Positions 1-64,000 of a stretch of 64,000 nucleotides of DNA are shown here, one piece after another (positions within the stretch are counted from its first letter, which is position 1; each line of letters starts with the position of its first letter). The stretch comes from Leptolyngbya sp. SIOISBB (GTDB lineage Bacteria > Cyanobacteriota > Cyanobacteriia > Phormidesmidales > Phormidesmidaceae): assembly GCA_010671905.1 (NCBI GenBank), contig JAAHII010000001.1, positions 7,588,026 to 7,652,025 of the forward strand, read 5' to 3'. The translations under genes and the position numbers were made by a program. The notes under the pieces are model-generated. The model made no database searches. It had not been told where the DNA came from and saw only the letters and a list, made by a program, of their open reading frames with translations.

Positions 1-27
1 TATGATTCCTTGCCCCTCCCACAGACA

Positions 28-152
28 AGGGCGCGTCATCAATTAATCCCAGAAGCCTTTGGGGTAAAGCATTACCGCACCCGCATCTCGTGAATGGTCA
101 AATCCTTGCCCATTCAGGGCAAGGATTTGACCGCAACCGGATGACAGCCCCT
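28..152. repeat. MITE-like dispersed repeat, copy 1
   Basis: The ends form imperfect inverted repeats: AGGGCGCGTCATC at 28-40 against GATGACAGCCCCT at 140-152. Inside lies a perfect 15-bp hairpin, with GTCAAATCCTTGCCC at 97-111 pairing with 117-131. Related copies lie at about 10031-10153 (inverted), 44581-44714 and 47748-47894. It has no coding capacity, so it is probably moved in trans by a transposase encoded elsewhere (inference). Confidence 0.7.
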
Positions 153-174
153 CCTAGTAAAGCTTTCCAGTCAT

Positions 175-210
175 CAAAAAGGATGCATAGTGAACAACTA
201 CGCATCCTTT
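175..210 (-). terminator. Terminator of ndhCKJ
   Basis: On the minus strand a hairpin with arms AAAGGATGC and GCATCCTTT is followed directly by a run of T. It begins 25 bases past the ndhJ stop codon. This is the layout of a rho-independent terminator closing the ndhC-ndhK-ndhJ transcript. Confidence 0.75.
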
Positions 211-234
211 CAAGCTGATATTCGCAACAGCTAA

Positions 235-768
235 CTAATAAGCATCCTGGAGTTCGTAAAAATCAGGCGAAATATAATCCTTACGGAGAGGCCAGCCTAC
301 CCAGTCTTCAGGCATCAACAAACGCTTGAGGTTCGGATGCCCTTCGTAGACGATGCCATACATGTCATAGCTTTCTCGCTCTTGCCAGTCAGCCGCTTTC
401 CAGATCCAGTACACCGAAGGAACTTTGGGATCTTCTCGGGGGAGAAATACCTTGACCCTCAATTCTTCGGGATCAGTGGCATTATCGCTGAGTTTGACCA
501 AGTGATAAAAGCTCACCAATTGCTTGCCTGGTCCCTCGTCATAGGCGCCTTGGCACTGTAGGTAGTTAAACCCATAAGCAAAAAGCGCCGTACAAACGGG
601 AATCAAAAACTGAGAGTCAACCGTAAGCACTTCAGTGCCTAGATGATCGGGAGCCAAAGACTCATGGCCAAAGCCATTCTCAGTCAACCATTTGGATACC
701 GGGCCTGCTTCAACAATAGAACCCTTGTCTTCGGTTGGCGTTCCTTGATTTGTTTCTGCTTCAGCCAT
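235..768 (-). CDS. ndhJ: NAD(P)H-quinone oxidoreductase subunit J
   Basis: A 177-residue subunit of the hydrophilic arm of the thylakoid NDH-1 complex, which carries electrons from ferredoxin to plastoquinone in respiration and cyclic flow. The 30-kDa subunit signature is plain: [20 protein letters not shown] followed by LLMPEDW and GWPLRKDY. I place the start at the ATG at 768 (MAEAETNQG). A longer open frame exists upstream, but its extra residues lie inside ndhK and do not resemble the family. The start overlaps the end of ndhK by 8 bases, so the two genes are probably translationally coupled. It is the last gene of the ndhCKJ operon. Confidence 0.96.
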
Positions 769-1498
769 TCGCTTTCTCCTGCTTTGCTTCCTCCAAAGAA
801 GGCTCGACTGGCATGCCCATCGCCGCCATGAGCTCTTTAGGAGGAGTCTCATGGGTACCCGTTTGCAAGTATTTGCCAGTCAAAATTGGCGAGACTGACT
901 GCATCTGATGCTTAACGGTGTGATAACGATGAATTTGAGTAATGCTAGCCTGATCAGTCCAAGACTCAGTCGCAATCTTTTTCCGCAACTTGATGATGGC
1001 GTCAAAGATGGCCTCTGGTCGGGGAGGACACCCTGGAATATAAACGTCAACTGGAATCAGCTTGTCAACACCACGCACAGCGGTTGGAGAATCCATGCTG
1101 AACATGCCGCCAGTGATCGTGCAGGCACCCATTGCGATCACGTACTTTGGATCAGGCATCTGCTCATACAGACGAACCAGGGCAGGAGCCATCTTCATGG
1201 TGATGGTACCGGCAGTAATAATCAGATCAGCTTGTCGCGGAGAGGCCCTGGGCGCCAGCCCAAACCGGTCAAAGTCAAACCGGGAACCCAGCATGGCCGC
1301 AAATTCGATGAAACAACAAGCTGTGCCATACAACAGTGGAAATAAACTGGACAGCCGAGTCCAGTTGTACAAATCATCCACCGTGGTCAAAATGACATTT
1401 TCAGATAGATCTTGAGTCACCGTGGGGATGCCAACGGGATTTGCTAGCCGTTCATCAGGAGCCAGCATAGAGATCTTGCCTTCAGGATTCATGACCAT
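761..1498 (-). CDS. ndhK: NAD(P)H-quinone oxidoreductase subunit K
   Basis: A 245-residue subunit of NDH-1 holding the terminal [4Fe-4S] cluster N2 that hands electrons to plastoquinone. Visible cluster motifs are [20 protein letters not shown] and [13 protein letters not shown]. The start is taken as the ATG at 1498 because AGGAG sits seven bases upstream and the resulting length fits the family. ATG codons at 1492 (ATGA overlap with the ndhC stop) and 1519 are alternatives. The frame stays open to 1609, but that extension lies inside ndhC. Middle gene of ndhCKJ. Confidence 0.95.
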
Positions 1499-1851
1499 TC
1501 CAATGCTCCTTTTCGCCATGCATACACTAGACCGACCACAAGAATCGCGATAAAGATCAGCGCTTCTATAAATGCCAATAGCCCCAACTGACTGAAGGCC
1601 ACTGCCCACGGATACAAAAACACAGTTTCAACATCAAAGATGACGAATACCAAGGCAAACATGTAGTAGCGAATGTTGAATTGAATCCAAGCGCCACCAA
1701 TGGGCTCCATCCCTGATTCGTAGGTAGTTCTACGACTGGGTCCTTGCCGTTTTGGGCTGAGGAAATAAGCAATTCCAAGTGCCAAGATCGGCACTGAACC
1801 ACATAGGAGGAGAAAGACTAGTAGGTATTCGTACCCAGTTAAGACAAACAC
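1489..1851 (-). CDS. ndhC: NAD(P)H-quinone oxidoreductase subunit 3
   Basis: A 120-residue membrane subunit of NDH-1, full length for the family, with three hydrophobic segments at roughly residues 7-29, 62-84 and 89-111. The family loop [20 protein letters not shown] and [15 protein letters not shown] are intact. It is the first gene of ndhCKJ and overlaps the ndhK start by about 10 bases. The promoter should lie in the 1852-2169 gap shared with the divergent rubA gene. Confidence 0.97.
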
Positions 1852-2169
1852 TGCGTATCCTCACTCACGGTCGCACACAGTCTCTTACTGCACGCGTTTC
1901 CATATTAGTTTACATTCGCTTGAACTTCAGGCGATTCCTGGATGCAAGTGTTTTGCAGTTCCCATGCTGTTTATTAGTCAAGCTCATACTTCTATCATTT
2001 CCGGAGACGCGCCCTTAATCACAGTCGTCAAGGAGGGCAAAACTGAGAAATGTTCTATGCCATGTCATAATTAGTAACAATTATTTCATTTTTCATGATT
2101 CAGCATTCAGCAGGTTCGGGTGGACCAGCTGAATAGTTTTACATGTAGAGCCGTCGAGGGGAGTAAGGG
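1852..2169. other. Divergent intergenic region, ndhC / rubA
   Basis: This 318-base gap separates two divergently transcribed photosynthesis operons and must carry both promoters. The part near 2040-2100 is AT-rich. I could not fix a -10/-35 pair with confidence and see no gene or RNA motif. Confidence 0.5.
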
Positions 2170-2616
2170 ATGTCGACTGAGTCTAATCCACAAGCTGATC
2201 CAATTGACTTAGGTGATGAGCAAGCGGTGGATAGTAACCCTGCAACGCCCACTGCCGAAGCCGAAGTTGACCAGGTATCAGAGCCGGAGAAGCCATTAAC
2301 TCCGCAGGAAATGGATCGGTATGAATGTCTGGCATGTGGCTACACCTATGAGCCAGCCAAAGGGGATGATCGTAGCAATATTAAGGCTGGAGTGGCGTTT
2401 CAAGATGTGCCGCTGAACTGGCGCTGTCCGGTTTGCGGGGCTCAGAAAAAGCGCTTTGCCAACGTGGGTCCGGCTGGAACGCCATCGGGTTTCAAAGAGA
2501 ACCTTAGCTATGGGCTAGGGGTTAACACGCTCACTCCTGGACAGAAAAGTATTCTGATTTTTGGGGCTTTGGCGGTCGGTTTTTTCTTCTTTATTAGTCT
2601 CTACGGTTTGCGATGA
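2170..2616 (+). CDS. rubA: Membrane-anchored rubredoxin (RubA)
   Basis: 148 residues. The rubredoxin iron site is complete, with cysteines at 53 and 56 (CLACGY) and at 86 and 89 (CPVCGA). An acidic, low-complexity tail of about 45 residues precedes the domain, and one hydrophobic helix at about 126-146 anchors it to the thylakoid membrane. Cyanobacterial RubA is required for photosystem II assembly. Its position directly before ycf48 and psbEFLJ is the classic gene order and supports that role. Confidence 0.95.
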   Translation: MSTESNPQADPIDLGDEQAVDSNPATPTAEAEVDQVSEPEKPLTPQEMDRYECLACGYTYEPAKGDDRSNIKAGVAFQDVPLNWRCPVCGAQKKRFANVGPAGTPSGFKENLSYGLGVNTLTPGQKSILIFGALAVGFFFFISLYGLR

Positions 2617-2680
2617 TGCCAGACGCGCATGGCAATTGTGTGAGTATTGATGTTGTTACGGCTGAGGATGTTGAGCTGGC

Positions 2681-3688
2681 ATGGGTGGTTTATTAGTTCA
2701 TTTACGAAAATTTGTCGCGATTGTCGCGATCGCGTTTCTGTGCTTTGGCTGCAGCAACGCCTTTTTGCCAGATTTAGAAAACAACCCTTGGGAGGTTGTC
2801 CATCTAGATACAGAGGCGACTTTCTCAGACATTGCCTTTACTAGTGATGCCAAGCGTGGCTGGCTGGTGGGCAGCCGCAACACCCTGATGGAAACTCGTG
2901 ATGGTGGCATGACCTGGTCCCAGCGATCGCTGGATTTAGGGGATCAAGGTTTTACGTTTACCTCGGTCAGCTTTGCTGAGAACGAAGGCTGGGTGGCGGG
3001 GCAGCCGCGGATTTTGCTGCATACAATCGATGGTGGCGATACTTGGGAGCGTGTACCGCTCAGCGCCAAGTTGCCTGGTAGCCCGTTACTCATTACTGCC
3101 TTGGCCGCCCAGGAAGCAGAACTCGCAACCGATGTCGGGGCCATTTACCGGACGCGAGATGGTGGTCAAAACTGGAAGGGTCTTGTTCTGGGGGCAGTTG
3201 GCGTGGTTCGGAATATGAGCCGCAGCCCGAGCGGCAGTTATGCGGCGGTGTCTTCTCGCGGTAACTTCTACTCTCTATGGACCCCTGGTGAGTTGGAATG
3301 GCATCCCTACAATCGGGAAAGTTCTCGCCGTCTACAAAACATTGGCTTTGACCGAGATGGTGGTTTGTGGCTACTAGAGCGAGGCGGGCAAATTCAATTT
3401 TCCCCCACGGGAGAAGAGGATGATTGGCAAGAACCGATCACCCCTGAACTTGCCACGAGTTGGGGTTTTCTGGATGCAGCCTTTCGCACTCCTGAAGAAC
3501 TCTGGGTCTCGGGCGGGAGTGGGACACTCTATTTCAGTCCCGATGACGGTCTAACTTGGTTTAAGGATGCTGAGATTGATCAGGTACCCTCTAACCTCTA
3601 TACGATTGTCTTTAACACGCCAGAGCAGGGCTTCATTTTGGGCCAGAATGGCTATCTGTTGCGGTATGCTGGCTCGCAGGCGGTTTGA
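2681..3688 (+). CDS. ycf48: Photosystem II assembly factor Ycf48 (HCF136-like)
   Basis: 335 residues. After a short hydrophobic leader comes a lipobox-like CFGC with cysteine 24, so it is probably a lipoprotein facing the thylakoid lumen or periplasm. The position three residues before that cysteine is Cys rather than Leu, so the box is not ideal. The body has repeated blades containing TRDGG.xW and TxDGGDTWE-type motifs, as expected for the seven-bladed propeller that binds the D1 precursor during photosystem II assembly. The gene lies between rubA and psbE, its usual place. Confidence 0.94.
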   Translation: MGGLLVHLRKFVAIVAIAFLCFGCSNAFLPDLENNPWEVVHLDTEATFSDIAFTSDAKRGWLVGSRNTLMETRDGGMTWSQRSLDLGDQGFTFTSVSFAENEGWVAGQPRILLHTIDGGDTWERVPLSAKLPGSPLLITALAAQEAELATDVGAIYRTRDGGQNWKGLVLGAVGVVRNMSRSPSGSYAAVSSRGNFYSLWTPGELEWHPYNRESSRRLQNIGFDRDGGLWLLERGGQIQFSPTGEEDDWQEPITPELATSWGFLDAAFRTPEELWVSGGSGTLYFSPDDGLTWFKDAEIDQVPSNLYTIVFNTPEQGFILGQNGYLLRYAGSQAV

Positions 3689-3794
3689 TCATTGTCTTAG
3701 TCGATATAGAACTCAGGATCTAACTTGTGATGGATTCCTGAGTTCCGTATCATTAAGTAATAGGATTGATACACACGTTACATGAGAGGTTGAT

Positions 3795-4043
3795 ATGGCA
3801 GGTGATACCGGCGAACGGCCATTTGGCGACATTATTACCAGTATTCGCTACTGGGTCATTCACAGCGTCACAATTCCTGCTCTGTTTATCGCTGGCTGGC
3901 TCTTTGTGAGCACTGGCTTGGCTTATGATGCTTTTGGCACGCCTCGTCCCAATGAGTATTACCAGAGCAACCAGATGGAGTTACCGATTGTGTCTGATCG
4001 CTACGAGGCAGAGCAGCAGATCAAAGAATTTTTGGGCGAGTGA
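3795..4043 (+). CDS. psbE: Cytochrome b559 alpha subunit
   Basis: 82 residues, full length. One membrane helix carries the haem-ligand histidine in [14 protein letters not shown] near the N terminus. Together with PsbF it binds the b559 haem in the photosystem II core. First gene of psbEFLJ. GAGG lies seven bases before the ATG. Confidence 0.98.
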
Positions 4044-4102
4044 TGCTGCCGTAAAAGTTTCAGTAACACGTTATTGCATTTGAGAGAATTGGTGAGAAGG
4101 AC

Positions 4103-4234
4103 ATGGTAAATACCCCAAACGAACCTACGGTTTATCCCATTTTTACGGTGCGGTGGCTAGCCGTACATACCCTTGGCGTTCCTAGCGTTTTCTTTTTAGG
4201 CGCGATCGCCGCTATGCAGTTTATTCAGCGATAG
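4103..4234 (+). CDS. psbF: Cytochrome b559 beta subunit
   Basis: 43 codons starting at ATG 4103 and stopping at TAG 4232-4234. The haem-ligand histidine is in [19 protein letters not shown], which is also the membrane helix. It pairs with PsbE to bind the b559 haem. It sits 59 bases after psbE and 10 bases before psbL, in the usual order. Confidence 0.97.
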
Positions 4235-4244
4235 GAGTAGATCA

Positions 4245-4364
4245 GTGGAACGGAATCAGAATCCGAATAAGCAACCAGTTGAGCTGAACCGAACATCCTT
4301 ATTTTTGGGGCTGCTATTGGTTTTTGTCACAGGACTGCTATTTTCCAGCTACTTCTTCAACTAA
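4245..4364 (+). CDS. psbL: Photosystem II protein L
   Basis: 39 residues read from a GTG at 4245, with GGAG eight bases upstream. The sequence contains [15 protein letters not shown] and ends LLFSSYFFN, both diagnostic of PsbL. It is a single-helix subunit at the photosystem II dimer interface. No in-frame ATG fits better, so a GTG start is favoured. Confidence 0.96.
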
Positions 4365-4440
4365 GCCTGGAGATTTAAGCATCTTTTGAGGGCTTTGAAC
4401 CGCTGTTGTGTTGACTAGTTTTTGAGTAGGAGGTGTTGAG

Positions 4441-4560
4441 ATGATTAAGAATGGGCGCATTCCTCTGTGGATCGTAGCAACCGTTGCTGGCACTGGTGTG
4501 CTGGTTGTCGTCGGTTTGTTCTTTTATGGTGCGTATGCAGGGGTTGGCTCTGCTGTGTAG
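4441..4560 (+). CDS. psbJ: Photosystem II protein J
   Basis: 39 residues from ATG 4441, with TAGGAGG five to eleven bases upstream. The sequence [19 protein letters not shown] followed by LFFYGAYAG is typical of PsbJ, a single-helix subunit near cytochrome b559. Last gene of psbEFLJ, followed by a terminator. Confidence 0.96.
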
Positions 4561-4598
4561 CATTTAGCCTTTTCCTAATAACTGAAATACGCTTCATA

Positions 4599-4631
4599 GC
4601 GGCTGCCAAATTTGCTGGCAGTCGCTTTTTG
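4599..4631 (+). terminator. Terminator after psbJ
   Basis: A hairpin with arms AGCGGCTGCCA and TGGCAGTCGCT around a short loop is followed by TTTTT. It lies about 40 bases after the psbJ stop and should end the rubA-ycf48-psbEFLJ or psbEFLJ transcript. Confidence 0.8.
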
Positions 4632-4844
4632 ATGACGACGATATTCCCCTTTCAGAAACTGACATGCGACACATCCTGGGTGGCGCCGATCAAAAGTCCC
4701 AGAATCATCGCTGATCGGTTTAAGCAGCCATTAGTTTTAGCAGTGGCCTTGGCTATAGAGCAGTCTGATCCAGCCCGGAAAAGACCCGTGATCATAATCT
4801 TGCCAGGCATCTCTCATAAACTTGATCGTCGGCAGTTCAGTCAC

Positions 4845-5823
4845 TTAGCCGTCAGCCTGCCAACCCAGTGGTCCAGTCTGTAATTTGAATTGGTGTTCTA
4901 CCAAAAAGGCTTCATTGGGCAGTTTACGCTCTCCTTGATGCCGACGAAAAAGCATGGCAAACGCCCCTGCCCCTAAGCGAGAATGCGGCCAGAGCCGATA
5001 ACAAGGCAAATCTGTCAAGTGTGACTGATATGCGGCCAGAGCGTTTACTTGAACGCCCTGAAAATCAGGGAACCGTTTGAGAAACCATTGACAAACCTGC
5101 TCATTTTCTGCCGGAGCATAGGTGCAGGTAGAGTAGAGCAAATAGCCATCTGACTCCACCAGTTGAGCGGCATTGGCCAAGATTCGCTTTTGCCGATTGG
5201 CATTACGGTTGAGGGTGACCTTGTGGAAGCAGCCTGGCACAGCTTGGCCCTTGGCTAATAAAGATTGCCCCGAACAGGGCGCATCGACCAAAACTAATTG
5301 GGCTGAGTTAGGCAAATGCTCTGCTAGGGTAGCCGGGTCCTGATTCAAGACGATCGCATCCATCACACCGCAGCGTTTGAGATTGGCAATCAGAATTCTA
5401 ACCCGCTTGCGAATCGCCTCATTACACAACAAGCGCTGCGGTCGGAGCATGACCCAAGTACACAAACTCTTGCCCCCAGGAGCTGCACAAAGATCGATCG
5501 CGACCTTAATCGGCTCGGCGATCGCTTGTATCAGCGACACCGCAAATACGGATGAAAAATCTAAACAATAGTAATAGCCCTGATGGTGGAGCGGGTGCTG
5601 GCCAGGGCGTCGATTCCCCAGGAGTCGCTCCACCTGAGCGGGTTGCCAAGGCAGGGGGAGCAACGGTGGGCCAGTCAAGCTCATGGGGCTTGGGCTGGGT
5701 CCATAGGATCGTCGGCGGTAGCGGCATTGGTGCCGTTAACGCCTCGATAAAAGCAGTGCGATCGCCCTCGTCAGCAAAGAGTTTCTGGGCCAGTTTCAGT
5801 AATTGTTTTGAAGGCTCACTCAT
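4845..5823 (-). CDS. RsmB/NOP-family RNA cytosine-C5 methyltransferase, frame broken once
   Basis: Two overlapping frames together make one RsmB-like methyltransferase of about 325 residues that adds a methyl group to C5 of cytosine in rRNA or tRNA. The first, from ATG 5823, gives the N terminus MSEPSKQLLKLAQKLF. The second carries the SAM-binding motif DLCAAPGGKS, the catalytic DAPCSG and the YSTCTY motif. Removing one base from the GGGGG run at 5654-5658 joins them as TVAPLPWQPAQVERLLG, which reads naturally. Either the run is miscounted or the gene is recently inactivated. Family assignment is secure; exact RNA target is not. Confidence 0.85.
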
Positions 5824-5994
5824 AACTGTTTGATTTCCGTCGCGGCCTCGTCGGTAAGATCCGTCATCGTTAGATCGGTACAGAAAGCGCCAGCACGCTT
5901 AATGCAGACACTTTTGAGAAAGCCGATCATCAATCGTTACTCCTAACTCAGATAAACCCTCTAGACTGTAAAGAGATGTAAAACCTCACCTGTC

Positions 5995-6771
5995 ATGTTC
6001 ACCACTTGGCTCGACAACAATAGCTGGCTATGGGAAATTGCGGATCAAAAGATTCTCGTCGACCCTTGGCTGATTGGCGCTTTGACCTTTGGCAATGCCA
6101 GTTGGTTATTTAAGGGCGAAAAAAAGCAGCCTCAGCCATTACCCAAGGACATTAACTTCATCCTGTTAACTCAAGGATTGGAAGATCACGCCCATCCCGA
6201 AACGTTACAGGCCCTCGATAAGTCAATTCCGGTGGTGGGTTCTCCGAATGCCGCGAAGGTCGTGCGCGAGTTGGGCTTTACTGATGTGACTGTGCTTGAC
6301 CATGGGCAGTCAACCACGCGTGGCGGTGCCACGATTAAGGCTGTCCCCGGTTCTCCCATCGGCCCAACGTTATTAGAAAATGGCTATATCGTCACGGAAA
6401 CTGCCACCGGGTTCAAGCTCTTTTACGAGCCTCACGGTTATCACCAAGCAGAGCTCAAACAGGAAGCTCCCGTAGACGTGGTGTTGACCCCGATGTTGAC
6501 CTTGTCGCTGCCCTTGGTGGGGCCGATTATTCGCGGCCTTAAAAGTGCTGGCGAACTGGCTAATTGGCTACAGCCACAAGTGATGTTGCCCACTACAGAC
6601 GCTCAAGAAACGGTCTATGAGGGGCTGCTTGTTTCCATCCTCAAGGCTACAGACGGGGCGGAAAAAGTGCGAGAGCAGTTAGCTGCCCAGGGCAAATCCA
6701 TTCAGGTACTAGAGCCTACGGTGGGCGATCGCTTAGAGCTTCCCTTAACGCCTCGTCCAGTGACGGTTTAG
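5995..6771 (+). CDS. MBL-fold metal-dependent hydrolase (UlaG-like)
   Basis: 258 residues with a metallo-beta-lactamase-like fold, seen in the opening WLDNNSWLWEIADQKILVDPW and in LLTQGLEDHAHPETL. The latter stands where the usual HxHxDH metal motif would be, but only its second half (EDHAH) is conserved. A later DHGQ, EPHGYH and TPM pattern follows the same superfamily. The substrate is unknown. Related proteins are common in cyanobacteria and plants. It converges on the next gene with four bases between the stop codons. Confidence 0.8.
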   Translation: MFTTWLDNNSWLWEIADQKILVDPWLIGALTFGNASWLFKGEKKQPQPLPKDINFILLTQGLEDHAHPETLQALDKSIPVVGSPNAAKVVRELGFTDVTVLDHGQSTTRGGATIKAVPGSPIGPTLLENGYIVTETATGFKLFYEPHGYHQAELKQEAPVDVVLTPMLTLSLPLVGPIIRGLKSAGELANWLQPQVMLPTTDAQETVYEGLLVSILKATDGAEKVREQLAAQGKSIQVLEPTVGDRLELPLTPRPVTV

Positions 6772-6775
6772 CAGC

Positions 6776-7276
6776 CTAACGACAACCGAGTGAATCGCGG
6801 GTAGCCACCCCTGTTTGGGAATTGATACCCGCGGCGATTTCGCACAGTTGCCGCATTTGCGTGCCATCTAGTAAGGCCCCTGAAAAGTCTGCTCCGGTAA
6901 TATCTGCTCCATCAAAGGTGGAGCGCAGCATAATGGTGTCTACCAAGATGGCATCTGAGAAATCGGCTCCGGTGAAGTTTGAGGAATCTAACATCCCCGT
7001 TGAGAAATCGACGCCATGAAAATTGGTTTCCCTGGCGACCGAAGCACTGAAAATGGCCCCTCTAGCATCCGCTCCAGTGAAGTCAGCTTCCGAGAGATTG
7101 GCGTTGGAAAATTCTGCCGCTTGCAGTTGTTGTCCTTGAAAGTCACGCCCTCGTAGTTCCGCATTGCTAAAGGACAGCGGGAGTGGATAATCTTGTGCCA
7201 TCGCTGGGGTCGGTAGCCAAACAAGACTCATCACGCCGAAAATCAGCGCCATGACAAACCGTTGCACAATGCCCAT
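6776..7276 (-). CDS. Secreted pentapeptide-repeat protein
   Basis: 166 residues. A signal peptide runs to about residue 28, ending AMAQ. The rest is a run of A(D/N)xxx pentapeptides such as ANLSE, ADFTG, ADARG, SNFTG and ADITG, which fold as a right-handed square helix. A cysteine pair near the C terminus (LCEIA and LGCR) could form a disulphide. It resembles thylakoid-lumen pentapeptide proteins. Function is not known. Confidence 0.85.
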   Translation of the reverse strand: MGIVQRFVMALIFGVMSLVWLPTPAMAQDYPLPLSFSNAELRGRDFQGQQLQAAEFSNANLSEADFTGADARGAIFSASVARETNFHGVDFSTGMLDSSNFTGADFSDAILVDTIMLRSTFDGADITGADFSGALLDGTQMRQLCEIAAGINSQTGVATRDSLGCR

Positions 7277-7601
7277 AGACTTTTTTCCAAAAATTAGCGG
7301 CTATACGGTCAGAATAATCAATCTAAAGCGCTCTTTTCCACCCGTTGGTCAGTGCTGCCTTGCATTCAACAACATGGGTTGATGCGCTGCCAGCAACCTG
7401 GTCGTCAAGAGCACTTCAACTATGACCATCCCTGGGAAATCACGATCTAACCCTTGGGTAACAGCTTTGTCTCTGATCGGCGGCGTTATATCATCCATAG
7501 CCCCTTCCAATCGGTTATTTCTGGGTTAATCTCTTCCGGTCACCATTTCCCTTTAGGATAGGCAGATGTAGTGACTGTCGTTCCTTTAGCTAGCATTCAG
7601 G
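7277..7601. other. Divergent intergenic region before cysK
   Basis: A 325-base gap between the divergent pentapeptide-repeat gene and cysK that should hold both promoters. I see no gene, RNA or clear repeat in it. Confidence 0.45.
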
Positions 7602-8603
7602 ATGGATATCAAACAAGGCTTTGTCGGCACTGTTGGCAATACTCCCCTCATTCGGCTCAACAGTTTTAGTGAAGAAACAGGATGCGAAATTCTCGGCAAA
7701 GCGGAATTTCTGAATCCAGGTGGCTCGGTAAAAGATCGGGCAGCGCTCTTCATCATCAAGGATGCTGAAGAGCGTGGGGTTCTGCACCCTGGCGGCACCG
7801 TTGTTGAGGGCACGGCGGGCAATACGGGCATCGGCTTGGCCCACATCTGCAATGCGAAGGGTTATAAGTGCCTCATCATCATTCCTGATACCCAGTCTCA
7901 GGAAAAAATGGACATGCTACGCACCTTGGGAGCAGAAGTGCGCCCCGTACCAGCGGTCCCTTACAAAAATCCCAATAATTACGTCAAGTTTTCAGCCCGC
8001 ATTGCTGAGGAAACTCCTAACGCTGTATGGGCAAACCAGTTCGATAATCTGGCTAATCGACGGGCTCACTATGAAACGACGGGACCAGAAATTTGGACCC
8101 AAACGGCTGGCAAAGTCGATGCCTGGGTGGCCGCAACAGGTACTGGGGGTACTTATGCGGGCACGGCAATGTTCTTTAAAGACAAGAATCCCAACATTCA
8201 TTGTGTGGTTGCCGACCCCATGGGTAGTGGGCTTTATAGCTATGTCAAAACCGGTGAAATCAGTTCATCAGGCAACTCGATAACCGAAGGAATTGGCAAC
8301 GGTCGGGTGACTGCCAACATGCAGGGGGCTCCTGCAGACGATGCTATTCAAGTGACGGATCCGGAGGCTCTGCGGACGGTGTACCAGTTGCTGTATAAAG
8401 ACGGTCTGTTTATGGGCGGCTCGGTAGGTATTAATGTGGGCGCCGCCGTAAAGTTAGCCAAGCAAATGGGTCCGGGCCATACGATTGTGACGATTTTGTG
8501 TGATAGCGGTGCTCGCTATCAGTCTCGCTTGTTTAGCCAGGATTGGCTGAAGCAAAAGGATCTGTGGTCGGACGAGTTCCTGCCAGAAAATTTTCAGTCT
8601 TGA
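7602..8603 (+). CDS. cysK: Cysteine synthase A-type enzyme
   Basis: 333 residues of a PLP-dependent O-acetylserine sulfhydrylase, the last step of cysteine synthesis. The PLP lysine is K44 in GGSVKDRAA. The substrate loop reads EGTAGNTGIGL instead of the usual TSGNTG, and there is a QFDNLANRRAH segment. Both features recall the fungal mitochondrial cysteine-synthase subgroup rather than enterobacterial CysK. The TGTGGT phosphate loop is intact. The serine acetyltransferase gene that makes its substrate is 38 kb away in this window. Confidence 0.9.
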   Translation: MDIKQGFVGTVGNTPLIRLNSFSEETGCEILGKAEFLNPGGSVKDRAALFIIKDAEERGVLHPGGTVVEGTAGNTGIGLAHICNAKGYKCLIIIPDTQSQEKMDMLRTLGAEVRPVPAVPYKNPNNYVKFSARIAEETPNAVWANQFDNLANRRAHYETTGPEIWTQTAGKVDAWVAATGTGGTYAGTAMFFKDKNPNIHCVVADPMGSGLYSYVKTGEISSSGNSITEGIGNGRVTANMQGAPADDAIQVTDPEALRTVYQLLYKDGLFMGGSVGINVGAAVKLAKQMGPGHTIVTILCDSGARYQSRLFSQDWLKQKDLWSDEFLPENFQS

Positions 8604-9656
8604 CGTTGAGCGAAGGTCTTGAGCTCACTAGGGGCGATCGCGCCATGTTCAGTCACGACAGCAGTAATGAGGTTGGCGGGGGTGATATCGGCGAGGGGAT
8701 TATAGGCTTCTACGCCCTCAGGGCAAGTAATCGTGTCTCCTAATCGGCAGACATCAGTGCCTTGGCCTTGGGCAATATCAAGCCCTTCGCCAGTGGGTAG
8801 TGCAAAGTCCACAGTCGATAACGGAGCAGCAACCAGAAAAGGTAGACGATGGGCTTTTAGCGGCGAGGGCCAGCGCATAGGTGCCGATTTTATTCACGGT
8901 GTCGCCATTCGCGGCAATGCGATCGGCACCCACGACAACGGCATCCACCATGCCCCGTTTCATGCAATGGGCGGCCATACTGTCGGTCACGATAGTGACG
9001 GGAATTTGCTCTTGCACACATTCCCAAGCCGTTAGGCGTGACCCTTGCAGCCAAGGGCGAGTTTCACCGGCAATGACTTTTTCTAATCGAGATTCTTGCC
9101 AGGCCGTTCTCAAGATACCCAGTGAGGTGCCAAAGCCGGAGGTCGCAAGTGCGCCATGATTGCAATGGGTATACAGGGTTAATTTAGTTGGGGCGGCAGG
9201 TAACGCGGCCAGGCCATGCTGGCCGATCGCCACACAGATATCCCAATCTTCTTGTTGAATCTTTTGTGCGGTTTTGAGCAGTCCAACCTTGAGTTCATCG
9301 ACACTGGCACTGCTCTGACGGACTTGCTTCACGAGGTAATCGACTGACCAGAGCAAGTTAGCTTTATCAGGGCGAACGCTTTTGAGTTGCTCAGCGATCG
9401 CCTCTAGCCGTTCTAGGAAGGCGGTGCGATCGTCCGTCTGAATCGTTTTAGCCCCCAGATATAAACCGTAGGCAGCCGCCATGCCGAGGGCGGGCCCGCC
9501 CCGCACAATACGGGTCGCGATCGCCGTCACGATATCTTCACAGCGATTGATCGAAACGACCGCATACTCCTTTGGCAATTTCCTTTGATCAATCAGCAGG
9601 ACGTGATCTTCTTGCCAAAGAACAGGATATACGTGCGTTTCTAAAATCTGGGACAT
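8594..9656 (-). CDS. mtnA: S-methyl-5-thioribose-1-phosphate isomerase, frame broken once
   Basis: MtnA isomerises methylthioribose 1-phosphate in methionine salvage. The first frame (9656 to 8778) carries YTHCNHGALATSGFGTSLG with the catalytic cysteine and VVGADRIAANGD with the catalytic aspartate. It then runs into nonsense after TYALALAAK. The second frame (8878 to 8594) continues with AHRLPFLVAAPLSTVDF and ends APSELKTFAQRQ. Deleting one base from the TTTT run at 8855-8858 restores one continuous protein of about 353 residues. The gene overlaps the end of cysK by ten bases, tail to tail. Confidence 0.88.
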
Positions 9657-10030
9657 AGGAATCTACAAATAGTGCCAAAAGTTGGCCGAGCGTGATGAAT
9701 GAAGAACTGTCGCAAATGCCGATCTAGCGATCTCGAACAAAGCCTATCAGCCCAGCTAAATTATCCTGATTCTAATGGAAATTGTTGATGCCGTAATAAT
9801 GAGTGGCAAAGTTTGGCCATTGAGTTGGCGGATAGTGAGCAAGCCGCAACTGATGCTACCTACTTCATGCACACAAGGCTAGACAGTGGTCTTGAATCTC
9901 GTTTGGGTACATTCCCCGCCCCTTGGGGCGTAAAAACAGGGGCGCTAGTGCGTTCCGAAGGAAAAATTCCGTAATGCTCCGTTCGCTTGCGGCGGGGATA
10001 GGAATTTTAGCGCTCCGCCTTTTTACTCGC
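9657..10030. other. Gene-free stretch downstream of the mtnA start
   Basis: No convincing gene. There is a small perfect hairpin, CGCCCC-TT-GGGGCG, at about 9918-9931, and GC-rich inverted bits up to the repeat at 10031. It looks like decayed mobile DNA but I cannot name the element. Confidence 0.35.
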
Positions 10031-10153
10031 CTAGGGTCTGTCATCCGGTCGCGGTTAAATCCTTTCAGCAAAGGCACGACAGCCCCTCAGCTGCTGAGTG
10101 AATGCGGGCGAGGTAAGGCCTAGCCCCAAAGGTTTCTGGGATTAATTAATCGG
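10031..10153. repeat. MITE-like dispersed repeat, copy 2 (inverted, one end lost)
   Basis: Read on the minus strand, this matches copy 1 over AATTAATCCCAGAA, CCTTTGGGG, CCCGCAT, AAGGATTT and CCGGATGACAG. The plus-strand left end CTAGGGTCTGTCATC is intact. The other end stops at ATTAATCGG and lacks the GGGCGCGTCATC terminus, so this copy is partly decayed. Confidence 0.65.
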
Positions 10154-10155
10154 TG

Positions 10156-10463
10156 TAAACCCCCAACTCTGCTGGGGGACTAAGTAGGAGAACGCAATTA
10201 TCTGAAAAATGCAGCATCCACTTCACAAAGCGCTAAACTCTCTCTGAGCAAGACTTGTCGCACGATAGCTCATTCTCAGTTTGATCCAGCCCACCTACTT
10301 CTTGAAGTTCGATAGTTCTACAAACTCCGGAGTCGAGATTTCTCAAGGCTCACCGGCTAGTAACTTTTAAGGTCAGGGAGATCGGGATATTTGTTTCCCA
10401 TTCCAGTTGCCGCTTTGAGCGGCTTTTTCCCAAGCCTCCAGCTTTGCTGGAGGTCAGTGACTT
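10156..10463. other. Segment between two subterminal-type hairpins
   Basis: Two short hairpins with the same architecture bound this segment: CCCCCAACTCTGCTGGGGG followed by ACTAAGT near 10160, and CCTCCAGCTTTGCTGGAGG followed by CAGTGACTTAAGT near 10435. Paired imperfect palindromes of this kind are seen at ends of IS200/IS605-type elements and their non-coding derivatives. No transposase remains, so the element identity is only suggested. Confidence 0.35.
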
Positions 10464-10479
10464 AAGTAAAATTTGATTT

Positions 10480-10902
10480 TGGACAAATAGAGTTGTGCCG
10501 GCGCTGCAACCACAGGCTGTGAGTTCCTCAAACTAGACAATGAAGCCGATTGTTGAGTGTCCTTGCAAGGACAAAGTTTCCGGGGTGGGTGAAACTTGAC
10601 CAGTGGACAGGGGCCGCGCAGGTGCAACCGGGTGCCTTTGGGGCATCCAGAGGGAATCCCTCGGGTTTTGGGCGGCGGGACCCGGAACCCAATCTGCTGA
10701 ATAAGTTGGGCAAAGCCACGTTGCGCCTGTCGGGGGCGTGCGTTGCTGCGTTTTCGCTCTGGACGTGTAGCGCTGCCAAGGCAACGGCAATGCCTCCACG
10801 AGATTGCGAGCTAACCAGAGTTGTCCGTAAGCGAGGCTGACCAAACGCACTGCGCTGATTTCGTAGGGAGCACGTCATCCCCCAGCGGATGACGTGCTCC
10901 TT
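10480..10902. other. GC-rich block of hairpins, possible structured RNA
   Basis: No gene is supported here, although minus-strand frames are open. Successive strong hairpins are visible: the 16-bp palindrome TGTCCTTGCAAGGACA at 10558-10573, AAGTTTC/GAAACTT at about 10574-10598, GGGTGCC/GGCATCC, GAGGG-AAT-CCCTC and CTCTGG/CCAGAG. A perfect 14-bp hairpin at 10868-10901 closes the block. GC content is clearly above the flanks. It may be a structured non-coding RNA or the RNA-encoding end of a transposon. I match no known family. Confidence 0.4.
10868..10901. terminator. Strong hairpin downstream of the phosphoesterase gene
   Basis: Perfect inverted repeat GGAGCACGTCATCC / GGATGACGTGCTCC around a six-base loop. 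It lies 23 bases past the stop codon of the minus-strand phosphoesterase gene. There is no clear T tract on either strand, so it may be a transcript-end stabiliser rather than a classical terminator. Confidence 0.5.
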
Positions 10903-10923
10903 GAAAACCTACTGTCCAAATCA

Positions 10924-12150
10924 TCAGCTACACAACGCTGTCCCTAACTTCGCTTCACAAAACGCCTTTTCTTCCGCATTGAGATCGGCCATTTCCACAT
11001 CGCGACGCAGCACCATGCCGTTATGCCCGGTCAAGAAGCGGGGCAGTTCACCATATTCGATCAGCTCCATCGTCTGGATGTCGTAGGTGGTGTACCGAGT
11101 GAGTTCGCCACTCGGATCGTCAAAGTCAACATCAAGAACCGTTAGGGCTTTCCAAGGGGGCAAATCGCTATCAATCAATGGACGCGGACCCGAGCCGATA
11201 ATCCCCATATGGAGTAACTGCAAATTGCCACGATGACCAGGATAGTAGGCGTGATGGTGGCCACTGATGTAAGTGTGAACGTCGTATTTTTCCAACATGG
11301 TGCGGATCTGGTCAGCGTCATTCATCACCTCGCCCGGTTGGTCTCGACCGACGGCCACTGCATAGAGGGGGAGATGGCTTAACAAAACTCGCATCCGAGC
11401 ATTCTGGGCAGCTTCGCTAGCCAGCGCTTGCTCCACCCAAGCCAGCTTATCCGCTGGAATGATGTTAGAAGACCCATCCCAAGACATAAAAAAGACATCG
11501 TCTTGGCGAAAGGTGTAATAGAAGGGGAAGTCGAAGCGATCGACAAATTCCACACCAGGATCATGCGCTGGATTTTGCCAATAGGCTGAGGCCAGATCGC
11601 GTTCTCGCTGAAACAGAAAGTTATCGTTCACTCCCTGCGCTCCAGAGGCATCGTGATTGCCAATGGTGAATCCGTAGGGAATTTCGGCTTCTCTAAGCGG
11701 TGCCGCCACGTGGTCATCAAAGGCTGCCCACATCGCTTGAATTTGTTCTGGTGTGAGGGAAAGGTCTTGACCGGCCACCATGTCGCCGCTACAGACGACC
11801 AAATCAGGATTCCAAAAAGGTACTAGCGCGATCGCCTGATCGATTTCTGGGTCGTAGTCTGTTGAGCCATAGACCCCATTTAGATCACTGATGACGACCA
11901 TCCGCAGATCCCCACGCGGAGGATTGGTGGGTTCCGCACCGAGACTTGCTAACAACGCTTGGGTGGCCGCAGGTAGTGCTGCGGGTTCTGAGATAGTCTC
12001 AGTGCTCTCATCTGGAGCGACAATCTTTGTCGATTCAACGGCTGAGGTTTCATCGACAGTCGGTGTGTTTGGAGGCGCTTGACTGCAGGCAATTACCAGG
12101 CTGCAAAGGATCCCCAAAGCTACAAAAGACAAAAATCGTTTCCAACCCAT
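10924..12150 (-). CDS. Metallophosphoesterase lipoprotein
   Basis: 408 residues. The N terminus is a lipoprotein signal with lipobox VIAC at residues 19-22, followed by a linker of about 40 acidic and Thr/Ser-rich residues. The calcineurin-like phosphoesterase metal motifs follow in order: VVISDLNG (where DxH would be), VVCSGDMV, IGNHD, LLSHLPLY and ISGHHHAYYPG. The first motif has Asn where His is usual. It probably acts in the periplasm or at a membrane surface on an unknown phosphoester. Confidence 0.87.
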   Translation of the reverse strand: MGWKRFLSFVALGILCSLVIACSQAPPNTPTVDETSAVESTKIVAPDESTETISEPAALPAATQALLASLGAEPTNPPRGDLRMVVISDLNGVYGSTDYDPEIDQAIALVPFWNPDLVVCSGDMVAGQDLSLTPEQIQAMWAAFDDHVAAPLREAEIPYGFTIGNHDASGAQGVNDNFLFQRERDLASAYWQNPAHDPGVEFVDRFDFPFYYTFRQDDVFFMSWDGSSNIIPADKLAWVEQALASEAAQNARMRVLLSHLPLYAVAVGRDQPGEVMNDADQIRTMLEKYDVHTYISGHHHAYYPGHRGNLQLLHMGIIGSGPRPLIDSDLPPWKALTVLDVDFDDPSGELTRYTTYDIQTMELIEYGELPRFLTGHNGMVLRRDVEMADLNAEEKAFCEAKLGTALCS

Positions 12151-12365
12151 AGCCCCTCACCCAATGCGAAAAGATCTACGGCACACACTCTACCGCAACC
12201 CTTTCTGTTTGCGGCGATGTTTTTGCGGCGCTCCCACCGCTTCGCATCTCAGAATCTCAGGATTATGCAGGAATTGAAAGTCTGGAGTACGGGGGCGATC
12301 GCGCTAGCCCTTGACGCTGATTTCTGCAGCTTGCCATACTCAAATCGCCTTGCGGCCATATTTCG

Positions 12366-13130
12366 TTGCTCGAACAACCCCGTCTTTTTAAGAGACGCCA
12401 ATCAATGCTGAGGACATATGCAAAACGAAGTCCATTATTATTGGCCGCTAGCCTTTTGTTACTGTCACTAGGATTGGGTCTCAACCTTTGGTGGACTGCC
12501 TATGATGGCTTTTATTCAGTCCGGTGGCTGCTTAACTTTTTACCTGGGCTGGTGTTGCTGCTGACTGGATATATGGTCTCGCAAGCTCGGCGCAAGCGAT
12601 GGCTGTGGCGTTCAATAGGAGCGCTGTTGACGCTGTTGCTGTCGGTGTTTGTGACCTTTATTAATCTAATCAGCTACTCCTTTGTAAATATCTCAAGACC
12701 GATTACCGATATTGAGCGATATGCCGAAGTGCGATCGCAACTTGGTGATGGTGATGCTATCCAGCACTTTCCGCTAACCATTCCGCCCGAGGCTACAGAC
12801 GCCCAGCTTCACTATCAGCTATGGCCTCTACTAGGTGAAATGTCATTGCAATTACGATTGGCATTACCAGAAGAGGCTTGGCGCAATGTTCAAACTGAAT
12901 ATGCACCTCAAGCGCGATATCAGATTTCTGCAGCAAATCTCAATTCATTGGAATTCAAATCACCCGTATTGGCTCCCCGATTTTTGGTGGGCGATCGCGA
13001 CACAACTCAGTTTCCTGACACTTATATCTTGCTATTTCTCAGTGGCACAGAAAATGCGCTGCTGAGCTATGGTGTCGCTTTTGATCAAGCATCCCCTGAA
13101 CTCGTTTACTGGGTAGAAGACGGCACCTAG
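12366..13130 (+). CDS. Hypothetical membrane protein
   Basis: I do not recognise the family. Three hydrophobic segments lie in the first 110 residues (about 24-44, 54-71 and 82-105), followed by a soluble domain of about 145 residues. The start at 12366 gives 254 residues, but the ATG at 12405 (MLRTYAKRSP, 241 residues) is equally plausible because it begins closer to the first helix. Its stop codon TAG lies inside the CTAGTAC end of a dispersed repeat. Confidence 0.6.
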   Translation: MLEQPRLFKRRQSMLRTYAKRSPLLLAASLLLLSLGLGLNLWWTAYDGFYSVRWLLNFLPGLVLLLTGYMVSQARRKRWLWRSIGALLTLLLSVFVTFINLISYSFVNISRPITDIERYAEVRSQLGDGDAIQHFPLTIPPEATDAQLHYQLWPLLGEMSLQLRLALPEEAWRNVQTEYAPQARYQISAANLNSLEFKSPVLAPRFLVGDRDTTQFPDTYILLFLSGTENALLSYGVAFDQASPELVYWVEDGT

Positions 13131-13236
13131 TACCCCTCGGCGTAAATTTACATACTATTCGTCACGAGCAGAGGAGATGGGGAGCAAGGGGGATAGAAAC
13201 TGGAAGGGTATCGTTATTTCGGCCATGCAGTACTAG
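13127..13236. repeat. CTAGTAC-ended dispersed repeat, copy A
   Basis: A 110-base unit bounded by a perfect 7-bp inverted repeat, CTAGTAC at 13127-13133 and GTACTAG at 13230-13236. It is clearly related to 46451-46555, sharing CTAGTAC, CGGCGTAA, TTT.CAT, AGCAAGGGGG and TAGAA at the same spacing. It starts inside the last codons of the preceding gene and supplies its stop codon. Confidence 0.65.
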
Positions 13237-13512
13237 CTGCCTCAAACAAAGACTGCTCCTGAGATATAGCGAGAGCTAAGAACCCACCGCAAAAACAGTT
13301 GTCAATTATCCCAAACGATATTTCTGTGGTTCTTTTGCTGGGAACAAACTCAGAAAAAGCAGCTATCGATACAAAACAATCGCCCTATTTTCTCAATCCT
13401 TAAACCAGATCTATACAAAAGAAAGCATCTTAACCTCCCTGTATAAGGTGGGTTGCCTGATTACCTTTTGAGCGATTAAGCGATCGCATCTGTTTTTTGA
13501 GGAGCAAGCCTA
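13237..13512. other. Gap upstream of the BMP-type binding protein gene
   Basis: Beyond the repeat I see no gene. The region should carry the promoter of the binding-protein gene. No riboswitch-like core could be recognised. Confidence 0.4.
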
Positions 13513-14715
13513 ATGACCAAACATCCCTTTCAGCGTTTATCTCGTCGTCAGGTGGTTCGCGGCCTAATGGCCACCACTGCTTTTGGTGTCGTGACTAAGT
13601 TCGGGACTGCCTGTAGCCCTGCAACAGACGCAGACGCCCCCGCAGACGATGCTGCAAGTGGTGATGCTGGTGGCGAAGACCTTGTCGTCGGGTTCATCTA
13701 CGTTGGCCCCAAAGACGATTTTGGCTATAACCAGGCCCACGCCGAGGGGGCGGCAGCAATGGTGGCTAACGTTCCTGGCATCACCCTGATCGAAGAAGCC
13801 AGCGTGCCGGAGACGACGGCAGTCGCTGAAACGATGCGCAGCATGATCGAAATCGACGGTGCGAAGGTGCTCTTCCCCACCTCCTTTGGCTACTTTGATC
13901 CGTACATTTTGGAACTGGCGGAAGAGTTTCCGGAGGTACAGTTCTTCCACGCGGGCGGACTGTATCAAGACGGCGTGCATCCTGAGAATGTGGGGAGCTA
14001 TTTTGGCTACATCGATGAAGCACAATATGTCGCGGGTGTGGTTGCTGGCCATATGAGCCAGTCTGGCAAGCTCGGTTTTGTCGCGGCCAAGCCAATTCCC
14101 CAAGTTTTGCGCAACATCAATGCGTTTACCTTAGGCGCCAAATCCATCAATCCTGCCATCACGACCCAGGTGATCTTTACCGGTGATTGGGCGCTACCGG
14201 TGAAGGAAGCCGAAGCGACCAACAGCATGGCCGACCAAGGCATTGATGTGGTCACCTGCCATGTGGATAGTCCTAAAGTCGTGATGGAGACAGCCGAAAA
14301 GCGAGGAATTTATTCCAGCGGCTATCACGCTAACCAAGGTCCCTTGGCACCGGAAGGCTATCTCACCGGTGCGGAGTGGGATTGGTCAAGCATTTACACC
14401 CAACTCGGAGAACAGTTTGTGGCGGGCCAAACCTTGATGGCTGGCGACATTCCCCATGTTTTACGCGGTGGATTAGCGGGTAATTTCTGCAAGCTCTCAG
14501 ACTATGGTCCAGCGGTGACTGATGAAGCGAAGGCAGATGCCGATGCGGCCAAGGAACAACTCATCAACAGTGAATTGGTGATTTACAAGGGCGAACTGAA
14601 AGATAATCAGGGCAACGTTATTTTGACCGGCGAGCAGGAATATAAGCAGGAAGACATTGAGCTGGAGAAGATGGATTATCTCATCGAAGGGGTTGAGGGC
14701 AGTATCGATGGCTAA
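13513..14715 (+). CDS. BMP-family ABC transporter substrate-binding protein
   Basis: 400 residues. The N terminus has a twin-arginine motif (LSRRQVVRG), and a lipobox-like GTAC at cysteine 34 precedes an acidic Ala/Asp linker. The body matches the basic-membrane-protein (Med/TmpC) family, with GFIYVGPKDDFGYNQAHAEG, FPTSFGYFDP and GSYFGYIDEAQYVAGVVAG. Such proteins bind nucleosides or related ligands for ABC import. No permease or ATPase is adjacent, so the partner must be elsewhere. GAGGAGC precedes the ATG. Confidence 0.9.
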   Translation: MTKHPFQRLSRRQVVRGLMATTAFGVVTKFGTACSPATDADAPADDAASGDAGGEDLVVGFIYVGPKDDFGYNQAHAEGAAAMVANVPGITLIEEASVPETTAVAETMRSMIEIDGAKVLFPTSFGYFDPYILELAEEFPEVQFFHAGGLYQDGVHPENVGSYFGYIDEAQYVAGVVAGHMSQSGKLGFVAAKPIPQVLRNINAFTLGAKSINPAITTQVIFTGDWALPVKEAEATNSMADQGIDVVTCHVDSPKVVMETAEKRGIYSSGYHANQGPLAPEGYLTGAEWDWSSIYTQLGEQFVAGQTLMAGDIPHVLRGGLAGNFCKLSDYGPAVTDEAKADADAAKEQLINSELVIYKGELKDNQGNVILTGEQEYKQEDIELEKMDYLIEGVEGSIDG

Positions 14716-14745
14716 GTCTGATCGCTAGTCCACCGGCTCCATAAA

Positions 14746-14792
14746 AACAGCAAAAGCGCCGGAGGCGATTTCCCCCGGCGCTTTTGCTGTTT
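14746..14792. terminator. Bidirectional terminator between BMP gene and groEL
   Basis: A perfect 17-bp inverted repeat, AACAGCAAAAGCGCCGG with its complement, around a 13-base loop. The A-rich and T-rich outer arms make it a terminator in both directions, fitting the convergent genes on either side. Confidence 0.85.
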
Positions 14793-14830
14793 AGCCAACT
14801 GTGCAGTTGAGTACTGGATAGGCTTTGAGC

Positions 14831-16546
<1,716 letters not shown>

Positions 16547-16573
16547 TTAGCACTCAATTGTGTCGAGTGCTAA
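16547..16573. promoter_or_regulatory. CIRCE element (HrcA operator) of groEL
   Basis: TTAGCACTC at 16547-16555 and GAGTGCTAA at 16565-16573 form a perfect 9-9-9 inverted repeat, the consensus CIRCE. It is centred about 44 bases before the groEL start. HrcA repressor binding is established knowledge for this sequence. Confidence 0.97.
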
Positions 16574-16630
16574 CGAGCTTAGAATATCGCTTGAAACACA
16601 CCCTTATAAGTCGCGATAACCGACCCTTGG

Positions 16631-16682
16631 GGGAGTGGGTACGAGGGTAAATGAGTGGATGGGTAAGTGGGTGGATGAGTGA
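16631..16682. repeat. Degenerate short tandem repeat
   Basis: About seven imperfect units of six to eight bases of the type GGGTAAGT / GGATGAGT. Runs of degenerate heptamers like this are common between cyanobacterial genes. It lies upstream of the groEL CIRCE. Confidence 0.55.
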
Positions 16683-16807
16683 AACGATGAGGTTTAATGC
16701 GATTGCGATATCAATAAGGGAGTGCCCAAGATCTGGAAAGGGAGCAGATGGGCTATCCCCAATGCTCCCTTTTACAAATATCTAAGTGATTGATGGCATT
16801 GAACCCG

Positions 16808-18109
16808 TTACAGCTCGCTGAGAACTTGACGGGCCGCTGCGATCGTCTTCTCGATATCGGCGTCGGTGTGAGCCAGCGACATGAATCCGGCTTCGTACTG
16901 AGACGGTGCCAGATAAATGCCCGCCTCTAACATGCCCCGGTGGAAGCAGCCGAATTTCTCGGTATCCGCCTCTTTGGCATCGTCGTAGCTGTGCACTTCC
17001 TTATCGGTGAAGAACATGCCAAACATGGCGCTGATGTTGCCACCAGTCGCAGCATGGCCAGTGTCATGGGCGGCGGCCAAAAGTCCGGTGATGAGCTTCT
17101 GAGTCATGGTCTCTAGCTGCTCATAAGCACCAGGACGCTGCAAGATCTCCAGGGTTTTGATGCCTGCCGTCATGGCTAACGGATTTCCTGACAGGGTACC
17201 GGCTTGATATACCGGACCAGCAGGGGCAATCATTTCCATAATGTCGCGACGGCCACCATAGGCTCCTACAGGTAAACCACCGCCAATGATTTTGCCCAGG
17301 GTGGTCAGGTCAGGCGTCACGCCAAATTTTTCCTGAGCACCGCCGTAGGCAATGCGGAAGCCAGTCATCACTTCATCAAAGACAAGGAGCGTATCGTGCT
17401 CGCGGGTCAGGTCGCGCAGGCCTTGTAAGAAGCCCGCATCGGGAGTGACAAAACCGGAATTCCCCACAACCGGCTCCAGGATGACGCCGGAAATTTCGCC
17501 AGGGTTTTCCTCCAGCAGCTTCTTAACCGCAGCTAAATCGTTGTAGGGAGCGGTGAGTGTGCTTTGGGTAGCCGCTTTGGGCACGCCAGGGGAATCCGGC
17601 AAGCCGAGGGTCGCCACCCCAGAGCCCGCCTTGACCAAAAACATGTCGGCGTGGCCGTGGTAGTTACCTTCAAATTTGATGATTTTGTCCCGTCCGGTAA
17701 AGGCCCGCATTAGACGCAGTACAGCCATGCAGGCTTCCGTCCCGGAGTTGACGAAGCGCACCATCTCAATGCTGGGCACGGCGTCAATCACCATTTCCGC
17801 CAGCACGTTTTCTAAATAACAGGGAGCCCCGAAGCTGGTCCCTTTTTCTAAAGCGGCGGACAATGCTTGCAAGACTTCGGGATGAGCATGACCACAGATG
17901 GCTGGCCCCCAGGTGCCGACGTAGTCGATGTACTGGTTGTTATCAACGTCCCAGATGTAGGCACCCTTGACGTGATCGAAGACAATGGGCTGACCACCCA
18001 CTGATTTAAAGGCGCGAACTGGAGAATTAACGCCACCGGGCATGAGGTGTTGAGCAGCGGCGAAAATCTCTTCTGATTTGCTGGTTTTGAGTGGGGCTGT
18101 GCTTACCAA
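16808..18109 (-). CDS. hemL: Glutamate-1-semialdehyde 2,1-aminomutase
   Basis: 433 residues, full length. HemL converts glutamate-1-semialdehyde to 5-aminolevulinate, the first tetrapyrrole precursor for chlorophyll, haem and bilins. The PLP lysine is in [18 protein letters not shown]. The motifs [30 protein letters not shown] and DEVMTGFR are all present. It is encoded alone. Confidence 0.97.
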
Positions 18110-18277
18110 AGTTTTTTCCTCTTGTGTACCTTGCTAAAGTCGTTTGTGCAGGGCGATCGCCTGCCGTATGACCGATTTAAAGTTTCTGTTTAACATCCTA
18201 TCGATCGCCCTGCGCGGATTTCAGCCATGTCAAGAAGTATTAAGGATCCTTCTTGCTGTGAGTGATGAAAGATGGCG

Positions 18278-19255
18278 TCAACTGGATTGAGAAGACCGGC
18301 TCTGTTGAGCCGCCTCAGCATTACGTCGCCACATAACGGGTTTAATCCGACGGAGTGCTGAAGCGGGAAAGCGGCGATTCCACTCAGAGTCACTTAAGGC
18401 TGCCAATTCGGATAATGGGGGTGCGAGGTTGTCAGGATAGGGCTGGAAATCTGCCACGTCAGTCTCTGTAGCAAAGCGCTGATTCCAAGGACAGACATCC
18501 TGACAGATGTCGCAACCGGCCACCCAGCCCTCTAGGTTTTGTGCAATAGCGGCGGGTAAGGACTCTTCCCGATTCTCGATGGTGTGATAGGCAATACAAC
18601 GGTTAGCATCCACCACAAAAGGCGCGGCGATCGCCTCCGTCGGGCAAGCCTCCAGACAGCGGGTACAGGTGCCGCAGTGTTCAGTATGAGGGCGATCGCT
18701 AGGCAACTCCAGGTTCGTGAGAATTTCGCCGAGAAACACCCAAGAGCCGTACTTGCGGGTGATGACATTGCCATTTTTTGCCAGCCAACCCAGGCCCGCC
18801 TGTTGCGCCCAAAACTTGTCGGCAACGGGTCCCGTGTCGACATAAAAGCGAGTTTGAATATCGGGATGTTGCGATCGCAGCCACTCTGACAGTTGCTTCA
18901 GCTTTTTTTGCAGGACTCGGTGATAGTCACGCCCCCAGCCATAACGAGAGATTTTGCCGTGGTTGGTATCACTGGAATGCTGATGCGGGGTGTAATAGTT
19001 CAGTGCGACACAGATGAGCGATCGCACCCCTGGCATCACCTGGGTAATGTCCTGCCGCTTCGGATTGTTCATCCACGCCATGTCAGCCTGATACCCCTGA
19101 TCGAGCCAGTGCTGTAGATGGGCGTTGCGCGCCTCTATGGCTGCAGTACTATCATCTACCCGAGCCAGTCCAACTTGATGAAATCCGATCAGCCGAGCCT
19201 GCTGGCGGATTTCATGAGCATCCACAAAAGGAAGTATCTGCTGACTGTCGTTCAC
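18278..19255 (-). CDS. queG: Epoxyqueuosine reductase
   Basis: 325 residues from a GTG at 19255, chosen because AAAGGAG stands five bases upstream. The open frame continues to 19369, but that extension is not family-like. QueG is the cobalamin-dependent iron-sulphur enzyme that finishes queuososine synthesis in tRNA. Both [4Fe-4S] motifs are complete: [12 protein letters not shown] and [11 protein letters not shown]. The core motif [20 protein letters not shown] is intact. The tgt gene of the same pathway lies at about 32 kb in this window. Confidence 0.94.
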
Positions 19256-19458
19256 AAGGGCTCCTTTACTCCGAGCAGCACACTTTAGGTTAGCGGCAGT
19301 TAAAGACCACAGTCCTGAGGCCGCGACCTGTTTACTCGGGTTGGTCAAAGACAGGTGCAATCGCCACACAAATATCTGTGAAGCTTTGCTGCCAAGGTGA
19401 TCATAAGACGATTAGATTAGTGACCTCACGGTCAGTACTGAAGTTTTACGATTGAACT

Positions 19459-20517
19459 ATGGGCTACTTTCGTTCAGCGATTGACAAGATGGCTAGCTAT
19501 GTTCCAGGCGAACAACCGCTACCCGGAACACCCATCATCAAGCTAAATACCAACGAAAATCCCTATCCGCCTTCGCCTAAGGTGATGGCGGCCTTACAAA
19601 CCATCAACGGCGAATCCTTACGACGGTATCCTGACCCTTTTGCGAAAGACTTTTGTAAAGCCGTTAGCGAGACCTTGGGCGTACCGTCGGATTGGATCAT
19701 TGTCGGCAATGGTAGCGATGACTTGCTGAATATCCTGGTGCGAGCTTGTGCCGAAGGGAGCGATCGCCAAATCGCCTATCCGACCCCAACCTACGTGCTC
19801 TATCGCACCTTAGCGGCAATGCAACCTGCCAGCGTCATAGAGATTCCTTACCGTCAGGATTTTCAACTGCCCATTGCAGAACTGGCTCAGACCCAAGCCG
19901 CCATTACGTTTGTGGCTTCTCCCAACAGTCCGTCAGGCCACGCAGTTCCTCTGCCTGCCTTACGAGAATTGGCCAAAGCAGCATCTGGTGTCGTCGTCAT
20001 TGATGAAGCGTATGTAGATTTTGCTGAGTGCTCAGCTCTGCGTTTAATCGAAGAATTTGAGCACGTGATGGTGTTGCGAACCCTCTCAAAAGGGTATTCA
20101 CTGGCCGGATTACGACTAGGGTTTGGCATCGCACACCCCAATCTACTAGCAGGACTCTTTAAAGTTAAAGATAGCTACAACATCGATGCCATCTCGATCT
20201 TGCTGGGTGCTGCAGCGCTGCGAGATCAAGTCTATAAAAATGCTTGTGTAGACAAAGTAAAAGCGTCACGGCAAACTCTAACGACGAAGTTGAGGCATTT
20301 AGGGTTTACGGTTCTGGAATCTCAGGGAAACTTTGTCTTGGCTACGCCGCCTGCTGGCAATGCAGAGTTGCTCTATTCGTCACTCAAGCAGCTGGGAATT
20401 TTGGTGCGATACTTTAAGCAACCTGGGTTATCCGACAAACTCAGAATTTCAGTTGGTACTGAAGCCCACAATCAGGTGCTGGTAGAAACGTTAGCAAACC
20501 TAACAAGAAGTTCGTAA
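19459..20517 (+). CDS. hisC: Histidinol-phosphate aminotransferase
   Basis: 352 residues of a class-I/II PLP aminotransferase for the seventh step of histidine synthesis. The PLP lysine is in RTLSKGYSLAGLRLG. LNTNENPYPPSP at the N terminus and VVIDEAYVDF are diagnostic of HisC. The gene is alone, and the start ATG at 19459 matches the family N terminus. Confidence 0.93.
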   Translation: MGYFRSAIDKMASYVPGEQPLPGTPIIKLNTNENPYPPSPKVMAALQTINGESLRRYPDPFAKDFCKAVSETLGVPSDWIIVGNGSDDLLNILVRACAEGSDRQIAYPTPTYVLYRTLAAMQPASVIEIPYRQDFQLPIAELAQTQAAITFVASPNSPSGHAVPLPALRELAKAASGVVVIDEAYVDFAECSALRLIEEFEHVMVLRTLSKGYSLAGLRLGFGIAHPNLLAGLFKVKDSYNIDAISILLGAAALRDQVYKNACVDKVKASRQTLTTKLRHLGFTVLESQGNFVLATPPAGNAELLYSSLKQLGILVRYFKQPGLSDKLRISVGTEAHNQVLVETLANLTRSS

Positions 20518-20661
20518 CCCGATGATTTCTACATCTCAAGCTTGAGCAACTAATGATAAAAGCATCGATATTCGATATGCATTCGCCACATCTATTCAAG
20601 TAAAGGGTTGCGTAGAACTGCTCTACCGCAAGAGCCTATCTCAAAGAATTACTGCGATCGC

Positions 20662-21042
20662 TTAAACGGCAAGCAAAGCATCCTGTTCACTTTCGCAAGT
20701 GACCCAGTTGGTCTCGACCCGAAAAGTGCCCTCAACTTGCTTTGCGAGATCAACCAGCTGCCTGAGCATGGCCCGATCACGCACAACACCCTGCAAAATC
20801 ACCACCCGGCCTCGCTGACTGACCGCAACTTGATCAAGCTCTAAAGGTGAGAAATGACGGTTGTACTGTGCCTCCACCCGCTTTTGTAAGCCATGATAGT
20901 CGTACTCTCCATGCAAACCAATACGCTCAGGTGGCGTTGCTTGAAACCAAGCAGGGAAAGCATTAGCCCATTCAAAGGCCATCGATTCTGTGTGACCAAA
21001 CGTGCCAGCACAAATAACCTGTTTTTGTTGATAGATACCCAT
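20662..21042 (-). CDS. Small BON-domain-like protein
   Basis: 126 residues. The C-terminal half shows a BON-like pattern: a hydrophobic strand QVAVSQRGRVVILQGVVRD, then a helix MLRQLVDLAKQVEG and a strand FRVETNWV. BON domains bind phospholipid or act as accessory modules. The N-terminal half is not recognised and has no signal peptide. Family assignment is by pattern only. Confidence 0.6.
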   Translation of the reverse strand: MGIYQQKQVICAGTFGHTESMAFEWANAFPAWFQATPPERIGLHGEYDYHGLQKRVEAQYNRHFSPLELDQVAVSQRGRVVILQGVVRDRAMLRQLVDLAKQVEGTFRVETNWVTCESEQDALLAV

Positions 21043-21309
21043 TCTCTGCCACTCAGCGATCGTTCAATACGACTCAACCCGTCTAACCCGCGAGAGAACT
21101 TCCGTAAATATCCTGAAGTTGTTCTCCAGAATACACGTTCAAGGTCATTCTCTAGGGCAATTCCTTCACAAAAGCCTAAAGTAAATTAATCAAAAATTTA
21201 CACAACCAAATGTAAGCTAAGCCACAAGTCTAGTGATCTCCCTCTGGGAGTCATTTACATTCTGTGAAAAACAGCAGCGTGGAATAGCTACTGTCGCGGC
21301 CCACAAGAC

Positions 21310-21791
21310 TTATTCCGTCGACGAGAGCAATACAACTGCGTAAGCCGCAATGCCTTCTTCTCGTCCAGTCGGGCCTAATTTTTCATTCGTCGTGGCTTTA
21401 ACACCAACCTGGTCGGGGGCGACCTTCAACACTTCAGCTAAGGTGCTACGTATTTCGGCGATGTGGGGCTTTAATTTAGGACGTTCAGCAATGACTACAC
21501 TATCGACATTCACAATTTCCCAATTGCGATCGCACACCATTTGATGAACTTGGTCGAGTAGCTTTAAGCTATCAGCACCGGCCCATTGGGGGGTCACTGG
21601 GGGAAATAAGTACCGATATCACCAAGGCTCAACGCCCCTAACAGTGCATCCGTGATGGCGTGGGTCAAAACATCAGCATCGCTGTGACCTAACAATCCTT
21701 TGCTATGGGGAATGTGGACACCCCCCAAAATCAGCGGACGTTCTTCCACCAGCCGATGAATATCGTAACCATTGCCAATCCGTATGCCCAT
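21310..21791 (-). CDS. ispF: 2-C-methyl-D-erythritol 2,4-cyclodiphosphate synthase, frame broken once
   Basis: IspF makes the cyclodiphosphate in the MEP isoprenoid pathway. The first frame (21791 to 21594) has the metal motif GNGYDIHRL and [15 protein letters not shown], then hits TGA right after GTYFP. The second frame (to 21310) continues with [18 protein letters not shown] and [14 protein letters not shown] and ends with [11 protein letters not shown]. Adding one base to the GGGGG run at 21599-21603 restores FPPVTPQW and a protein of about 160 residues. Since ispF is normally essential, a miscounted run is likely. A GTGA overlap at the break would also permit coupled translation of two pieces. 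Confidence 0.9.
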
Positions 21792-21904
21792 AAAATCAAT
21801 GGTATCAATTTTTCAGAGAAAATCAAGTAAATCTCAGCATATTCAACTAGGCTAGCGGCTCGTTTTGGAAAATTGGCCGCTCAAATCACCACACCTCAGT
21901 AGGA

Positions 21905-22633
21905 TCAAGGAGATTCTGAGTGTTGCTGTTGGCTTTGCCAAGTTTTGTAAAGATCGGGACGTCGTAGTCGAGTTCGGTCAAGCTGCTGGCGATGTCGCCA
22001 TGCCGCGATCGCTTGATGATTGCCTGACCGTAACACTGCGGGCACCGACCATCCTCGAAATTCGGCGGGGCGCGTGTACTGAGGATAATCCAGTAGATCG
22101 GCCTCAAAGCTCTCGAATTTGAGGGAATCGGTTTTGCCAACTGTGCCTGGCCGGAGACGAACGACGCCATTAATTAAGGTCAGCGCCGGAATTTCGCCAC
22201 AGGTTAAGACAAAATCTCCTAAAGAAACTTCGCGATCAACGAGATGCCGTACTCGCTCATCAACCCCTTCATAGTGACCACAAATCAGCACAATTTGATC
22301 CAGTTCCGTGTTTAACTGCCGAAACAGCGGTTGGGTCATGGTTTCACCCTGAGGGGTCAGTAAGATCACCTCTCGTCGCGGATAAACCGGCAGCGACTCG
22401 ACGGCAGCAAAGATGGGTTCCGGTTTCATCAACATGCCGACGCCACCGCCGTAGGGTTCGTCATCGACCTTGTGGTGCTTATCCATGGTGAAGTCGCGCG
22501 GGTTCACCACATTGACGCTGGCAATCCCTCGGTCGATCGCTTTTCCCAACAGTCCAGACTTCAAAGGAGAATCAAAAAAGTCTGGAAAGAGCGTGACGAT
22601 ATCAAATCTCAGCGGTGACTCCGATTTCATCAT
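21905..22633 (-). CDS. trmD: tRNA (guanine-37-N1)-methyltransferase
   Basis: 242 residues. TrmD methylates G37 next to the anticodon and prevents frameshifting. The SPOUT trefoil-knot motifs are clear: ICGHYEGVDERV and SLGDFVLTCGEIPALTLIN. The N terminus FDIVTLFPDFF is typical. It precedes ispF on the same strand by 113 bases, a common pairing in cyanobacteria. Confidence 0.96.
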   Translation of the reverse strand: MMKSESPLRFDIVTLFPDFFDSPLKSGLLGKAIDRGIASVNVVNPRDFTMDKHHKVDDEPYGGGVGMLMKPEPIFAAVESLPVYPRREVILLTPQGETMTQPLFRQLNTELDQIVLICGHYEGVDERVRHLVDREVSLGDFVLTCGEIPALTLINGVVRLRPGTVGKTDSLKFESFEADLLDYPQYTRPAEFRGWSVPAVLRSGNHQAIAAWRHRQQLDRTRLRRPDLYKTWQSQQQHSESP

Positions 22634-22917
22634 GGGATTTCGTGATGGTATCCCATCACGTTACGGTACAAGTATTGGCAGCTTTAGGGACGATGCTCAC
22701 TCTACCGCAAACTGCGGCACTAGATGGCAGTATCGGTGAACCTGTCTAGAGCCCAGAATTCAGCAGTAGAAACCTTAATGGCTGAGCATACCAGCGATCG
22801 CCAATGTTCTCAGCTGTCTATAGACCGCTTTATTCAAAGACGAATGGCCTTGTGCAGCACTCTGTAGGCGCTTACTTCAGCCCGATGGCTCACATACCCT
22901 AAAACTCTTGGCTCAAA

Positions 22918-23967
22918 CTAACCTGCTTCCATTAGCAAGGTTACACCCTGTAGCTGCTGGAGAATAAAGGTGCGCTGAGCCGCCGCGCCAGCGCCAATAT
23001 CTTCGGTAATCGCTAAGGCTTGGTCGTAAGCTGCCTGGGCGCGGGGGTAATCCTCAAGCTGCTCATAATAGCGACCCAGGCCTATATATAACCCTAACTG
23101 CTGCTCCGAGGGAGCGAGTGGAGGGGTAAGGGTTGTGCGTTCAGCGATCGCCGCTTCTAAGGCCTCAATATCGCCGAGATCGGCATAAACGCCGATCATG
23201 CCGTCTAGTGCTGTGAGTAACGTGGGCGTGTGGTTATCGATCAGCGCTGCTTCACGAGCAGCTAAGTAGAGTTCGAGGGCGCGATCGTCATCACTGAGCT
23301 GTCGGTAAATTGCCGCCAAACTATTGGAGGAATTGGCTACGCCCACCCAATCGGTCGCAGCGCGGCGATACTGAATGGCTGATTCATAGTAGTTGCGAGC
23401 GGCAGCCAGGTCGTCTGCTAATCGGGCCGCCAACCCTAAATTACTGAGAGAGAGTCCGATGCCGGTGTCATCTGGTAAAGCTTCGGCCAGATCGAGAGCG
23501 GTGGCGAGCGCCGCCGTAGCCCGCTCTAACTGCCCTTGTTGAAGATAAAGCACCCCTAAGTTATTCAGCGCATACATCTGGCCAACCCGATCCCGTTGTG
23601 TTTGCGCAAGGGTCAGCTGCTGCCGAATGACGATTTCCGCGTCGCTGTAGCGCCCTATTGCGATCAGAGTTTTCGTGAGGGGTTCAATAGCGGCTTGTAG
23701 ATTGGGTAAATCGCCCACACTGCTATAAATATCAGCCGCTTGTTGCCAAGCGGCGATCGCGGCTTCCTCCTGGCCCAAAGCCAACTGACGATCAGCCCGC
23801 TCCATAAACCTTTGCGCTTTTTGCAACTCTTGAGCGCGCTCAAATTCCTGCCGTCGCATATTGAGCTGTTGTTCAAGCGGGGGAGACTGCGCCAACACCG
23901 GGACGGCGATCACGAGTCCCGCCAAGCCAACACTAAAGCCGATAATCTGAGACGCAAAAGAGGCCAT
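22918..23967 (-). CDS. Secreted TPR-repeat protein
   Basis: About 349 residues. A signal peptide ends near VPVLAQ, followed by a basic/acidic coiled segment and then about six tetratricopeptide repeats (for example MYALNNLGVLYLQQGQLERA and IGLSLSNLGLAARLADDLAA). The start is set by GGAGG five bases before ATG 23967, and the neighbouring ATG at 23970 is possible too. The open frame to 24078 lies inside the upstream gene. It follows the sigma-like gene by 25 bases, so the two are probably co-transcribed. Likely a periplasmic scaffold. Confidence 0.8.
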   Translation of the reverse strand: MASFASQIIGFSVGLAGLVIAVPVLAQSPPLEQQLNMRRQEFERAQELQKAQRFMERADRQLALGQEEAAIAAWQQAADIYSSVGDLPNLQAAIEPLTKTLIAIGRYSDAEIVIRQQLTLAQTQRDRVGQMYALNNLGVLYLQQGQLERATAALATALDLAEALPDDTGIGLSLSNLGLAARLADDLAAARNYYESAIQYRRAATDWVGVANSSNSLAAIYRQLSDDDRALELYLAAREAALIDNHTPTLLTALDGMIGVYADLGDIEALEAAIAERTTLTPPLAPSEQQLGLYIGLGRYYEQLEDYPRAQAAYDQALAITEDIGAGAAAQRTFILQQLQGVTLLMEAG

Positions 23968-23992
23968 CATTACCTCCAAATCAGGAACAAAA

Positions 23993-24703
23993 TTAGCTGA
24001 CGGGCTTTTCGGGCACGGGCACCGACGCCACCATGTCAGGCAGCAATGAATCAGACTCGCCTGCCGGCAGCGAGCCAATATAAATAGTGCGAATATCTTC
24101 TGGCAAAGCAGCTTCCAGGTTTTGCCCGGCCTGCCGCAGGCGCACCGACACTTCCGTCGGCATGATGCGCTCGCCCTCAGCCTGCAGATAAGCAGCGATG
24201 CGCGTATCGCTCCAGCGAAAGGTCTGCGCCATGACTAAAATGAGCCGTTCTAACGGATCCAGTCGATCTAAAGATCGCTCAACATAACACCACAGCGGCG
24301 GCGAGGCCTGATTCAGTGAGTAGTGAATCTCTTCGACATCGGGTAACGCGGCCTGATTGATACACAGAGCCGTGACGTTAATTAGCCAGCTTTGCAAAGA
24401 GAGCGATCGTCCCTGCTCAGTTTCTCCAGAGACAGTTGCAGCCGCCACCTCTAGATCGAGTCCCCCGAGTTCATTCAAAATGTGCCGCCAGGTTAAGGCA
24501 AACAGATATTCTGCCTGTACGGGCGAACGAGCTGAATGGGTAATCAAGCTAAACACCACCGGGCTGTAGCGACAAAAAATCGCCGTAAAGTAGCGACCGG
24601 CCTCAGGTTCAGCCTTAAATCGTTGCAGCAACTCGCGATCGCTCAGATGCCCAAGTTGTTGGATGATGGTGTGATTACATTCAGGAAAGCTGGGAATTTG
24701 CAC
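23993..24703 (-). CDS. ECF-type sigma factor-like protein
   Basis: 236 residues. The N-terminal part LSDRELLQRFKAEPEAGRYF then TAIFCRYSPVVFSLI resembles sigma region 2. RLDPLERLILVMAQTFRWSDT followed by RIAAYLQAEG and VRLRQA resembles region 4 with its helix-turn-helix. Between them is an atypical stretch, and region 2 is weakly conserved, so DNA-binding activity is uncertain. The co-oriented TPR gene 25 bases downstream is the obvious partner or target. Confidence 0.65.
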   Translation of the reverse strand: MQIPSFPECNHTIIQQLGHLSDRELLQRFKAEPEAGRYFTAIFCRYSPVVFSLITHSARSPVQAEYLFALTWRHILNELGGLDLEVAAATVSGETEQGRSLSLQSWLINVTALCINQAALPDVEEIHYSLNQASPPLWCYVERSLDRLDPLERLILVMAQTFRWSDTRIAAYLQAEGERIMPTEVSVRLRQAGQNLEAALPEDIRTIYIGSLPAGESDSLLPDMVASVPVPEKPVS

Positions 24704-25014
24704 GATTTGTGAGTGACCGAAAACAGGGCTGTCGACAAATTGCTCTTACTATAACGGGGTTTTTCAGACTGATAACCGTTTTTTAAGAAAATCCCTGATT
24801 GGGTCGACGCTTTGATCCCAGTCGAGCGCGAGACCAATGCCAACACCGCAGCCAAGGTTAGTCAGACTGGTCCAACACTGCAAAATCTCCTTGATAAACT
24901 AAATGAAGTTCCCGCAAAGCCTTGTAAATCTACTGAGAAATCTCTAATCGTTCAAGGAAGACTTGAGATGTACCAGAGTCAAAGACCCCGCTATATTAAG
25001 AACTGATATTTTAA
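24704..25014. other. Divergent gap, sigma-like gene / VOC protein
   Basis: 311 bases containing both start regions. An AACGG-type hairpin with a T tract lies near 24752-24785. I see no gene in it that I would support. Confidence 0.4.
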
Positions 25015-25590
25015 ATGAGTACCTTAAACGTGGTTTGGCAGAGTTTGTTCACGCTACCTTTGGGCCTCGGTCTACCCGTCGACATTTTATCGACGCAGGG
25101 CATCATGGTAATGCTGCTAGTCGGCTATGCCGGCGCGATGTGGATGTTTCTCAGCAGTGCCCCAAAGGTCTACACCGTCATGGTTTCGGATTTAGAAATG
25201 GCGCGACGGTTTTATGAGGGCATGTTGCAGTTGCAGACCGCCGATGTCCCGCTGCACTACTACTACAACTATGAACAAACCCTCGGTGCCGACTCCCTAG
25301 CACCGATGATCACGCCGGGGTTCTCAGCCACGACTCAGCCCTATAATCAGCCCGATGGCCTGTGGTATCAGCTGAAGAAAAATACCCAACTACATGTCAT
25401 TAGTGGCGCTAGTCGCGGCCATCGCGATCGCCAACGCCACGTTTGTTTTGACCACGATTGCTTAGAGCAAATTCTCATGCGGGTACAAACTCGCGGCGTC
25501 CGTTGCAAGATTCGGCGTGATAATCCCCTTAACTTTTTGGTTAAAGACTACCAAGGCGAAGTGATTGAGATGGCCGAAGTTGCTAATTAA
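25015..25590 (+). CDS. VOC/glyoxalase-fold protein with N-terminal membrane segment
   Basis: 191 residues. A hydrophobic segment at about residues 28-50 is followed by a glyoxalase-like domain: VYTVMVSDLEMARRFYEGML, then HVCFDHDCLEQILMRVQTRG and FLVKDYQGEVIEM at the positions of the usual beta-alpha-beta module. The metal-site histidine and glutamate at the ends of the second module are present, but the substrate is unknown. Membrane attachment of a VOC domain is somewhat unusual. Confidence 0.72.
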   Translation: MSTLNVVWQSLFTLPLGLGLPVDILSTQGIMVMLLVGYAGAMWMFLSSAPKVYTVMVSDLEMARRFYEGMLQLQTADVPLHYYYNYEQTLGADSLAPMITPGFSATTQPYNQPDGLWYQLKKNTQLHVISGASRGHRDRQRHVCFDHDCLEQILMRVQTRGVRCKIRRDNPLNFLVKDYQGEVIEMAEVAN

Positions 25591-25854
25591 TCTGCCCCCC
25601 TGACTCACTCGCCTCTGATGTCATGAATCCCGATGTCACTCAGGCGATAGATTTAGAAAAATTAGAAACGTTCTCTGGGTGAGCGGAACTCTGGCTGACT
25701 AACGTTAATAGCCGGATAATTGTCTGCTGGGATTCCGTGATCTAAAACACAAAAGCCCAAAAAAGTAACGATCCCCCCTTGCAAATAGGGACTCCCCGCC
25801 GCACACTGAAAGGTGTCAATCCAAGGGCAGTCGAGTGCAATTACGAGGTTCCTG

Positions 25855-27144
25855 GTGAAGAGAGTTTTATCAATTATTCTTGGTGGTGGGGCAGGTACTC
25901 GCCTCTATCCACTAACTAAGTTTCGAGCCAAGCCAGCGGTTTCTTTGGCTGGCAAATATCGCCTCATTGATATTCCTGTTAGTAATTGCATCAATTCCGA
26001 AATTCACAAGATTTATGTCTTAACGCAGTTCAATTCTGCTTCTTTGAACCGGCATATCTCACGAACTTATCAATTTTCTCAATTTTCAGAAGGGTTTGTA
26101 GAGGTTCTGGCAGCACAGCAGACGCCCGAAAGTCCTAGCTGGTTTCAGGGTACTGCCGATGCCGTGCGTAAATATCTTTGGATGCTAGAAGCTTGGGACG
26201 TTGACGAGTTCCTGATTTTGTCTGGGGACCACCTCTACCGGATGGATTATTCCCTCTTTGTAGAACGCCATCGCAGCACCAATGCTGACGTTACTTTGTC
26301 AGTGGTACCGGTTACCGAGAAAGTCGCTTCGAGCTTTGGTCTGATGAAAATTGACGCTACTGGTCGGGTCGTTGATTTTTACGAAAAACCGAAGGGTGAT
26401 GCCCTTAGACAGATGCAGGTGGACACCTCTACCTTGGGCCTAACTCCTGAGCAGGCCAAAGAAAAGCCATACATTGCCTCCATGGGCATCTATGTCTTTA
26501 AGAAACAGGTACTCGTCGATCTACTACGCAAACACGTCGATCAGACGGACTTTGGCAAAGAGATTATCCCCAATTCTGCTAAGGACCATAACGTTCAAGC
26601 CTATTTGTTCGATGGTTATTGGGAAGATATTGGGACGATTGAGGCCTTTTATGAAGCAAACCTAGCGCTAACGCATCAGCCCCAGCCTGAATTTAGCTTC
26701 TATCACGAAGACGCACCGATCTACACGCGATCGCGCTACTTGCCTCCCAGCAAACTACTCGATTGCCATGTCACCGAATCGATCATTGGTGATGGCTCGA
26801 TTTTGAAAAAGTGTTCCGTTCATCACTCCGTTATTGGTTTGCGTCAGCGCATCCATCAAGATTGTCTGATTGAAGATGCATTATTGATGGGGGCCGATTA
26901 CTACGAGCCACTGTCAGAAAGCAGCCGTCATTTGACCCGTGGCAAAATTCCCATGGGTATCGGCGAGGGCTCTGTCGTACGCAAGGCGATTGTGGATAAG
27001 AATGCCCGTGTTGGCCGCAACGTCCAGATTGTAAATAAAGAAAACATTCAAGAAGCGGAGCGTGAAGATCTAGGCTTTTATATCCGTAGCGGCATTGTGG
27101 TGATTCTCAAGAATGCGGTGATTCCTGACGGGATGGTGATCTAG
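25855..27144 (+). CDS. glgC: Glucose-1-phosphate adenylyltransferase
   Basis: 429 residues from a GTG at 25855, with GAGG six bases upstream; this matches the family length. The open frame upstream to 25813 adds non-family residues. It makes ADP-glucose for glycogen and is the main control point of carbon storage. Motifs seen: [34 protein letters not shown], the catalytic [10 protein letters not shown], and the C-terminal beta-helix. Cyanobacterial forms are activated by 3-phosphoglycerate and inhibited by phosphate. Confidence 0.97.
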
Positions 27145-28002
27145 TCGCTTTGGTTTGGGCATGGCGGTTCGCTGGTGCTGGGCAGTCTTACGGAATGGCG
27201 ATCGCTGTCACTAGAGTTGGAGTCGGCGTCTACCTTGATCCGTGAGTCAGTAAGCCGACAGCCTATTTGGGCCATGTCAAGACACTAAAAACGAAGGCTC
27301 AACAGCTGTTTTAAGGCGTTGGTGTGAGCGATCGTTGAAGTCGTCTTGCTATGGCGCTGCATGAGACGAGTGATCGGCGCTCATGTTAACCCTGACTCAT
27401 CTACTGGAAGAGGCTAAATGCTTCGCTTGATGCCAGCACCCACAGCGAAAGCCCAAAGGGACTTCAGAGTTAAGGTACCTTCGCAACGACAAAACTGCCG
27501 GTCTTTGGCGTGATTTAGTGTGGTAGGTTCACTAGTTTTCCAGCCGAAATCAGTGAACGCACTATCAAAGCAACCACTGCTTCCGACCCCTTGGGAATAC
27601 CGATGAATGCGGCATCTACGCCCCTTTGGAAAACTGGGGGGATACTCACACAAAATGCTTGGTCATAGCACTGGATAATCGGCATGCGACGGAAATCGCG
27701 ACGGCTTCTATGAAATCCATGTCAATACCATGTAAGGCTTGCGGTCATCGCTATACTCCTGGCTGAGGCTCCGTCGCGGGATTTCTCAGAAGCAGCTGTG
27801 CTGTATCTGGGCTGCTTGGAGTTGGTTCACAATGCCTGAAGATGCGGCGAATGTTAGAGATCCTGTTGGTTCAACTCCGCAAAACTCTGATTGAGCCAAT
27901 ACCAAGTACTGTTATCCCTGCCACACCGGTAAAAAGAGCCAAGCAAATCGGTCCATTAGTCTCCTCCCAATGCTGCTATTTGACAGGAGCTAGTAACCTA
28001 CT
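27145..28002. other. 858-base region without a supported gene
   Basis: Between glgC and nth, which converge. The longest open frame here (27414-27653, minus) has no good start signal and no recognisable family. No tRNA, hairpin cluster or clear repeat was seen. This is long for this dense genome, so it may hold a decayed gene. Confidence 0.4.
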
Positions 28003-28704
28003 TTAGGTGATCGGAGCAACCGATGATTCAGATGTAGCAGATGCTGGGGTTAGTTTGGCAGAGGCACACAGATCAGCAAGCTGGCAGCGATCGCAAGCGG
28101 GTTTACGAGCATTGCACACGGCACGGCCGTGATAGATCAGCCGAATCGACCAATTCTCCCAATCGACTTGGGGAATCAGCTTCATCAAGTCCTGCTCAAC
28201 TTTCTTGGGATCAGTATGTTTGGTGAACCCCATCAGGCGACTCAAGCGCTTTACGTGGGTATCAACAGTCACCCCAGCATTGATGCCAAACGCATGGGCG
28301 AGAACAACATTGGCGGTTTTACGAGCCGCCCCAGGCAAACTGGTCAGCTCTTCCATCGTTTTGGGAACCTCGCCACCAAAGTCAGTGACGATTTTGCGGC
28401 AGGCGTTTTGGATGTTTTTGGCTTTGTTGCGATAAAAGCCCGTTGATTTCACCAACTGTTCAATTTCCGCGAGATCTGCTTCAGCCATAGCGTAAGCGTT
28501 GGGGAAGCGATCGAACAGTGCAGGCGTCACCATATTGACGCGCTCATCCGTACACTGGGCCGACAAAATTGTCGCAATAAGCAGTTGTATCGGTGTCTCG
28601 TAGTCTAGAGAGCACGTAGCATCGGGGTAGAGCTGTTTGAGACGCGACATTGCTTCTAAGGCGCGCTTTTTCTTAGGAAGGAGCTTTCGGCGAGGGGTAC
28701 TCAC
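28003..28704 (-). CDS. nth: Endonuclease III
   Basis: 233 residues. It removes oxidised pyrimidines and cleaves the backbone at the abasic site in base-excision repair. The helix-hairpin-helix reads LPGAARKTANVV (usually LPGVGRKTA), with the catalytic lysine retained, and VDTHVKRLSRLMG carries the catalytic aspartate. The iron-sulphur ligands are complete at the end: CNARKPACDRCQLADLC. Its start overlaps the stop of the upstream protease gene by four bases (ATGA). Confidence 0.95.
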   Translation of the reverse strand: MSTPRRKLLPKKKRALEAMSRLKQLYPDATCSLDYETPIQLLIATILSAQCTDERVNMVTPALFDRFPNAYAMAEADLAEIEQLVKSTGFYRNKAKNIQNACRKIVTDFGGEVPKTMEELTSLPGAARKTANVVLAHAFGINAGVTVDTHVKRLSRLMGFTKHTDPKKVEQDLMKLIPQVDWENWSIRLIYHGRAVCNARKPACDRCQLADLCASAKLTPASATSESSVAPIT

Positions 28705-29792
28705 TGGAGCAAGTCCTGAAAAATAGCTAACTGAGAAGTATCACGAACGATGAGGAAGACACCCAGACCAAGCAATAGTACTAGTCCCGTCTGCATCACG
28801 TTTTCCTGAACGCGATCGGGAAGGGGTCTGCCACGTAGGGCTTCCACTAATAAAAATGCAAGTTGTCCGCCATCTAAAGCCGGTAACGGCAGGATGTTAA
28901 TAATTGCCAGGTTGATACTGATGATGGCAGTAAAAGGGAAGAGCGTCGCTGCGTTAGAGGCCGCTAAGCCAGCCCCTTGCTCAACAATTTTCACCGGGCC
29001 AGCGACTTGACCAGCCATCTGAGAAAAGTTGGTGATGAGCATAGCGAACCCTTGGACTGTCTGCAGTAGCATGTCCTGAAATTCTCTAGCTGCCAGAGTA
29101 AAAACTTCAAATACCGTATTGGCGCGACGATATACAAATTCGCCATTGCGCTGCAACTGCACACCAATAATGGCTGCGTTATCAGGGCCGAGTTCGGGAG
29201 TCACCGTTAGATCAAGAATTTGCCCATCGCGCTCAACCATGAGGTCGATAGATTGACCAGGACTATCTTGAATCAGATCGACAAACGACTTTACCGAACC
29301 CTCTTCAGTGCCAAACTCGACACCGTTAGCTTCCAAAATGATGTCGCCTGACTCGATGCCTGCTTGCGCCGCTGGTGATGATTCGGAAACCACCTGGGGA
29401 ATCATGATGCCTGGTGCAGGGTCAAAAGACTGAGGAACGCCTACCGATGCAAACTGAACAACGAAGACAAGGTAAGCAAACACTAAGTTCGCAATCACGC
29501 CCGCACTAATCACGATCGCCCGATCCAAAATGGGGCGATTTTTCAACAGATCAGGGTCTTGTGGCGGAATCTCGCTGTCTGGATCGTCGTCAGGGAACCC
29601 CACATAGCCGCCTAGGGGAATTACTCTCAATGTGTACTCTGTCTCAGGGCCTTGGTACTTCCACAAAATTGGGCCAAAGCCGATGGAAAAGCGGTTGACG
29701 TGGATTCCTTGAAAGCGAGCGGCTAGAAAGTGTCCTGATTCGTGGACAAAAACCAGCAGCATAATAACAGCGATCGCGGCCAAAACGGACAT
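28701..29792 (-). CDS. rseP: Site-2 protease, RseP family (M50)
   Basis: 363 residues. An intramembrane zinc protease with HESGH in the first helix (residues 18-22), a PDZ domain at about 120-210, and the second active-site element LPLPALDGGQ. Family members cut anti-sigma factors inside the membrane. Four or so hydrophobic helices are visible. It is followed by nth with a four-base overlap. Confidence 0.95.
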   Translation of the reverse strand: MSVLAAIAVIMLLVFVHESGHFLAARFQGIHVNRFSIGFGPILWKYQGPETEYTLRVIPLGGYVGFPDDDPDSEIPPQDPDLLKNRPILDRAIVISAGVIANLVFAYLVFVVQFASVGVPQSFDPAPGIMIPQVVSESSPAAQAGIESGDIILEANGVEFGTEEGSVKSFVDLIQDSPGQSIDLMVERDGQILDLTVTPELGPDNAAIIGVQLQRNGEFVYRRANTVFEVFTLAAREFQDMLLQTVQGFAMLITNFSQMAGQVAGPVKIVEQGAGLAASNAATLFPFTAIISINLAIINILPLPALDGGQLAFLLVEALRGRPLPDRVQENVMQTGLVLLLGLGVFLIVRDTSQLAIFQDLLQ

Positions 29793-30086
29793 AGGTTTTT
29801 AAGTGTCGCAACAAATACGTTTTTCTATTCTATCTGGCTACACCATTTATCACCGAAAACTTGATTCGGAGACGGCAACGAAGGCAGAAAGGTAGGTTTC
29901 GGGTTTCAGATTGCGGGGTTCGGGCTAAGAAGTGGAGCAGTTCTACACCCAGTGCTGCCTTCAAACCTAGTAATCCATACCCTCACACTCCCACCCTCCG
30001 GGCAGGCCACGCCATGCCCCCCTGCTCCCCATTCCCTGTTCCCTATTCCCTCTCTCTTATTCCATGTCACCTAAAACCCAGTTCTC
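29793..30086. other. Gap with low-complexity heptamers
   Basis: Between serS (downstream end) and rseP. At 30017-30062 the plus strand has a run of CCCATTCCCTGTTCCCTATT-type imperfect heptamers, typical intergenic filler in cyanobacteria. No gene seen. Confidence 0.5.
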
Positions 30087-31370
30087 TTACAGCCATTCCC
30101 GATTCATATACGACTGCAGCACTTCTGGTACTTTCACAGAACCATCAGGCTGCTGATAGTTTTCCAAAATGGCGGCCATCGTGCGACCGATCGCCAATCC
30201 AGAACCATTGAGCGTATGGACAAACTGCGTGCCCTTTTTGCCCGCCGCTTTAAAGCGAATATTGGCTCGTCGCGCTTGAAAATCGCCACAGTTCGAACAG
30301 CTAGAGATTTCGCGATAGGTACCGGAAGACGGAAGCCAGACTTCCAAATCGTAGGTTTTGTTGGCAGAGAAGCCCAAGTCACCGGTACAGAGTTCGATGA
30401 CGCGGTAGGGCAGTTTCAAACCCTGCAGAATCGCTTCCGCATCTTTGACCAACGCCTGATGTTCCTCCTCAGAAGTTTCAGGCTGAACGAACTTGTACAT
30501 TTCGACCTTGTTGAACTGATGCAGGCGAATCAGTCCCCGAGTGTCGCGACCGTAACTGCCAGCTTCCCGACGGAAGCAGGGAGTAAACGAGCAATAGTGA
30601 AAAGGCAATTCTTCGGCATTGAGAATTTCGTCTCGATGCAAATTGGTGACGGGGACTTCGGCTGTGGGGGAGAGCCATAAATCGTCGTTTTTGCATTGGA
30701 AGCTTTCTTCAGCAAATTTGGGGAGCTGTCCTGACGCGGTGAGAGAGGTGGTGTTGACCAGGTAAGGAGGAATCACCTCGGTGTAGCCATGCTGGGTATG
30801 GCGATCGAGCATGTAGGCAATCAAGGCCCGCTCTAACGCTGCGCCAACCCCCATCAGAGCCACAAAGCGACTCTGGGCAATTTTGGCCGATCGCTCAAAG
30901 TTCAAAATGCCCATCGCCTCGCCCACTTCCCAATGGGGTTTGAGCGCAGCGCTGTCTTTAGGTAAATACTCGTCGCCCCAACGACGCACCTCGACGTTTT
31001 CGTCTTCGTTTTTGCCATCAGGTGCGGTCTCGCTGGGTAAGTTAGGAACCCCTAGCAAAATGGCTTCGATTTGGGCTTTCAGTTCTCGTTCCTTTGGCTC
31101 TAGCTCCCCCAATTGGGCTTTGACCTGGTTGCCTTCTTCCCGAAGCACCGCCACTTCTGGGCCTTTGGGGTCAGACCCTTCGCGGATTTTTTGGCCGACG
31201 GACTTGCCAATTTCGTTGCTGCGGGCTTGGAGCTGTGATCGCGTGCCTTCAATTTCGCGTTGCTGCTGATCCAGATCAATGACCGGCTGCAGATCATAGT
31301 CGCCACCCCGACGATTGAGGGTAGTCTGTACCTCGTCAAAGTTTTGTCGAATGGTTTTTAGATCCAGCAC
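30087..31370 (-). CDS. serS: Seryl-tRNA synthetase
   Basis: 427 residues from a GTG at 31370, which gives the typical N terminus [13 protein letters not shown]. The frame stays open to 31400 but those residues are not family-like. The N-terminal coiled-coil arm that grips the tRNA spans about residues 25-105. Class II motifs: motif 2 [20 protein letters not shown] and motif 3 [18 protein letters not shown]. Essential for translation. Confidence 0.96.
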
Positions 31371-31497
31371 GCGATCGCTTCCTCTTTCCGGCATTCCCAA
31401 TACTAAGAATGTCAGGGTATCACGCCTTTGCCAAGCGATATATCAGGCAAAGTCTTGAGACTGCAAATCCGCCAATTTCACGCAGTTTTTTAAGCCG

Positions 31498-31776
31498 CTA
31501 GGATTGCCTAGACAGCCATGCTTTACAGGCTTCTAAGCTTGACCCAACCAGGATGCCAGACTTGTACAGTCGATGGTTGACGCGATCGCTAAGCGCTGAC
31601 AACTGTTCCATCCAAGGCAGCAATCCGACACTGGATTGCATTCTGCACTCTAATAGACCGTCTCCCCAAGTCAACTTCTCAAGTCGCTCGTAAAGACCTT
31701 CGACACTTAGAGAGTGGCTACTAGCAATGGCGTATAACTCACGTGTTTCTTCTGGTGTGAGCTGCAGTTGCAGCAT
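31498..31776 (-). CDS. Hypothetical protein downstream of tgt
   Basis: 92 residues, mostly helical, acidic in the middle, with no membrane segment and no recognised domain. It starts two bases past the tgt stop codon on the same strand, so it is very likely in the tgt transcript. In many cyanobacteria psbK sits beside tgt; here this unrelated small gene occupies that place. Confidence 0.6.
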   Translation of the reverse strand: MLQLQLTPEETRELYAIASSHSLSVEGLYERLEKLTWGDGLLECRMQSSVGLLPWMEQLSALSDRVNHRLYKSGILVGSSLEACKAWLSRQS

Positions 31777-31777
31777 A

Positions 31778-32947
31778 TCAACGGCTTTCAGAGCTAGCTG
31801 TTTCCGAAAGTTCTAAGGTCTCTTCACCGTCTTTGGAGCGCTGCTCAGGAGTCAGCCAGTCCCCAAATTCTTCGACAAAGCGATCGCTCAAAATAGCCTC
31901 GCGAATGCGCTGGGTAAAGTTAATCAAAGCTGTAATGTTGTGAATCGAAAGTAGCGTATGGGCTAGGGTTTCGCGGGCATGGATCAGATGGCAGAGATAG
32001 GCGCGGGTAAAGGTGCGGCAGGTGTAACAGCTGCAGGTTGCATCCAAGGGGGTCAGATCTTTGCGGAAGCGAGAATTTTTCAGATTCCAGCGATCGCCCT
32101 GCACAATAGCGGTGCCGTGGCGGGCGAGTCGAGTCGGAATGACACAATCAAACAAGTCCATCCCGGCGGCGATCGCCTGCACCATTTCGCGGTGGGTCCC
32201 GACCCCCATCAGGTAACGCGGTTTATGGGGCGGTAGCATCGGCGTGGTGGCGCGAACGATCTTTTCAATCAGTTCTGGCGGCTCGCCAACGCTGACGCCG
32301 CCGATCGCATAACCTGGCAAATCTAATTCCGTCAGGGCGGCAGCGGCCTGGGCGCGCAGATCTAAGTAAACGCCGCCTTGCACGATGCCAAAGAGGGCTT
32401 GATCGGCCCGCTGATGGGCAGTCATGCAACGCTGCAGCCAGCGATAGGTTCGATCAGTTGCAACTTCGACGGCTTCCCGACTAGCGGGGTAAGAGGAACA
32501 CTCATCAAAGGCCATAATGACATCGGCCCCCAAGGCATTTTGGATGCGAATGGACTCTTCTGGCGTCATATCGATAATGCGCCCATCCCGGGGCGATCGA
32601 AACTTCACACCGGCCTCGGAAATCGTGCGGATATCGCTGAGACTAAAGACTTGAAAGCCACCAGAGTCAGTCAGCATGGGGCCATGCCAGCCCATAAACT
32701 CATGCACCCCCCCGGCCATTGCCACCAGCTCTTCTCCTGGTTGGAGATGGAGATGGTAGGTGTTGGCGAGCACCATCTGGGCGCCCGTTTGCTGAAGCTG
32801 TTCAGGCGTCACTGTTTTGACGTTCGCCAGCGTTCCCACCGGCATAAATCGAGGCGTTTCTACGAGTCCATGGGGGGTCTGAAACTTGCCCGCTCGCGCC
32901 TTCGTATGGCGGCAGGTTGCTTCTACCCGATACTCAAAATTATTCAA
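31778..32947 (-). CDS. tgt: Queuine tRNA-ribosyltransferase
   Basis: 389 residues. It exchanges guanine 34 for preQ1 in tRNAs with GUN anticodons. The motifs [20 protein letters not shown] and GGVSVGEP (substrate pocket) are seen. The nucleophilic aspartate is in [15 protein letters not shown] and the zinc site in CSCYTC...LIHARE. QueG at 18-19 kb completes the same pathway. Confidence 0.97.
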
Positions 32948-33086
32948 CGGTGGGAACTCCAGGCAGCAGGCTCACTAGCGATCGTCACTATCTAGTTGCC
33001 AGATCACCCTAGCGAAAAAAAAGTTGCCCCCAGTTTGTCCAGTCACACGGGCGCAGTCGCTTCTTCTTCAGATTTCTGTGCTGATC

Positions 33087-33104
33087 TAGATGACGCGCTC
33101 TTAG
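33087..33104. repeat. Single end of the GGGCGCGTCATC repeat family
   Basis: Read on the minus strand, CTAAGAGCGCGTCATCTA matches the terminal sequence of the MITE-like family. No partner end was seen within 200 bases. The stop codon TAA of the minus-strand gene above lies inside it. Confidence 0.4.
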
Positions 33105-33553
33105 GCTAGCGGTCCGTCGTCATCTAAGCAAGCATCCCAACTAGCGGAGATTGCCTCAGCCACCATCTCTTGAATGGCAGCGGCATCCAGATCCCGCTTA
33201 GCTTGGTCTTTGATGGGGGAGTTGAGGGGGATCAATTGCAAGCAGCGATTTTCTTGAAACAGCTTGAAGCAGGCCTGCTCATTAGGCAATTTTTCAAGCA
33301 GAATATAGTCAAAGCTGTAAACGTTGAGATAAAGGCTTTGATTCGCTACTAAGGTGGAGACGCCAGGTTCAGCAAAGACGTCCATGACGTAGCCAGTCCC
33401 TTTGCTGAGTATTCCTTCATCATGCACGTCGGTATAAGCCACCTGACCCAGGTCATTAAGAAGTCTAAGCATGTCTGTCTTATTCACCACCATGCCTTGA
33501 TCAACCAGACAAGGCGCGGGCACATTGGACAAGCCAGCAGAGTCGTGGGTCAT
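33101..33553 (-). CDS. Conserved-looking hypothetical protein
   Basis: 150 residues from ATG 33553 (MTHDSAGLSNVP). The longer frame to 33628 adds a basic leader that is less plausible. It is a soluble acidic alpha/beta protein with no membrane segment. I recognise no domain. Its stop codon is contributed by a repeat end. Confidence 0.55.
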   Translation of the reverse strand: MTHDSAGLSNVPAPCLVDQGMVVNKTDMLRLLNDLGQVAYTDVHDEGILSKGTGYVMDVFAEPGVSTLVANQSLYLNVYSFDYILLEKLPNEQACFKLFQENRCLQLIPLNSPIKDQAKRDLDAAAIQEMVAEAISASWDACLDDDGPLA

Positions 33554-33989
33554 GGGACTATCACAAATGCAAACTTTTGACCTCACAAGTACCAAAAAAG
33601 TTCGGTTATTTCTGAGGCTTATATCCACGATAGTCGATTATTCAGAAATGGAACTCCGAAATGGGACGGTTTTCTTGTTTTTCATGATGATCGTTCTCCA
33701 TCAGGTTCGACTCAAAGCCCGAAAACCCCTGCTGCTTATACCTTTCAGGTCAAGAACTCGATTCTCCTTGAAGTGTGTCAGCTAGCCTTGAGAGCCGTCT
33801 GGGGCTGTTTTCAGCCAACGAAAATCGTCTTTAAGAAAAGCGATCGCCCGTAAATTTCAATTATTTTCTAAAGGCTCATATCAACTTCTCTAGTCGCATC
33901 AACAATTGCCATACGCTATATCTAGTAGCTAAAGCTTGGAAATGCCATTTCTAGCTGCTGTCAAAGCTGTTTTGGGGTTTCTTATAAAG
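33554..33989. other. Divergent gap before cobS
   Basis: No supported gene. A TTCGACTC string near 33707 looked like a tRNA T-loop but has no pairing arms. The 3' part holds the alternative upstream starts of cobS. Confidence 0.4.
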
Positions 33990-34799
33990 ATGTCTTTTTC
34001 AGATGATCCTGCCCATACCCAAACTCTGAGTAGGCCACTGCAGTGGGGCAAACAGCTTATGGGAGCTGTAACTTTTTATACTCAGATGCCGATTCCGCAC
34101 CATTGGCCGATGAGCTTTGAGGGCATTGCTCGCTTTGCCCCCTTAGTCGGCATTGGCATCGGCCTGCTCCTAGCGGCGGCAGATTGGGGATTGGCAACTG
34201 TGGCCATGCCGCTGGCGACTCGGTGCGCTTTACTGGTCGCCCTTTGGCTCTGGCTTACCGGGGGGCTGCATTTGGATGGGGCGATGGATACCGCTGATGG
34301 TCTCGCGGTGCCGGATCCAGCCCGTCGACTTGATGTGATGGCAGACAGTCGCGCTGGCGCCTTCGGAGCCATGATTGCCGTGGTGGTGCTAGGGCTCAAA
34401 ACCCTCTGTCTCATGGATTTAGAGACCCTGCGTTGGGTTGGATTGCCGTTGGCAGCGGGCTGGGGCCGTTGGGGACAGGTGGTGGCGATCGCCCGCTATC
34501 CCTACCTCAGAGCCGAGGGCAAAGGCGCGTTGCATAAAGCCCATGCTCATCCGGTAACGGATTGGTTGTGGGGATTTATGGCGCTGATGGGGCTGGTGGG
34601 GATCGCTTGGGCACTCGCGCCTACAGCGGGGATCTGGCTACTCGCTGTGACGGTGAGTGGCGGCTTGATCGCGCTGGCGGTCGGGGCTTGGCTGCAATGG
34701 CAACTGGGGGGGCACACGGGAGATACCTATGGGGCGATCGTGGAGTGGACCGAGGTGCTGCTACTGTGCGGCATGGTGACTTTGCAGCAGTGGATGTAA
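33990..34799 (+). CDS. cobS: Adenosylcobinamide-GDP ribazoletransferase
   Basis: About 269 residues with five to six membrane helices. CobS joins adenosylcobinamide-GDP to alpha-ribazole, the last core step of cobalamin synthesis. The family motif GGLHLDGAMDTADGL and the following DSRAGAFGAM are clear. The start is uncertain: ATG 33990 is used, while ATG 33942 or TTG 33936 give longer forms. Other cobalamin genes (cobH, cobL) are near 49-51 kb. Confidence 0.92.
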   Translation: MSFSDDPAHTQTLSRPLQWGKQLMGAVTFYTQMPIPHHWPMSFEGIARFAPLVGIGIGLLLAAADWGLATVAMPLATRCALLVALWLWLTGGLHLDGAMDTADGLAVPDPARRLDVMADSRAGAFGAMIAVVVLGLKTLCLMDLETLRWVGLPLAAGWGRWGQVVAIARYPYLRAEGKGALHKAHAHPVTDWLWGFMALMGLVGIAWALAPTAGIWLLAVTVSGGLIALAVGAWLQWQLGGHTGDTYGAIVEWTEVLLLCGMVTLQQWM

Positions 34800-34877
34800 G
34801 GGGATGAGGCGACACAGCAGCAGGGATCCGTCGCTATAGTGAGAACGGCGATAGTGGGGCGTTGAGCTAGTTTTTGC

Positions 34878-36233
34878 ATGCAAATTCCCGTGATCGGTAA
34901 GGTGCGTCGTCCGGCACTTTGGTTAATCGGGGGACTCGCGGCGTTAGTCGTGGGGCTGGGGGCGATCACCGTGGCGATCCGCAGCCAGGAATCGGCCTAT
35001 GACCTCGAATCCCTAACCGTGTCAGTGGAGGCCACCGCCTTGACCGTACGCATGACGGCTAGCGGCACAGTGGAGCCAGTGCAAACGGTCAATATTAGCC
35101 CCAAGACCTCAGGCATCCTGGAAGACTTGTTTGTAGAACAGGGGGATACCGTCGTGGCAGGGCAGATCATCGCCCAAATGGAAAATCAGGATGTCGAAGC
35201 CTTGGTCCGGCAACGGGCAGCGGCGGTCGCTGAAGCCCAGGCGAGTTTAGCCGACGTGCAGCGGGGTAGTGATGCTGAAGCGATCGCCCAAGCTGAGGCA
35301 GCAGTAGCCTCAGCCCAAGCCCAGGTAAGAGACTTGTCAGCGCAGTTGAGCCTGGCCCAAGCCCAACTGCAACGCAATCAAGCCCTCGCGGCGCAGGGGG
35401 CCATCTCTGAAAATGAATTAGATACGTTTGAACAGACTGTCAGTAGTGCCACAGCCGGCGTCGAGCGAGCCCAGTTCCAGGTGCAAGAGAGCCAGGAACG
35501 GTTAGCCGATTTGCAGAATGAGCCGCAGCCGGAAGCGATCGCTCAAGCCGAGGCCCGGTTAGCTCAGGCCCAAGCCCAACTCACATCCGCTCAAGTACAG
35601 CTGGCTGATACCCAACTTCGCGCTCCGTTTGCGGGCATCGTCACCCAAAAGTTTGCGAACGAAGGGGCTTTTGTAACGCCGACGACGTCCGCTTCCGATG
35701 CGACGTCAGCAACTTCGACAGCGATTGTCGCGATCGCCAGTGACCTGGAAATTTTAGCCGAGGTACCAGAGGCCGATATCGCCCAAATCAGTCCGGGTCA
35801 ATCGGTGGAAATTGTGGCCGATGCTTACCCCGATCAGGTATTTGAGGGGGTCGTACGGCTGATTGCACCAGAGGCGATCGAGCGGCAAAACGTCACGCTG
35901 TTTCAGGTCCGCATTGAGCTGACCTCTGGGCAAGACATCCTGCTCTCTAACATGAACGTCACGGTAGCCTTTATCGGCGATGCATTATCGGATGCCCTGG
36001 TGGTGCCGACAGTAGCCATCGTGACCCAAGCGGGGCAAGCCGGGGTCTTAGTGCCCGGTGATCGCGATCGCCCGCGCTTTCAGCCGGTCACCTTAGGGTC
36101 CCAAGTTGGCAATCAAATCCAGATTGAGGAAGGGGTTGAGGCGGGCGATCGGGTGTTTGTGGATCTGCCCCCCGGAGTAACACTGGAAAATCTCACTTTT
36201 GGACGCGATGCGGCACCAGAAGAGGAACCATAA
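34878..36233 (+). CDS. RND/HlyD-type periplasmic adaptor protein
   Basis: 451 residues. One N-terminal membrane helix (about 12-32) is followed by a biotinyl-lipoyl domain (SGTVEPVQTVNISPKTSG), a long Ala/Gln-rich coiled coil from about 110 to 245, then LRAPFAGIVTQKFANEGAFV and the beta-barrel. This is the membrane-fusion subunit of an efflux pump or MacAB-type exporter. No matching permease is adjacent, so the partner is unknown. Confidence 0.9.
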   Translation: MQIPVIGKVRRPALWLIGGLAALVVGLGAITVAIRSQESAYDLESLTVSVEATALTVRMTASGTVEPVQTVNISPKTSGILEDLFVEQGDTVVAGQIIAQMENQDVEALVRQRAAAVAEAQASLADVQRGSDAEAIAQAEAAVASAQAQVRDLSAQLSLAQAQLQRNQALAAQGAISENELDTFEQTVSSATAGVERAQFQVQESQERLADLQNEPQPEAIAQAEARLAQAQAQLTSAQVQLADTQLRAPFAGIVTQKFANEGAFVTPTTSASDATSATSTAIVAIASDLEILAEVPEADIAQISPGQSVEIVADAYPDQVFEGVVRLIAPEAIERQNVTLFQVRIELTSGQDILLSNMNVTVAFIGDALSDALVVPTVAIVTQAGQAGVLVPGDRDRPRFQPVTLGSQVGNQIQIEEGVEAGDRVFVDLPPGVTLENLTFGRDAAPEEEP

Positions 36234-36262
36234 CCCATCACATTCCCCCGCATTTCGCCAAA

Positions 36263-36298
36263 CACCACCTGGCCTCGGTAAATTGAGGCCAGGTGGTG
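36263..36298. terminator. Hairpin after the adaptor gene
   Basis: Perfect 14-bp stem, CACCACCTGGCCTC pairing with GAGGCCAGGTGGTG, around an eight-base loop, 30 bases past the stop codon. No T tract follows, so it may stabilise the transcript end rather than terminate alone. Confidence 0.6.
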
Positions 36299-36476
36299 CT
36301 ATGCACTCCTGATCAGCCACTGCCGAAATCTATCCGGCGATCGCTCCAGCTATCTCCCTTTGTGTCGCTCCGTAACACATACAACTTTTCTTCAGGTGAG
36401 TTTTGTCATAGAGTTCTAAAAAAATCTCGGGCAAAATACGGAGCCCACTGTTCCCTCACTGGATATTTTTCACAGT

Positions 36477-37655
36477 ATGGTTAGCGACGCTGGCGAGTCG
36501 AAAAAATTCAATCTCAAACAGCTACTGCGCGACGATCGCTTCTGGAAGATTGCCTTCCAGGTGATCACGGTCGTTTTAGTAGCCAGCATTCTGAGTTTCT
36601 TCTTGATCAATTTGTCTGCCAACTTAGCGCAGCAAGGTTCAAGCTTTGGCTTTAACTTCTTGTCCAGCCCAGCTGGCTTTAGTATCGGTGAAAGCGTGAT
36701 CGAATATCGTCCCAACGACCCTTATGGGAAGGCGCTATTCGTCGGGTTTGTCAACACCATCACCTTAGTGGTGGTCGGTATTGTCTTGGCCACCACCACG
36801 GGCGTTGCCGCTGGGGTCACCAGCTTTTCTCAAAACTGGCTGGTCCATAAAATCAGTCGAGCCTACGTGGGGCTGACCCGCAACATCCCGCTGTTGCTGC
36901 AATTATTCTTCTGGTACTTCGCCGTCTATGGGCTGTTGCCAACCCCCGCTGAGCAGATTAATCTTGGCAATTTTTTGATTGCCAGCAAACGTGGAGTTTA
37001 TGTTCCTTGGCCTTCGGCAAGCGGGGCTTGGGCCTGGCTGTTAGTGCTCGTGGCGTTGGCAGTCGCGGCCTTTTTTGTCTGGGAATGGCGGGTTAAATCC
37101 ATTGTGGAGCAGGGTGATACTGGCCAGAAACAGCTCATCATCTTAGGGATTCTGGCGGTGGTCGGCTTGGGCGTCTTTTTCGTCGCCTTAGGGTGGAGTC
37201 CGCCCCAAGCCCAAGAGGGCGGTGGTGCCGTTGGCGGGCGGCGACTGTCGCGAGAGTATGTCTCGGCGCTCACCGCGTTGGTGTTTTACACTGGAGCGTT
37301 TATTGCCGAGATTGTGCGGGCGGGAATTCAGTCCGTTTCTAAAGGACAGTGGGAGGCCGCGCGATCGCTCGGGCTCGCCTCTGGCTTAGCCATGCGGTTA
37401 GTGGTTTTTCCCCAAGCTCTGCGCGTCATCATTCCGCCGCTCAACAGTGAATTTATGAACCTGGCAAAGAACTCCTCATTGGCCTTTGCCGTGGCCTATC
37501 CCGAACTGTATTCCGTCGCCAACACCACGTTTAACCAGACTGGGCGACCGATTGAGGTCTTTTTAATCTTGATGGCAACGTATCTCACCATCAACCTCCT
37601 TATTACCCTCGGCATGAATACGCTGAACCAGACTGTGCAGTTTCAGGAGCGTTAA
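36477..37655 (+). CDS. natG: Amino-acid ABC transporter permease, NatG/AapQ-like
   Basis: 392 residues. An integral membrane permease of the polar amino-acid family, with the coupling motif GAFIAEIVRAGIQSVSKGQ then WEAARSLGL, which contacts the ATPase. The long loop between the first helices is typical of AapQ/BztB proteins. In Anabaena, NatG and NatH form the N-II transporter for acidic and neutral amino acids. The next gene starts four bases after this one stops. Confidence 0.9.
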   Translation: MVSDAGESKKFNLKQLLRDDRFWKIAFQVITVVLVASILSFFLINLSANLAQQGSSFGFNFLSSPAGFSIGESVIEYRPNDPYGKALFVGFVNTITLVVVGIVLATTTGVAAGVTSFSQNWLVHKISRAYVGLTRNIPLLLQLFFWYFAVYGLLPTPAEQINLGNFLIASKRGVYVPWPSASGAWAWLLVLVALAVAAFFVWEWRVKSIVEQGDTGQKQLIILGILAVVGLGVFFVALGWSPPQAQEGGGAVGGRRLSREYVSALTALVFYTGAFIAEIVRAGIQSVSKGQWEAARSLGLASGLAMRLVVFPQALRVIIPPLNSEFMNLAKNSSLAFAVAYPELYSVANTTFNQTGRPIEVFLILMATYLTINLLITLGMNTLNQTVQFQER

Positions 37656-37658
37656 TCA

Positions 37659-39233
37659 ATGACCACAACTACACCCGAAACCCTATCAACCGCTCCTGTT
37701 ACTAAACGTTTAAGCGTCGGCGCTTGGCTCAAGAAAAATCTCTTTAGTGACTGGTTCAACAGTCTGCTGACCCTAGTGGTTACTGCTGTCTTGGGCTACG
37801 GCATCTACAGTCTCGTCGGCTGGGGCCTAACGGTGGCTCAGTGGGCAGTCGTTCCCAATAACCTCGGGCTATTTATGACCGGCCTGTATCCTTCCGACCA
37901 ATATTGGCGGGCTTGGCTTTTATTGGGCATTGTTTGTGCCTTGGCAGGCCTGTCTTGGGGGGTACTCGCGCGCAACTTATCAGCCCTATTTAGCCGCAAC
38001 GTGCTCATTGGGTTTGGCGTCGTCTGCGCCGGTTTTGTGATCTTTCCGCCCACCCGCCCGAGCAGTCCCAAATTGCTATTGATGGTGGCGATCGTCGCGG
38101 CTATGGCTTGGGCCGGACGCACCCTAGGACGTCAAGTTAAGGGGTTAGGCACCTGGATCTCTTCGCTATGGTTTGTGTCTTACTTTGTGGCGATCTGGAT
38201 TATTGGGGGTGGCCCCTTCAGTCAAACTCTGCTGTCTTGGCTACTCGTCTTGGTCGCCAGTCTAACTGTCGGCTTTTTACTCACTAGAGGGATGAGGGAA
38301 ACGATCCGTCAGTCATTAGAACCGGCGGCACAAATTGTCGCGCTGGTGTTATCAACTGGGGCATCGCTCGCTTTACTGTTGGTTTTGCCTTTCTCGCTTT
38401 ACGTCTATCTGGTCCCCGCTGCTGCCTGGTTGGTATCAATCGCCTTGGTAGCTCTATTGCTGGCAGTGATCTACTTAGTGATTCCCCGCCGCTATCAGGT
38501 GACTTTTTGGCTCTTCGCCGTGGGTCTTGTCACTACTTTTTTGATTTCGAGACTCGTCTTGAATCTGGTGGGATTTTCCTTAGAACCCGTCAGTACGAAT
38601 GATTGGGGCGGCCTTGTACTCACGCTACTGATGGCAGTCAGCGGCATTTCCCTCTGTTTTCCCCTGGGGGTCACTCTTGCCCTGGGTCGTAGAAGCAATT
38701 TGCCCGTGGTGCGCTGGATGTCGATCGCCTACATTGAGCTGATTCGTGGCGTCCCGCTGATTGCCATTCTGTTTATGGGGCAAGTGATGATCCCCCTGTT
38801 TTTACCCGAAGGGATGCGACCCGATCGCGTGCTGCGAGCCATTATTGGTTTGACGATCTTTAGTGCGGCCTATCTGGCGGAGAACGTCCGCGCCGGTTTG
38901 CAAGCCGTTCCGCGAGGCCAACAAGAAGCGGCAGCCTCCATGGGGTTGAATACCCCTTTAACCCTAAGTTTGATTGTGCTCCCGCAAGCGCTGAAAATCG
39001 CGATTCCTGCGATTGTGGGGCAGTTCATTAGCTTGTTCCAAGACACGACTCTATTAGCAATTGTCGGCTTGGCCGAACTCCTGGGGATTAGCCGCTCAAT
39101 TTTGGCCAACCCCACCTACTTGGGGCGTTATGCCGAGGTTTACTTGTTTATCGGTGTTATTTACTGGTTCTTCTGCTACGCCATGTCGCTGGGCAGCCGC
39201 AAAATTGAAGAGAAACTCAACACGGAACACTAA
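37659..39233 (+). CDS. natH: Amino-acid ABC transporter permease, NatH/AapM-like
   Basis: 524 residues. The second permease: an extended N-terminal half with about five extra helices, then the conserved permease core with AAYLAENVRAGLQAVPRGQQ and the EAA-type loop EAAASMGLN. It pairs with NatG to form the membrane channel. No substrate-binding protein gene (NatF) is in this cluster. Confidence 0.9.
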   Translation: MTTTTPETLSTAPVTKRLSVGAWLKKNLFSDWFNSLLTLVVTAVLGYGIYSLVGWGLTVAQWAVVPNNLGLFMTGLYPSDQYWRAWLLLGIVCALAGLSWGVLARNLSALFSRNVLIGFGVVCAGFVIFPPTRPSSPKLLLMVAIVAAMAWAGRTLGRQVKGLGTWISSLWFVSYFVAIWIIGGGPFSQTLLSWLLVLVASLTVGFLLTRGMRETIRQSLEPAAQIVALVLSTGASLALLLVLPFSLYVYLVPAAAWLVSIALVALLLAVIYLVIPRRYQVTFWLFAVGLVTTFLISRLVLNLVGFSLEPVSTNDWGGLVLTLLMAVSGISLCFPLGVTLALGRRSNLPVVRWMSIAYIELIRGVPLIAILFMGQVMIPLFLPEGMRPDRVLRAIIGLTIFSAAYLAENVRAGLQAVPRGQQEAAASMGLNTPLTLSLIVLPQALKIAIPAIVGQFISLFQDTTLLAIVGLAELLGISRSILANPTYLGRYAEVYLFIGVIYWFFCYAMSLGSRKIEEKLNTEH

Positions 39234-39388
39234 CGACTTCGTGTAACAGTTAACAGCCCAACCGGCCGACTACGGTTACCGTAATGCACAATGTGTATAG
39301 TATTTGCCCTCGGTCTCTGGCCAAACTTGGGCAATCTGAACTCAACTCACCCATTTTTCAACTCCCTTAGATTTTAGAGATTTGACCC

Positions 39389-40168
39389 ATGACTCAGTTT
39401 CAAACAGAGACCGCGCCAGTTAGTGATCAAACTGGTGAACCCGTAATCGTCGCACGCGACGTCGAAAAATGGTACGACAATGGTTTCCATGTCCTGAAAG
39501 GCGTCAGCATGAATGTCTATAAGGGCGAAGTACTGGTGGTGATGGGACCATCTGGGTCGGGTAAATCCACCTTCATTCGCACCTTTAATGCCCTGGAACC
39601 TTATCAAAAGGGCAGCATTGAAGTGGATGGCATCAAGATCTCTCACGACTTGAAAAACATTGAAACCATTCGCCGAGAAGTGGGGATGGTGTTCCAGCAA
39701 TTCAACCTATTTCCGCACTTGACGGTACTGCAAAACGTCACTCTAGCGCCCATTTGGGTGCGCCATTGGCCTAAGGCAAAAGCTCAAGAAGTAGCGATGC
39801 AGCTTTTAGAACGGGTTGGCATTTTGGAACAAGCTCAAAAATTCCCCGGTCAGCTCTCTGGGGGACAGCAGCAGCGGGTAGCGATCGCCCGTTCCCTGGC
39901 GATGCAGCCCAAAGTCATGTTATTTGACGAGCCGACGTCGGCCCTTGACCCCGAAATGGTGCGGGAAGTCCTGGACGTCATGCGGACTCTAGCGACTGAG
40001 GGGATGACGATGGTCTGCGTGACCCACGAAGTCGGTTTTGCCCGCGAAGTTGCTGATCGCGTCGTGCTGATGGATGGCGGCTATCTGGTGGAAGAAAATA
40101 CCCCCAATGATTTCTTCAACCATCCCCAAGAAGACCGCACGAAGCAATTCTTGTCTCAGATTCTCTAA
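39389..40168 (+). CDS. Amino-acid ABC transporter ATP-binding protein
   Basis: 259 residues, full length. Walker [10 protein letters not shown], signature [15 protein letters not shown], Walker [14 protein letters not shown] and the switch histidine in CVTHEVGFA are complete. It is the GlnQ/AapP-type ATPase and by position should drive the NatG-NatH permeases. A gap of about 150 bases separates it from natH, so it may have its own promoter. In Anabaena the equivalent ATPase, BgtA, serves several transporters. Confidence 0.93.
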
Positions 40169-40213
40169 CTTGGCGCAGACCGAGAGGGTGGTCATCACAA
40201 TTATCGCTAGCAT

Positions 40214-40247
40214 AAGGGGCGGGCCGGATGTGCCCGCCCTTTTGTTT
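40214..40247 (+). terminator. Terminator after the ATPase gene
   Basis: GGGCGGGC and GCCCGCCC form an 8-bp GC stem with a seven-base loop, followed by TTTTGTTT. It sits 46 bases past the stop codon and just before mutL, so mutL must have a separate promoter or read-through. Confidence 0.85.
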
Positions 40248-40264
40248 GCTGGGGATGCTGTCGC

Positions 40265-41932
40265 ATGACCGGGATTCAGTCACTGCCACTCGATATCATT
40301 CAGCTGATGGCAGCTGGGGAAGTGATCGACTCCCCGGCGGCAGTGGTGCGGGAGTTAGCTGAGAATGCGGTGGATGCTGGCGCCACTCGCATCGTCCTAG
40401 AAGTGCGATCGCAGCCCTGGCAAATTCAAGTTACTGATAATGGCGGCGGCCTGACTTTAGGAGATTTGCGCCAAGCGGCGACGGCCCACAGCACCAGCAA
40501 ACTCGTCGATAAGGCTGACTTGTGGAATATACAAAGCCTGGGCTTTCGGGGTGAAGCCTTACATAGCTTGAGTCGACTCTCGCAACTAACCCTGTACAGT
40601 CGTCCTCAATTAGAGTCTCACAGTGGTTTCTGCATCACCTGCGATCGCACCGGACGACCCAACCAAGTTACCCCAGTGGCCATGGCACCGGGCACCCGAG
40701 TACTGGTAGAAAAGCTGTTTTACCCCATGCCCTCGCGGCAACCCCAAGCGGGTGCTGAGCGAGCCCAGCTGCGGGCCATCCAGCAAAGTCTGCAACAGCT
40801 CGCCCTCTGTCATCCGAACCTGACCTGGCAAGCTTTGTTGAATGACCGCCCTTGGTTTACCCTCTGGCCTGGGGCGTCGGCCTTGCACCTACTACCGCAG
40901 GTATTACGACGTCTGGATGTAACTGACCTGCGGGAAGCCCAACAGTCAGTGGCGCTACCGGATGCGGCCGGTCAGTTATATCTATTGATGGGATTGCCTG
41001 ATCGCTGTCACCGCCGCCGTCCCGATGGCATTTTTACCGCGCTGAACGGGCGGATGGTTGAGCTCCCGGAACTCACCGAAAGGATGTTGGCGGCCCTGCG
41101 GCGATCGTTGCCCCGCGATCGCTATCCAGTACTCTTTCTCCATCTCCACGCCGCCCCGCACCACATTGACTGGCACCGTGCGCCGGATAAGTCGAAAGTC
41201 TATCTGCAACATTTGGCCCAGTGGAGCGCAACTGTCGAAATTGCCATTCAACAAATTCTGCAAGCATCCCAGATTGAGCCGCGTCCCTTGGGGGGACACC
41301 AACGCCTCACCCAGTTACTGAAACTGGCTGAACCAGGAGGACAGTATAGTGATACCGCTGGCGATCCGGTGGAGCCCTCAACCCCACTGACTTTGAAGGC
41401 GATCGCTCAAATCCATAACCGTTATATTTTGGCCGAGCATCCCGCTGGGCTGTGCCTGATTGAGCAGCACATCGCTCACGAACGGGTTTTATATGAGGAA
41501 CTGTGCGATCGCTGGGAGCTTGTCGAGTTAACCACACCCTTAACCCTGGCTAACCTGACCGAGCGCCAGGTCGAACAGCTGCAGCAAATTGGGATCACCG
41601 TCGAACCCTTTGGCCCTGATTTATGGACGGTGCGAACTGTGCCAGCGCCGTTGCGCGATCGTCCGGACTGCGAAGACGCCCTACGGGAACTCAGTCAAGC
41701 CAGTGATCTCGACAGTGCGCTGGTAGCCACCGCCTGCCGTACCGCCATCCGTAACGGCACTCCGTTAGAACCGGACGCCATGCAGCAGATTCTCAATGCC
41801 TGGCAGCGCACCCGCAAACCCCAAACGTGTCCCCACGGTCGCCCGATCTGTCTGACCCTCAACGAATCCAGCCTCGCCCGCTACTTTCGCCGTAGTTGGG
41901 TCATTGGTAAAAGTCACGGTTTAGAACCCTAA
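40265..41932 (+). CDS. mutL: DNA mismatch repair protein MutL
   Basis: 555 residues. The GHKL ATPase motifs are in order: ELAENAVDAGAT, VTDNGGGL, TAHSTSKL and GFRGEALHSLSRL. The C-terminal part has EQHIAHERVLYEEL, near the metal-binding DQHAxxE(x)4E endonuclease motif, with Glu in place of the first Asp. Compared with E. coli MutL it is shorter, as usual in cyanobacteria. It coordinates MutS with strand removal. Confidence 0.94.
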   Translation: MTGIQSLPLDIIQLMAAGEVIDSPAAVVRELAENAVDAGATRIVLEVRSQPWQIQVTDNGGGLTLGDLRQAATAHSTSKLVDKADLWNIQSLGFRGEALHSLSRLSQLTLYSRPQLESHSGFCITCDRTGRPNQVTPVAMAPGTRVLVEKLFYPMPSRQPQAGAERAQLRAIQQSLQQLALCHPNLTWQALLNDRPWFTLWPGASALHLLPQVLRRLDVTDLREAQQSVALPDAAGQLYLLMGLPDRCHRRRPDGIFTALNGRMVELPELTERMLAALRRSLPRDRYPVLFLHLHAAPHHIDWHRAPDKSKVYLQHLAQWSATVEIAIQQILQASQIEPRPLGGHQRLTQLLKLAEPGGQYSDTAGDPVEPSTPLTLKAIAQIHNRYILAEHPAGLCLIEQHIAHERVLYEELCDRWELVELTTPLTLANLTERQVEQLQQIGITVEPFGPDLWTVRTVPAPLRDRPDCEDALRELSQASDLDSALVATACRTAIRNGTPLEPDAMQQILNAWQRTRKPQTCPHGRPICLTLNESSLARYFRRSWVIGKSHGLEP

Positions 41933-42039
41933 GCTTAGGTAGCAGAGGCGATTTTGCCCCTTCACCAATCCTCTAGTTGGCAATCGCTTGCTCTGATGAC
42001 ATTTGCTATGGTCCCTTATAGAAAGAGTTACGGTGAGCT

Positions 42040-42768
42040 GTGGTTCCCATTAGAGACGACAACCCGGTCAAGATTACGCCCTATGTGACCTATGGGCTGA
42101 TTGCCGTTAACGTACTGATCTTCATGTACGAGTTGACGCTGTCACCCATCGAGTTGATGACCTTTTTTCGGACTTGGGCAGTGGTGCCTGAGCAACTCAC
42201 ACAAACCCTACAGTCAGGGGGCGACATCACTATCTTTACGGTGCACGAGTGGTTCACGTTAATTTCTGCGCAATTTATGCATGCGGGCTTTTTGCACCTC
42301 GGCGGCAACATGCTGTACCTGTGGATCTTTGGCAACAACGTTGAAGAAGAACTGGGTCACGCCCGTTTTCTCTTGTTCTATTTGATTTGCGGCATTCTCG
42401 CGACACTGACCCAATGGTTCTTTGGCCTCTACTCTGAAGCGCCCTCTTTAGGGGCGAGTGGAGCGATCGCGGGCGTCATGGGAGCCTATATTTTTCGTTT
42501 CCCAGATGTCCGGATTTTGACCATCGTGCCTTTAGGCTTCTTATTCTTGCCCCTAAGAATTCCGGCCCTGTTTTATCTGGGTATCTGGTTTTTGCAACAG
42601 GCTTCCTATGGCTTAGCCAGCCTCAGCGTGCCGGCCAATATTGGTATGGCAGCTGGGGGGATCGCCTATTGGGCCCATGCCGGTGGGTTCGTGTGGGGAG
42701 CCGTGGTCGGGCCACTCTTAGGACTCTTCGACAACTCAACGGAGCGGTTGTCATCAAAAGATGGCTAA
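42040..42768 (+). CDS. Rhomboid-family intramembrane serine protease
   Basis: 242 residues from a GTG at 42040. Six hydrophobic helices. The catalytic serine is in LGASGAIAGVMGA and the catalytic histidine in YWAHAGGFVWG. The oxyanion region FMHAGFLHLGGNMLYLWIFG is intact. It cleaves single-pass membrane substrates inside the bilayer; the target is unknown. Confidence 0.93.
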   Translation: MVPIRDDNPVKITPYVTYGLIAVNVLIFMYELTLSPIELMTFFRTWAVVPEQLTQTLQSGGDITIFTVHEWFTLISAQFMHAGFLHLGGNMLYLWIFGNNVEEELGHARFLLFYLICGILATLTQWFFGLYSEAPSLGASGAIAGVMGAYIFRFPDVRILTIVPLGFLFLPLRIPALFYLGIWFLQQASYGLASLSVPANIGMAAGGIAYWAHAGGFVWGAVVGPLLGLFDNSTERLSSKDG

Positions 42769-42796
42769 CAACCATCACTCGCCACCATGATTTCAT

Positions 42797-42836
42797 CAAA
42801 AAAGCGGACAAGTCGCATAGACTCGTCCGCTTTATA
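42797..42836. terminator. Bidirectional terminator
   Basis: AAAAAAGCGGAC and GTCCGCTTTAT form the base of a hairpin, with AGT/ACT extending it. It lies between the convergent rhomboid gene and the OCP-N-like gene. Confidence 0.7.
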
Positions 42837-42917
42837 TCGTTCAGCCAATGTCGTGAATCGCTGAGCTGTAGAAATATCAGCTCAATCTGGCAAAGACTTG
42901 AGAGATTGCGAGCAGCG

Positions 42918-43388
42918 TTAAGCGATCGCCACAGGCTGCTCAGCCGTAACCGCGTCCCGTAAGAACGTGATCAGCTCATTAGAATCACGAGTCTCCAAAT
43001 CAGCTAATAATACATGCTGCTCCTGACTCCAGCTAGTTAAAGCCCCATGAGCTAACAAAGAATCATCGCGATGGCTGTTGGCAAGGCGATACCAAAAAGC
43101 CATCTTCATGTTGGCATCCAGCTCACTATAAGCTTCAGTGAGTCGTGTCGGGACCCCGTGCAAAATTTCTTCCAGGGCAGAATAGCGATCTTCACGAGGT
43201 AGCTGTTGCAACTGCTTGATCACAGTTTGTACCCGTTGCGAAAAAAGGGCACTAGGTGTAGCCGAATTAGAAGCGCGATAAATTTTTTGCGCAAGGTAGT
43301 GCAAAATAACTAATTGAGTTTGAGCACTTGCTTGAGCAAACCGATCAATAGGAAGATTTAGTTGAGTATTTAAATTGGCAGTGGTCAT
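42918..43388 (-). CDS. OCP N-terminal-domain-like (helical carotenoid protein-like)
   Basis: 156 residues from ATG 43388. The all-helical sequence resembles the carotenoid-binding N-terminal domain of the orange carotenoid protein. The strongest match is ANMKMAFWYRLAN, where OCP has its Trp/Tyr carotenoid ring-binding residues, and ELITFLRDAV matches the domain end. The C-terminal regulatory domain is absent, as in helical carotenoid proteins. Several residues of the carotenoid tunnel seem changed, so pigment binding is not assured. A role in quenching or singlet-oxygen defence is inferred. Confidence 0.7.
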   Translation of the reverse strand: MTTANLNTQLNLPIDRFAQASAQTQLVILHYLAQKIYRASNSATPSALFSQRVQTVIKQLQQLPREDRYSALEEILHGVPTRLTEAYSELDANMKMAFWYRLANSHRDDSLLAHGALTSWSQEQHVLLADLETRDSNELITFLRDAVTAEQPVAIA

Positions 43389-43998
43389 TACAGAGTCCTG
43401 GCTTTTTGTGGTTGGGCGAGCGGTCAAAATTAAGCAAAGCTGATCGGAACGCGATATGACGCTAACCCTAGGCCTTCGAGGGCAAGTCGTACCCCAGTGG
43501 CCTAGACGACGGGATCACCATAGACGTCTTTTCACACTTCTTTACATTACTGCAAGCTCGCTAAATTTGGGTGTGTTAGAGCCAACTTAGTGAGCTTGGG
43601 GATCAAGCCTGCAGATAAACTCAACGATAGCGAGTCCAACTGTCTTATTGATCCCCAAGATCGAGCGGTGAGCGACAATCTTTAGGCTTTTCTTCAACTT
43701 CTATAAAATATTGATCCCGAGATGCTGAGTCCGCATCTCAAATTATCTAAAATGGATGGAGAATAGTGGGGGATCAAGTTATTTGAATTAGCATTAAATT
43801 GTCCATTTATGTATTTTTCAATACAAATTAAGTGGCAAGGTTTGAAACTTTCTAGAGGCAGTGGGTTGATCTACGTAGTGGGATGGTGCCGCCAAACGGT
43901 ATTCTCTTGTCATGTTGGGGTGACGCAAGGATAGTATTTTGGATGATATAGCCCAACCGGGTAGACAGTCTAAACGCTAGCTGAGGCAATTACTCTGT
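43389..43998. other. 610-base divergent gap with an inverted repeat
   Basis: Divergent region between the OCP-N-like gene and bactofilin. It contains the perfect 12-bp inverted repeat CTTGGGGATCAA (43595-43606) and TTGATCCCCAAG (43648-43659), separated by 41 bases that hold a smaller ACTC/GAGT stem. No gene recognised. Confidence 0.5.
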
Positions 43999-44409
43999 AT
44001 GTTCAGGCGCAAATCAGCCCCCCTACTGACGTATCTCAGTCAGAAGACAGAATTTGAGGGCACGTTGCATGCTGAAGGGATGCTACGAGTCGATGGCATT
44101 GTGCATGGCACCGTTGACGTTCATGGCGATTTAGAGATTTCGTCCACGGGTTTGATTGAAGGGCCAGAAGTTAAGGCTCATAATCTGGTCGTTCATGGTG
44201 TGCTCAAGTCACGCGTGGTGGTGCAAGGAAAGCTGACCTTGAGTCGTACGGCTCGACTAGAAGGGGATGTCATCGCTGGGTCCCTAGAAATCGAGACCGG
44301 CGCTTACTATACCGGTTTTATCGAAACTCGCGATGCGAAGTCGCTCCCGCCTTCACGCGAGTTGCCGGAACTATACGGTACGACGGATACCCCAACCCTA
44401 AATCCTTAG
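43999..44409 (+). CDS. Bactofilin
   Basis: 136 residues. The central region about 15-112 is the DUF583/bactofilin beta-helix: TEFEGTLHAEGMLRVDGIVH, ISSTGLIEGPEVKAHNLVVH and RTARLEGDVIAGSLEIETGA, with hydrophobic residues at regular spacing. Short flexible ends flank it. Bactofilins polymerise into cytoskeletal filaments without nucleotide. Its stop overlaps the stop of the opposite-strand small gene by four bases. Confidence 0.92.
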   Translation: MFRRKSAPLLTYLSQKTEFEGTLHAEGMLRVDGIVHGTVDVHGDLEISSTGLIEGPEVKAHNLVVHGVLKSRVVVQGKLTLSRTARLEGDVIAGSLEIETGAYYTGFIETRDAKSLPPSRELPELYGTTDTPTLNP

Positions 44410-44567
44410 GGGTCGCTGACGATCCAAGCGATCGCGCTGCTTAGCACAATGGCCGTTAGCCACAGCGGCAGGCTACCGAACCAAGCTCCAATGTTGGTGA
44501 TCCCGTCCACCAAAACTGACAGCGCCCAGACCATGGCAATTAAAATCAGACCGTAAATAAAGCTCAT
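44406..44567 (-). CDS. Small membrane protein, 53 residues
   Basis: Start at ATG 44567 with AAGGA five bases upstream. Two hydrophobic helices (about 3-21 and 33-50) joined by a short loop. No family recognised. A MITE-like repeat begins 14 bases upstream of the start codon, so its promoter must be within or beyond that insertion. It is supported by the ribosome site and membrane pattern rather than by homology. Confidence 0.55.
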   Translation of the reverse strand: MSFIYGLILIAMVWALSVLVDGITNIGAWFGSLPLWLTAIVLSSAIAWIVSDP

Positions 44568-44580
44568 CACTATCCTTTTC

Positions 44581-44714
44581 CTAGGGCGCGTCATCAATAA
44601 TTAAACTCGAAAACCTTGCGGTATCAGCATTACCGCGCTCGCTCTGTAAATCTAGCTAGGGGCTGAACCGCTTTCTGCATTAGGATTCAGGTTCTAAATG
44701 ATGACAGTCCCTAG
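44581..44714. repeat. MITE-like dispersed repeat, copy 3
   Basis: CTAGGGCGCGTCATCA at 44581-44596 and TGATGACAGTCCCTAG at 44699-44714 form inverted termini ending in CTAG on both sides. The middle is diverged from copies 1 and 2. The CTAG at both borders may be the target duplication. Confidence 0.65.
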
Positions 44715-44882
44715 TCTTAGGACACTCCCCACAGCTGCAAGAATTCCTCGTGAGCCATGGATATCAACCTGATCTGCCACCACAAGTGCCACTAATGAGG
44801 ACAGTTAAAAATCCTGCCCATCACTGAGGACGGCGCTAAGGTTCACCCTTCATCATAAGAATATCTAAGCAGGTGGCTAGAC

Positions 44883-44916
44883 AAACCAGCAGGTTTGCTA
44901 AACCTGTGTAGCAAAC
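44883..44916 (+). promoter_or_regulatory. Leader with alternative hairpins
   Basis: AAACC (44883), GGTTT (44892) and AAACC (44900-44904) can pair either way. GTTTGCTA (44893-44900) can also pair with TAGCAAAC (44909-44916). The hairpins exclude each other and lie just before the next gene's start. Regulation by this structure is inference. Confidence 0.35.
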
Positions 44917-44927
44917 ACGTGAGGGTT

Positions 44928-45420
44928 ATGACGATGACTTCCCAATTCGTTACTCGGCTGCGCCGCCCATTGGCCGCTCTAAGCAGTTTTGCATTACTCG
45001 TAGGCGTGTCCCCCGTCCTAGCCCAAACCGCTAACTCTGAGAGCATTGCCCTATCAACCTATCCCCCCTGCCACGGCCACGGTCACTGGCAATATTGTGG
45101 GCTCTTTTTCGTTAGCCAATATTGCCGGTAGCGATCAGAACGGTAACCTCTGTGCCGGATTTGCTGACGCTAACCCCGATCACATTTTGACGTTAGAAAA
45201 CGATTTTCCCAGTCTCACTATCACCGTAGACAGTGGTGAAGACACGACTTTATTAGTCCAAGGCCCCGATGACAACTCGATTCGCTGTGCTCAAGACATC
45301 AGTCGCAGTAACCTCGATGCTCAAGTGAGTGATGCCAACTGGCAAGCTGGCACTTACCGCATTTGGGTGGGAGCCCATAATCAAGGACAACGGTTAAGTT
45401 ACTCGCTCACCGTTCAATAA
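44928..45420 (+). CDS. Secreted PPC-domain-like protein, frame broken once
   Basis: The first frame from ATG 44928 gives a signal peptide ending SPVLAQ. It then continues a few codons to a CCCCCC run at 45063-45068 and derails. Removing one C joins it to TATVTGNIVGSFSLANIAGS, a beta-rich domain with TITVDSGEDTTLLVQGPDDN and WQAGTYRIWVGAHN, much like bacterial pre-peptidase C-terminal domains. Restored length is about 163 residues. Function in the periplasm is unknown. Confidence 0.7.
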
Positions 45421-45472
45421 TCAACCCACTTCGTTCAGCGTCACCGTCCTTCCGCAGAGGGATGCAGCCTCG

Positions 45473-45504
45473 CTCGGTGTGAATTGTGAAAAATTCACAC
45501 CGAG
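45473..45504. terminator. Hairpin after the PPC-like gene
   Basis: Perfect 13-bp stem, CTCGGTGTGAATT with AATTCACACCGAG, around a six-base loop, 52 bases past the stop. No strong T tract. Confidence 0.6.
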
Positions 45505-45722
45505 TGAACAGGGTTGGCAGGCACTTTTCTCTCCGGGGTGAGGTTGGCAGCATGTTTCTCATCATAGTTTTATGGCTATGAATTAGAGATCATGCATAGA
45601 AATGTGTCTTAAATACAACGTTTCTGGGATAGGGGTCAGGCAATCCTCACCCTTCAACCTATTCCCCAGTGGAGTGAGTAACGCTAAAATTGCACAATGC
45701 GTTTTTCCACGAGGCAACATCG

Positions 45723-46454
45723 GTGCTAAGAGCATTGCGAGCTGATTTCAAAATTGTTTTTGAACGTGACCCTGCAGCCCGTAATTGGCTGGAGGTGTTG
45801 TTTTGTTATCCCGGTTTGCAAGCGCTCATGTTTCACCGAGCGGCTCATTGGCTATGGAATCTGGGATTACCCTTTATCCCCCGTTTGATATCACACATCA
45901 GCCGCTTCATTACCGGCATTGAGATTCACCCAGGGGCGACTATCGGTCATGGTGTTTTTATTGACCATGGCATGGGTGTGGTTGTCGGCGAAACGGCCAT
46001 TATTGGCGACTACTGTCTGATTTACCAGGGTGTGACCTTAGGGGGCACAGGTAAAGAGTCTGGTAAACGCCACCCGACGCTGGGCGAAAATGTTGTCGTC
46101 GGGGCGGGCGCTAAGGTTTTAGGCAATATTCTAATCGGCAACAATGTACGCATTGGGGCGGGCTCTGTCGTCTTGCGTGAGGTGCCTTCTGACTGCACAG
46201 TCGTCGGCATTCCTGGTCGGGTGGTCTATCGTGCAGGCGAACGAGTGGGGCCATTAGATCACGATCGCTTACCCGACTCGGAAGCCCAAGTGATTCGCGC
46301 ATTAGTTGATCGGATCGAAGCACTCGAAGAACAGCTCGAAACCCTCAAAGAAGACAAGGTCAGTCAAAAAGAACTCGTTGCGATCGGTCAAACTCGCAGT
46401 TGCCGTATCGAAGACCGCGCCATCACCGAATATCTAGACGGAGCGGGCATCTAG
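45723..46454 (+). CDS. cysE: Serine O-acetyltransferase
   Basis: 243 residues from GTG 45723, with GAGG eight bases upstream. The frame is open back to 45690 without family support. CysE acetylates serine to supply cysteine synthase. The N terminus [19 protein letters not shown] and the left-handed beta-helix with [20 protein letters not shown] and [15 protein letters not shown] are typical. A charged coiled tail of about 70 residues follows the beta-helix. Its stop codon lies in a CTAGTAC repeat end. Confidence 0.95.
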
Positions 46455-46555
46455 TACACAACGGCGTAAGTTTGCATCCCATCCGTAATCGGCAAGGGAA
46501 CCTGGGAGCAGCAAGGGGGAGTAGAATCCGCAGGGATATTGCGACTCGTGCTACG
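46451..46555. repeat. CTAGTAC-ended dispersed repeat, copy B
   Basis: Starts CTAGTAC at 46451-46457 and shares CGGCGTAA, TTTGCAT, AGCAAGGGGG and GTAGAA with copy A at 13127-13236. The distal end has drifted. It supplies the cysE stop codon, as copy A does for its neighbour. Confidence 0.6.
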
Positions 46556-46768
46556 GAGAGTTGGCTGGACGGCCTGATGTTAATGCATTTCAGAAAACAT
46601 GGATGCCAACCCAAGGTTCAGCCTGAAAGTATTTTCTGCCCAAATACTCATCGAAAGCCTGTCGGTCAGTGACAGCACTCAACTTGCTGAAGCCAACAGT
46701 CAGTTTTCTTTCTAAATTCTGAATGTCTAACTTTGTAGGATTCTGCTCTTCCTGCCGCTTAGTCTGTA

Positions 46769-47536
46769 CTACTTGAGTAGCTTGTAGCGCTTGAGTTCGC
46801 CTTCAATTTTTGCTTTGAGCTGGACTTTGAGGTCAGCAGCATTGTGAAAGATGATCTGCTGCTCAGAGGGAATTTCAAAAGGAAAGTGTCCGGGCAGGTC
46901 ATCTCGCTCTTGCCGGGCCAGGATGATTTGCTCCGGGCGCTTGCACTGCAGGGCGTAACCGAGTTCCACACAGACACTGGCACTCGGTAGCAATGCCGGT
47001 GGCGTGCTGGGAAGTTGCGCCACCGAAGTGCCATCCGCGACAAACAGTAGAGACTTCCGTAATTTACGCATCAGCGGACTATTGCGCTTGAGGGCGCCTG
47101 CCCCCGCGCGATTGGCTTCCTCTAAGGTGAGGGGCAGCCGCGATCGCTGGTTCACCTTTTCAATTAAGGACTCTAAGCCGTCGCGCAGTAGGGCACTCGA
47201 CTCGTCGTAATCAGTCTGATAGCAGAAAAAGATCGACGGATCTTGCTGTACCAAAGAGTCTTGCTTGGTGAAATAAATTTCGTGACTCAGGAGATCAATG
47301 TTGGAAATCGCGTAGGTACCACTCCCTTCGATATAAAACTCGACCCCTTCCCCTGCGAGATATCGTTGGAACCAGTCGGCCTGACGCACCGCTTCACTGT
47401 CATCCAGAAAATCTGCCCGCAGCCCTGATTTCAACAGACTATTGCGGCTCAATCGGAGATCTTGCGATCGCTTCTCCAACTCTTGAGCCGGTTCGTACTG
47501 TTCTAAATACCAGGCTTTGAGGGCAATAATCGCCAT
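46769..47536 (-). CDS. Protein with a TIR-like / nucleotide-binding domain
   Basis: 255 residues. After about 100 N-terminal residues of unknown type comes a domain opening FFCYQTDYDESSALLRDGLE. It continues with LPLTLEEANRAGAG, a helix ending SLLFVADGTSV, then VCVELGYALQCKRPEQIILA and LPGHFPFEI. This order (the FxSxQSD-type start, ELGYA, ending in lPFeI) follows a TIR-like or deoxyribosyltransferase-like fold that is frequent in defence proteins. The Glu in ELGYA would be the catalytic candidate. It has no defence genes next to it, so this may be a housekeeping homologue. Confidence 0.55.
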   Translation of the reverse strand: MAIIALKAWYLEQYEPAQELEKRSQDLRLSRNSLLKSGLRADFLDDSEAVRQADWFQRYLAGEGVEFYIEGSGTYAISNIDLLSHEIYFTKQDSLVQQDPSIFFCYQTDYDESSALLRDGLESLIEKVNQRSRLPLTLEEANRAGAGALKRNSPLMRKLRKSLLFVADGTSVAQLPSTPPALLPSASVCVELGYALQCKRPEQIILARQERDDLPGHFPFEIPSEQQIIFHNAADLKVQLKAKIEGELKRYKLLK

Positions 47537-47747
47537 AGACGATGTCCTTTCTTAAAAAACGGAGTTAAAGGCTAATAATTACTCGATACTTTACGCGGCA
47601 TCTCAGCAAAATCAAGCAGATTGCCGAAAATTCCCGATAGTTTTAAGGCCAGCGGCCAGCGGCAAAGGTCTAAGAGGACGGTTTTAGTTTTGGGTACAGG
47701 GTCTAGGGTTCCAGGTTTAAGAGGACGGTTTTGGGATTTAGGACGAG
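47537..47747. other. Gap upstream of the TIR-like gene
   Basis: Contains a direct repeat TTAAGAGGACGGTTTT-like at about 47671 and 47718. No gene seen. Confidence 0.4.
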
Positions 47748-47894
47748 CTTAGAGGGTTTCAATCGGGGCAATGATGGTTAATGCATCGAAATCTGGCTGC
47801 CCTCAGCCGGTTAACTGAGAGAGTAACCTCAGTCTCTTAGGAGCGAATTTTTCAGCAACGCCGCAAACGACAGCGACTGATGACGCCCTCTAAG
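47748..47894. repeat. MITE-like dispersed repeat, copy 4
   Basis: Perfect 9-bp terminal inverted repeat, CTTAGAGGG at 47748 and CCCTCTAAG at 47886. The right end read inward, CTTAGAGGGCGTCATCA, matches the family end CTAGGGCGCGTCATCA. No coding capacity. Confidence 0.55.
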
Positions 47895-47969
47895 ACTGGT
47901 CAGCATCGGTTGACGTGACTACCCAGAGCAACCATAATCATAGCCCTTACATAGATCAATTGTACTATA

Positions 47970-48338
47970 TTAAGCTCGATTTTCTTGATCCTCTGAAGCC
48001 ACAGGGGACTGGTCAGTGAACCGTTGCCAGATCATTTGCCCTCCAAGCAGAGTTAAGCCGATCGCAGAAATGGCAAAGACTCCAGTCCCCAATGTGATGC
48101 TGCCCAAGACTAAGGTGCGGACGGCAGCAGAGAGGTTGATGACGGTGATGTTGTCTGAGGTGACGGGTTTATTGGCAAATGAGGTCGCGACTGCAATCAA
48201 CATTTTGTAAAACAACATGGCAAAGATGCCCGCCATCATCGAACCGGTAAAGGCTCGCAGAATGCGTTTGGTAGAAAGCGGATTTTCGGGGGCCGCGATC
48301 GCCGAATCTTGCTTGCTTGAGGTCGCAGGGGTGCTCAT
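47970..48338 (-). CDS. DUF3082 membrane protein
   Basis: 122 residues with two hydrophobic helices (about 31-53 and 74-100). The pattern RAFTGSMMAGIFAMLFYKM, FANKPV and AVRTLVLGSITLGTGVFAIS fits cyanobacterial DUF3082 proteins of unknown function. It starts 27 bases past the stop of the DUF1643 gene on the same strand. Confidence 0.75.
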   Translation of the reverse strand: MSTPATSSKQDSAIAAPENPLSTKRILRAFTGSMMAGIFAMLFYKMLIAVATSFANKPVTSDNITVINLSAAVRTLVLGSITLGTGVFAISAIGLTLLGGQMIWQRFTDQSPVASEDQENRA

Positions 48339-48365
48339 GGTGCCAACTTAAGTATGAGACGGTAA

Positions 48366-48920
48366 TTATCGTGCCATAGAACGCTTGACCGTTGTGGGCT
48401 CACTCAATGAATCGTCAGTCAACAAGTGTGGCCATGGTTGCAGTTGGGTATGGCGAGGTACGTATAGCGGGTGTCGAGGTTGCCCGGTGCGGTTCTGACC
48501 AAGGCAATACAGGCGATCGCGAAACGGTTCCAGTAATTTCAGCACGGCTTGATCGCGCTGGTGTAGAGTGCCCCAATTGCCCCACGCCAAGGCAATTTGA
48601 TCTGCCTGTTCACAAGCTTGCAAAATGTGTTGATCGTTGACCTGACCGACGGGACTAGGTGCTGCTTTTAACGTTTGGGGCGAGGCGGTGCAGTAGGCAA
48701 ACAGGTTTACCACAGTCAGGCGACTAAACTGCCATTGTTGGGCGAGACTAATACAGCGACGGAGGGTAGGGTCATCTTGACGGTGATCAGCTCGGCTGGG
48801 GTTGAGCATGATCAGGGCGATCGCCCTTCCCTTAGCATTCCATTCCCGCTTGAGCCAATACCGATATTGCCCGGTCTCGTCAAATTTTGCTGAACGCTGA
48901 ATGGTTACGGCTTGCCCCAA
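48366..48920 (-). CDS. DUF1643 family protein
   Basis: 184 residues. The opening RYWLKREWNAKGRAIALIML with NPSRADHRQDDPTLRRCI is the hallmark of DUF1643, and the later IALAWGNWG matches too. The biochemical function is unknown. It precedes the DUF3082 gene and follows cobL on the same strand. Confidence 0.85.
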   Translation of the reverse strand: MGQAVTIQRSAKFDETGQYRYWLKREWNAKGRAIALIMLNPSRADHRQDDPTLRRCISLAQQWQFSRLTVVNLFAYCTASPQTLKAAPSPVGQVNDQHILQACEQADQIALAWGNWGTLHQRDQAVLKLLEPFRDRLYCLGQNRTGQPRHPLYVPRHTQLQPWPHLLTDDSLSEPTTVKRSMAR

Positions 48921-49028
48921 AATGATTCCTGACCAGTCACTGTATTTTTGTAAGACCTATTTTCGGCTGAAAGGGCGCAGTTGTCAGGCTGGAGGTAGTG
49001 CTCCCATATTGAGGACTGGTGGGAGCGG

Positions 49029-50273
49029 CTAGATGCTGTGAGTTGATCGCCGCAGAGTCGCCAAAATAACTGGGTTCAGCGGTTCCCAGCGTGTAAACGC
49101 ACCGACCGCCACCGATCGCGTCAGCGAAATTTGCTGATACGCCACTGTCCAAGTGGGATGGAGGGATTGCCATTGTGCCAGTTCAGCTTGGGTTTCTAGC
49201 GTTGCCAACGCCAGTACTATTACTCCGTCGTCTCGGAGTTGGGAACAGCCGTGGTCTAGAATCGCGGTCAATTTGCCCTGGCTACCTCCAACGAAGATGC
49301 GATCAGGACGAGGTAACTCGGTCAGCGCTACTGGAGCTGAACCGGGCACAACTGTGACATTAGGGGTATTGAATCGTTCCGCATTTTGTCGAATCAGTTC
49401 ACAGCCAGCGGTCGTTTTTTCGATCGCCCACACCTTTGCTGTCGTTACCAGTCGAGCGATTTCGATACTGACGCTGCCGGTGCCAGCGCCAATATCCCAA
49501 ATGATTTGCTCAGGTTGCAGCGCCAGCTCGGCCAAGATTTGCACTCGTACTGACCGTTTAGTCATCAAGCCAGGGCGATCGCGAAAGCTGTAAAAAGCCG
49601 CATCGGGAATCCCCAGTAGCGGCAAGTTGGCGAGCGCAGGGGGCACATCTACCCTTTGCAAAATCACCACGTTGAGAGGACTTATCCCAGTTAGTGGCAC
49701 GTCGGCTAAAGCAAACTGGTGTACCCGTTCGTCCGGGCCACCGAGATTTTCGCAGACCCACAGGTTATAAGTCGCGGATAAACTTAGGGATTGCAAAAAC
49801 CGCGCGATCGCCCCCGGCGTATTGTCGAGATCGGTTAAGACCGCAATCGGTGATGCCCCCTTTTTGACGGCGGTGGCTAAGCGCTCTAGCGAGCGTCCAT
49901 GGGCGCTGATCGTCGTGGCGTCTTGCCAGGGCAACTTAACCCGATTAAAGGCCAGTTGCACCGAACTCACGTGGGGATGAAAGGTGATTGCCGCCGCTGG
50001 CAACACTTGCAGCAACTGTCGTCCGAGGCCAAAAAACAGCGGATCGCCCGAGGTCAGCACCACAACGCGGTCAGGTTGTGGCTGAGCTAAATGCTGTCGC
50101 AACCGTTCTGGCAGATCGGTCAGTGACCAACGCTGGGCAGGATGCTCTAAAAAATGATTCAGAAGGCGATCGCTACCGGCCAAAATTTGCGCTTGCTGAA
50201 TGATGGACAGAGTTGACGGAGCAAGCCCGACAGCGCCTTCCAGCCCGACCCCAACGACTTGAATGGGGGTCAT
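49029..50273 (-). CDS. cobL: Precorrin-6Y C5,15-methyltransferase (decarboxylating)
   Basis: 414 residues from ATG 50273. It is a fusion of CbiE (residues about 1-205, opening IQVVGVGLEGAVG, with VVLTSGDPLFFGLGRQLL) and CbiT (about 215-414, with the SAM motif WDIGAGTGSVSIEIARL). It methylates C5 and C15 and removes the acetate in the cobalamin ring. The longer open frame to 50609 only shadows cobH. The start overlaps the cobH stop by four bases (ATGA). Confidence 0.95.
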   Translation of the reverse strand: MTPIQVVGVGLEGAVGLAPSTLSIIQQAQILAGSDRLLNHFLEHPAQRWSLTDLPERLRQHLAQPQPDRVVVLTSGDPLFFGLGRQLLQVLPAAAITFHPHVSSVQLAFNRVKLPWQDATTISAHGRSLERLATAVKKGASPIAVLTDLDNTPGAIARFLQSLSLSATYNLWVCENLGGPDERVHQFALADVPLTGISPLNVVILQRVDVPPALANLPLLGIPDAAFYSFRDRPGLMTKRSVRVQILAELALQPEQIIWDIGAGTGSVSIEIARLVTTAKVWAIEKTTAGCELIRQNAERFNTPNVTVVPGSAPVALTELPRPDRIFVGGSQGKLTAILDHGCSQLRDDGVIVLALATLETQAELAQWQSLHPTWTVAYQQISLTRSVAVGAFTRWEPLNPVILATLRRSTHSI

Positions 50274-50899
50274 GGCAAGGCTTCCCACGCGAGCACCAGC
50301 AGGGCATTGACGATCGCCGCTGCAACCGTCGAGCCCCCCTTGCGACCCTCGATGCGAATCTGGGGCACCGCCAGGCCTGCTAGCCGCTGCTTGGCCTCTA
50401 ACACACCGACAAACCCGACCGGTACCCCGATGATCAGGGGCGGTGTGACCTGGGTGGTAGCAACGCGATCGCACAGTGCTTGTAGCGCGGTGGGGGCGTT
50501 GCCGATCACATAAATGGCCTCGGGCCATTGCTCCCAAGCCTTGAGCAAGCCTGTTTCGGTGCGGGTTTTGCCTGGATCGGCAGCCACGGCCAAGTCCACT
50601 GCCGTCCACAGGGGATTATTGAAGGTTCTTTTTACCAGGCCCTGGCAACCCTGGCACACCATTCCCACATCCACCACTAGAGGAGCTCCCGCCTGCAATG
50701 CTTGGATGCCAGCGGCGATCGCCCCCGGTGTGATCTGGAGCCACTCCGCAAATTCAAAATCGGCTGTGGTATGAATGATGCGGCGCAGAATCGCATACTC
50801 CTCTAAGGAAAAGTCATGAGCCCCCATTTCTTGATCAATCTGGGCGAAACTTTGGTGCAGAATGGGATGCTGCGTCAGCGGCGGCATAGCGATCCTCAC
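50270..50899 (-). CDS. cobH: Precorrin-8X methylmutase
   Basis: 209 residues, full length. CobH/CbiC moves the C11 methyl group to C12, giving hydrogenobyrinate or cobyrinate. HPILHQSFAQIDQEMGAHDF, RRIIHTTADFEFAEWL (with the catalytic histidine) and IGVPVGFVGVLEAKQRL are family motifs. First gene of a cobH-cobL pair, divergent from holA. Confidence 0.95.
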   Translation of the reverse strand: MRIAMPPLTQHPILHQSFAQIDQEMGAHDFSLEEYAILRRIIHTTADFEFAEWLQITPGAIAAGIQALQAGAPLVVDVGMVCQGCQGLVKRTFNNPLWTAVDLAVAADPGKTRTETGLLKAWEQWPEAIYVIGNAPTALQALCDRVATTQVTPPLIIGVPVGFVGVLEAKQRLAGLAVPQIRIEGRKGGSTVAAAIVNALLVLAWEALP

Positions 50900-50953
50900 A
50901 ACGAGACTTAAGATTTTAGAACGGTTAGCAGTCGAGAATCATCAACTGAGCCT

Positions 50954-51964
50954 ATGGCAGTCTATTACTTTTGGGGAGAAGACGATTTTCAGATGCATCA
51001 GGCGATCGCCCAGTTGCGAGATCGGGCGGTTGATGAAGCCTGGGCCAGCTTTAACTATGAAAAAATTGCCAGCGATGAATCCGAAGGGCCAATCATCGCG
51101 CTGAATCAGGCCATGACGCCGCCCTTTGGCACCGGCAAACGCTTTGTCTGGCTAGCAGAGACGCCCCTGGGTCAGCGATGCAGTGAAGCTCTCAGGCTGG
51201 AATTTGAACGCACTCTGCCGAAACTGCCAGACACCAGCATCCTGCTCCTCAGCAGCCGCCAAAAGCCGGATGGTCGTTCAAAATTTACCAAACTGCTGCA
51301 AAAGCATGGCGAAATCCGCGAGTTTGGCACCATTCCCCCTTGGAAGAGTGACCAAATTGCTCGTCAAATTGAGCAAACAGCCCAAAGTTTGGGACTCAGT
51401 TTAACGTCAGAAGCAGTGGAGTTACTGGTAGACGCCGTCGGTAACCAGACTCGTCAACTCATGCTGGAATTGGAAAAACTGTCGCTGTTTTGGGGCGATC
51501 GCTCGACCCCCATTGATGCCACTGCGGTCTCGCAATTGGTCACTGTCAGCACTCAGAACAACCTACAACTGGCAGCAGCACTCCGGGAAGGTAACACCGA
51601 TCGCGCCCTGGGCCTACTTGCCGATTTGCTCAACCGGAACGAAGCACCCCTCCGAATCGTCTCTACTTTGGTTGGGCAATTTCGGACTTGGCTCTGGGTC
51701 AAAATCATGACCGAAGGTGGTGAGCGTAACCCGCAAACCATCGCTAAAGCAGCCGAAATTGGCAATCCCAAGCGGGTTTACTTTTTGCAAAAAGAAGTGG
51801 CACAACTATCGCTGAGTAATCTACGCCGAGTGTTAGAACATCTACTAGCTCTAGAGTCAGGACTCAAAAGCGGGCAGGATTCGACGGCAATTCTGCAAAC
51901 TAAAGTGGTAGAAATTGCCCTAATTTGTCAAAATCGTCGACAGAGTCAATCGCCCTCTCGCTAA
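50954..51964 (+). CDS. holA: DNA polymerase III, delta subunit
   Basis: 336 residues. It opens the sliding clamp within the clamp loader. The N-terminal AAA-like fold begins YYFWGEDDFQMHQAI, with LLLSSRQKPDGRSKFTKLL in the middle and the C-terminal collar helices ending VVEIALIC. Length fits cyanobacterial HolA. The start ATG 50954 is 54 bases from cobH's start on the other strand. Confidence 0.9.
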   Translation: MAVYYFWGEDDFQMHQAIAQLRDRAVDEAWASFNYEKIASDESEGPIIALNQAMTPPFGTGKRFVWLAETPLGQRCSEALRLEFERTLPKLPDTSILLLSSRQKPDGRSKFTKLLQKHGEIREFGTIPPWKSDQIARQIEQTAQSLGLSLTSEAVELLVDAVGNQTRQLMLELEKLSLFWGDRSTPIDATAVSQLVTVSTQNNLQLAAALREGNTDRALGLLADLLNRNEAPLRIVSTLVGQFRTWLWVKIMTEGGERNPQTIAKAAEIGNPKRVYFLQKEVAQLSLSNLRRVLEHLLALESGLKSGQDSTAILQTKVVEIALICQNRRQSQSPSR

Positions 51965-52034
51965 TCTCCTGACTACAATAGAAAATTGCACGCCCCATTT
52001 TTGTCCACACTGATTTTGGGTTAAGTCTCAGGCT

Positions 52035-52544
52035 ATGACGAGTACTTTTGTGAAAAACACCTGGCAACTGCGACGACAGACACTAAAGTTGCTGGCCACG
52101 GGTGTGGTTTCTGGATGGTTGGGCGTAATCGGTTTACCCGCGACTCCGATTGCTCAATTGCCCCTGACTCAACAGGCGGCGTTAGCGCAAAGTGACATCT
52201 CAAACGAAGAGATCACCCAATATGCCCAGGCGGCGTTAGCGATCGACCAGTATCGCAATAGTGCTTACACCGAGATCAAAGACATCTTGCTGACGGTACA
52301 AATGGATATCAGCGAGATTGATGTGCGCTGTACTGACACTCAAGACCTTTCCAAGGTTCCCGGTTCTGTCCGTCGAGATGTCCGTGAAATTTTGACTCGC
52401 TATTGCAATCAATCCAGCACTGTGGTTGAAGACGCTGGCTTAACTTCTCGGCGCTTTAACCAAATTACGGACGCCCATAACTCTGACGCAACGGTTTATG
52501 AGCGCATTCAGCAGGAACTATTACGCCTACAAGGAGCTCAATAG
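52035..52544 (+). CDS. DUF4168 secreted protein
   Basis: 169 residues. An N-terminal signal with a twin-arginine-like RRQTLKLLATG, cut near AALAQ, then the DUF4168 pattern SDISNEEITQYAQAALAID followed by a helix and FNQITDAHNSDATVYERIQ. The function of the family is unknown; members are exported in cyanobacteria. Confidence 0.78.
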   Translation: MTSTFVKNTWQLRRQTLKLLATGVVSGWLGVIGLPATPIAQLPLTQQAALAQSDISNEEITQYAQAALAIDQYRNSAYTEIKDILLTVQMDISEIDVRCTDTQDLSKVPGSVRRDVREILTRYCNQSSTVVEDAGLTSRRFNQITDAHNSDATVYERIQQELLRLQGAQ

Positions 52545-52680
52545 GTAGAGCCGATAACCACGCGAAATCTCCCCCTAATTTGGGTATTCGGTTGCTGGTA
52601 ACTGCCAGTGACCAATGGTTGATGTTGAGAAAAATATCCTTTCTACAGCCATTTTGATCATCCAACATCTGTATATATAA

Positions 52681-53277
52681 TTATTCCCCTTTACTCTCAT
52701 AGGTCATTTCTATCAGTCTCTCAAGCGTCTTTTCTCGAATAGAGGGGTCGTCAAAATTGGTACCCAACATTTCTGTTGACCATAACCCTTCGGATGCGAG
52801 GTAAACGAGATTTGCCTGGACAAGATCAAGGCCGCAGTTGTAAATCTGCTGCCGCCAGCTTTCGACCTGGGCTTCAATTTGCTGCATACTCTCTGAGCTA
52901 AGCGAAGTAGAGTATGCAGCAAATATACCGGCCAACAGGGCAAAGGGAACCTGGGCGCTGTGAAACGTGGCCCGGATGTAGGCACGTAGCCACTTGCCGG
53001 GTTCGTTGCCACTTTCTTTCTCCAGCTCAACCTCGATCTCCTGATTGAAGGTATCAATTAGGTGCTGAATGATGCCAACAACTAACGCTTCCTTATTAGG
53101 AAAGTGATACAGCAGTCCTCCCTTGCTAATTTCAGCGACGCGGGTGACCGCATCTAGCGTCAGGGCATCATTGCCCTGTTCTATCAAAATCTGGATGGCG
53201 CTCTGAATCAGGTGCTGCCGCGTTTTGATGCTTCGTCTGTAAGTCCTTGGGCGTTTGTTGGAGTCGGAGTTTTTCAA
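52681..53277 (-). CDS. TetR-family transcriptional repressor
   Basis: 198 residues. The N-terminal helix-turn-helix is clear: TRQHLIQSAIQILIEQG, LTLDAVTRVAEISKGGLLYH and FPNKEALVVG. The C-terminal ligand domain is family-divergent. Two operator-like palindromes lie between it and the divergent channel gene, so it should repress both itself and the channel. The ligand is unknown. Confidence 0.93.
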   Translation of the reverse strand: MKNSDSNKRPRTYRRSIKTRQHLIQSAIQILIEQGNDALTLDAVTRVAEISKGGLLYHFPNKEALVVGIIQHLIDTFNQEIEVELEKESGNEPGKWLRAYIRATFHSAQVPFALLAGIFAAYSTSLSSESMQQIEAQVESWRQQIYNCGLDLVQANLVYLASEGLWSTEMLGTNFDDPSIREKTLERLIEMTYESKGE

Positions 53278-53363
53278 GGGTCGTGAATCGTCCGCTGAGC
53301 AATGGTTCTAGTCACGAAGGATGCCGCTTCCATCATAGTGTTCGCAGGGGCTGAATCATTAAA

Positions 53364-53379
53364 ACCGTCTAAACAGTAT
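53364..53379. promoter_or_regulatory. Second, imperfect TetR operator
   Basis: ACCGTCTAAACAGTAT matches 14 of 16 bases of the core of the perfect palindrome at 53391-53416. Two sites 27 bases apart suggest cooperative binding by the TetR dimer. Confidence 0.6.
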
Positions 53380-53390
53380 AGTTTTTCTAA

Positions 53391-53416
53391 TTTTATACCG
53401 TCTAGACGGTATAAAA
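53391..53416. promoter_or_regulatory. Perfect 26-bp palindromic operator
   Basis: The centre TATACCGTCTAGACGGTATA is flanked by TTT and AAA, giving a 26-bp perfect palindrome. It lies in the short divergent gap between a TetR gene and the channel gene it probably controls, eight bases before the GTG start at 53424. Confidence 0.85.
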
Positions 53417-53423
53417 TTGAATA

Positions 53424-54104
53424 GTGGATTATTTATGTGAGCTGATGGTCGCTAATGATTTAGATATTAAGGAACCTGCTGAACTTGAGGGCGAGATCGC
53501 GCTACAGCACCTGTCAAGGCTCAGTGATTTTATCTTTGCTCTGGCAATGGCGCTGACCTTCTGGCAGTTCGACATGCCCGAAACAGCCAGTACCCTGTCG
53601 CCCTCAGAGGTGAACCAGTTTCTGCTAGGGGAGCTCAAGCCTCTAAGTACCTACATAATTACTTTTTTGCTAATCGCGGTCTACTGGATTGCACACACTG
53701 AGCAGTTTGCACATTATCGGCGCACTAATGAGGTCCACCTGTGGATCTATGCGTTTTACCTGATGTGTTTATTTTTAGTTCCCTATTCCAATGCTGTAGC
53801 GCTTGTTTTTCCAGACAATACAGTTGCAAAAATCTGTTTTTCCGCCAACATAGCTCTAATTGGCCTCATCTCTTACCTCAGCTGGCACTACGCGACGGAT
53901 CGGAACCGGCTTGTCAAGAAAGATTTGAGCGCTGAAACTGTCACCGAGATGAAGCGAAAGGTGCTGATCGAGCCGATCTGCGCGGTGGCTGTCATTGGGG
54001 TGGCCGCTGTTTCTCCGGTCTGGTCTGATGCGGCTTGGTTACTCTTTCCCTTTGTTAATCTTGCTTTGCGGTGGTTGATCAAGCCTACTGCTACGACACT
54101 ATGA
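53424..54104 (+). CDS. TMEM175-family potassium channel-like protein
   Basis: 226 residues from GTG 53424; ATG 53445 is an alternative that moves the start away from the operator. The N-terminal motif RLSDFIFALAMALTFWQFDM is the FSD-like first helix of bacterial TMEM175 (DUF1211) channels, followed by four or five more membrane helices. Such proteins conduct potassium or related ions. Control by the divergent TetR is inferred from the operators. Confidence 0.8.
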   Translation: MDYLCELMVANDLDIKEPAELEGEIALQHLSRLSDFIFALAMALTFWQFDMPETASTLSPSEVNQFLLGELKPLSTYIITFLLIAVYWIAHTEQFAHYRRTNEVHLWIYAFYLMCLFLVPYSNAVALVFPDNTVAKICFSANIALIGLISYLSWHYATDRNRLVKKDLSAETVTEMKRKVLIEPICAVAVIGVAAVSPVWSDAAWLLFPFVNLALRWLIKPTATTL

Positions 54105-54237
54105 ACTCACCACTCTTAAGCAATCTATCCTATCGGTGGCCAAAGGCATTGCCGCATTGGGGTATTTAGAGCCACACACGGAAGTGATTAGCGTATCTGT
54201 GCCTGCGGTATTTGCCGAGCATCGGACTTGCTAACCA
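54079..54237 (+). other. Coding-like fragment, not assigned
   Basis: After the channel gene, one frame reads SVAKGIAALGYLEPHTEVIS and then VSVPAVFAEHRTC to a stop, without a start of its own. It has the composition of a protein C terminus. It could be the tail of a deleted gene. Low support. Confidence 0.25.
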
Positions 54238-54291
54238 ACCCGCCCCCCCGTCTACCCCTTCATAAGAAATGTTCTCAAGAGGCTGCCGTTC

Positions 54292-54897
54292 ATGAGCGAG
54301 TACATTGACCGAATCGAAACACTGACTGAAACACGGCGTAGTGAGGCTATTGATATCCTAGCGAACGCATTCTCTAACCATCCAATGTTTCCGCCGAAAC
54401 CCACTGGTCGAAGGTCGCATCTGCTGGCCGTTGCGATCCTCGATGCGTTCGCTGACGCACCCGATGCAACACTATTTGGCATCTCTCGCGATGGTGAATT
54501 AGTATGTGTGGCGTTCGCGTTCAGAGACGGGTACACGCCAAGGGGCTTAACCTTGGCATGGTTTCTGTGGCGTATGGTGAAAGTCTTCGGCTTGCGCATG
54601 TACAGTACAATGGCGTGGCGTGTAAAGTCCGATAAGTCCAGCGGCGATGAGCAACGACTAGAGCTAATATTGTTGGGCACGCGCAACGGCTGTCAGGGTC
54701 AGGGCTTGGGTCGCAAGATGCTACGCCACCTATTCGACGTTGCTCGTGAACGTGGTTACGCATTTGTGGTGCTCGAAGTTGCCAAGCAGACTCCCGCCTT
54801 TGGGTTATACCTAAGCGAAGGCTTTGAGGTGGAGAAGGAGGTCGCATTGCCGACAATGGCCATGTGTATAATGCGTCGGCCTCTGAATAGCAACTGA
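54292..54897 (+). CDS. GNAT-family N-acetyltransferase
   Basis: 201 residues. The acetyl-CoA-binding motif GCQGQGLGRKMLRHLFDVAR lies at about residues 128-147, followed by VLEVAKQTPAFGLYLSEGFE, the usual C-terminal motif. The substrate is unknown. It lies between the channel gene and a transposase remnant, in an accessory-looking segment. Confidence 0.85.
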   Translation: MSEYIDRIETLTETRRSEAIDILANAFSNHPMFPPKPTGRRSHLLAVAILDAFADAPDATLFGISRDGELVCVAFAFRDGYTPRGLTLAWFLWRMVKVFGLRMYSTMAWRVKSDKSSGDEQRLELILLGTRNGCQGQGLGRKMLRHLFDVARERGYAFVVLEVAKQTPAFGLYLSEGFEVEKEVALPTMAMCIMRRPLNSN

Positions 54898-54926
54898 GTT
54901 AAAAGTATCATCAGTTTTCTGGCTGA

Positions 54927-55202
54927 GTGTTCTTTACCAAAGCAGGGCTGATCACTGACAAAGATCCGCTGGAGCAGGAGAAGCGGATGCACTATCTCGA
55001 TTTGGTTGCTAATGCCATCATTTTGCAAAACACTATCGATCTCTCTCAGGCTATTCAAGCTGTGCGCGATCAAGGTTTTCCGGTGACGACAGAGCTAATC
55101 GCTGGTCTCAGTGCTTACCTCACCAGCAAAATCAAGCGCTATGGCGATTACATCCTCGATATGTTGACCAAGCCCTTGCCTTTCGAGGAGATCATGGCTT
55201 AG
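54927..55202 (+). pseudogene. Tn3-family transposase, C-terminal remnant
   Basis: About 90 residues remain. EQEKRMHYLDLVANAIILQN and LSAYLTSKIKRYGDYILDM match the C-terminal end of Tn3-type TnpA. The catalytic N-terminal and middle parts are missing, so it is dead. It marks an old insertion or deletion next to the TetR-channel-acetyltransferase genes. Confidence 0.72.
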
Positions 55203-55796
55203 CCTATGCGTTTCTCAATGCTGGAGGCTGCTGAGTAGTAAGCCCTATAACTAAGTCATCTCAGGCCGATGTGAGCGTTTTCGCACGTATCTCGCTCAGG
55301 AGTCCCATAAGGATGAATTCGTCGCCTGAAACGGCGATGGAAACTCGTTGAAGATGCCTCTTAATTTCAACTTTCCTCATTGGGCTAAAGAATTTGAAGA
55401 GCTTTCAGCATAGGTGTTTTGTCTGTCAGTATGTATAACTGATAAAAATCGACCATTTTCGCTCTCTGAACATGCTGCACACTAATAGCTTCAGAAGATG
55501 TGGCAGTCCTGTCCAGCATCGTTGTTGTCATATCCCATGATGGTCGGCGATCGCCCAGAATAGAATCCAGAGTGGGGTGTTGAAGGCCGTGCTGACTATG
55601 GATTTCAGCGTTCTGAATCGATCTCACCGGCAACAAACTGAGATCGATGTGATCGATCACCTGATTGAGCCAGCATCATGATGTTCTACAGGTCGCCGAA
55701 ATTCTTTCGGGGCTGAGGTCAGAATCATGCGGATCAAATTTCCCAGCTTTGAAAATAAGAGTAGCCCCCTTAAAATAACTTTTCCGGTACAGTCCT
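55203..55796. other. 594-base gap after the transposase remnant
   Basis: I see no gene that I can support. A minus-strand frame at 55385-55660 has only a GTG start with no ribosome site and no family. No clear Tn3 terminal repeat was found. Probably decayed mobile DNA. Confidence 0.4.
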
Positions 55797-56798
55797 ATGC
55801 ATACATGGGCACTCTTTTCCTGCAGCAGCTTAATTACGCTGACGGCCTATAATCTGACCCATTTGCCCAAAACGCCGAAGCCCGCCCCCGAGCCCGAACC
55901 TGACCCCAGTGATCAGATGGCCGCAGATGCCAAGTTTTCCTTGGATGTGATGGCCGGGCAATTCCCAGAATTTGAGCGGATCGCCCAACCCGCTTTGCCC
56001 GATCAACCTCAACTCTCCAAGGTGGATGAGCTGCCGGGATATAACCCTGCGGTGTATGACCCACTGCAATCTCCGGTCAGGGAAGTCAATCTGGTAGGAG
56101 CCCTCTCGCAGGCCAAATTAGAAGGCGGCATCACCTATCGGGTCGATGCCGTCGCTCCTTTGCCCACCTTGCTGCCACCGCCACCACCAAGCGTTAATCC
56201 CTTCCCGGTGGCAAATCCGTTACCAACGGCGATCGCTACTGCCCCACCCACCGCAACCCAACCAAGGCCAGAGCGGGCAGCTGCCGCGCCGAGTTTTGCA
56301 CCCCGCGCCACCCCGGCTCCTATCGCTCAGGTTCCTACCAACCCAACTCCCTCGGCTACTCCCCTGCCCTCTGCAGAACCTTCTACTGACACAGTCTCGG
56401 TGGCGGATACACCAGAACTCTTTGCCGCCTTGCCAGAGCACGCTGTCCCCATTGCACCCACCCCCCAGCCAGAACCGATAGAACTCACCGCCCCTCAACC
56501 AGCTCCGGCGGATCTCGCCATGACCGATGTCGTCGCGGTTGATCCCCTGGCACAAATTACTGATAGCTCAGTTACCGTGACGCCTGAAGCGGTGCCAGTT
56601 TCTTTGGAAGTATCACCAATCGCGACTGAACCGGCTCCAGTACCGTTCGAAGTGTCGCCCGTTGCGCCTGAACCGGCGGCCTCTATGGATTTGGCAATGC
56701 CCCGACATGACTTAATTGAAGGCTACTGCGATCGCCCTCTGGCCGATACCAATGAAGCCACAAGACTCGCCGTTTGTGACGGCGGCACGAGTGAATGA
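55797..56798 (+). CDS. Proline/alanine-rich secreted or anchored protein
   Basis: 333 residues. A short hydrophobic start (HTWALFSCSSLITLTAYNL) is followed by a long disordered Pro/Ala/Thr-rich body. Two imperfect repeats, VPVSLEVSPIATEPA and VPFEVSPVAPEPA, occur near residues 265-295. The C terminus has two cysteines. No family recognised. Its last 76 bases overlap, on the other strand, the end of the CrtISO-like gene. Confidence 0.6.
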   Translation: MHTWALFSCSSLITLTAYNLTHLPKTPKPAPEPEPDPSDQMAADAKFSLDVMAGQFPEFERIAQPALPDQPQLSKVDELPGYNPAVYDPLQSPVREVNLVGALSQAKLEGGITYRVDAVAPLPTLLPPPPPSVNPFPVANPLPTAIATAPPTATQPRPERAAAAPSFAPRATPAPIAQVPTNPTPSATPLPSAEPSTDTVSVADTPELFAALPEHAVPIAPTPQPEPIELTAPQPAPADLAMTDVVAVDPLAQITDSSVTVTPEAVPVSLEVSPIATEPAPVPFEVSPVAPEPAASMDLAMPRHDLIEGYCDRPLADTNEATRLAVCDGGTSE

Positions 56799-58264
56799 GC
56801 ACACAGGATGCCCGAGGCAGCGACGGCGGGTACACCAATCCCCGGTAGGGTCGAGTCTCCGACCCTCAGCAAGCCCTGAATCGGCGTCCGGCAATTCGGA
56901 AACAAACCCTGAGCCGCTGATATCGCTGGCCCATAAGTGCCCTGATAACGGCGTAAAAAGCGTTGATGGGTCAGAGGTGTACCAATGAGTTCTACTTCGA
57001 CGCGATCGCGAATATCGGGAATTACTTTGGCCAGTGCCTGATAGAGCGGCTTCGCTCGTTCTTGCTTGCGCTGAGCGTAGGTATCATCGCGCTGCCACTC
57101 GCCCCAAGGTTCCAACGTGTAGGCATGGACAACATGCTTATCGGGTGGCGCTAATGCCGGATCGAGCACCGAGGGAATGGAAATCATACAGGTATTGCCG
57201 GGAGACTCCAGCGCCTGATCGCGGCGATGAACCACCACATGATGCACCGCGAGATCGTCTAAGCCGGCGGCATCAATCCCCAAATGCAAGTGCATGAAGC
57301 TATTGACCGCCGGGGTGGCGATCTCGCGTTCTCGAAAGGCCGCTGGCAAATCATCCGGTGCCAGCAACTGGGTATAGGTGTCCCACAGAGTGGCATTTGA
57401 AATCACCGTCTCAGCAGCGATCACCTCCCCAGATTTGAGCCGAACGCCACAGGTCCTGCCTTGCTCCACTAAAATCTGTTCAACATGGGTGCCGAGTCGT
57501 AATTCACCGCCCCACTTTTTCAATCCCCGTACCAGGGCATTGACCAAAGCTTCGCTACCCCCAACGGGATAATCTACGGGCGCGGTTTCGCGCTCCCCAA
57601 AGACAAAGGCGACTTCAGGGGCAATGGTGCCGTGGGCATCGAGACCGGATAGCAAAAAACATTCCAAATCAATCAGTTGGCGCACCCAAGGATCTCGCAC
57701 CGTTTGGTCGAGCAACTGCCCAGCTGACTTTTGGACGGCTCTCAACTGGGGCAGTAATCCGAGCAAGGCCTTAGGATAGCGCAGCAAAAAAGGTACGACC
57801 CCAAAATCAGGCCGCAGTCCGAGACTGGGAATCTGGCTGAGCGGTTTGTAGAGGGCCAACAGCCGAGTCACAAAAGCTTCCAGCTCTGCAGCTCCCTGAG
57901 GTGTAAATTTGGTGACCTCGCGGCGATAGTCCGCCAACTGGCGATAGACCGGGAGAGTGCCCTCGGGCAAATGGTAATACCCGAGCGGGTCGTAAGCGAT
58001 CGCCCTGATAGGCTCTTCCAACACATCCAACACTTGTCGCAGAGGATTGCGTGAATCCGGGTCACCCAACCCAGAGAAAAACGACGGTCCCGAATCGAAG
58101 CGAAAACCCTGGCGAGTAAACCCGTGGGCGGCTCCGCCTGGAATGGTATGGCTTTCGCAGACCACCACCGACTTACCATGGCGCGCTAACAGTGCTGCCG
58201 CCACGAGCCCCCCTAGCCCACTGCCAATGACGACAACCTCGGGTGTTGATGAGGACATACTCAA
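56723..58264 (-). CDS. CrtISO/phytoene-desaturase-like FAD oxidoreductase
   Basis: 513 residues. The FAD motif VVVIGSGLGGLVAAALLARHG at the N terminus, GPSFFSGLGDPDSRNP in the carotenoid-oxidoreductase region, and RVGDSTLPGIGVPAVAASG at the C terminus place it in the CrtI/CrtISO/RetSat family. The substrate (carotene isomer or other polyene) cannot be told. Its start overlaps the downstream stop of the next minus-strand gene by four bases. Confidence 0.83.
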   Translation of the reverse strand: MSMSSSTPEVVVIGSGLGGLVAAALLARHGKSVVVCESHTIPGGAAHGFTRQGFRFDSGPSFFSGLGDPDSRNPLRQVLDVLEEPIRAIAYDPLGYYHLPEGTLPVYRQLADYRREVTKFTPQGAAELEAFVTRLLALYKPLSQIPSLGLRPDFGVVPFLLRYPKALLGLLPQLRAVQKSAGQLLDQTVRDPWVRQLIDLECFLLSGLDAHGTIAPEVAFVFGERETAPVDYPVGGSEALVNALVRGLKKWGGELRLGTHVEQILVEQGRTCGVRLKSGEVIAAETVISNATLWDTYTQLLAPDDLPAAFREREIATPAVNSFMHLHLGIDAAGLDDLAVHHVVVHRRDQALESPGNTCMISIPSVLDPALAPPDKHVVHAYTLEPWGEWQRDDTYAQRKQERAKPLYQALAKVIPDIRDRVEVELIGTPLTHQRFLRRYQGTYGPAISAAQGLFPNCRTPIQGLLRVGDSTLPGIGVPAVAASGILCAHSLVPPSQTASLVASLVSARGRSQ

Positions 58265-58644
58265 GCTGGGGACGTTCCTAAGTTGGCAAAGTGCGCATCA
58301 ATCAACGATAGACAACTGTGAACGTTGCGCTCCTCTTGCGGATCGATGCTTTGTAAATAGGCAATGCGGTGGGCTACAGATCGCTCCACCTCTTGAATTT
58401 CCTGACGGAGCGCGGCGACTCGACTCTCAGTGCTCGCTTGGGTCGGCACCGCAGCAATCTCTGCCAACAAAGCCGCTCGCTCAGTCGCCTCTAACCGCTG
58501 AGCCGCCGCGATCTGAGTCAAGGTACCCCCAATCTTGACGACGCAATAAATTTCCATCAGCCGCCTGTAGTCTGCCGAAAATTCTGTTGACCCGTTTTGA
58601 ACCAACACCTGCAGGATAAAGTCTGGAGTTAGCGATCGCTGCAC
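58261..58644 (-). CDS. Hypothetical protein, coupled to the oxidoreductase gene
   Basis: 127 residues, helical, with a coiled segment at about 75-105 and no membrane helix. Not recognised. Its stop overlaps the start of the CrtISO-like gene by four bases (ATGA), so they are co-translated. Confidence 0.6.
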   Translation of the reverse strand: MQRSLTPDFILQVLVQNGSTEFSADYRRLMEIYCVVKIGGTLTQIAAAQRLEATERAALLAEIAAVPTQASTESRVAALRQEIQEVERSVAHRIAYLQSIDPQEERNVHSCLSLIDAHFANLGTSPA

Positions 58645-58980
58645 GTCACATAAAATCCGGTTGGAAAGAGGGAAAGACGCCCGTAGATGATTCTAGTTGG
58701 TCATTCTACCGATTGACCAAAATGGCAAAAATTGACCGACCATGATTCAGTTTTCTATTAAGACTTTGCTCGCAAGATTGCCCTCAATCTGCTTACTTAA
58801 GGAAACTTCTGCCCAAGTCAGCAAAATGGTCTAACGATTCAAAAGTGGATGAAACAGCAATTATCTCTTCAAGGTACTCGCTTCATGAGTGTGTGTTTGC
58901 CCTGTCAGACGAGAAAAGCAGAACTGCAAAAAATCCAACATGCTATCCCCCCAACTCTCTAGAGTGAATTGTTTGTTTTT
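58645..58980. other. 336-base gap, no gene seen
   Basis: Lies between the end of the REC-GAF-GGDEF-EAL gene and the start of the previous gene, both on the minus strand. It should hold the promoter for the 58.6-kb gene pair. No RNA or repeat recognised. Confidence 0.4.
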
Positions 58981-61365
58981 CTAAAAGTTGCCATTGTCAG
59001 GGGCAAAATGAGTCGCTAGCATGGCTTCTGCTTGTTCAGAAGTCAGTGGTTTTGAAAACCAGTAGCCTTGTCCGAAGGTGCAACCTTGTTCCAGCAAAAA
59101 CTGTGCTTGGTTGGCAGTTTCAATACCTTCGGCAACGATATCTAACCCCATATTTTTGCCCAATGCCAGAATAGTTTTAATAATCTCTTGGTTGCCGGGG
59201 TTCTCTTCCAGCGTCGAGACAAATGATTTGTCAATTTTAAGGACATCTTTTGGGAAGCGCAGCAAATAACTCAATGAGGAATAGCCAGTGCCAAAATCAT
59301 CCATTGCGACCTGAATATTTTTCGCCTTTAACTGGGTTAAAATCTCCAAGGAGGCAACTTCATTTTGCATCAAAACACTTTCAGTGATCTCGATTCTCAA
59401 CTGATGAAAGTCAACCCCTGTATTAATCAGAATGCGCTCGATTTGATCGGGTAAGTCTAGTTGAACAAACTGTGCTGGTGACAAGTTGACACTAATATTA
59501 CCGATTTCCTTCAATTGCGGCCAGCAATCAACCCATTCTTTCCATTGTTTACAAGCTTGCCAAATTACCCATTCACCCATCGGTAAAATGAGGCCGGTTT
59601 GCTCGGCAGTCGGGATAAAGCTGTCGGGTAGTCGCATGCCTCGATCCGGATCATGCCAGCGAATGAGCGCTTCAAAACCGCATAACTTATAATTTGACTG
59701 GCTCAGCAAGTGAAAAATGGGTTGATAAACCAACTCAAATTCATGCTTATTTAAAGCCCGTCTGAGATCATTTTCTAGCTGTAGTCGCTGCTTAACTTTG
59801 GCATGCATGGTCCAACTAAAGATCTGGTAACTATTGCGTCCCTTATCTTTGGCTTGATACATAGCCGTATCAGCATCACGCAAAAGTTGTGAGGCATCAT
59901 TGTAGTTAGGCGCATCGATCACAATACCGATACAAGAGCTAATAAAAATCTCTTGAGACTCTAGCGTGATGGACTGCTGTAAAACAGTTTGAATATTAGC
60001 CACCACCACTAGAATTTCGTCGATGCTTTCAATATCTTCAAGCAAAATAGCAAATTCATCGCCGCTGGTACGGGCTAGAGTATCGCCAACCCGCAGGCAT
60101 TGATTGAGTCGGGCAGCTACTACCTGTAGTAAAAAGTCGCCAGCATCATGCCCCAGGCTATCGTTAATAATCCGAAAGTCATCAAGATCTAAGAACAAGA
60201 CAGCGAAATTGCCCAGTTCGTTTGGACTCATCTCGGCCTGGTTACGATGGGCGATTTGCCGTGCGTGGTTGAGGCGATCTAAAAATAGAGCGCGATTGGG
60301 TAGGCCCGTCAACCCATCGTGAAAGGCATCATGACGCAATTGGTCTTCGATCCGCCGTCGTTGCTCCAATTCGTATTGGGCTTGGGCATACAGGTTGGCT
60401 TGATAAATGGCAATCGCACATTGTTCAGCCACCGCCTGGACGAGCGACATTTCCTCAAGGCTCCACTGTCGAGGTGAGCGCGTTTGATGTAAAACCAGGG
60501 AGCCAAAGTATTCTCGGTGGTAGTTTAGTGGAGTCAGGAGTGCCGACTGCAACTGACTCTCTCGGAGGTCAGCTGCCACCGCTGGGGACATTTCCGCATC
60601 TAAGCTCGGCAAGAAAACCTGCTGCCCCATTTTGAGCTGGCCCTCATAGTGGATACATAGCTTGCAGGGGTGTCCACTAAAGTCACGGGTTTCTGTTGTC
60701 GATAGGCTGGCACACTGAACAACCATTTGTTGATCGGCAGTCGGCTGCACAATCATACAGCGATCAACATTGAGGGCGATTTGTAGCTGATCTACTGTCG
60801 TCTGCAACACCTCCTCAAGAATCAGTGTTTCTCGAATTGCTTGAAAGATGCGATTTAAGATTGACTCTCGCCAGGCCTGTTGCTCAATTTGGGCTAAGGC
60901 CGCCTGTTGTTGTAGCTTCAGTTGGGCCTCAGCCAAGGCCCTACGGAGAACTGTGGGTAAGCGATATAGCCGATCTTTCAGCACATAGTCGGTCATCCCT
61001 GTTTTGATGCATTCGACGGCGGCTTCTTCACCGAGACTCCCAGTTACCAAGATGAAAGGTAATAAGGGTTGACGTGCATGAACGGCCTGAAACACATCGG
61101 GAGCTTGCAAGCCTGGTAGCCGATAGTCTGCTAAGACGGCATCAAAAGCACCATTGTTCAGAAGCGACTCACACTGCTGCAACGAATCAGCAACTTTGAT
61201 TTCGCAACTGATACCAGCCGCACTCAGAACCAAGTCAATGAGTTCGACATCTTCTTGCACGTCTTCAACAACAAGTAATCGCAGGGCGGATGGCGTTGCA
61301 ATCGGATGGTCACTATTGGAAAGATCAGTTATAACTCCCTGGGCGGGGAGAAAACGATTTACCAT
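58981..61365 (-). CDS. REC-GAF-GGDEF-EAL signalling protein
   Basis: 794 residues. A receiver domain at about 27-150 (phospho-acceptor in VLADYRLPG) is followed by a GAF domain at about 170-335, a GGDEF domain (active-site RTSGDEFAILL, about 345-515) and an EAL domain (FEALIRWHDPDRG and DDFGTGYSSLSYLL, about 535-785). The EAL motifs for c-di-GMP hydrolysis are intact, and the SGDEF site is compatible with synthesis. The GAF has a CKLC motif but no clear bilin cysteine pattern. It lies 38 bases after the Rcp1-like response-regulator gene. Confidence 0.93.
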   Translation of the reverse strand: MVNRFLPAQGVITDLSNSDHPIATPSALRLLVVEDVQEDVELIDLVLSAAGISCEIKVADSLQQCESLLNNGAFDAVLADYRLPGLQAPDVFQAVHARQPLLPFILVTGSLGEEAAVECIKTGMTDYVLKDRLYRLPTVLRRALAEAQLKLQQQAALAQIEQQAWRESILNRIFQAIRETLILEEVLQTTVDQLQIALNVDRCMIVQPTADQQMVVQCASLSTTETRDFSGHPCKLCIHYEGQLKMGQQVFLPSLDAEMSPAVAADLRESQLQSALLTPLNYHREYFGSLVLHQTRSPRQWSLEEMSLVQAVAEQCAIAIYQANLYAQAQYELEQRRRIEDQLRHDAFHDGLTGLPNRALFLDRLNHARQIAHRNQAEMSPNELGNFAVLFLDLDDFRIINDSLGHDAGDFLLQVVAARLNQCLRVGDTLARTSGDEFAILLEDIESIDEILVVVANIQTVLQQSITLESQEIFISSCIGIVIDAPNYNDASQLLRDADTAMYQAKDKGRNSYQIFSWTMHAKVKQRLQLENDLRRALNKHEFELVYQPIFHLLSQSNYKLCGFEALIRWHDPDRGMRLPDSFIPTAEQTGLILPMGEWVIWQACKQWKEWVDCWPQLKEIGNISVNLSPAQFVQLDLPDQIERILINTGVDFHQLRIEITESVLMQNEVASLEILTQLKAKNIQVAMDDFGTGYSSLSYLLRFPKDVLKIDKSFVSTLEENPGNQEIIKTILALGKNMGLDIVAEGIETANQAQFLLEQGCTFGQGYWFSKPLTSEQAEAMLATHFAPDNGNF

Positions 61366-61403
61366 GAACGCGGAGATCCCCTACATCACTGTCATAATTC
61401 CCG

Positions 61404-61850
61404 TTAGGATGCCAAAACGCTAAAGGGTGAATTGATGTTCATCCAATAGCTGCCGACCAACTTCGAAAATTCCTGAAACTGCTGAAAACCTAACGGCTTA
61501 ACCACGTAGCTGTTAACGCCTAGATTGTAACAATCCCTGAGATCACGATCCTCTGATGATGAGGTCATGATAACAACCGGCAAGAAACGAGTTCGGCGAT
61601 CTTGACGGATCGTCCTTAAAACTTCAATTCCAGTTAATTTAGGGAGCTTCAAGTCCATCAATACGAATCGAGGTAACAGCGCCACGGGTGCGCGATCGCT
61701 CGTACCAACTAGATACTCAATGGCCTGAGCACCATCAGTCAAGATATCAAGAGTATTGATGACAGTTAAATCTTGAAGTGCGAGTTGAATCAGCTCAATA
61801 TCGTTGGGGTCATCATCTACCAACAACATTTTTCGATAATCAATAGTCAT
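61404..61850 (-). CDS. Rcp1-like response regulator
   Basis: 148 residues, a single receiver domain. The acidic pocket (DDDPND), the phospho-aspartate in VLMDLKLPK, the TSSSEDRD switch and KPLGFQQF are present. The family is typical of regulators paired with cyanobacterial phytochromes (Rcp1). No histidine kinase gene is adjacent. Together with the next gene it may form a phosphorelay module. Confidence 0.9.
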   Translation of the reverse strand: MTIDYRKMLLVDDDPNDIELIQLALQDLTVINTLDILTDGAQAIEYLVGTSDRAPVALLPRFVLMDLKLPKLTGIEVLRTIRQDRRTRFLPVVIMTSSSEDRDLRDCYNLGVNSYVVKPLGFQQFQEFSKLVGSYWMNINSPFSVLAS

Positions 61851-62273
61851 TTTGAATCTACAGGGACGATTTTGTCAGGAAACATATTCAGACTAGTTCA
61901 ATCAACAAAACTCATAATAGAAGTCCCGGTAATGCAGTCATATCTTCATTTCTTCATCACAGAAACATGAAGTTATAATTAATACTAAGTATAGAAACTC
62001 TATTCTAGGTGAGTTGTCAGTTTGGCCGCACAGCTGACTTTTTGCCGCCGATCCTTGGGCAATTCTTGTCAGGATAGAATCAGAACAGCTGGTGAAAGAA
62101 CTTCTCATATTTAGGTTTTGACATAAATATGATCAGAGGCATGAATTTTCTTTAACAATAAAAAATATTCTTGTGTTCGAAAAGATACTTCTTAATTACG
62201 TGTTTTTGTTTAGAAAACGATAACTAAAGACGGTGCGAGATCGATCCTGAAAGCTGAGCTATAACCTTTGCAG
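61851..62273. other. 423-base gap, AT-rich
   Basis: Between recF (ending at 62274) and the response-regulator start. AT-rich up to about 62000, fitting a promoter. A weak GTCAG/CTGAC hairpin with a T run lies near 62015-62036. No gene seen. Confidence 0.4.
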
Positions 62274-63386
62274 TTAGTTTGGTGAAATGATTTGACCGGC
62301 TTTTACGGTATAAACCTGCGATCGCTCTAGCCAATCGGCATCAAATGCGCCTAAATGGGTTGTGGTAATTAGGGTTTGAAAGCGATCGCCGATCGCCTCT
62401 AATAATTGGTTTTGCCGCCTCAAATCTAATTCGGCTAGAACATCATCTAGCAGTAAGAGAGGTGGTTCACCAATGACGGTTTCAATCAATTCGAGTTCGG
62501 CTAGTTTGAGGGCTAAGACAAGGGTGCGCTGCTGTCCTTGAGAACCGTATTGCCGCGCGGGCGTCTCGTTGATCGTAAAATCAACATCGTCGCGGTGGGG
62601 GCCGACGAGGCTCGTGTGCTGGTGCTTTTCAGCGATCGCTCGCTGCTGAATTTTCTCTAAAAAGGCGGCCTGAATCGTGGGGGGATCGTCTGCTGTGAGG
62701 GGCACGTTGGGTGCATAGGTCAGACATAAGTCTTCGGTTTTGCCGCTGATCGCGCTGTGCCAATATTGCGCAATGGGAACGAGGCGAGCCAGCCCCCGCG
62801 ATCGCCGCCGGATGACCCGGGTGCCTAAGGCTGCAAGTTGGGCATCCCAGAGCGCCATTTGAGTCGCATCAGGTTGAGCTTCATCCTGTTTGAGCAGGGA
62901 GTTGCGCTGCTTTAAGGCTTGCTGATATTGGCCCAAAATATAGGCGTAAACTGGCTCTAGTTGCATCAGCAAGGTATCGAGCCAATCTCGGCGGACGCCT
63001 GGACCACCGCGCACCAAATCGAGATCGAGGCTAGAGAACTGAACCGCGTTGAGCGCCCCCAGAAAGTCCATCTGTCGGCGCAGTTTTTCGCCACTCCGAA
63101 TCACGGTGCGGCGACCTTTATCGCGCAGCACGATGGCTAAATCGGCGTAGCCGACGTCTCGACTAACCTCAGCACTGACTTGAGCTGAGGCAAAACCATC
63201 TTGAATGAGGTCGCGATCGCGACTCGTCCGGTGAGATTTCAGCGTGGCGAGCAGTTCCACCGATTCCAGCAAGTTCGACTTGCCCTGGGCATTTTCACCC
63301 AGCAGGATAGTTTTGGGGGCAGTGAACGCTACCCGCTGCGTTTCGTAATTGCGGAAATGCCTCAGCTCTAACGTTTTGAGGAACAT
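62274..63386 (-). CDS. recF: DNA replication and repair protein RecF
   Basis: 370 residues, full length. The ABC-type ATPase motifs are complete: Walker [18 protein letters not shown], signature [20 protein letters not shown] and Walker [13 protein letters not shown]. RecF helps load RecA at gaps. It starts 69 bases after the mnmH stop on the same strand. Confidence 0.96.
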
Positions 63387-63455
63387 GGATGCTGTTAGCT
63401 ATCGTTAACCACCCTCGCACCAGGGTAAGCGAATCTGTCGATTTTGCTCACGCGT

Positions 63456-64000
63456 TTATGTCAACGGCACGCTGGCCGATACCAGAAACGGGGCTTTGGC
63501 GATGAGTAAGGCCGCTGCTGCTGGGGCATCATGGCCGGTAACATCAATCTGAGGAATGACCTGCTGACGGCGTTCTAGGTCATAGCGGTAGGTGCGATCG
63601 TAGTAGTCCAAGACAATTTTGCCGACTTCGCGGGGCGACTCTTGGCGAATCATGTCAACAGCGCTTTGAGTGCGCTGACCGCCCAACCGTTTGCGAATGC
63701 GTTCGGTGGCAGCAATGAGTTCTTCTCGGTTGGTTTCACCATAAACCTGGACCAGAATATCGAGTCGTTCTTCGAGGGGACGTACAATTTCGAGCGTTGG
63801 AGCAACCTCCATTTGCTGGAACAGTTCACTCGGAACCCGACAGGTACCCACTCGCTTACTTTCCGCCTCGATCCAAACGGGCTGCCTGGGATCAAGCTGA
63901 GCAAGGCGATCGCAAATCAGGTTCTCAAAGTGTTCGGTACTGGGTTGCGGCGGCATGTCTAAACTGCCAAAGCTACTACCGCGATGGTTTGCCAGTCCTT
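63456..64000 (-). CDS. mnmH: tRNA 2-selenouridine synthase, 3' part
   Basis: The frame stays open to the right edge (GLANHRGSSFGSLDMPPQPS, then TEHFEN), so the true start is beyond the window. An internal ATG at 63956 is not the start. MnmH changes 2-thiouridine 34 to 2-selenouridine. The C-terminal P-loop-linked region is visible here, with VWIEAESKRVGTCRVPSELF, a family mark. About 180 residues are in view. Confidence 0.9.
   Translation of the reverse strand, partial: GLANHRGSSFGSLDMPPQPSTEHFENLICDRLAQLDPRQPVWIEAESKRVGTCRVPSELFQQMEVAPTLEIVRPLEERLDILVQVYGETNREELIAATERIRKRLGGQRTQSAVDMIRQESPREVGKIVLDYYDRTYRYDLERRQQVIPQIDVTGHDAPAAAALLIAKAPFLVSASVPLT

Follow-up and report, generated by a model that had tools for sequence, protein, structure and literature searches.

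The solved structure nearest in sequence to the repressor studied here is CgmR of Corynebacterium glutamicum (PDB 2yvh, 2yve, 2zoy, 2zoz), a TetR-family protein. Excerpts of the published accounts describe CgmR as a dimer of dimers on a 32-bp operator, able to bind ethidium and methylene blue (PMC4150764), and report that its repression of cgmAR depends on diamines, cgmA being the gene of a putative export permease (PMC4495370). QacR recognises 28 bp, likewise as a dimer of dimers, in the same excerpts (PMC4150764). For TMEM175 proteins the reference points are CmTMEM175 of Chamaesiphon minutus (5vre) and MtTMEM175 of Marivirga tractuosa (6hd8). The most conserved residue of MtTMEM175 is Thr38, and the T38A change strongly impairs K+ selectivity while leaving currents, as stated in parts of PMC7176437; an RxxxFSD motif joins a Trp, a His and an Asn in a network that links helices and subunits (excerpts of PMC7176437 and PMC7141809).

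The locus analysed here resembles the described repressor systems in layout and departs from them in the gene that the repressor faces. In our window, a stretch of 64,000 nucleotides of Leptolyngbya sp. SIOISBB, a tetR gene and a TMEM175-family gene lie head to head, with 167 bp from the TTG of the former to the ATG of the latter (Table 1); an alternative GTG start at 53424 would extend the TMEM175 protein to 226 aa. The repressor carries both expected domains (PF00440, 38.7 bits for a cut-off of 24; PF17937, 66 bits for a cut-off of 26.4), and SKGGLL-HF, in the region of the recognition helix, is invariant across an 11-row TetR alignment. By sequence, the PDB protein that it matches best is CgmR, with an E of 1.1e-17 for the alignment profile; the match is distant and nearly full length. 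The CgmR operator is similar in length to the 30-bp palindrome of the window, but according to the excerpts CgmR represses cgmAR, with its export permease gene, whereas the window repressor faces TMEM175. In the same way, QacR and qacA also pair a TetR-family repressor with a membrane-protein gene, which encodes a multidrug transporter there and a predicted channel here. The predicted model of the repressor is all-helical (pLDDT 67.8, from a three-sequence alignment), and the PDB matches listed in a fold search with it were mostly TetR-type proteins, with 2yvh at rank 25; with a model of no more than moderate confidence, little can be drawn from that search.

Table 1. Features of the tetR-TMEM175 locus (positions in the window)
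Feature	Position	Strand	Basis
TetR-family repressor, 198 aa, TTG start	52681..53277	-	Pfam PF00440 N-terminal HTH and PF17937 TetR_C_28 C-terminal
Weaker candidate operator core ACCGTCTAAACAGT	53364..53377	.	2 mismatches to subfamily consensus ACCGTCYRGACGGT
Promoter-like pair for tetR, TAGACG-18 bp-TATACT, abutting the weaker site	53375..53404	-	consensus scan; 1 versus mean 1.4 in shuffles
Perfect 30-bp palindrome AATTTTATACCGTCT/AGACGGTATAAAATT, putative operator core 53397-53410	53389..53418	.	sequence
TATAAA, candidate TMEM175 -10 at the operator core end, weak -35	53410..53415	+	sequence
TMEM175-family membrane protein, 219 aa from ATG, divergent clade	53445..54104	+	Pfam PF06736

The original prediction, that a TetR repressor gene faces a TMEM175-family gene across two sites, holds: we found both genes and both sites, and comparison ties the palindrome to this TetR subfamily. 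Two of its measures change. The palindrome is indeed perfect, but 30 rather than 26 bp long, and the second site is indeed weaker, but its core starts 33 bp from the core of the strong site, about three helical turns, rather than 27 bases away; the latter figure seems to measure the distance between 53364 and the first base of the 26-mer.

The assignment of the palindrome to the repressor rests on relatives of the latter. When 95 relative genomes were queried with the TetR protein (E<=1e-15), eight gave matches, the own genome included (L024 to L031 are the loci outside it); when the 11-row TetR alignment was run against 386 genomes of the phylum (E<=1e-25), seven gave matches, again with the own genome, adding five loci (L045, L048 to L051); L046 is the same gene as L030 and represents it below. 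With two loci from a scan of TMEM175 genes (L034, L035), 15 related TetR genes outside the window were available. We scored the 200 bp upstream of each tetR start, which is uncertain for L029, against the 14-letter core ACCGTCYRGACGGT, a 16-letter pattern without its final two letters. All 15 had the core within 150 bp upstream, at 0 to 3 mismatches: eight exactly (L025, L026, L027, L029, L031, L045, L049, L050), four with one mismatch (L024, L034, L035, L028), L046 and L048 with two, and L051 with three. Among 500 shuffles per locus, none was as good as the real upstream region for 12 of the relatives, and one, two and eight were as good for L046, L048 and L051, respectively. The scores of L024 to L031 and of the window are not independent, because the consensus was partly drawn from them; the sequences of L045, L048, L049, L050 and L051, read only after the consensus was already in use, have 0, 2, 0, 0 and 3 mismatches.

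The same core might have belonged to TMEM175 genes in general, a reading that we reject. Twelve TMEM175 loci without a related TetR had no site with fewer than three mismatches near the TMEM175 gene, and their best matches anywhere in 3.5 to 8.6 kb had two to five; the two-mismatch match of L043 lies about 2.5 kb away from its TMEM175 gene, and L038 and L039 have three-mismatch matches 0.4 to 0.5 kb upstream, within the preceding gene. With the core upstream of all 15 related tetR genes examined, and no match below three mismatches near TMEM175 at the 12 loci without this TetR, the palindrome tracks the repressor and is almost certainly its operator, as judged from this comparison.

In the own genome the site has no close copy by the stricter of two patterns. 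Across its 8,337,038 bases, the 16-letter pattern ACCGTCYRGACGGTAT is matched exactly only in the window and has no occurrence with exactly one mismatch; up to three mismatches, it is found in 128 places versus 257 for a reversed control. A looser pattern has eight one-mismatch places elsewhere and 140 places in total, versus 286 for its control. A wider regulon is rejected on these counts, and the repressor looks like a local switch, with a weaker further target elsewhere in the genome a possibility.

These results suggest the following circuit. Without ligand, the repressor would occupy both sites, the strong one at the TMEM175 promoter and the weaker one at its own, keeping both genes low. 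Binding of a small molecule in the C-terminal pocket, in all likelihood a toxic compound that is lipophilic or cationic, would release the repressor, the TMEM175 protein would then be made, and it would alter ion flow across the membrane as part of the response to the compound. An operator pair of the TetR protein is almost certain on comparative grounds, and its control of the divergent TMEM175 gene very likely. The fuller statement, that both sites are operators of a TetR_C_28 (CgmR-like) repressor under which TMEM175 and tetR are subject to ligand-released control, we regard as probable. Binding, repression, the ligand class, the conductance and the benefit of the conductance are what we infer.

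How far the product can be called a channel depends on its fold and residues. The protein matches PF06736 with 63.6 bits (cut-off 25, E 2.5e-17), and its AlphaFold model, a monomer built with 11 sequences, has a pLDDT of 82.0. The 16 best PDB chains for this model are TMEM175 structures (four of the entries have generic titles and were named as TMEM175 in a separate step), after which E drops from 1.1e-3 to 0.13; Foldseek aligns it to 5vre with TM scores of 0.66 and 0.75. MtTMEM175 is absent from our 22-row alignment, and we located its residues by counting from two anchors, the FSD Asp and the Trp/His pair. On this placement the window protein shares with CmTMEM175 and MtTMEM175 the family domain, the fold and the equivalents of the network Asp, Trp74 and His77 (Asp28, Trp81 and His84), but differs from them in having Ala36 for Thr38, His22 for Arg24, Leu26 for Phe28 and Tyr102 for Asn95, so that HxxxLSD stands in place of RxxxFSD and alanine in place of the K+-selectivity threonine. 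By its modelled fold it is thus a TMEM175-family protein, one that fails two features linked to K+ channels.

These replacements are a property of a clade. The Thr38 position is Ala in 11 of the 22 rows, which form one clade (support 97/97), and Thr in the other 11. The Ala rows have His for Arg24 (10/11) and Tyr for Asn95 (11/11), and none keeps the Phe; the Thr rows all keep Arg, with Asn in six (Thr or Val in the rest) and Phe in three, so the Asn95 and Phe28 positions drift more widely. Since alanine replaces the selectivity threonine and, in most members, histidine replaces the Arg of RxxxFSD, K+ selectivity is not to be assumed, and because residues important for K+ selectivity and assembly in the studied channels are missing, we infer the channel function of the window protein. 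The proteins of this clade might even have ceased to be K+ channels and conduct another ion or move a small molecule. This is the alternative that we take most seriously, though we give it less than even weight: the shared replacements of a supported clade and the strong loss of K+ selectivity in MtTMEM175 T38A argue for it, but the window protein retains the fold and the network Asp, Trp and His, and the excerpts of PMC7176437 also report that currents persist in that mutant. In the expectation of a ligand-controlled ion channel, the words ion channel draw on family and fold, in a clade with alanine at the selectivity position and other changes in the RxxxFSD network; ligand-controlled would mean ligand-controlled transcription here, not a ligand-gated pore. 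In a sister TMEM175 group (L012, L013, L036 to L039) the Leu39 position, just after the lost threonine, is Glu in four members and Gln in two; the side chain is thus charged or polar, on a helix known to line the pore in the TMEM175s studied.

The neighbours of related repressors bear on the inducer. For the 12 relatives without TMEM175 (L025 to L031, L045, L048 to L051) we identified neighbours by Pfam (nine proteins of eight loci) or by reading translations (L025, L027, L029, L048). These relatives share with the window the repressor subfamily, the operator core and mostly its place in a promoter spacer, and differ in the gene next door: MATE transporters beside L030/L046 and L048, an MFS transporter beside L051, RND and GNAT proteins beside L026 and L027, small multidrug export proteins beside L031 (Pfam) and, by likeness, L025 and L029, cytochromes P450 beside L045 and L049, an alpha/beta hydrolase beside L028 and a short-chain dehydrogenase beside L050. 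Ten of the 12 thus adjoin an efflux gene or a P450, neighbours being assigned by position, as candidate targets of the repressor. At L035, a MATE fragment directly follows the TMEM175 gene. The neighbours of these ten relatives, with CgmR as the nearest structure, make a toxic compound the likely inducer. The original prediction had called the inducing signal unknown; on the same evidence its class is not wholly open.

The signal could instead be an ion, an osmotic cue or the state of the membrane (K+, cyclic di-AMP, a fatty acid), with the circuit serving K+ or pH balance. The family of the controlled gene includes K+/H+ channels, another TetR protein, DarR, is reported to bind cyclic di-AMP, and FadR and FasR, which act in fatty-acid control, occur by title among the fold matches of the repressor. 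Yet efflux genes or P450s adjoin 10 of the 12 relatives, and the compounds associated with CgmR in the excerpts are ethidium, methylene blue (PMC4150764) and diamines (PMC4495370). We give such a signal less than even odds, as an alternative still worth attention, and prefer a toxic compound.

The repressor and TMEM175 genes stand together in few genomes. The divergent pair is also found in G450 (L024), Tildeniella nuda (L034) and Scytonema tolypothrichoides (L035); the four paired TetRs form one clade with full support (100/100) and the four paired TMEM175s form one with modest support (85/81). L034 and L035, from two families, match at 85.5% in their DNA from the end of tetR to near the end of TMEM175, gap included, and have no DNA match outside this block in the 5.1 and 8.6 kb compared (L034 ends about 0.4 kb past TMEM175). 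Between L024 and L034 the match, at 80.8%, takes in the pair plus about 0.26 kb of adjoining sequence. A two-gene cassette that moved between lineages would be the simplest reading of these matches. At L035, a 275-bp direct repeat (2904-3178 and 5762-6035, 96% identical) flanks the block of tetR, TMEM175 and MATE fragment and could mark an insertion or duplication.

The positions of the sites relative to promoters concern which gene is controlled. Ten of the 12 relatives lacking TMEM175 have their best operator match inside the 16-18 bp spacer of the best sigma70-like pair, counting cases in which the final operator bases may extend into the -10; eight of the 12 have a perfect TTGACA. The best promoter spacer of L048 contains a weaker operator copy, and the top-ranked promoter of L027 has none, although its operator is placed as in L026. 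Toward TMEM175, the best promoter of L024 and L034 consists of TTGACA, a 19-bp spacer with the operator and TAGTAT, and L035 has a weaker -35. These three loci have one good site by TMEM175 (one mismatch), another by tetR (one or two) and a degenerate middle site (three to five), 33-36 bp apart from start to start. In the window, the site on the TMEM175 side is present, the two-mismatch site takes the middle position 33 bp from it, and there is none beside tetR; by its distance to the TMEM175-side site (36 bp there, 33 bp here), the weaker window site corresponds to their middle site. The site nearest TMEM175 lies 39-41 bp from the ATG in the three loci and 35 bp in the window, and -10-like hexamers of the three fall at, or within two bases of, the position of the window TATAAA. 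In the window itself, a consensus scan found no promoter toward TMEM175, the -35 being poor, and promoter and terminator scans gave about as many sites as shuffles. The promoter-like pair of tetR gives no support alone, because one was found versus a mean of 1.4 in shuffles.

The repressor might mainly regulate itself through the palindrome, with TMEM175 a bystander expressed constitutively or from elsewhere. That the 12 TMEM175-less relatives have the site upstream of their own tetR, and for the most part within the tetR promoter, would fit, as would the lack of a good -35 for TMEM175 in the window. However, in L024, L034 and L035 the site nearest TMEM175 sits between hexamers that point to TMEM175, a separate site lies on the tetR side, and the two genes are co-inherited, which together make the bystander improbable and control of TMEM175 by the repressor the better account.

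The least plausible alternative, a chance palindrome or a terminator hairpin, is very unlikely because the core is conserved, with 0 to 3 mismatches, upstream of all 15 related tetR genes, and we reject both forms of it: any inverted repeat can form a hairpin, but this one has arms of 15 bases versus at most 12 in 100 dinucleotide shuffles, without a loop between them or a run of T behind. The window has a single other even palindrome with arms of at least eight (arm 8, at 10558).

The pairing is rare. At E<=1e-8, a match to the window TMEM175 protein occurs in 11 of the phylum's 386 searched genomes, its own included, and PF06736 in 20 of 292; we encountered the paired form in a total of four genomes. 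A contig search with the single TMEM175 protein gave no relative, and the alignment query gave 11 loci, all cyanobacterial by their titles. The next closest TMEM175, on plasmid pA of Kovacikia minuta (L033, 50% identity), has a divergent histidine kinase and response regulator beside it and is followed by a HlyD-type protein; the operator was not found at this locus (best match, four mismatches). A second TMEM175-family gene of the own genome (L009, contig C1, 1312087-1312344) has no TetR in the 3.3-kb stretch examined. We scanned 45 TMEM175 loci, of which at least eight are second copies and at most 37 distinct, with our own TetR profile, built in part from the same TetRs, over flanks of about 1.5 or 4 kb. 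Eight of the 45 had a TetR-like frame, divergent and adjacent in four (L024, L034, L035 and L041). The last, on a Richelia metagenome contig (frames 3106-3783 and 3953-4600), pairs its TMEM175 divergently with a TetR that belongs to a different subfamily, and the operator is absent; the pairing may have arisen more than once. Among 12 annotated plasmid loci of other phyla, picked from 40 of 82 matches, the incomplete gene table gave no annotated divergent TetR; Sphingomonas naphthae has one upstream, in the same direction. Linkage of TetR and TMEM175 is not a general rule. At L012 and L013, an ABC-type ATPase on the opposite strand follows TMEM175 (by Pfam and by reading, respectively), followed in L012 by a TetR gene.

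The claim of a new regulatory circuit stands in part: the layout is that of a textbook TetR system, and what is new is the gene controlled. Circuits of this type are common; a target gene such as this one, with an altered pore in its product, is not. A whole-word literature search for TMEM175 or DUF1211 with TetR, in a corpus with most subscription papers outside it, gave no paper linking them; titles and abstract openings on TMEM175 and cyanobacteria contained no such circuit, and the operator letters retrieved a single yeast paper, unrelated by its title and abstract opening. We know of no established cellular role of bacterial TMEM175 proteins. A conserved operator with its regulator offers a direct handle on it, as the compound that releases the repressor would tell under which conditions the cell requires the protein. 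On TMEM175 selectivity, the clade offers a natural experiment, because it has replaced the threonine responsible for selectivity as well as parts of the RxxxFSD network. For the TetR field, the locus extends to a predicted channel the range of genes that neighbour a subfamily otherwise seen mostly next to efflux genes and P450s. A bolder synthesis would be that a toxin-sensing repressor of the drug-pump type was rewired to a TMEM175 with an altered pore (no selectivity threonine and a remodelled RxxxFSD network), whose shift of membrane potential or pH would lower the accumulation of the toxin, a lipophilic cation or similar, the pair acting as a mobile two-gene resistance cassette; we consider this speculative and rather unlikely in its entirety.

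Two further features follow the pair in the window. After a gap of 187 bp comes a GNAT acetyltransferase gene (54292-54897, + strand). No such gene was seen directly after TMEM175 in L034 or L035; the related tetR genes of L026 and L027 are also followed by a GNAT gene, that of L026 with 25% identity. Next to the GNAT gene of the window, a fragment matching the C-terminal end of Tn3-type transposases (54927-55202, + strand) is a sign of past transposition near the tetR-TMEM175 unit.
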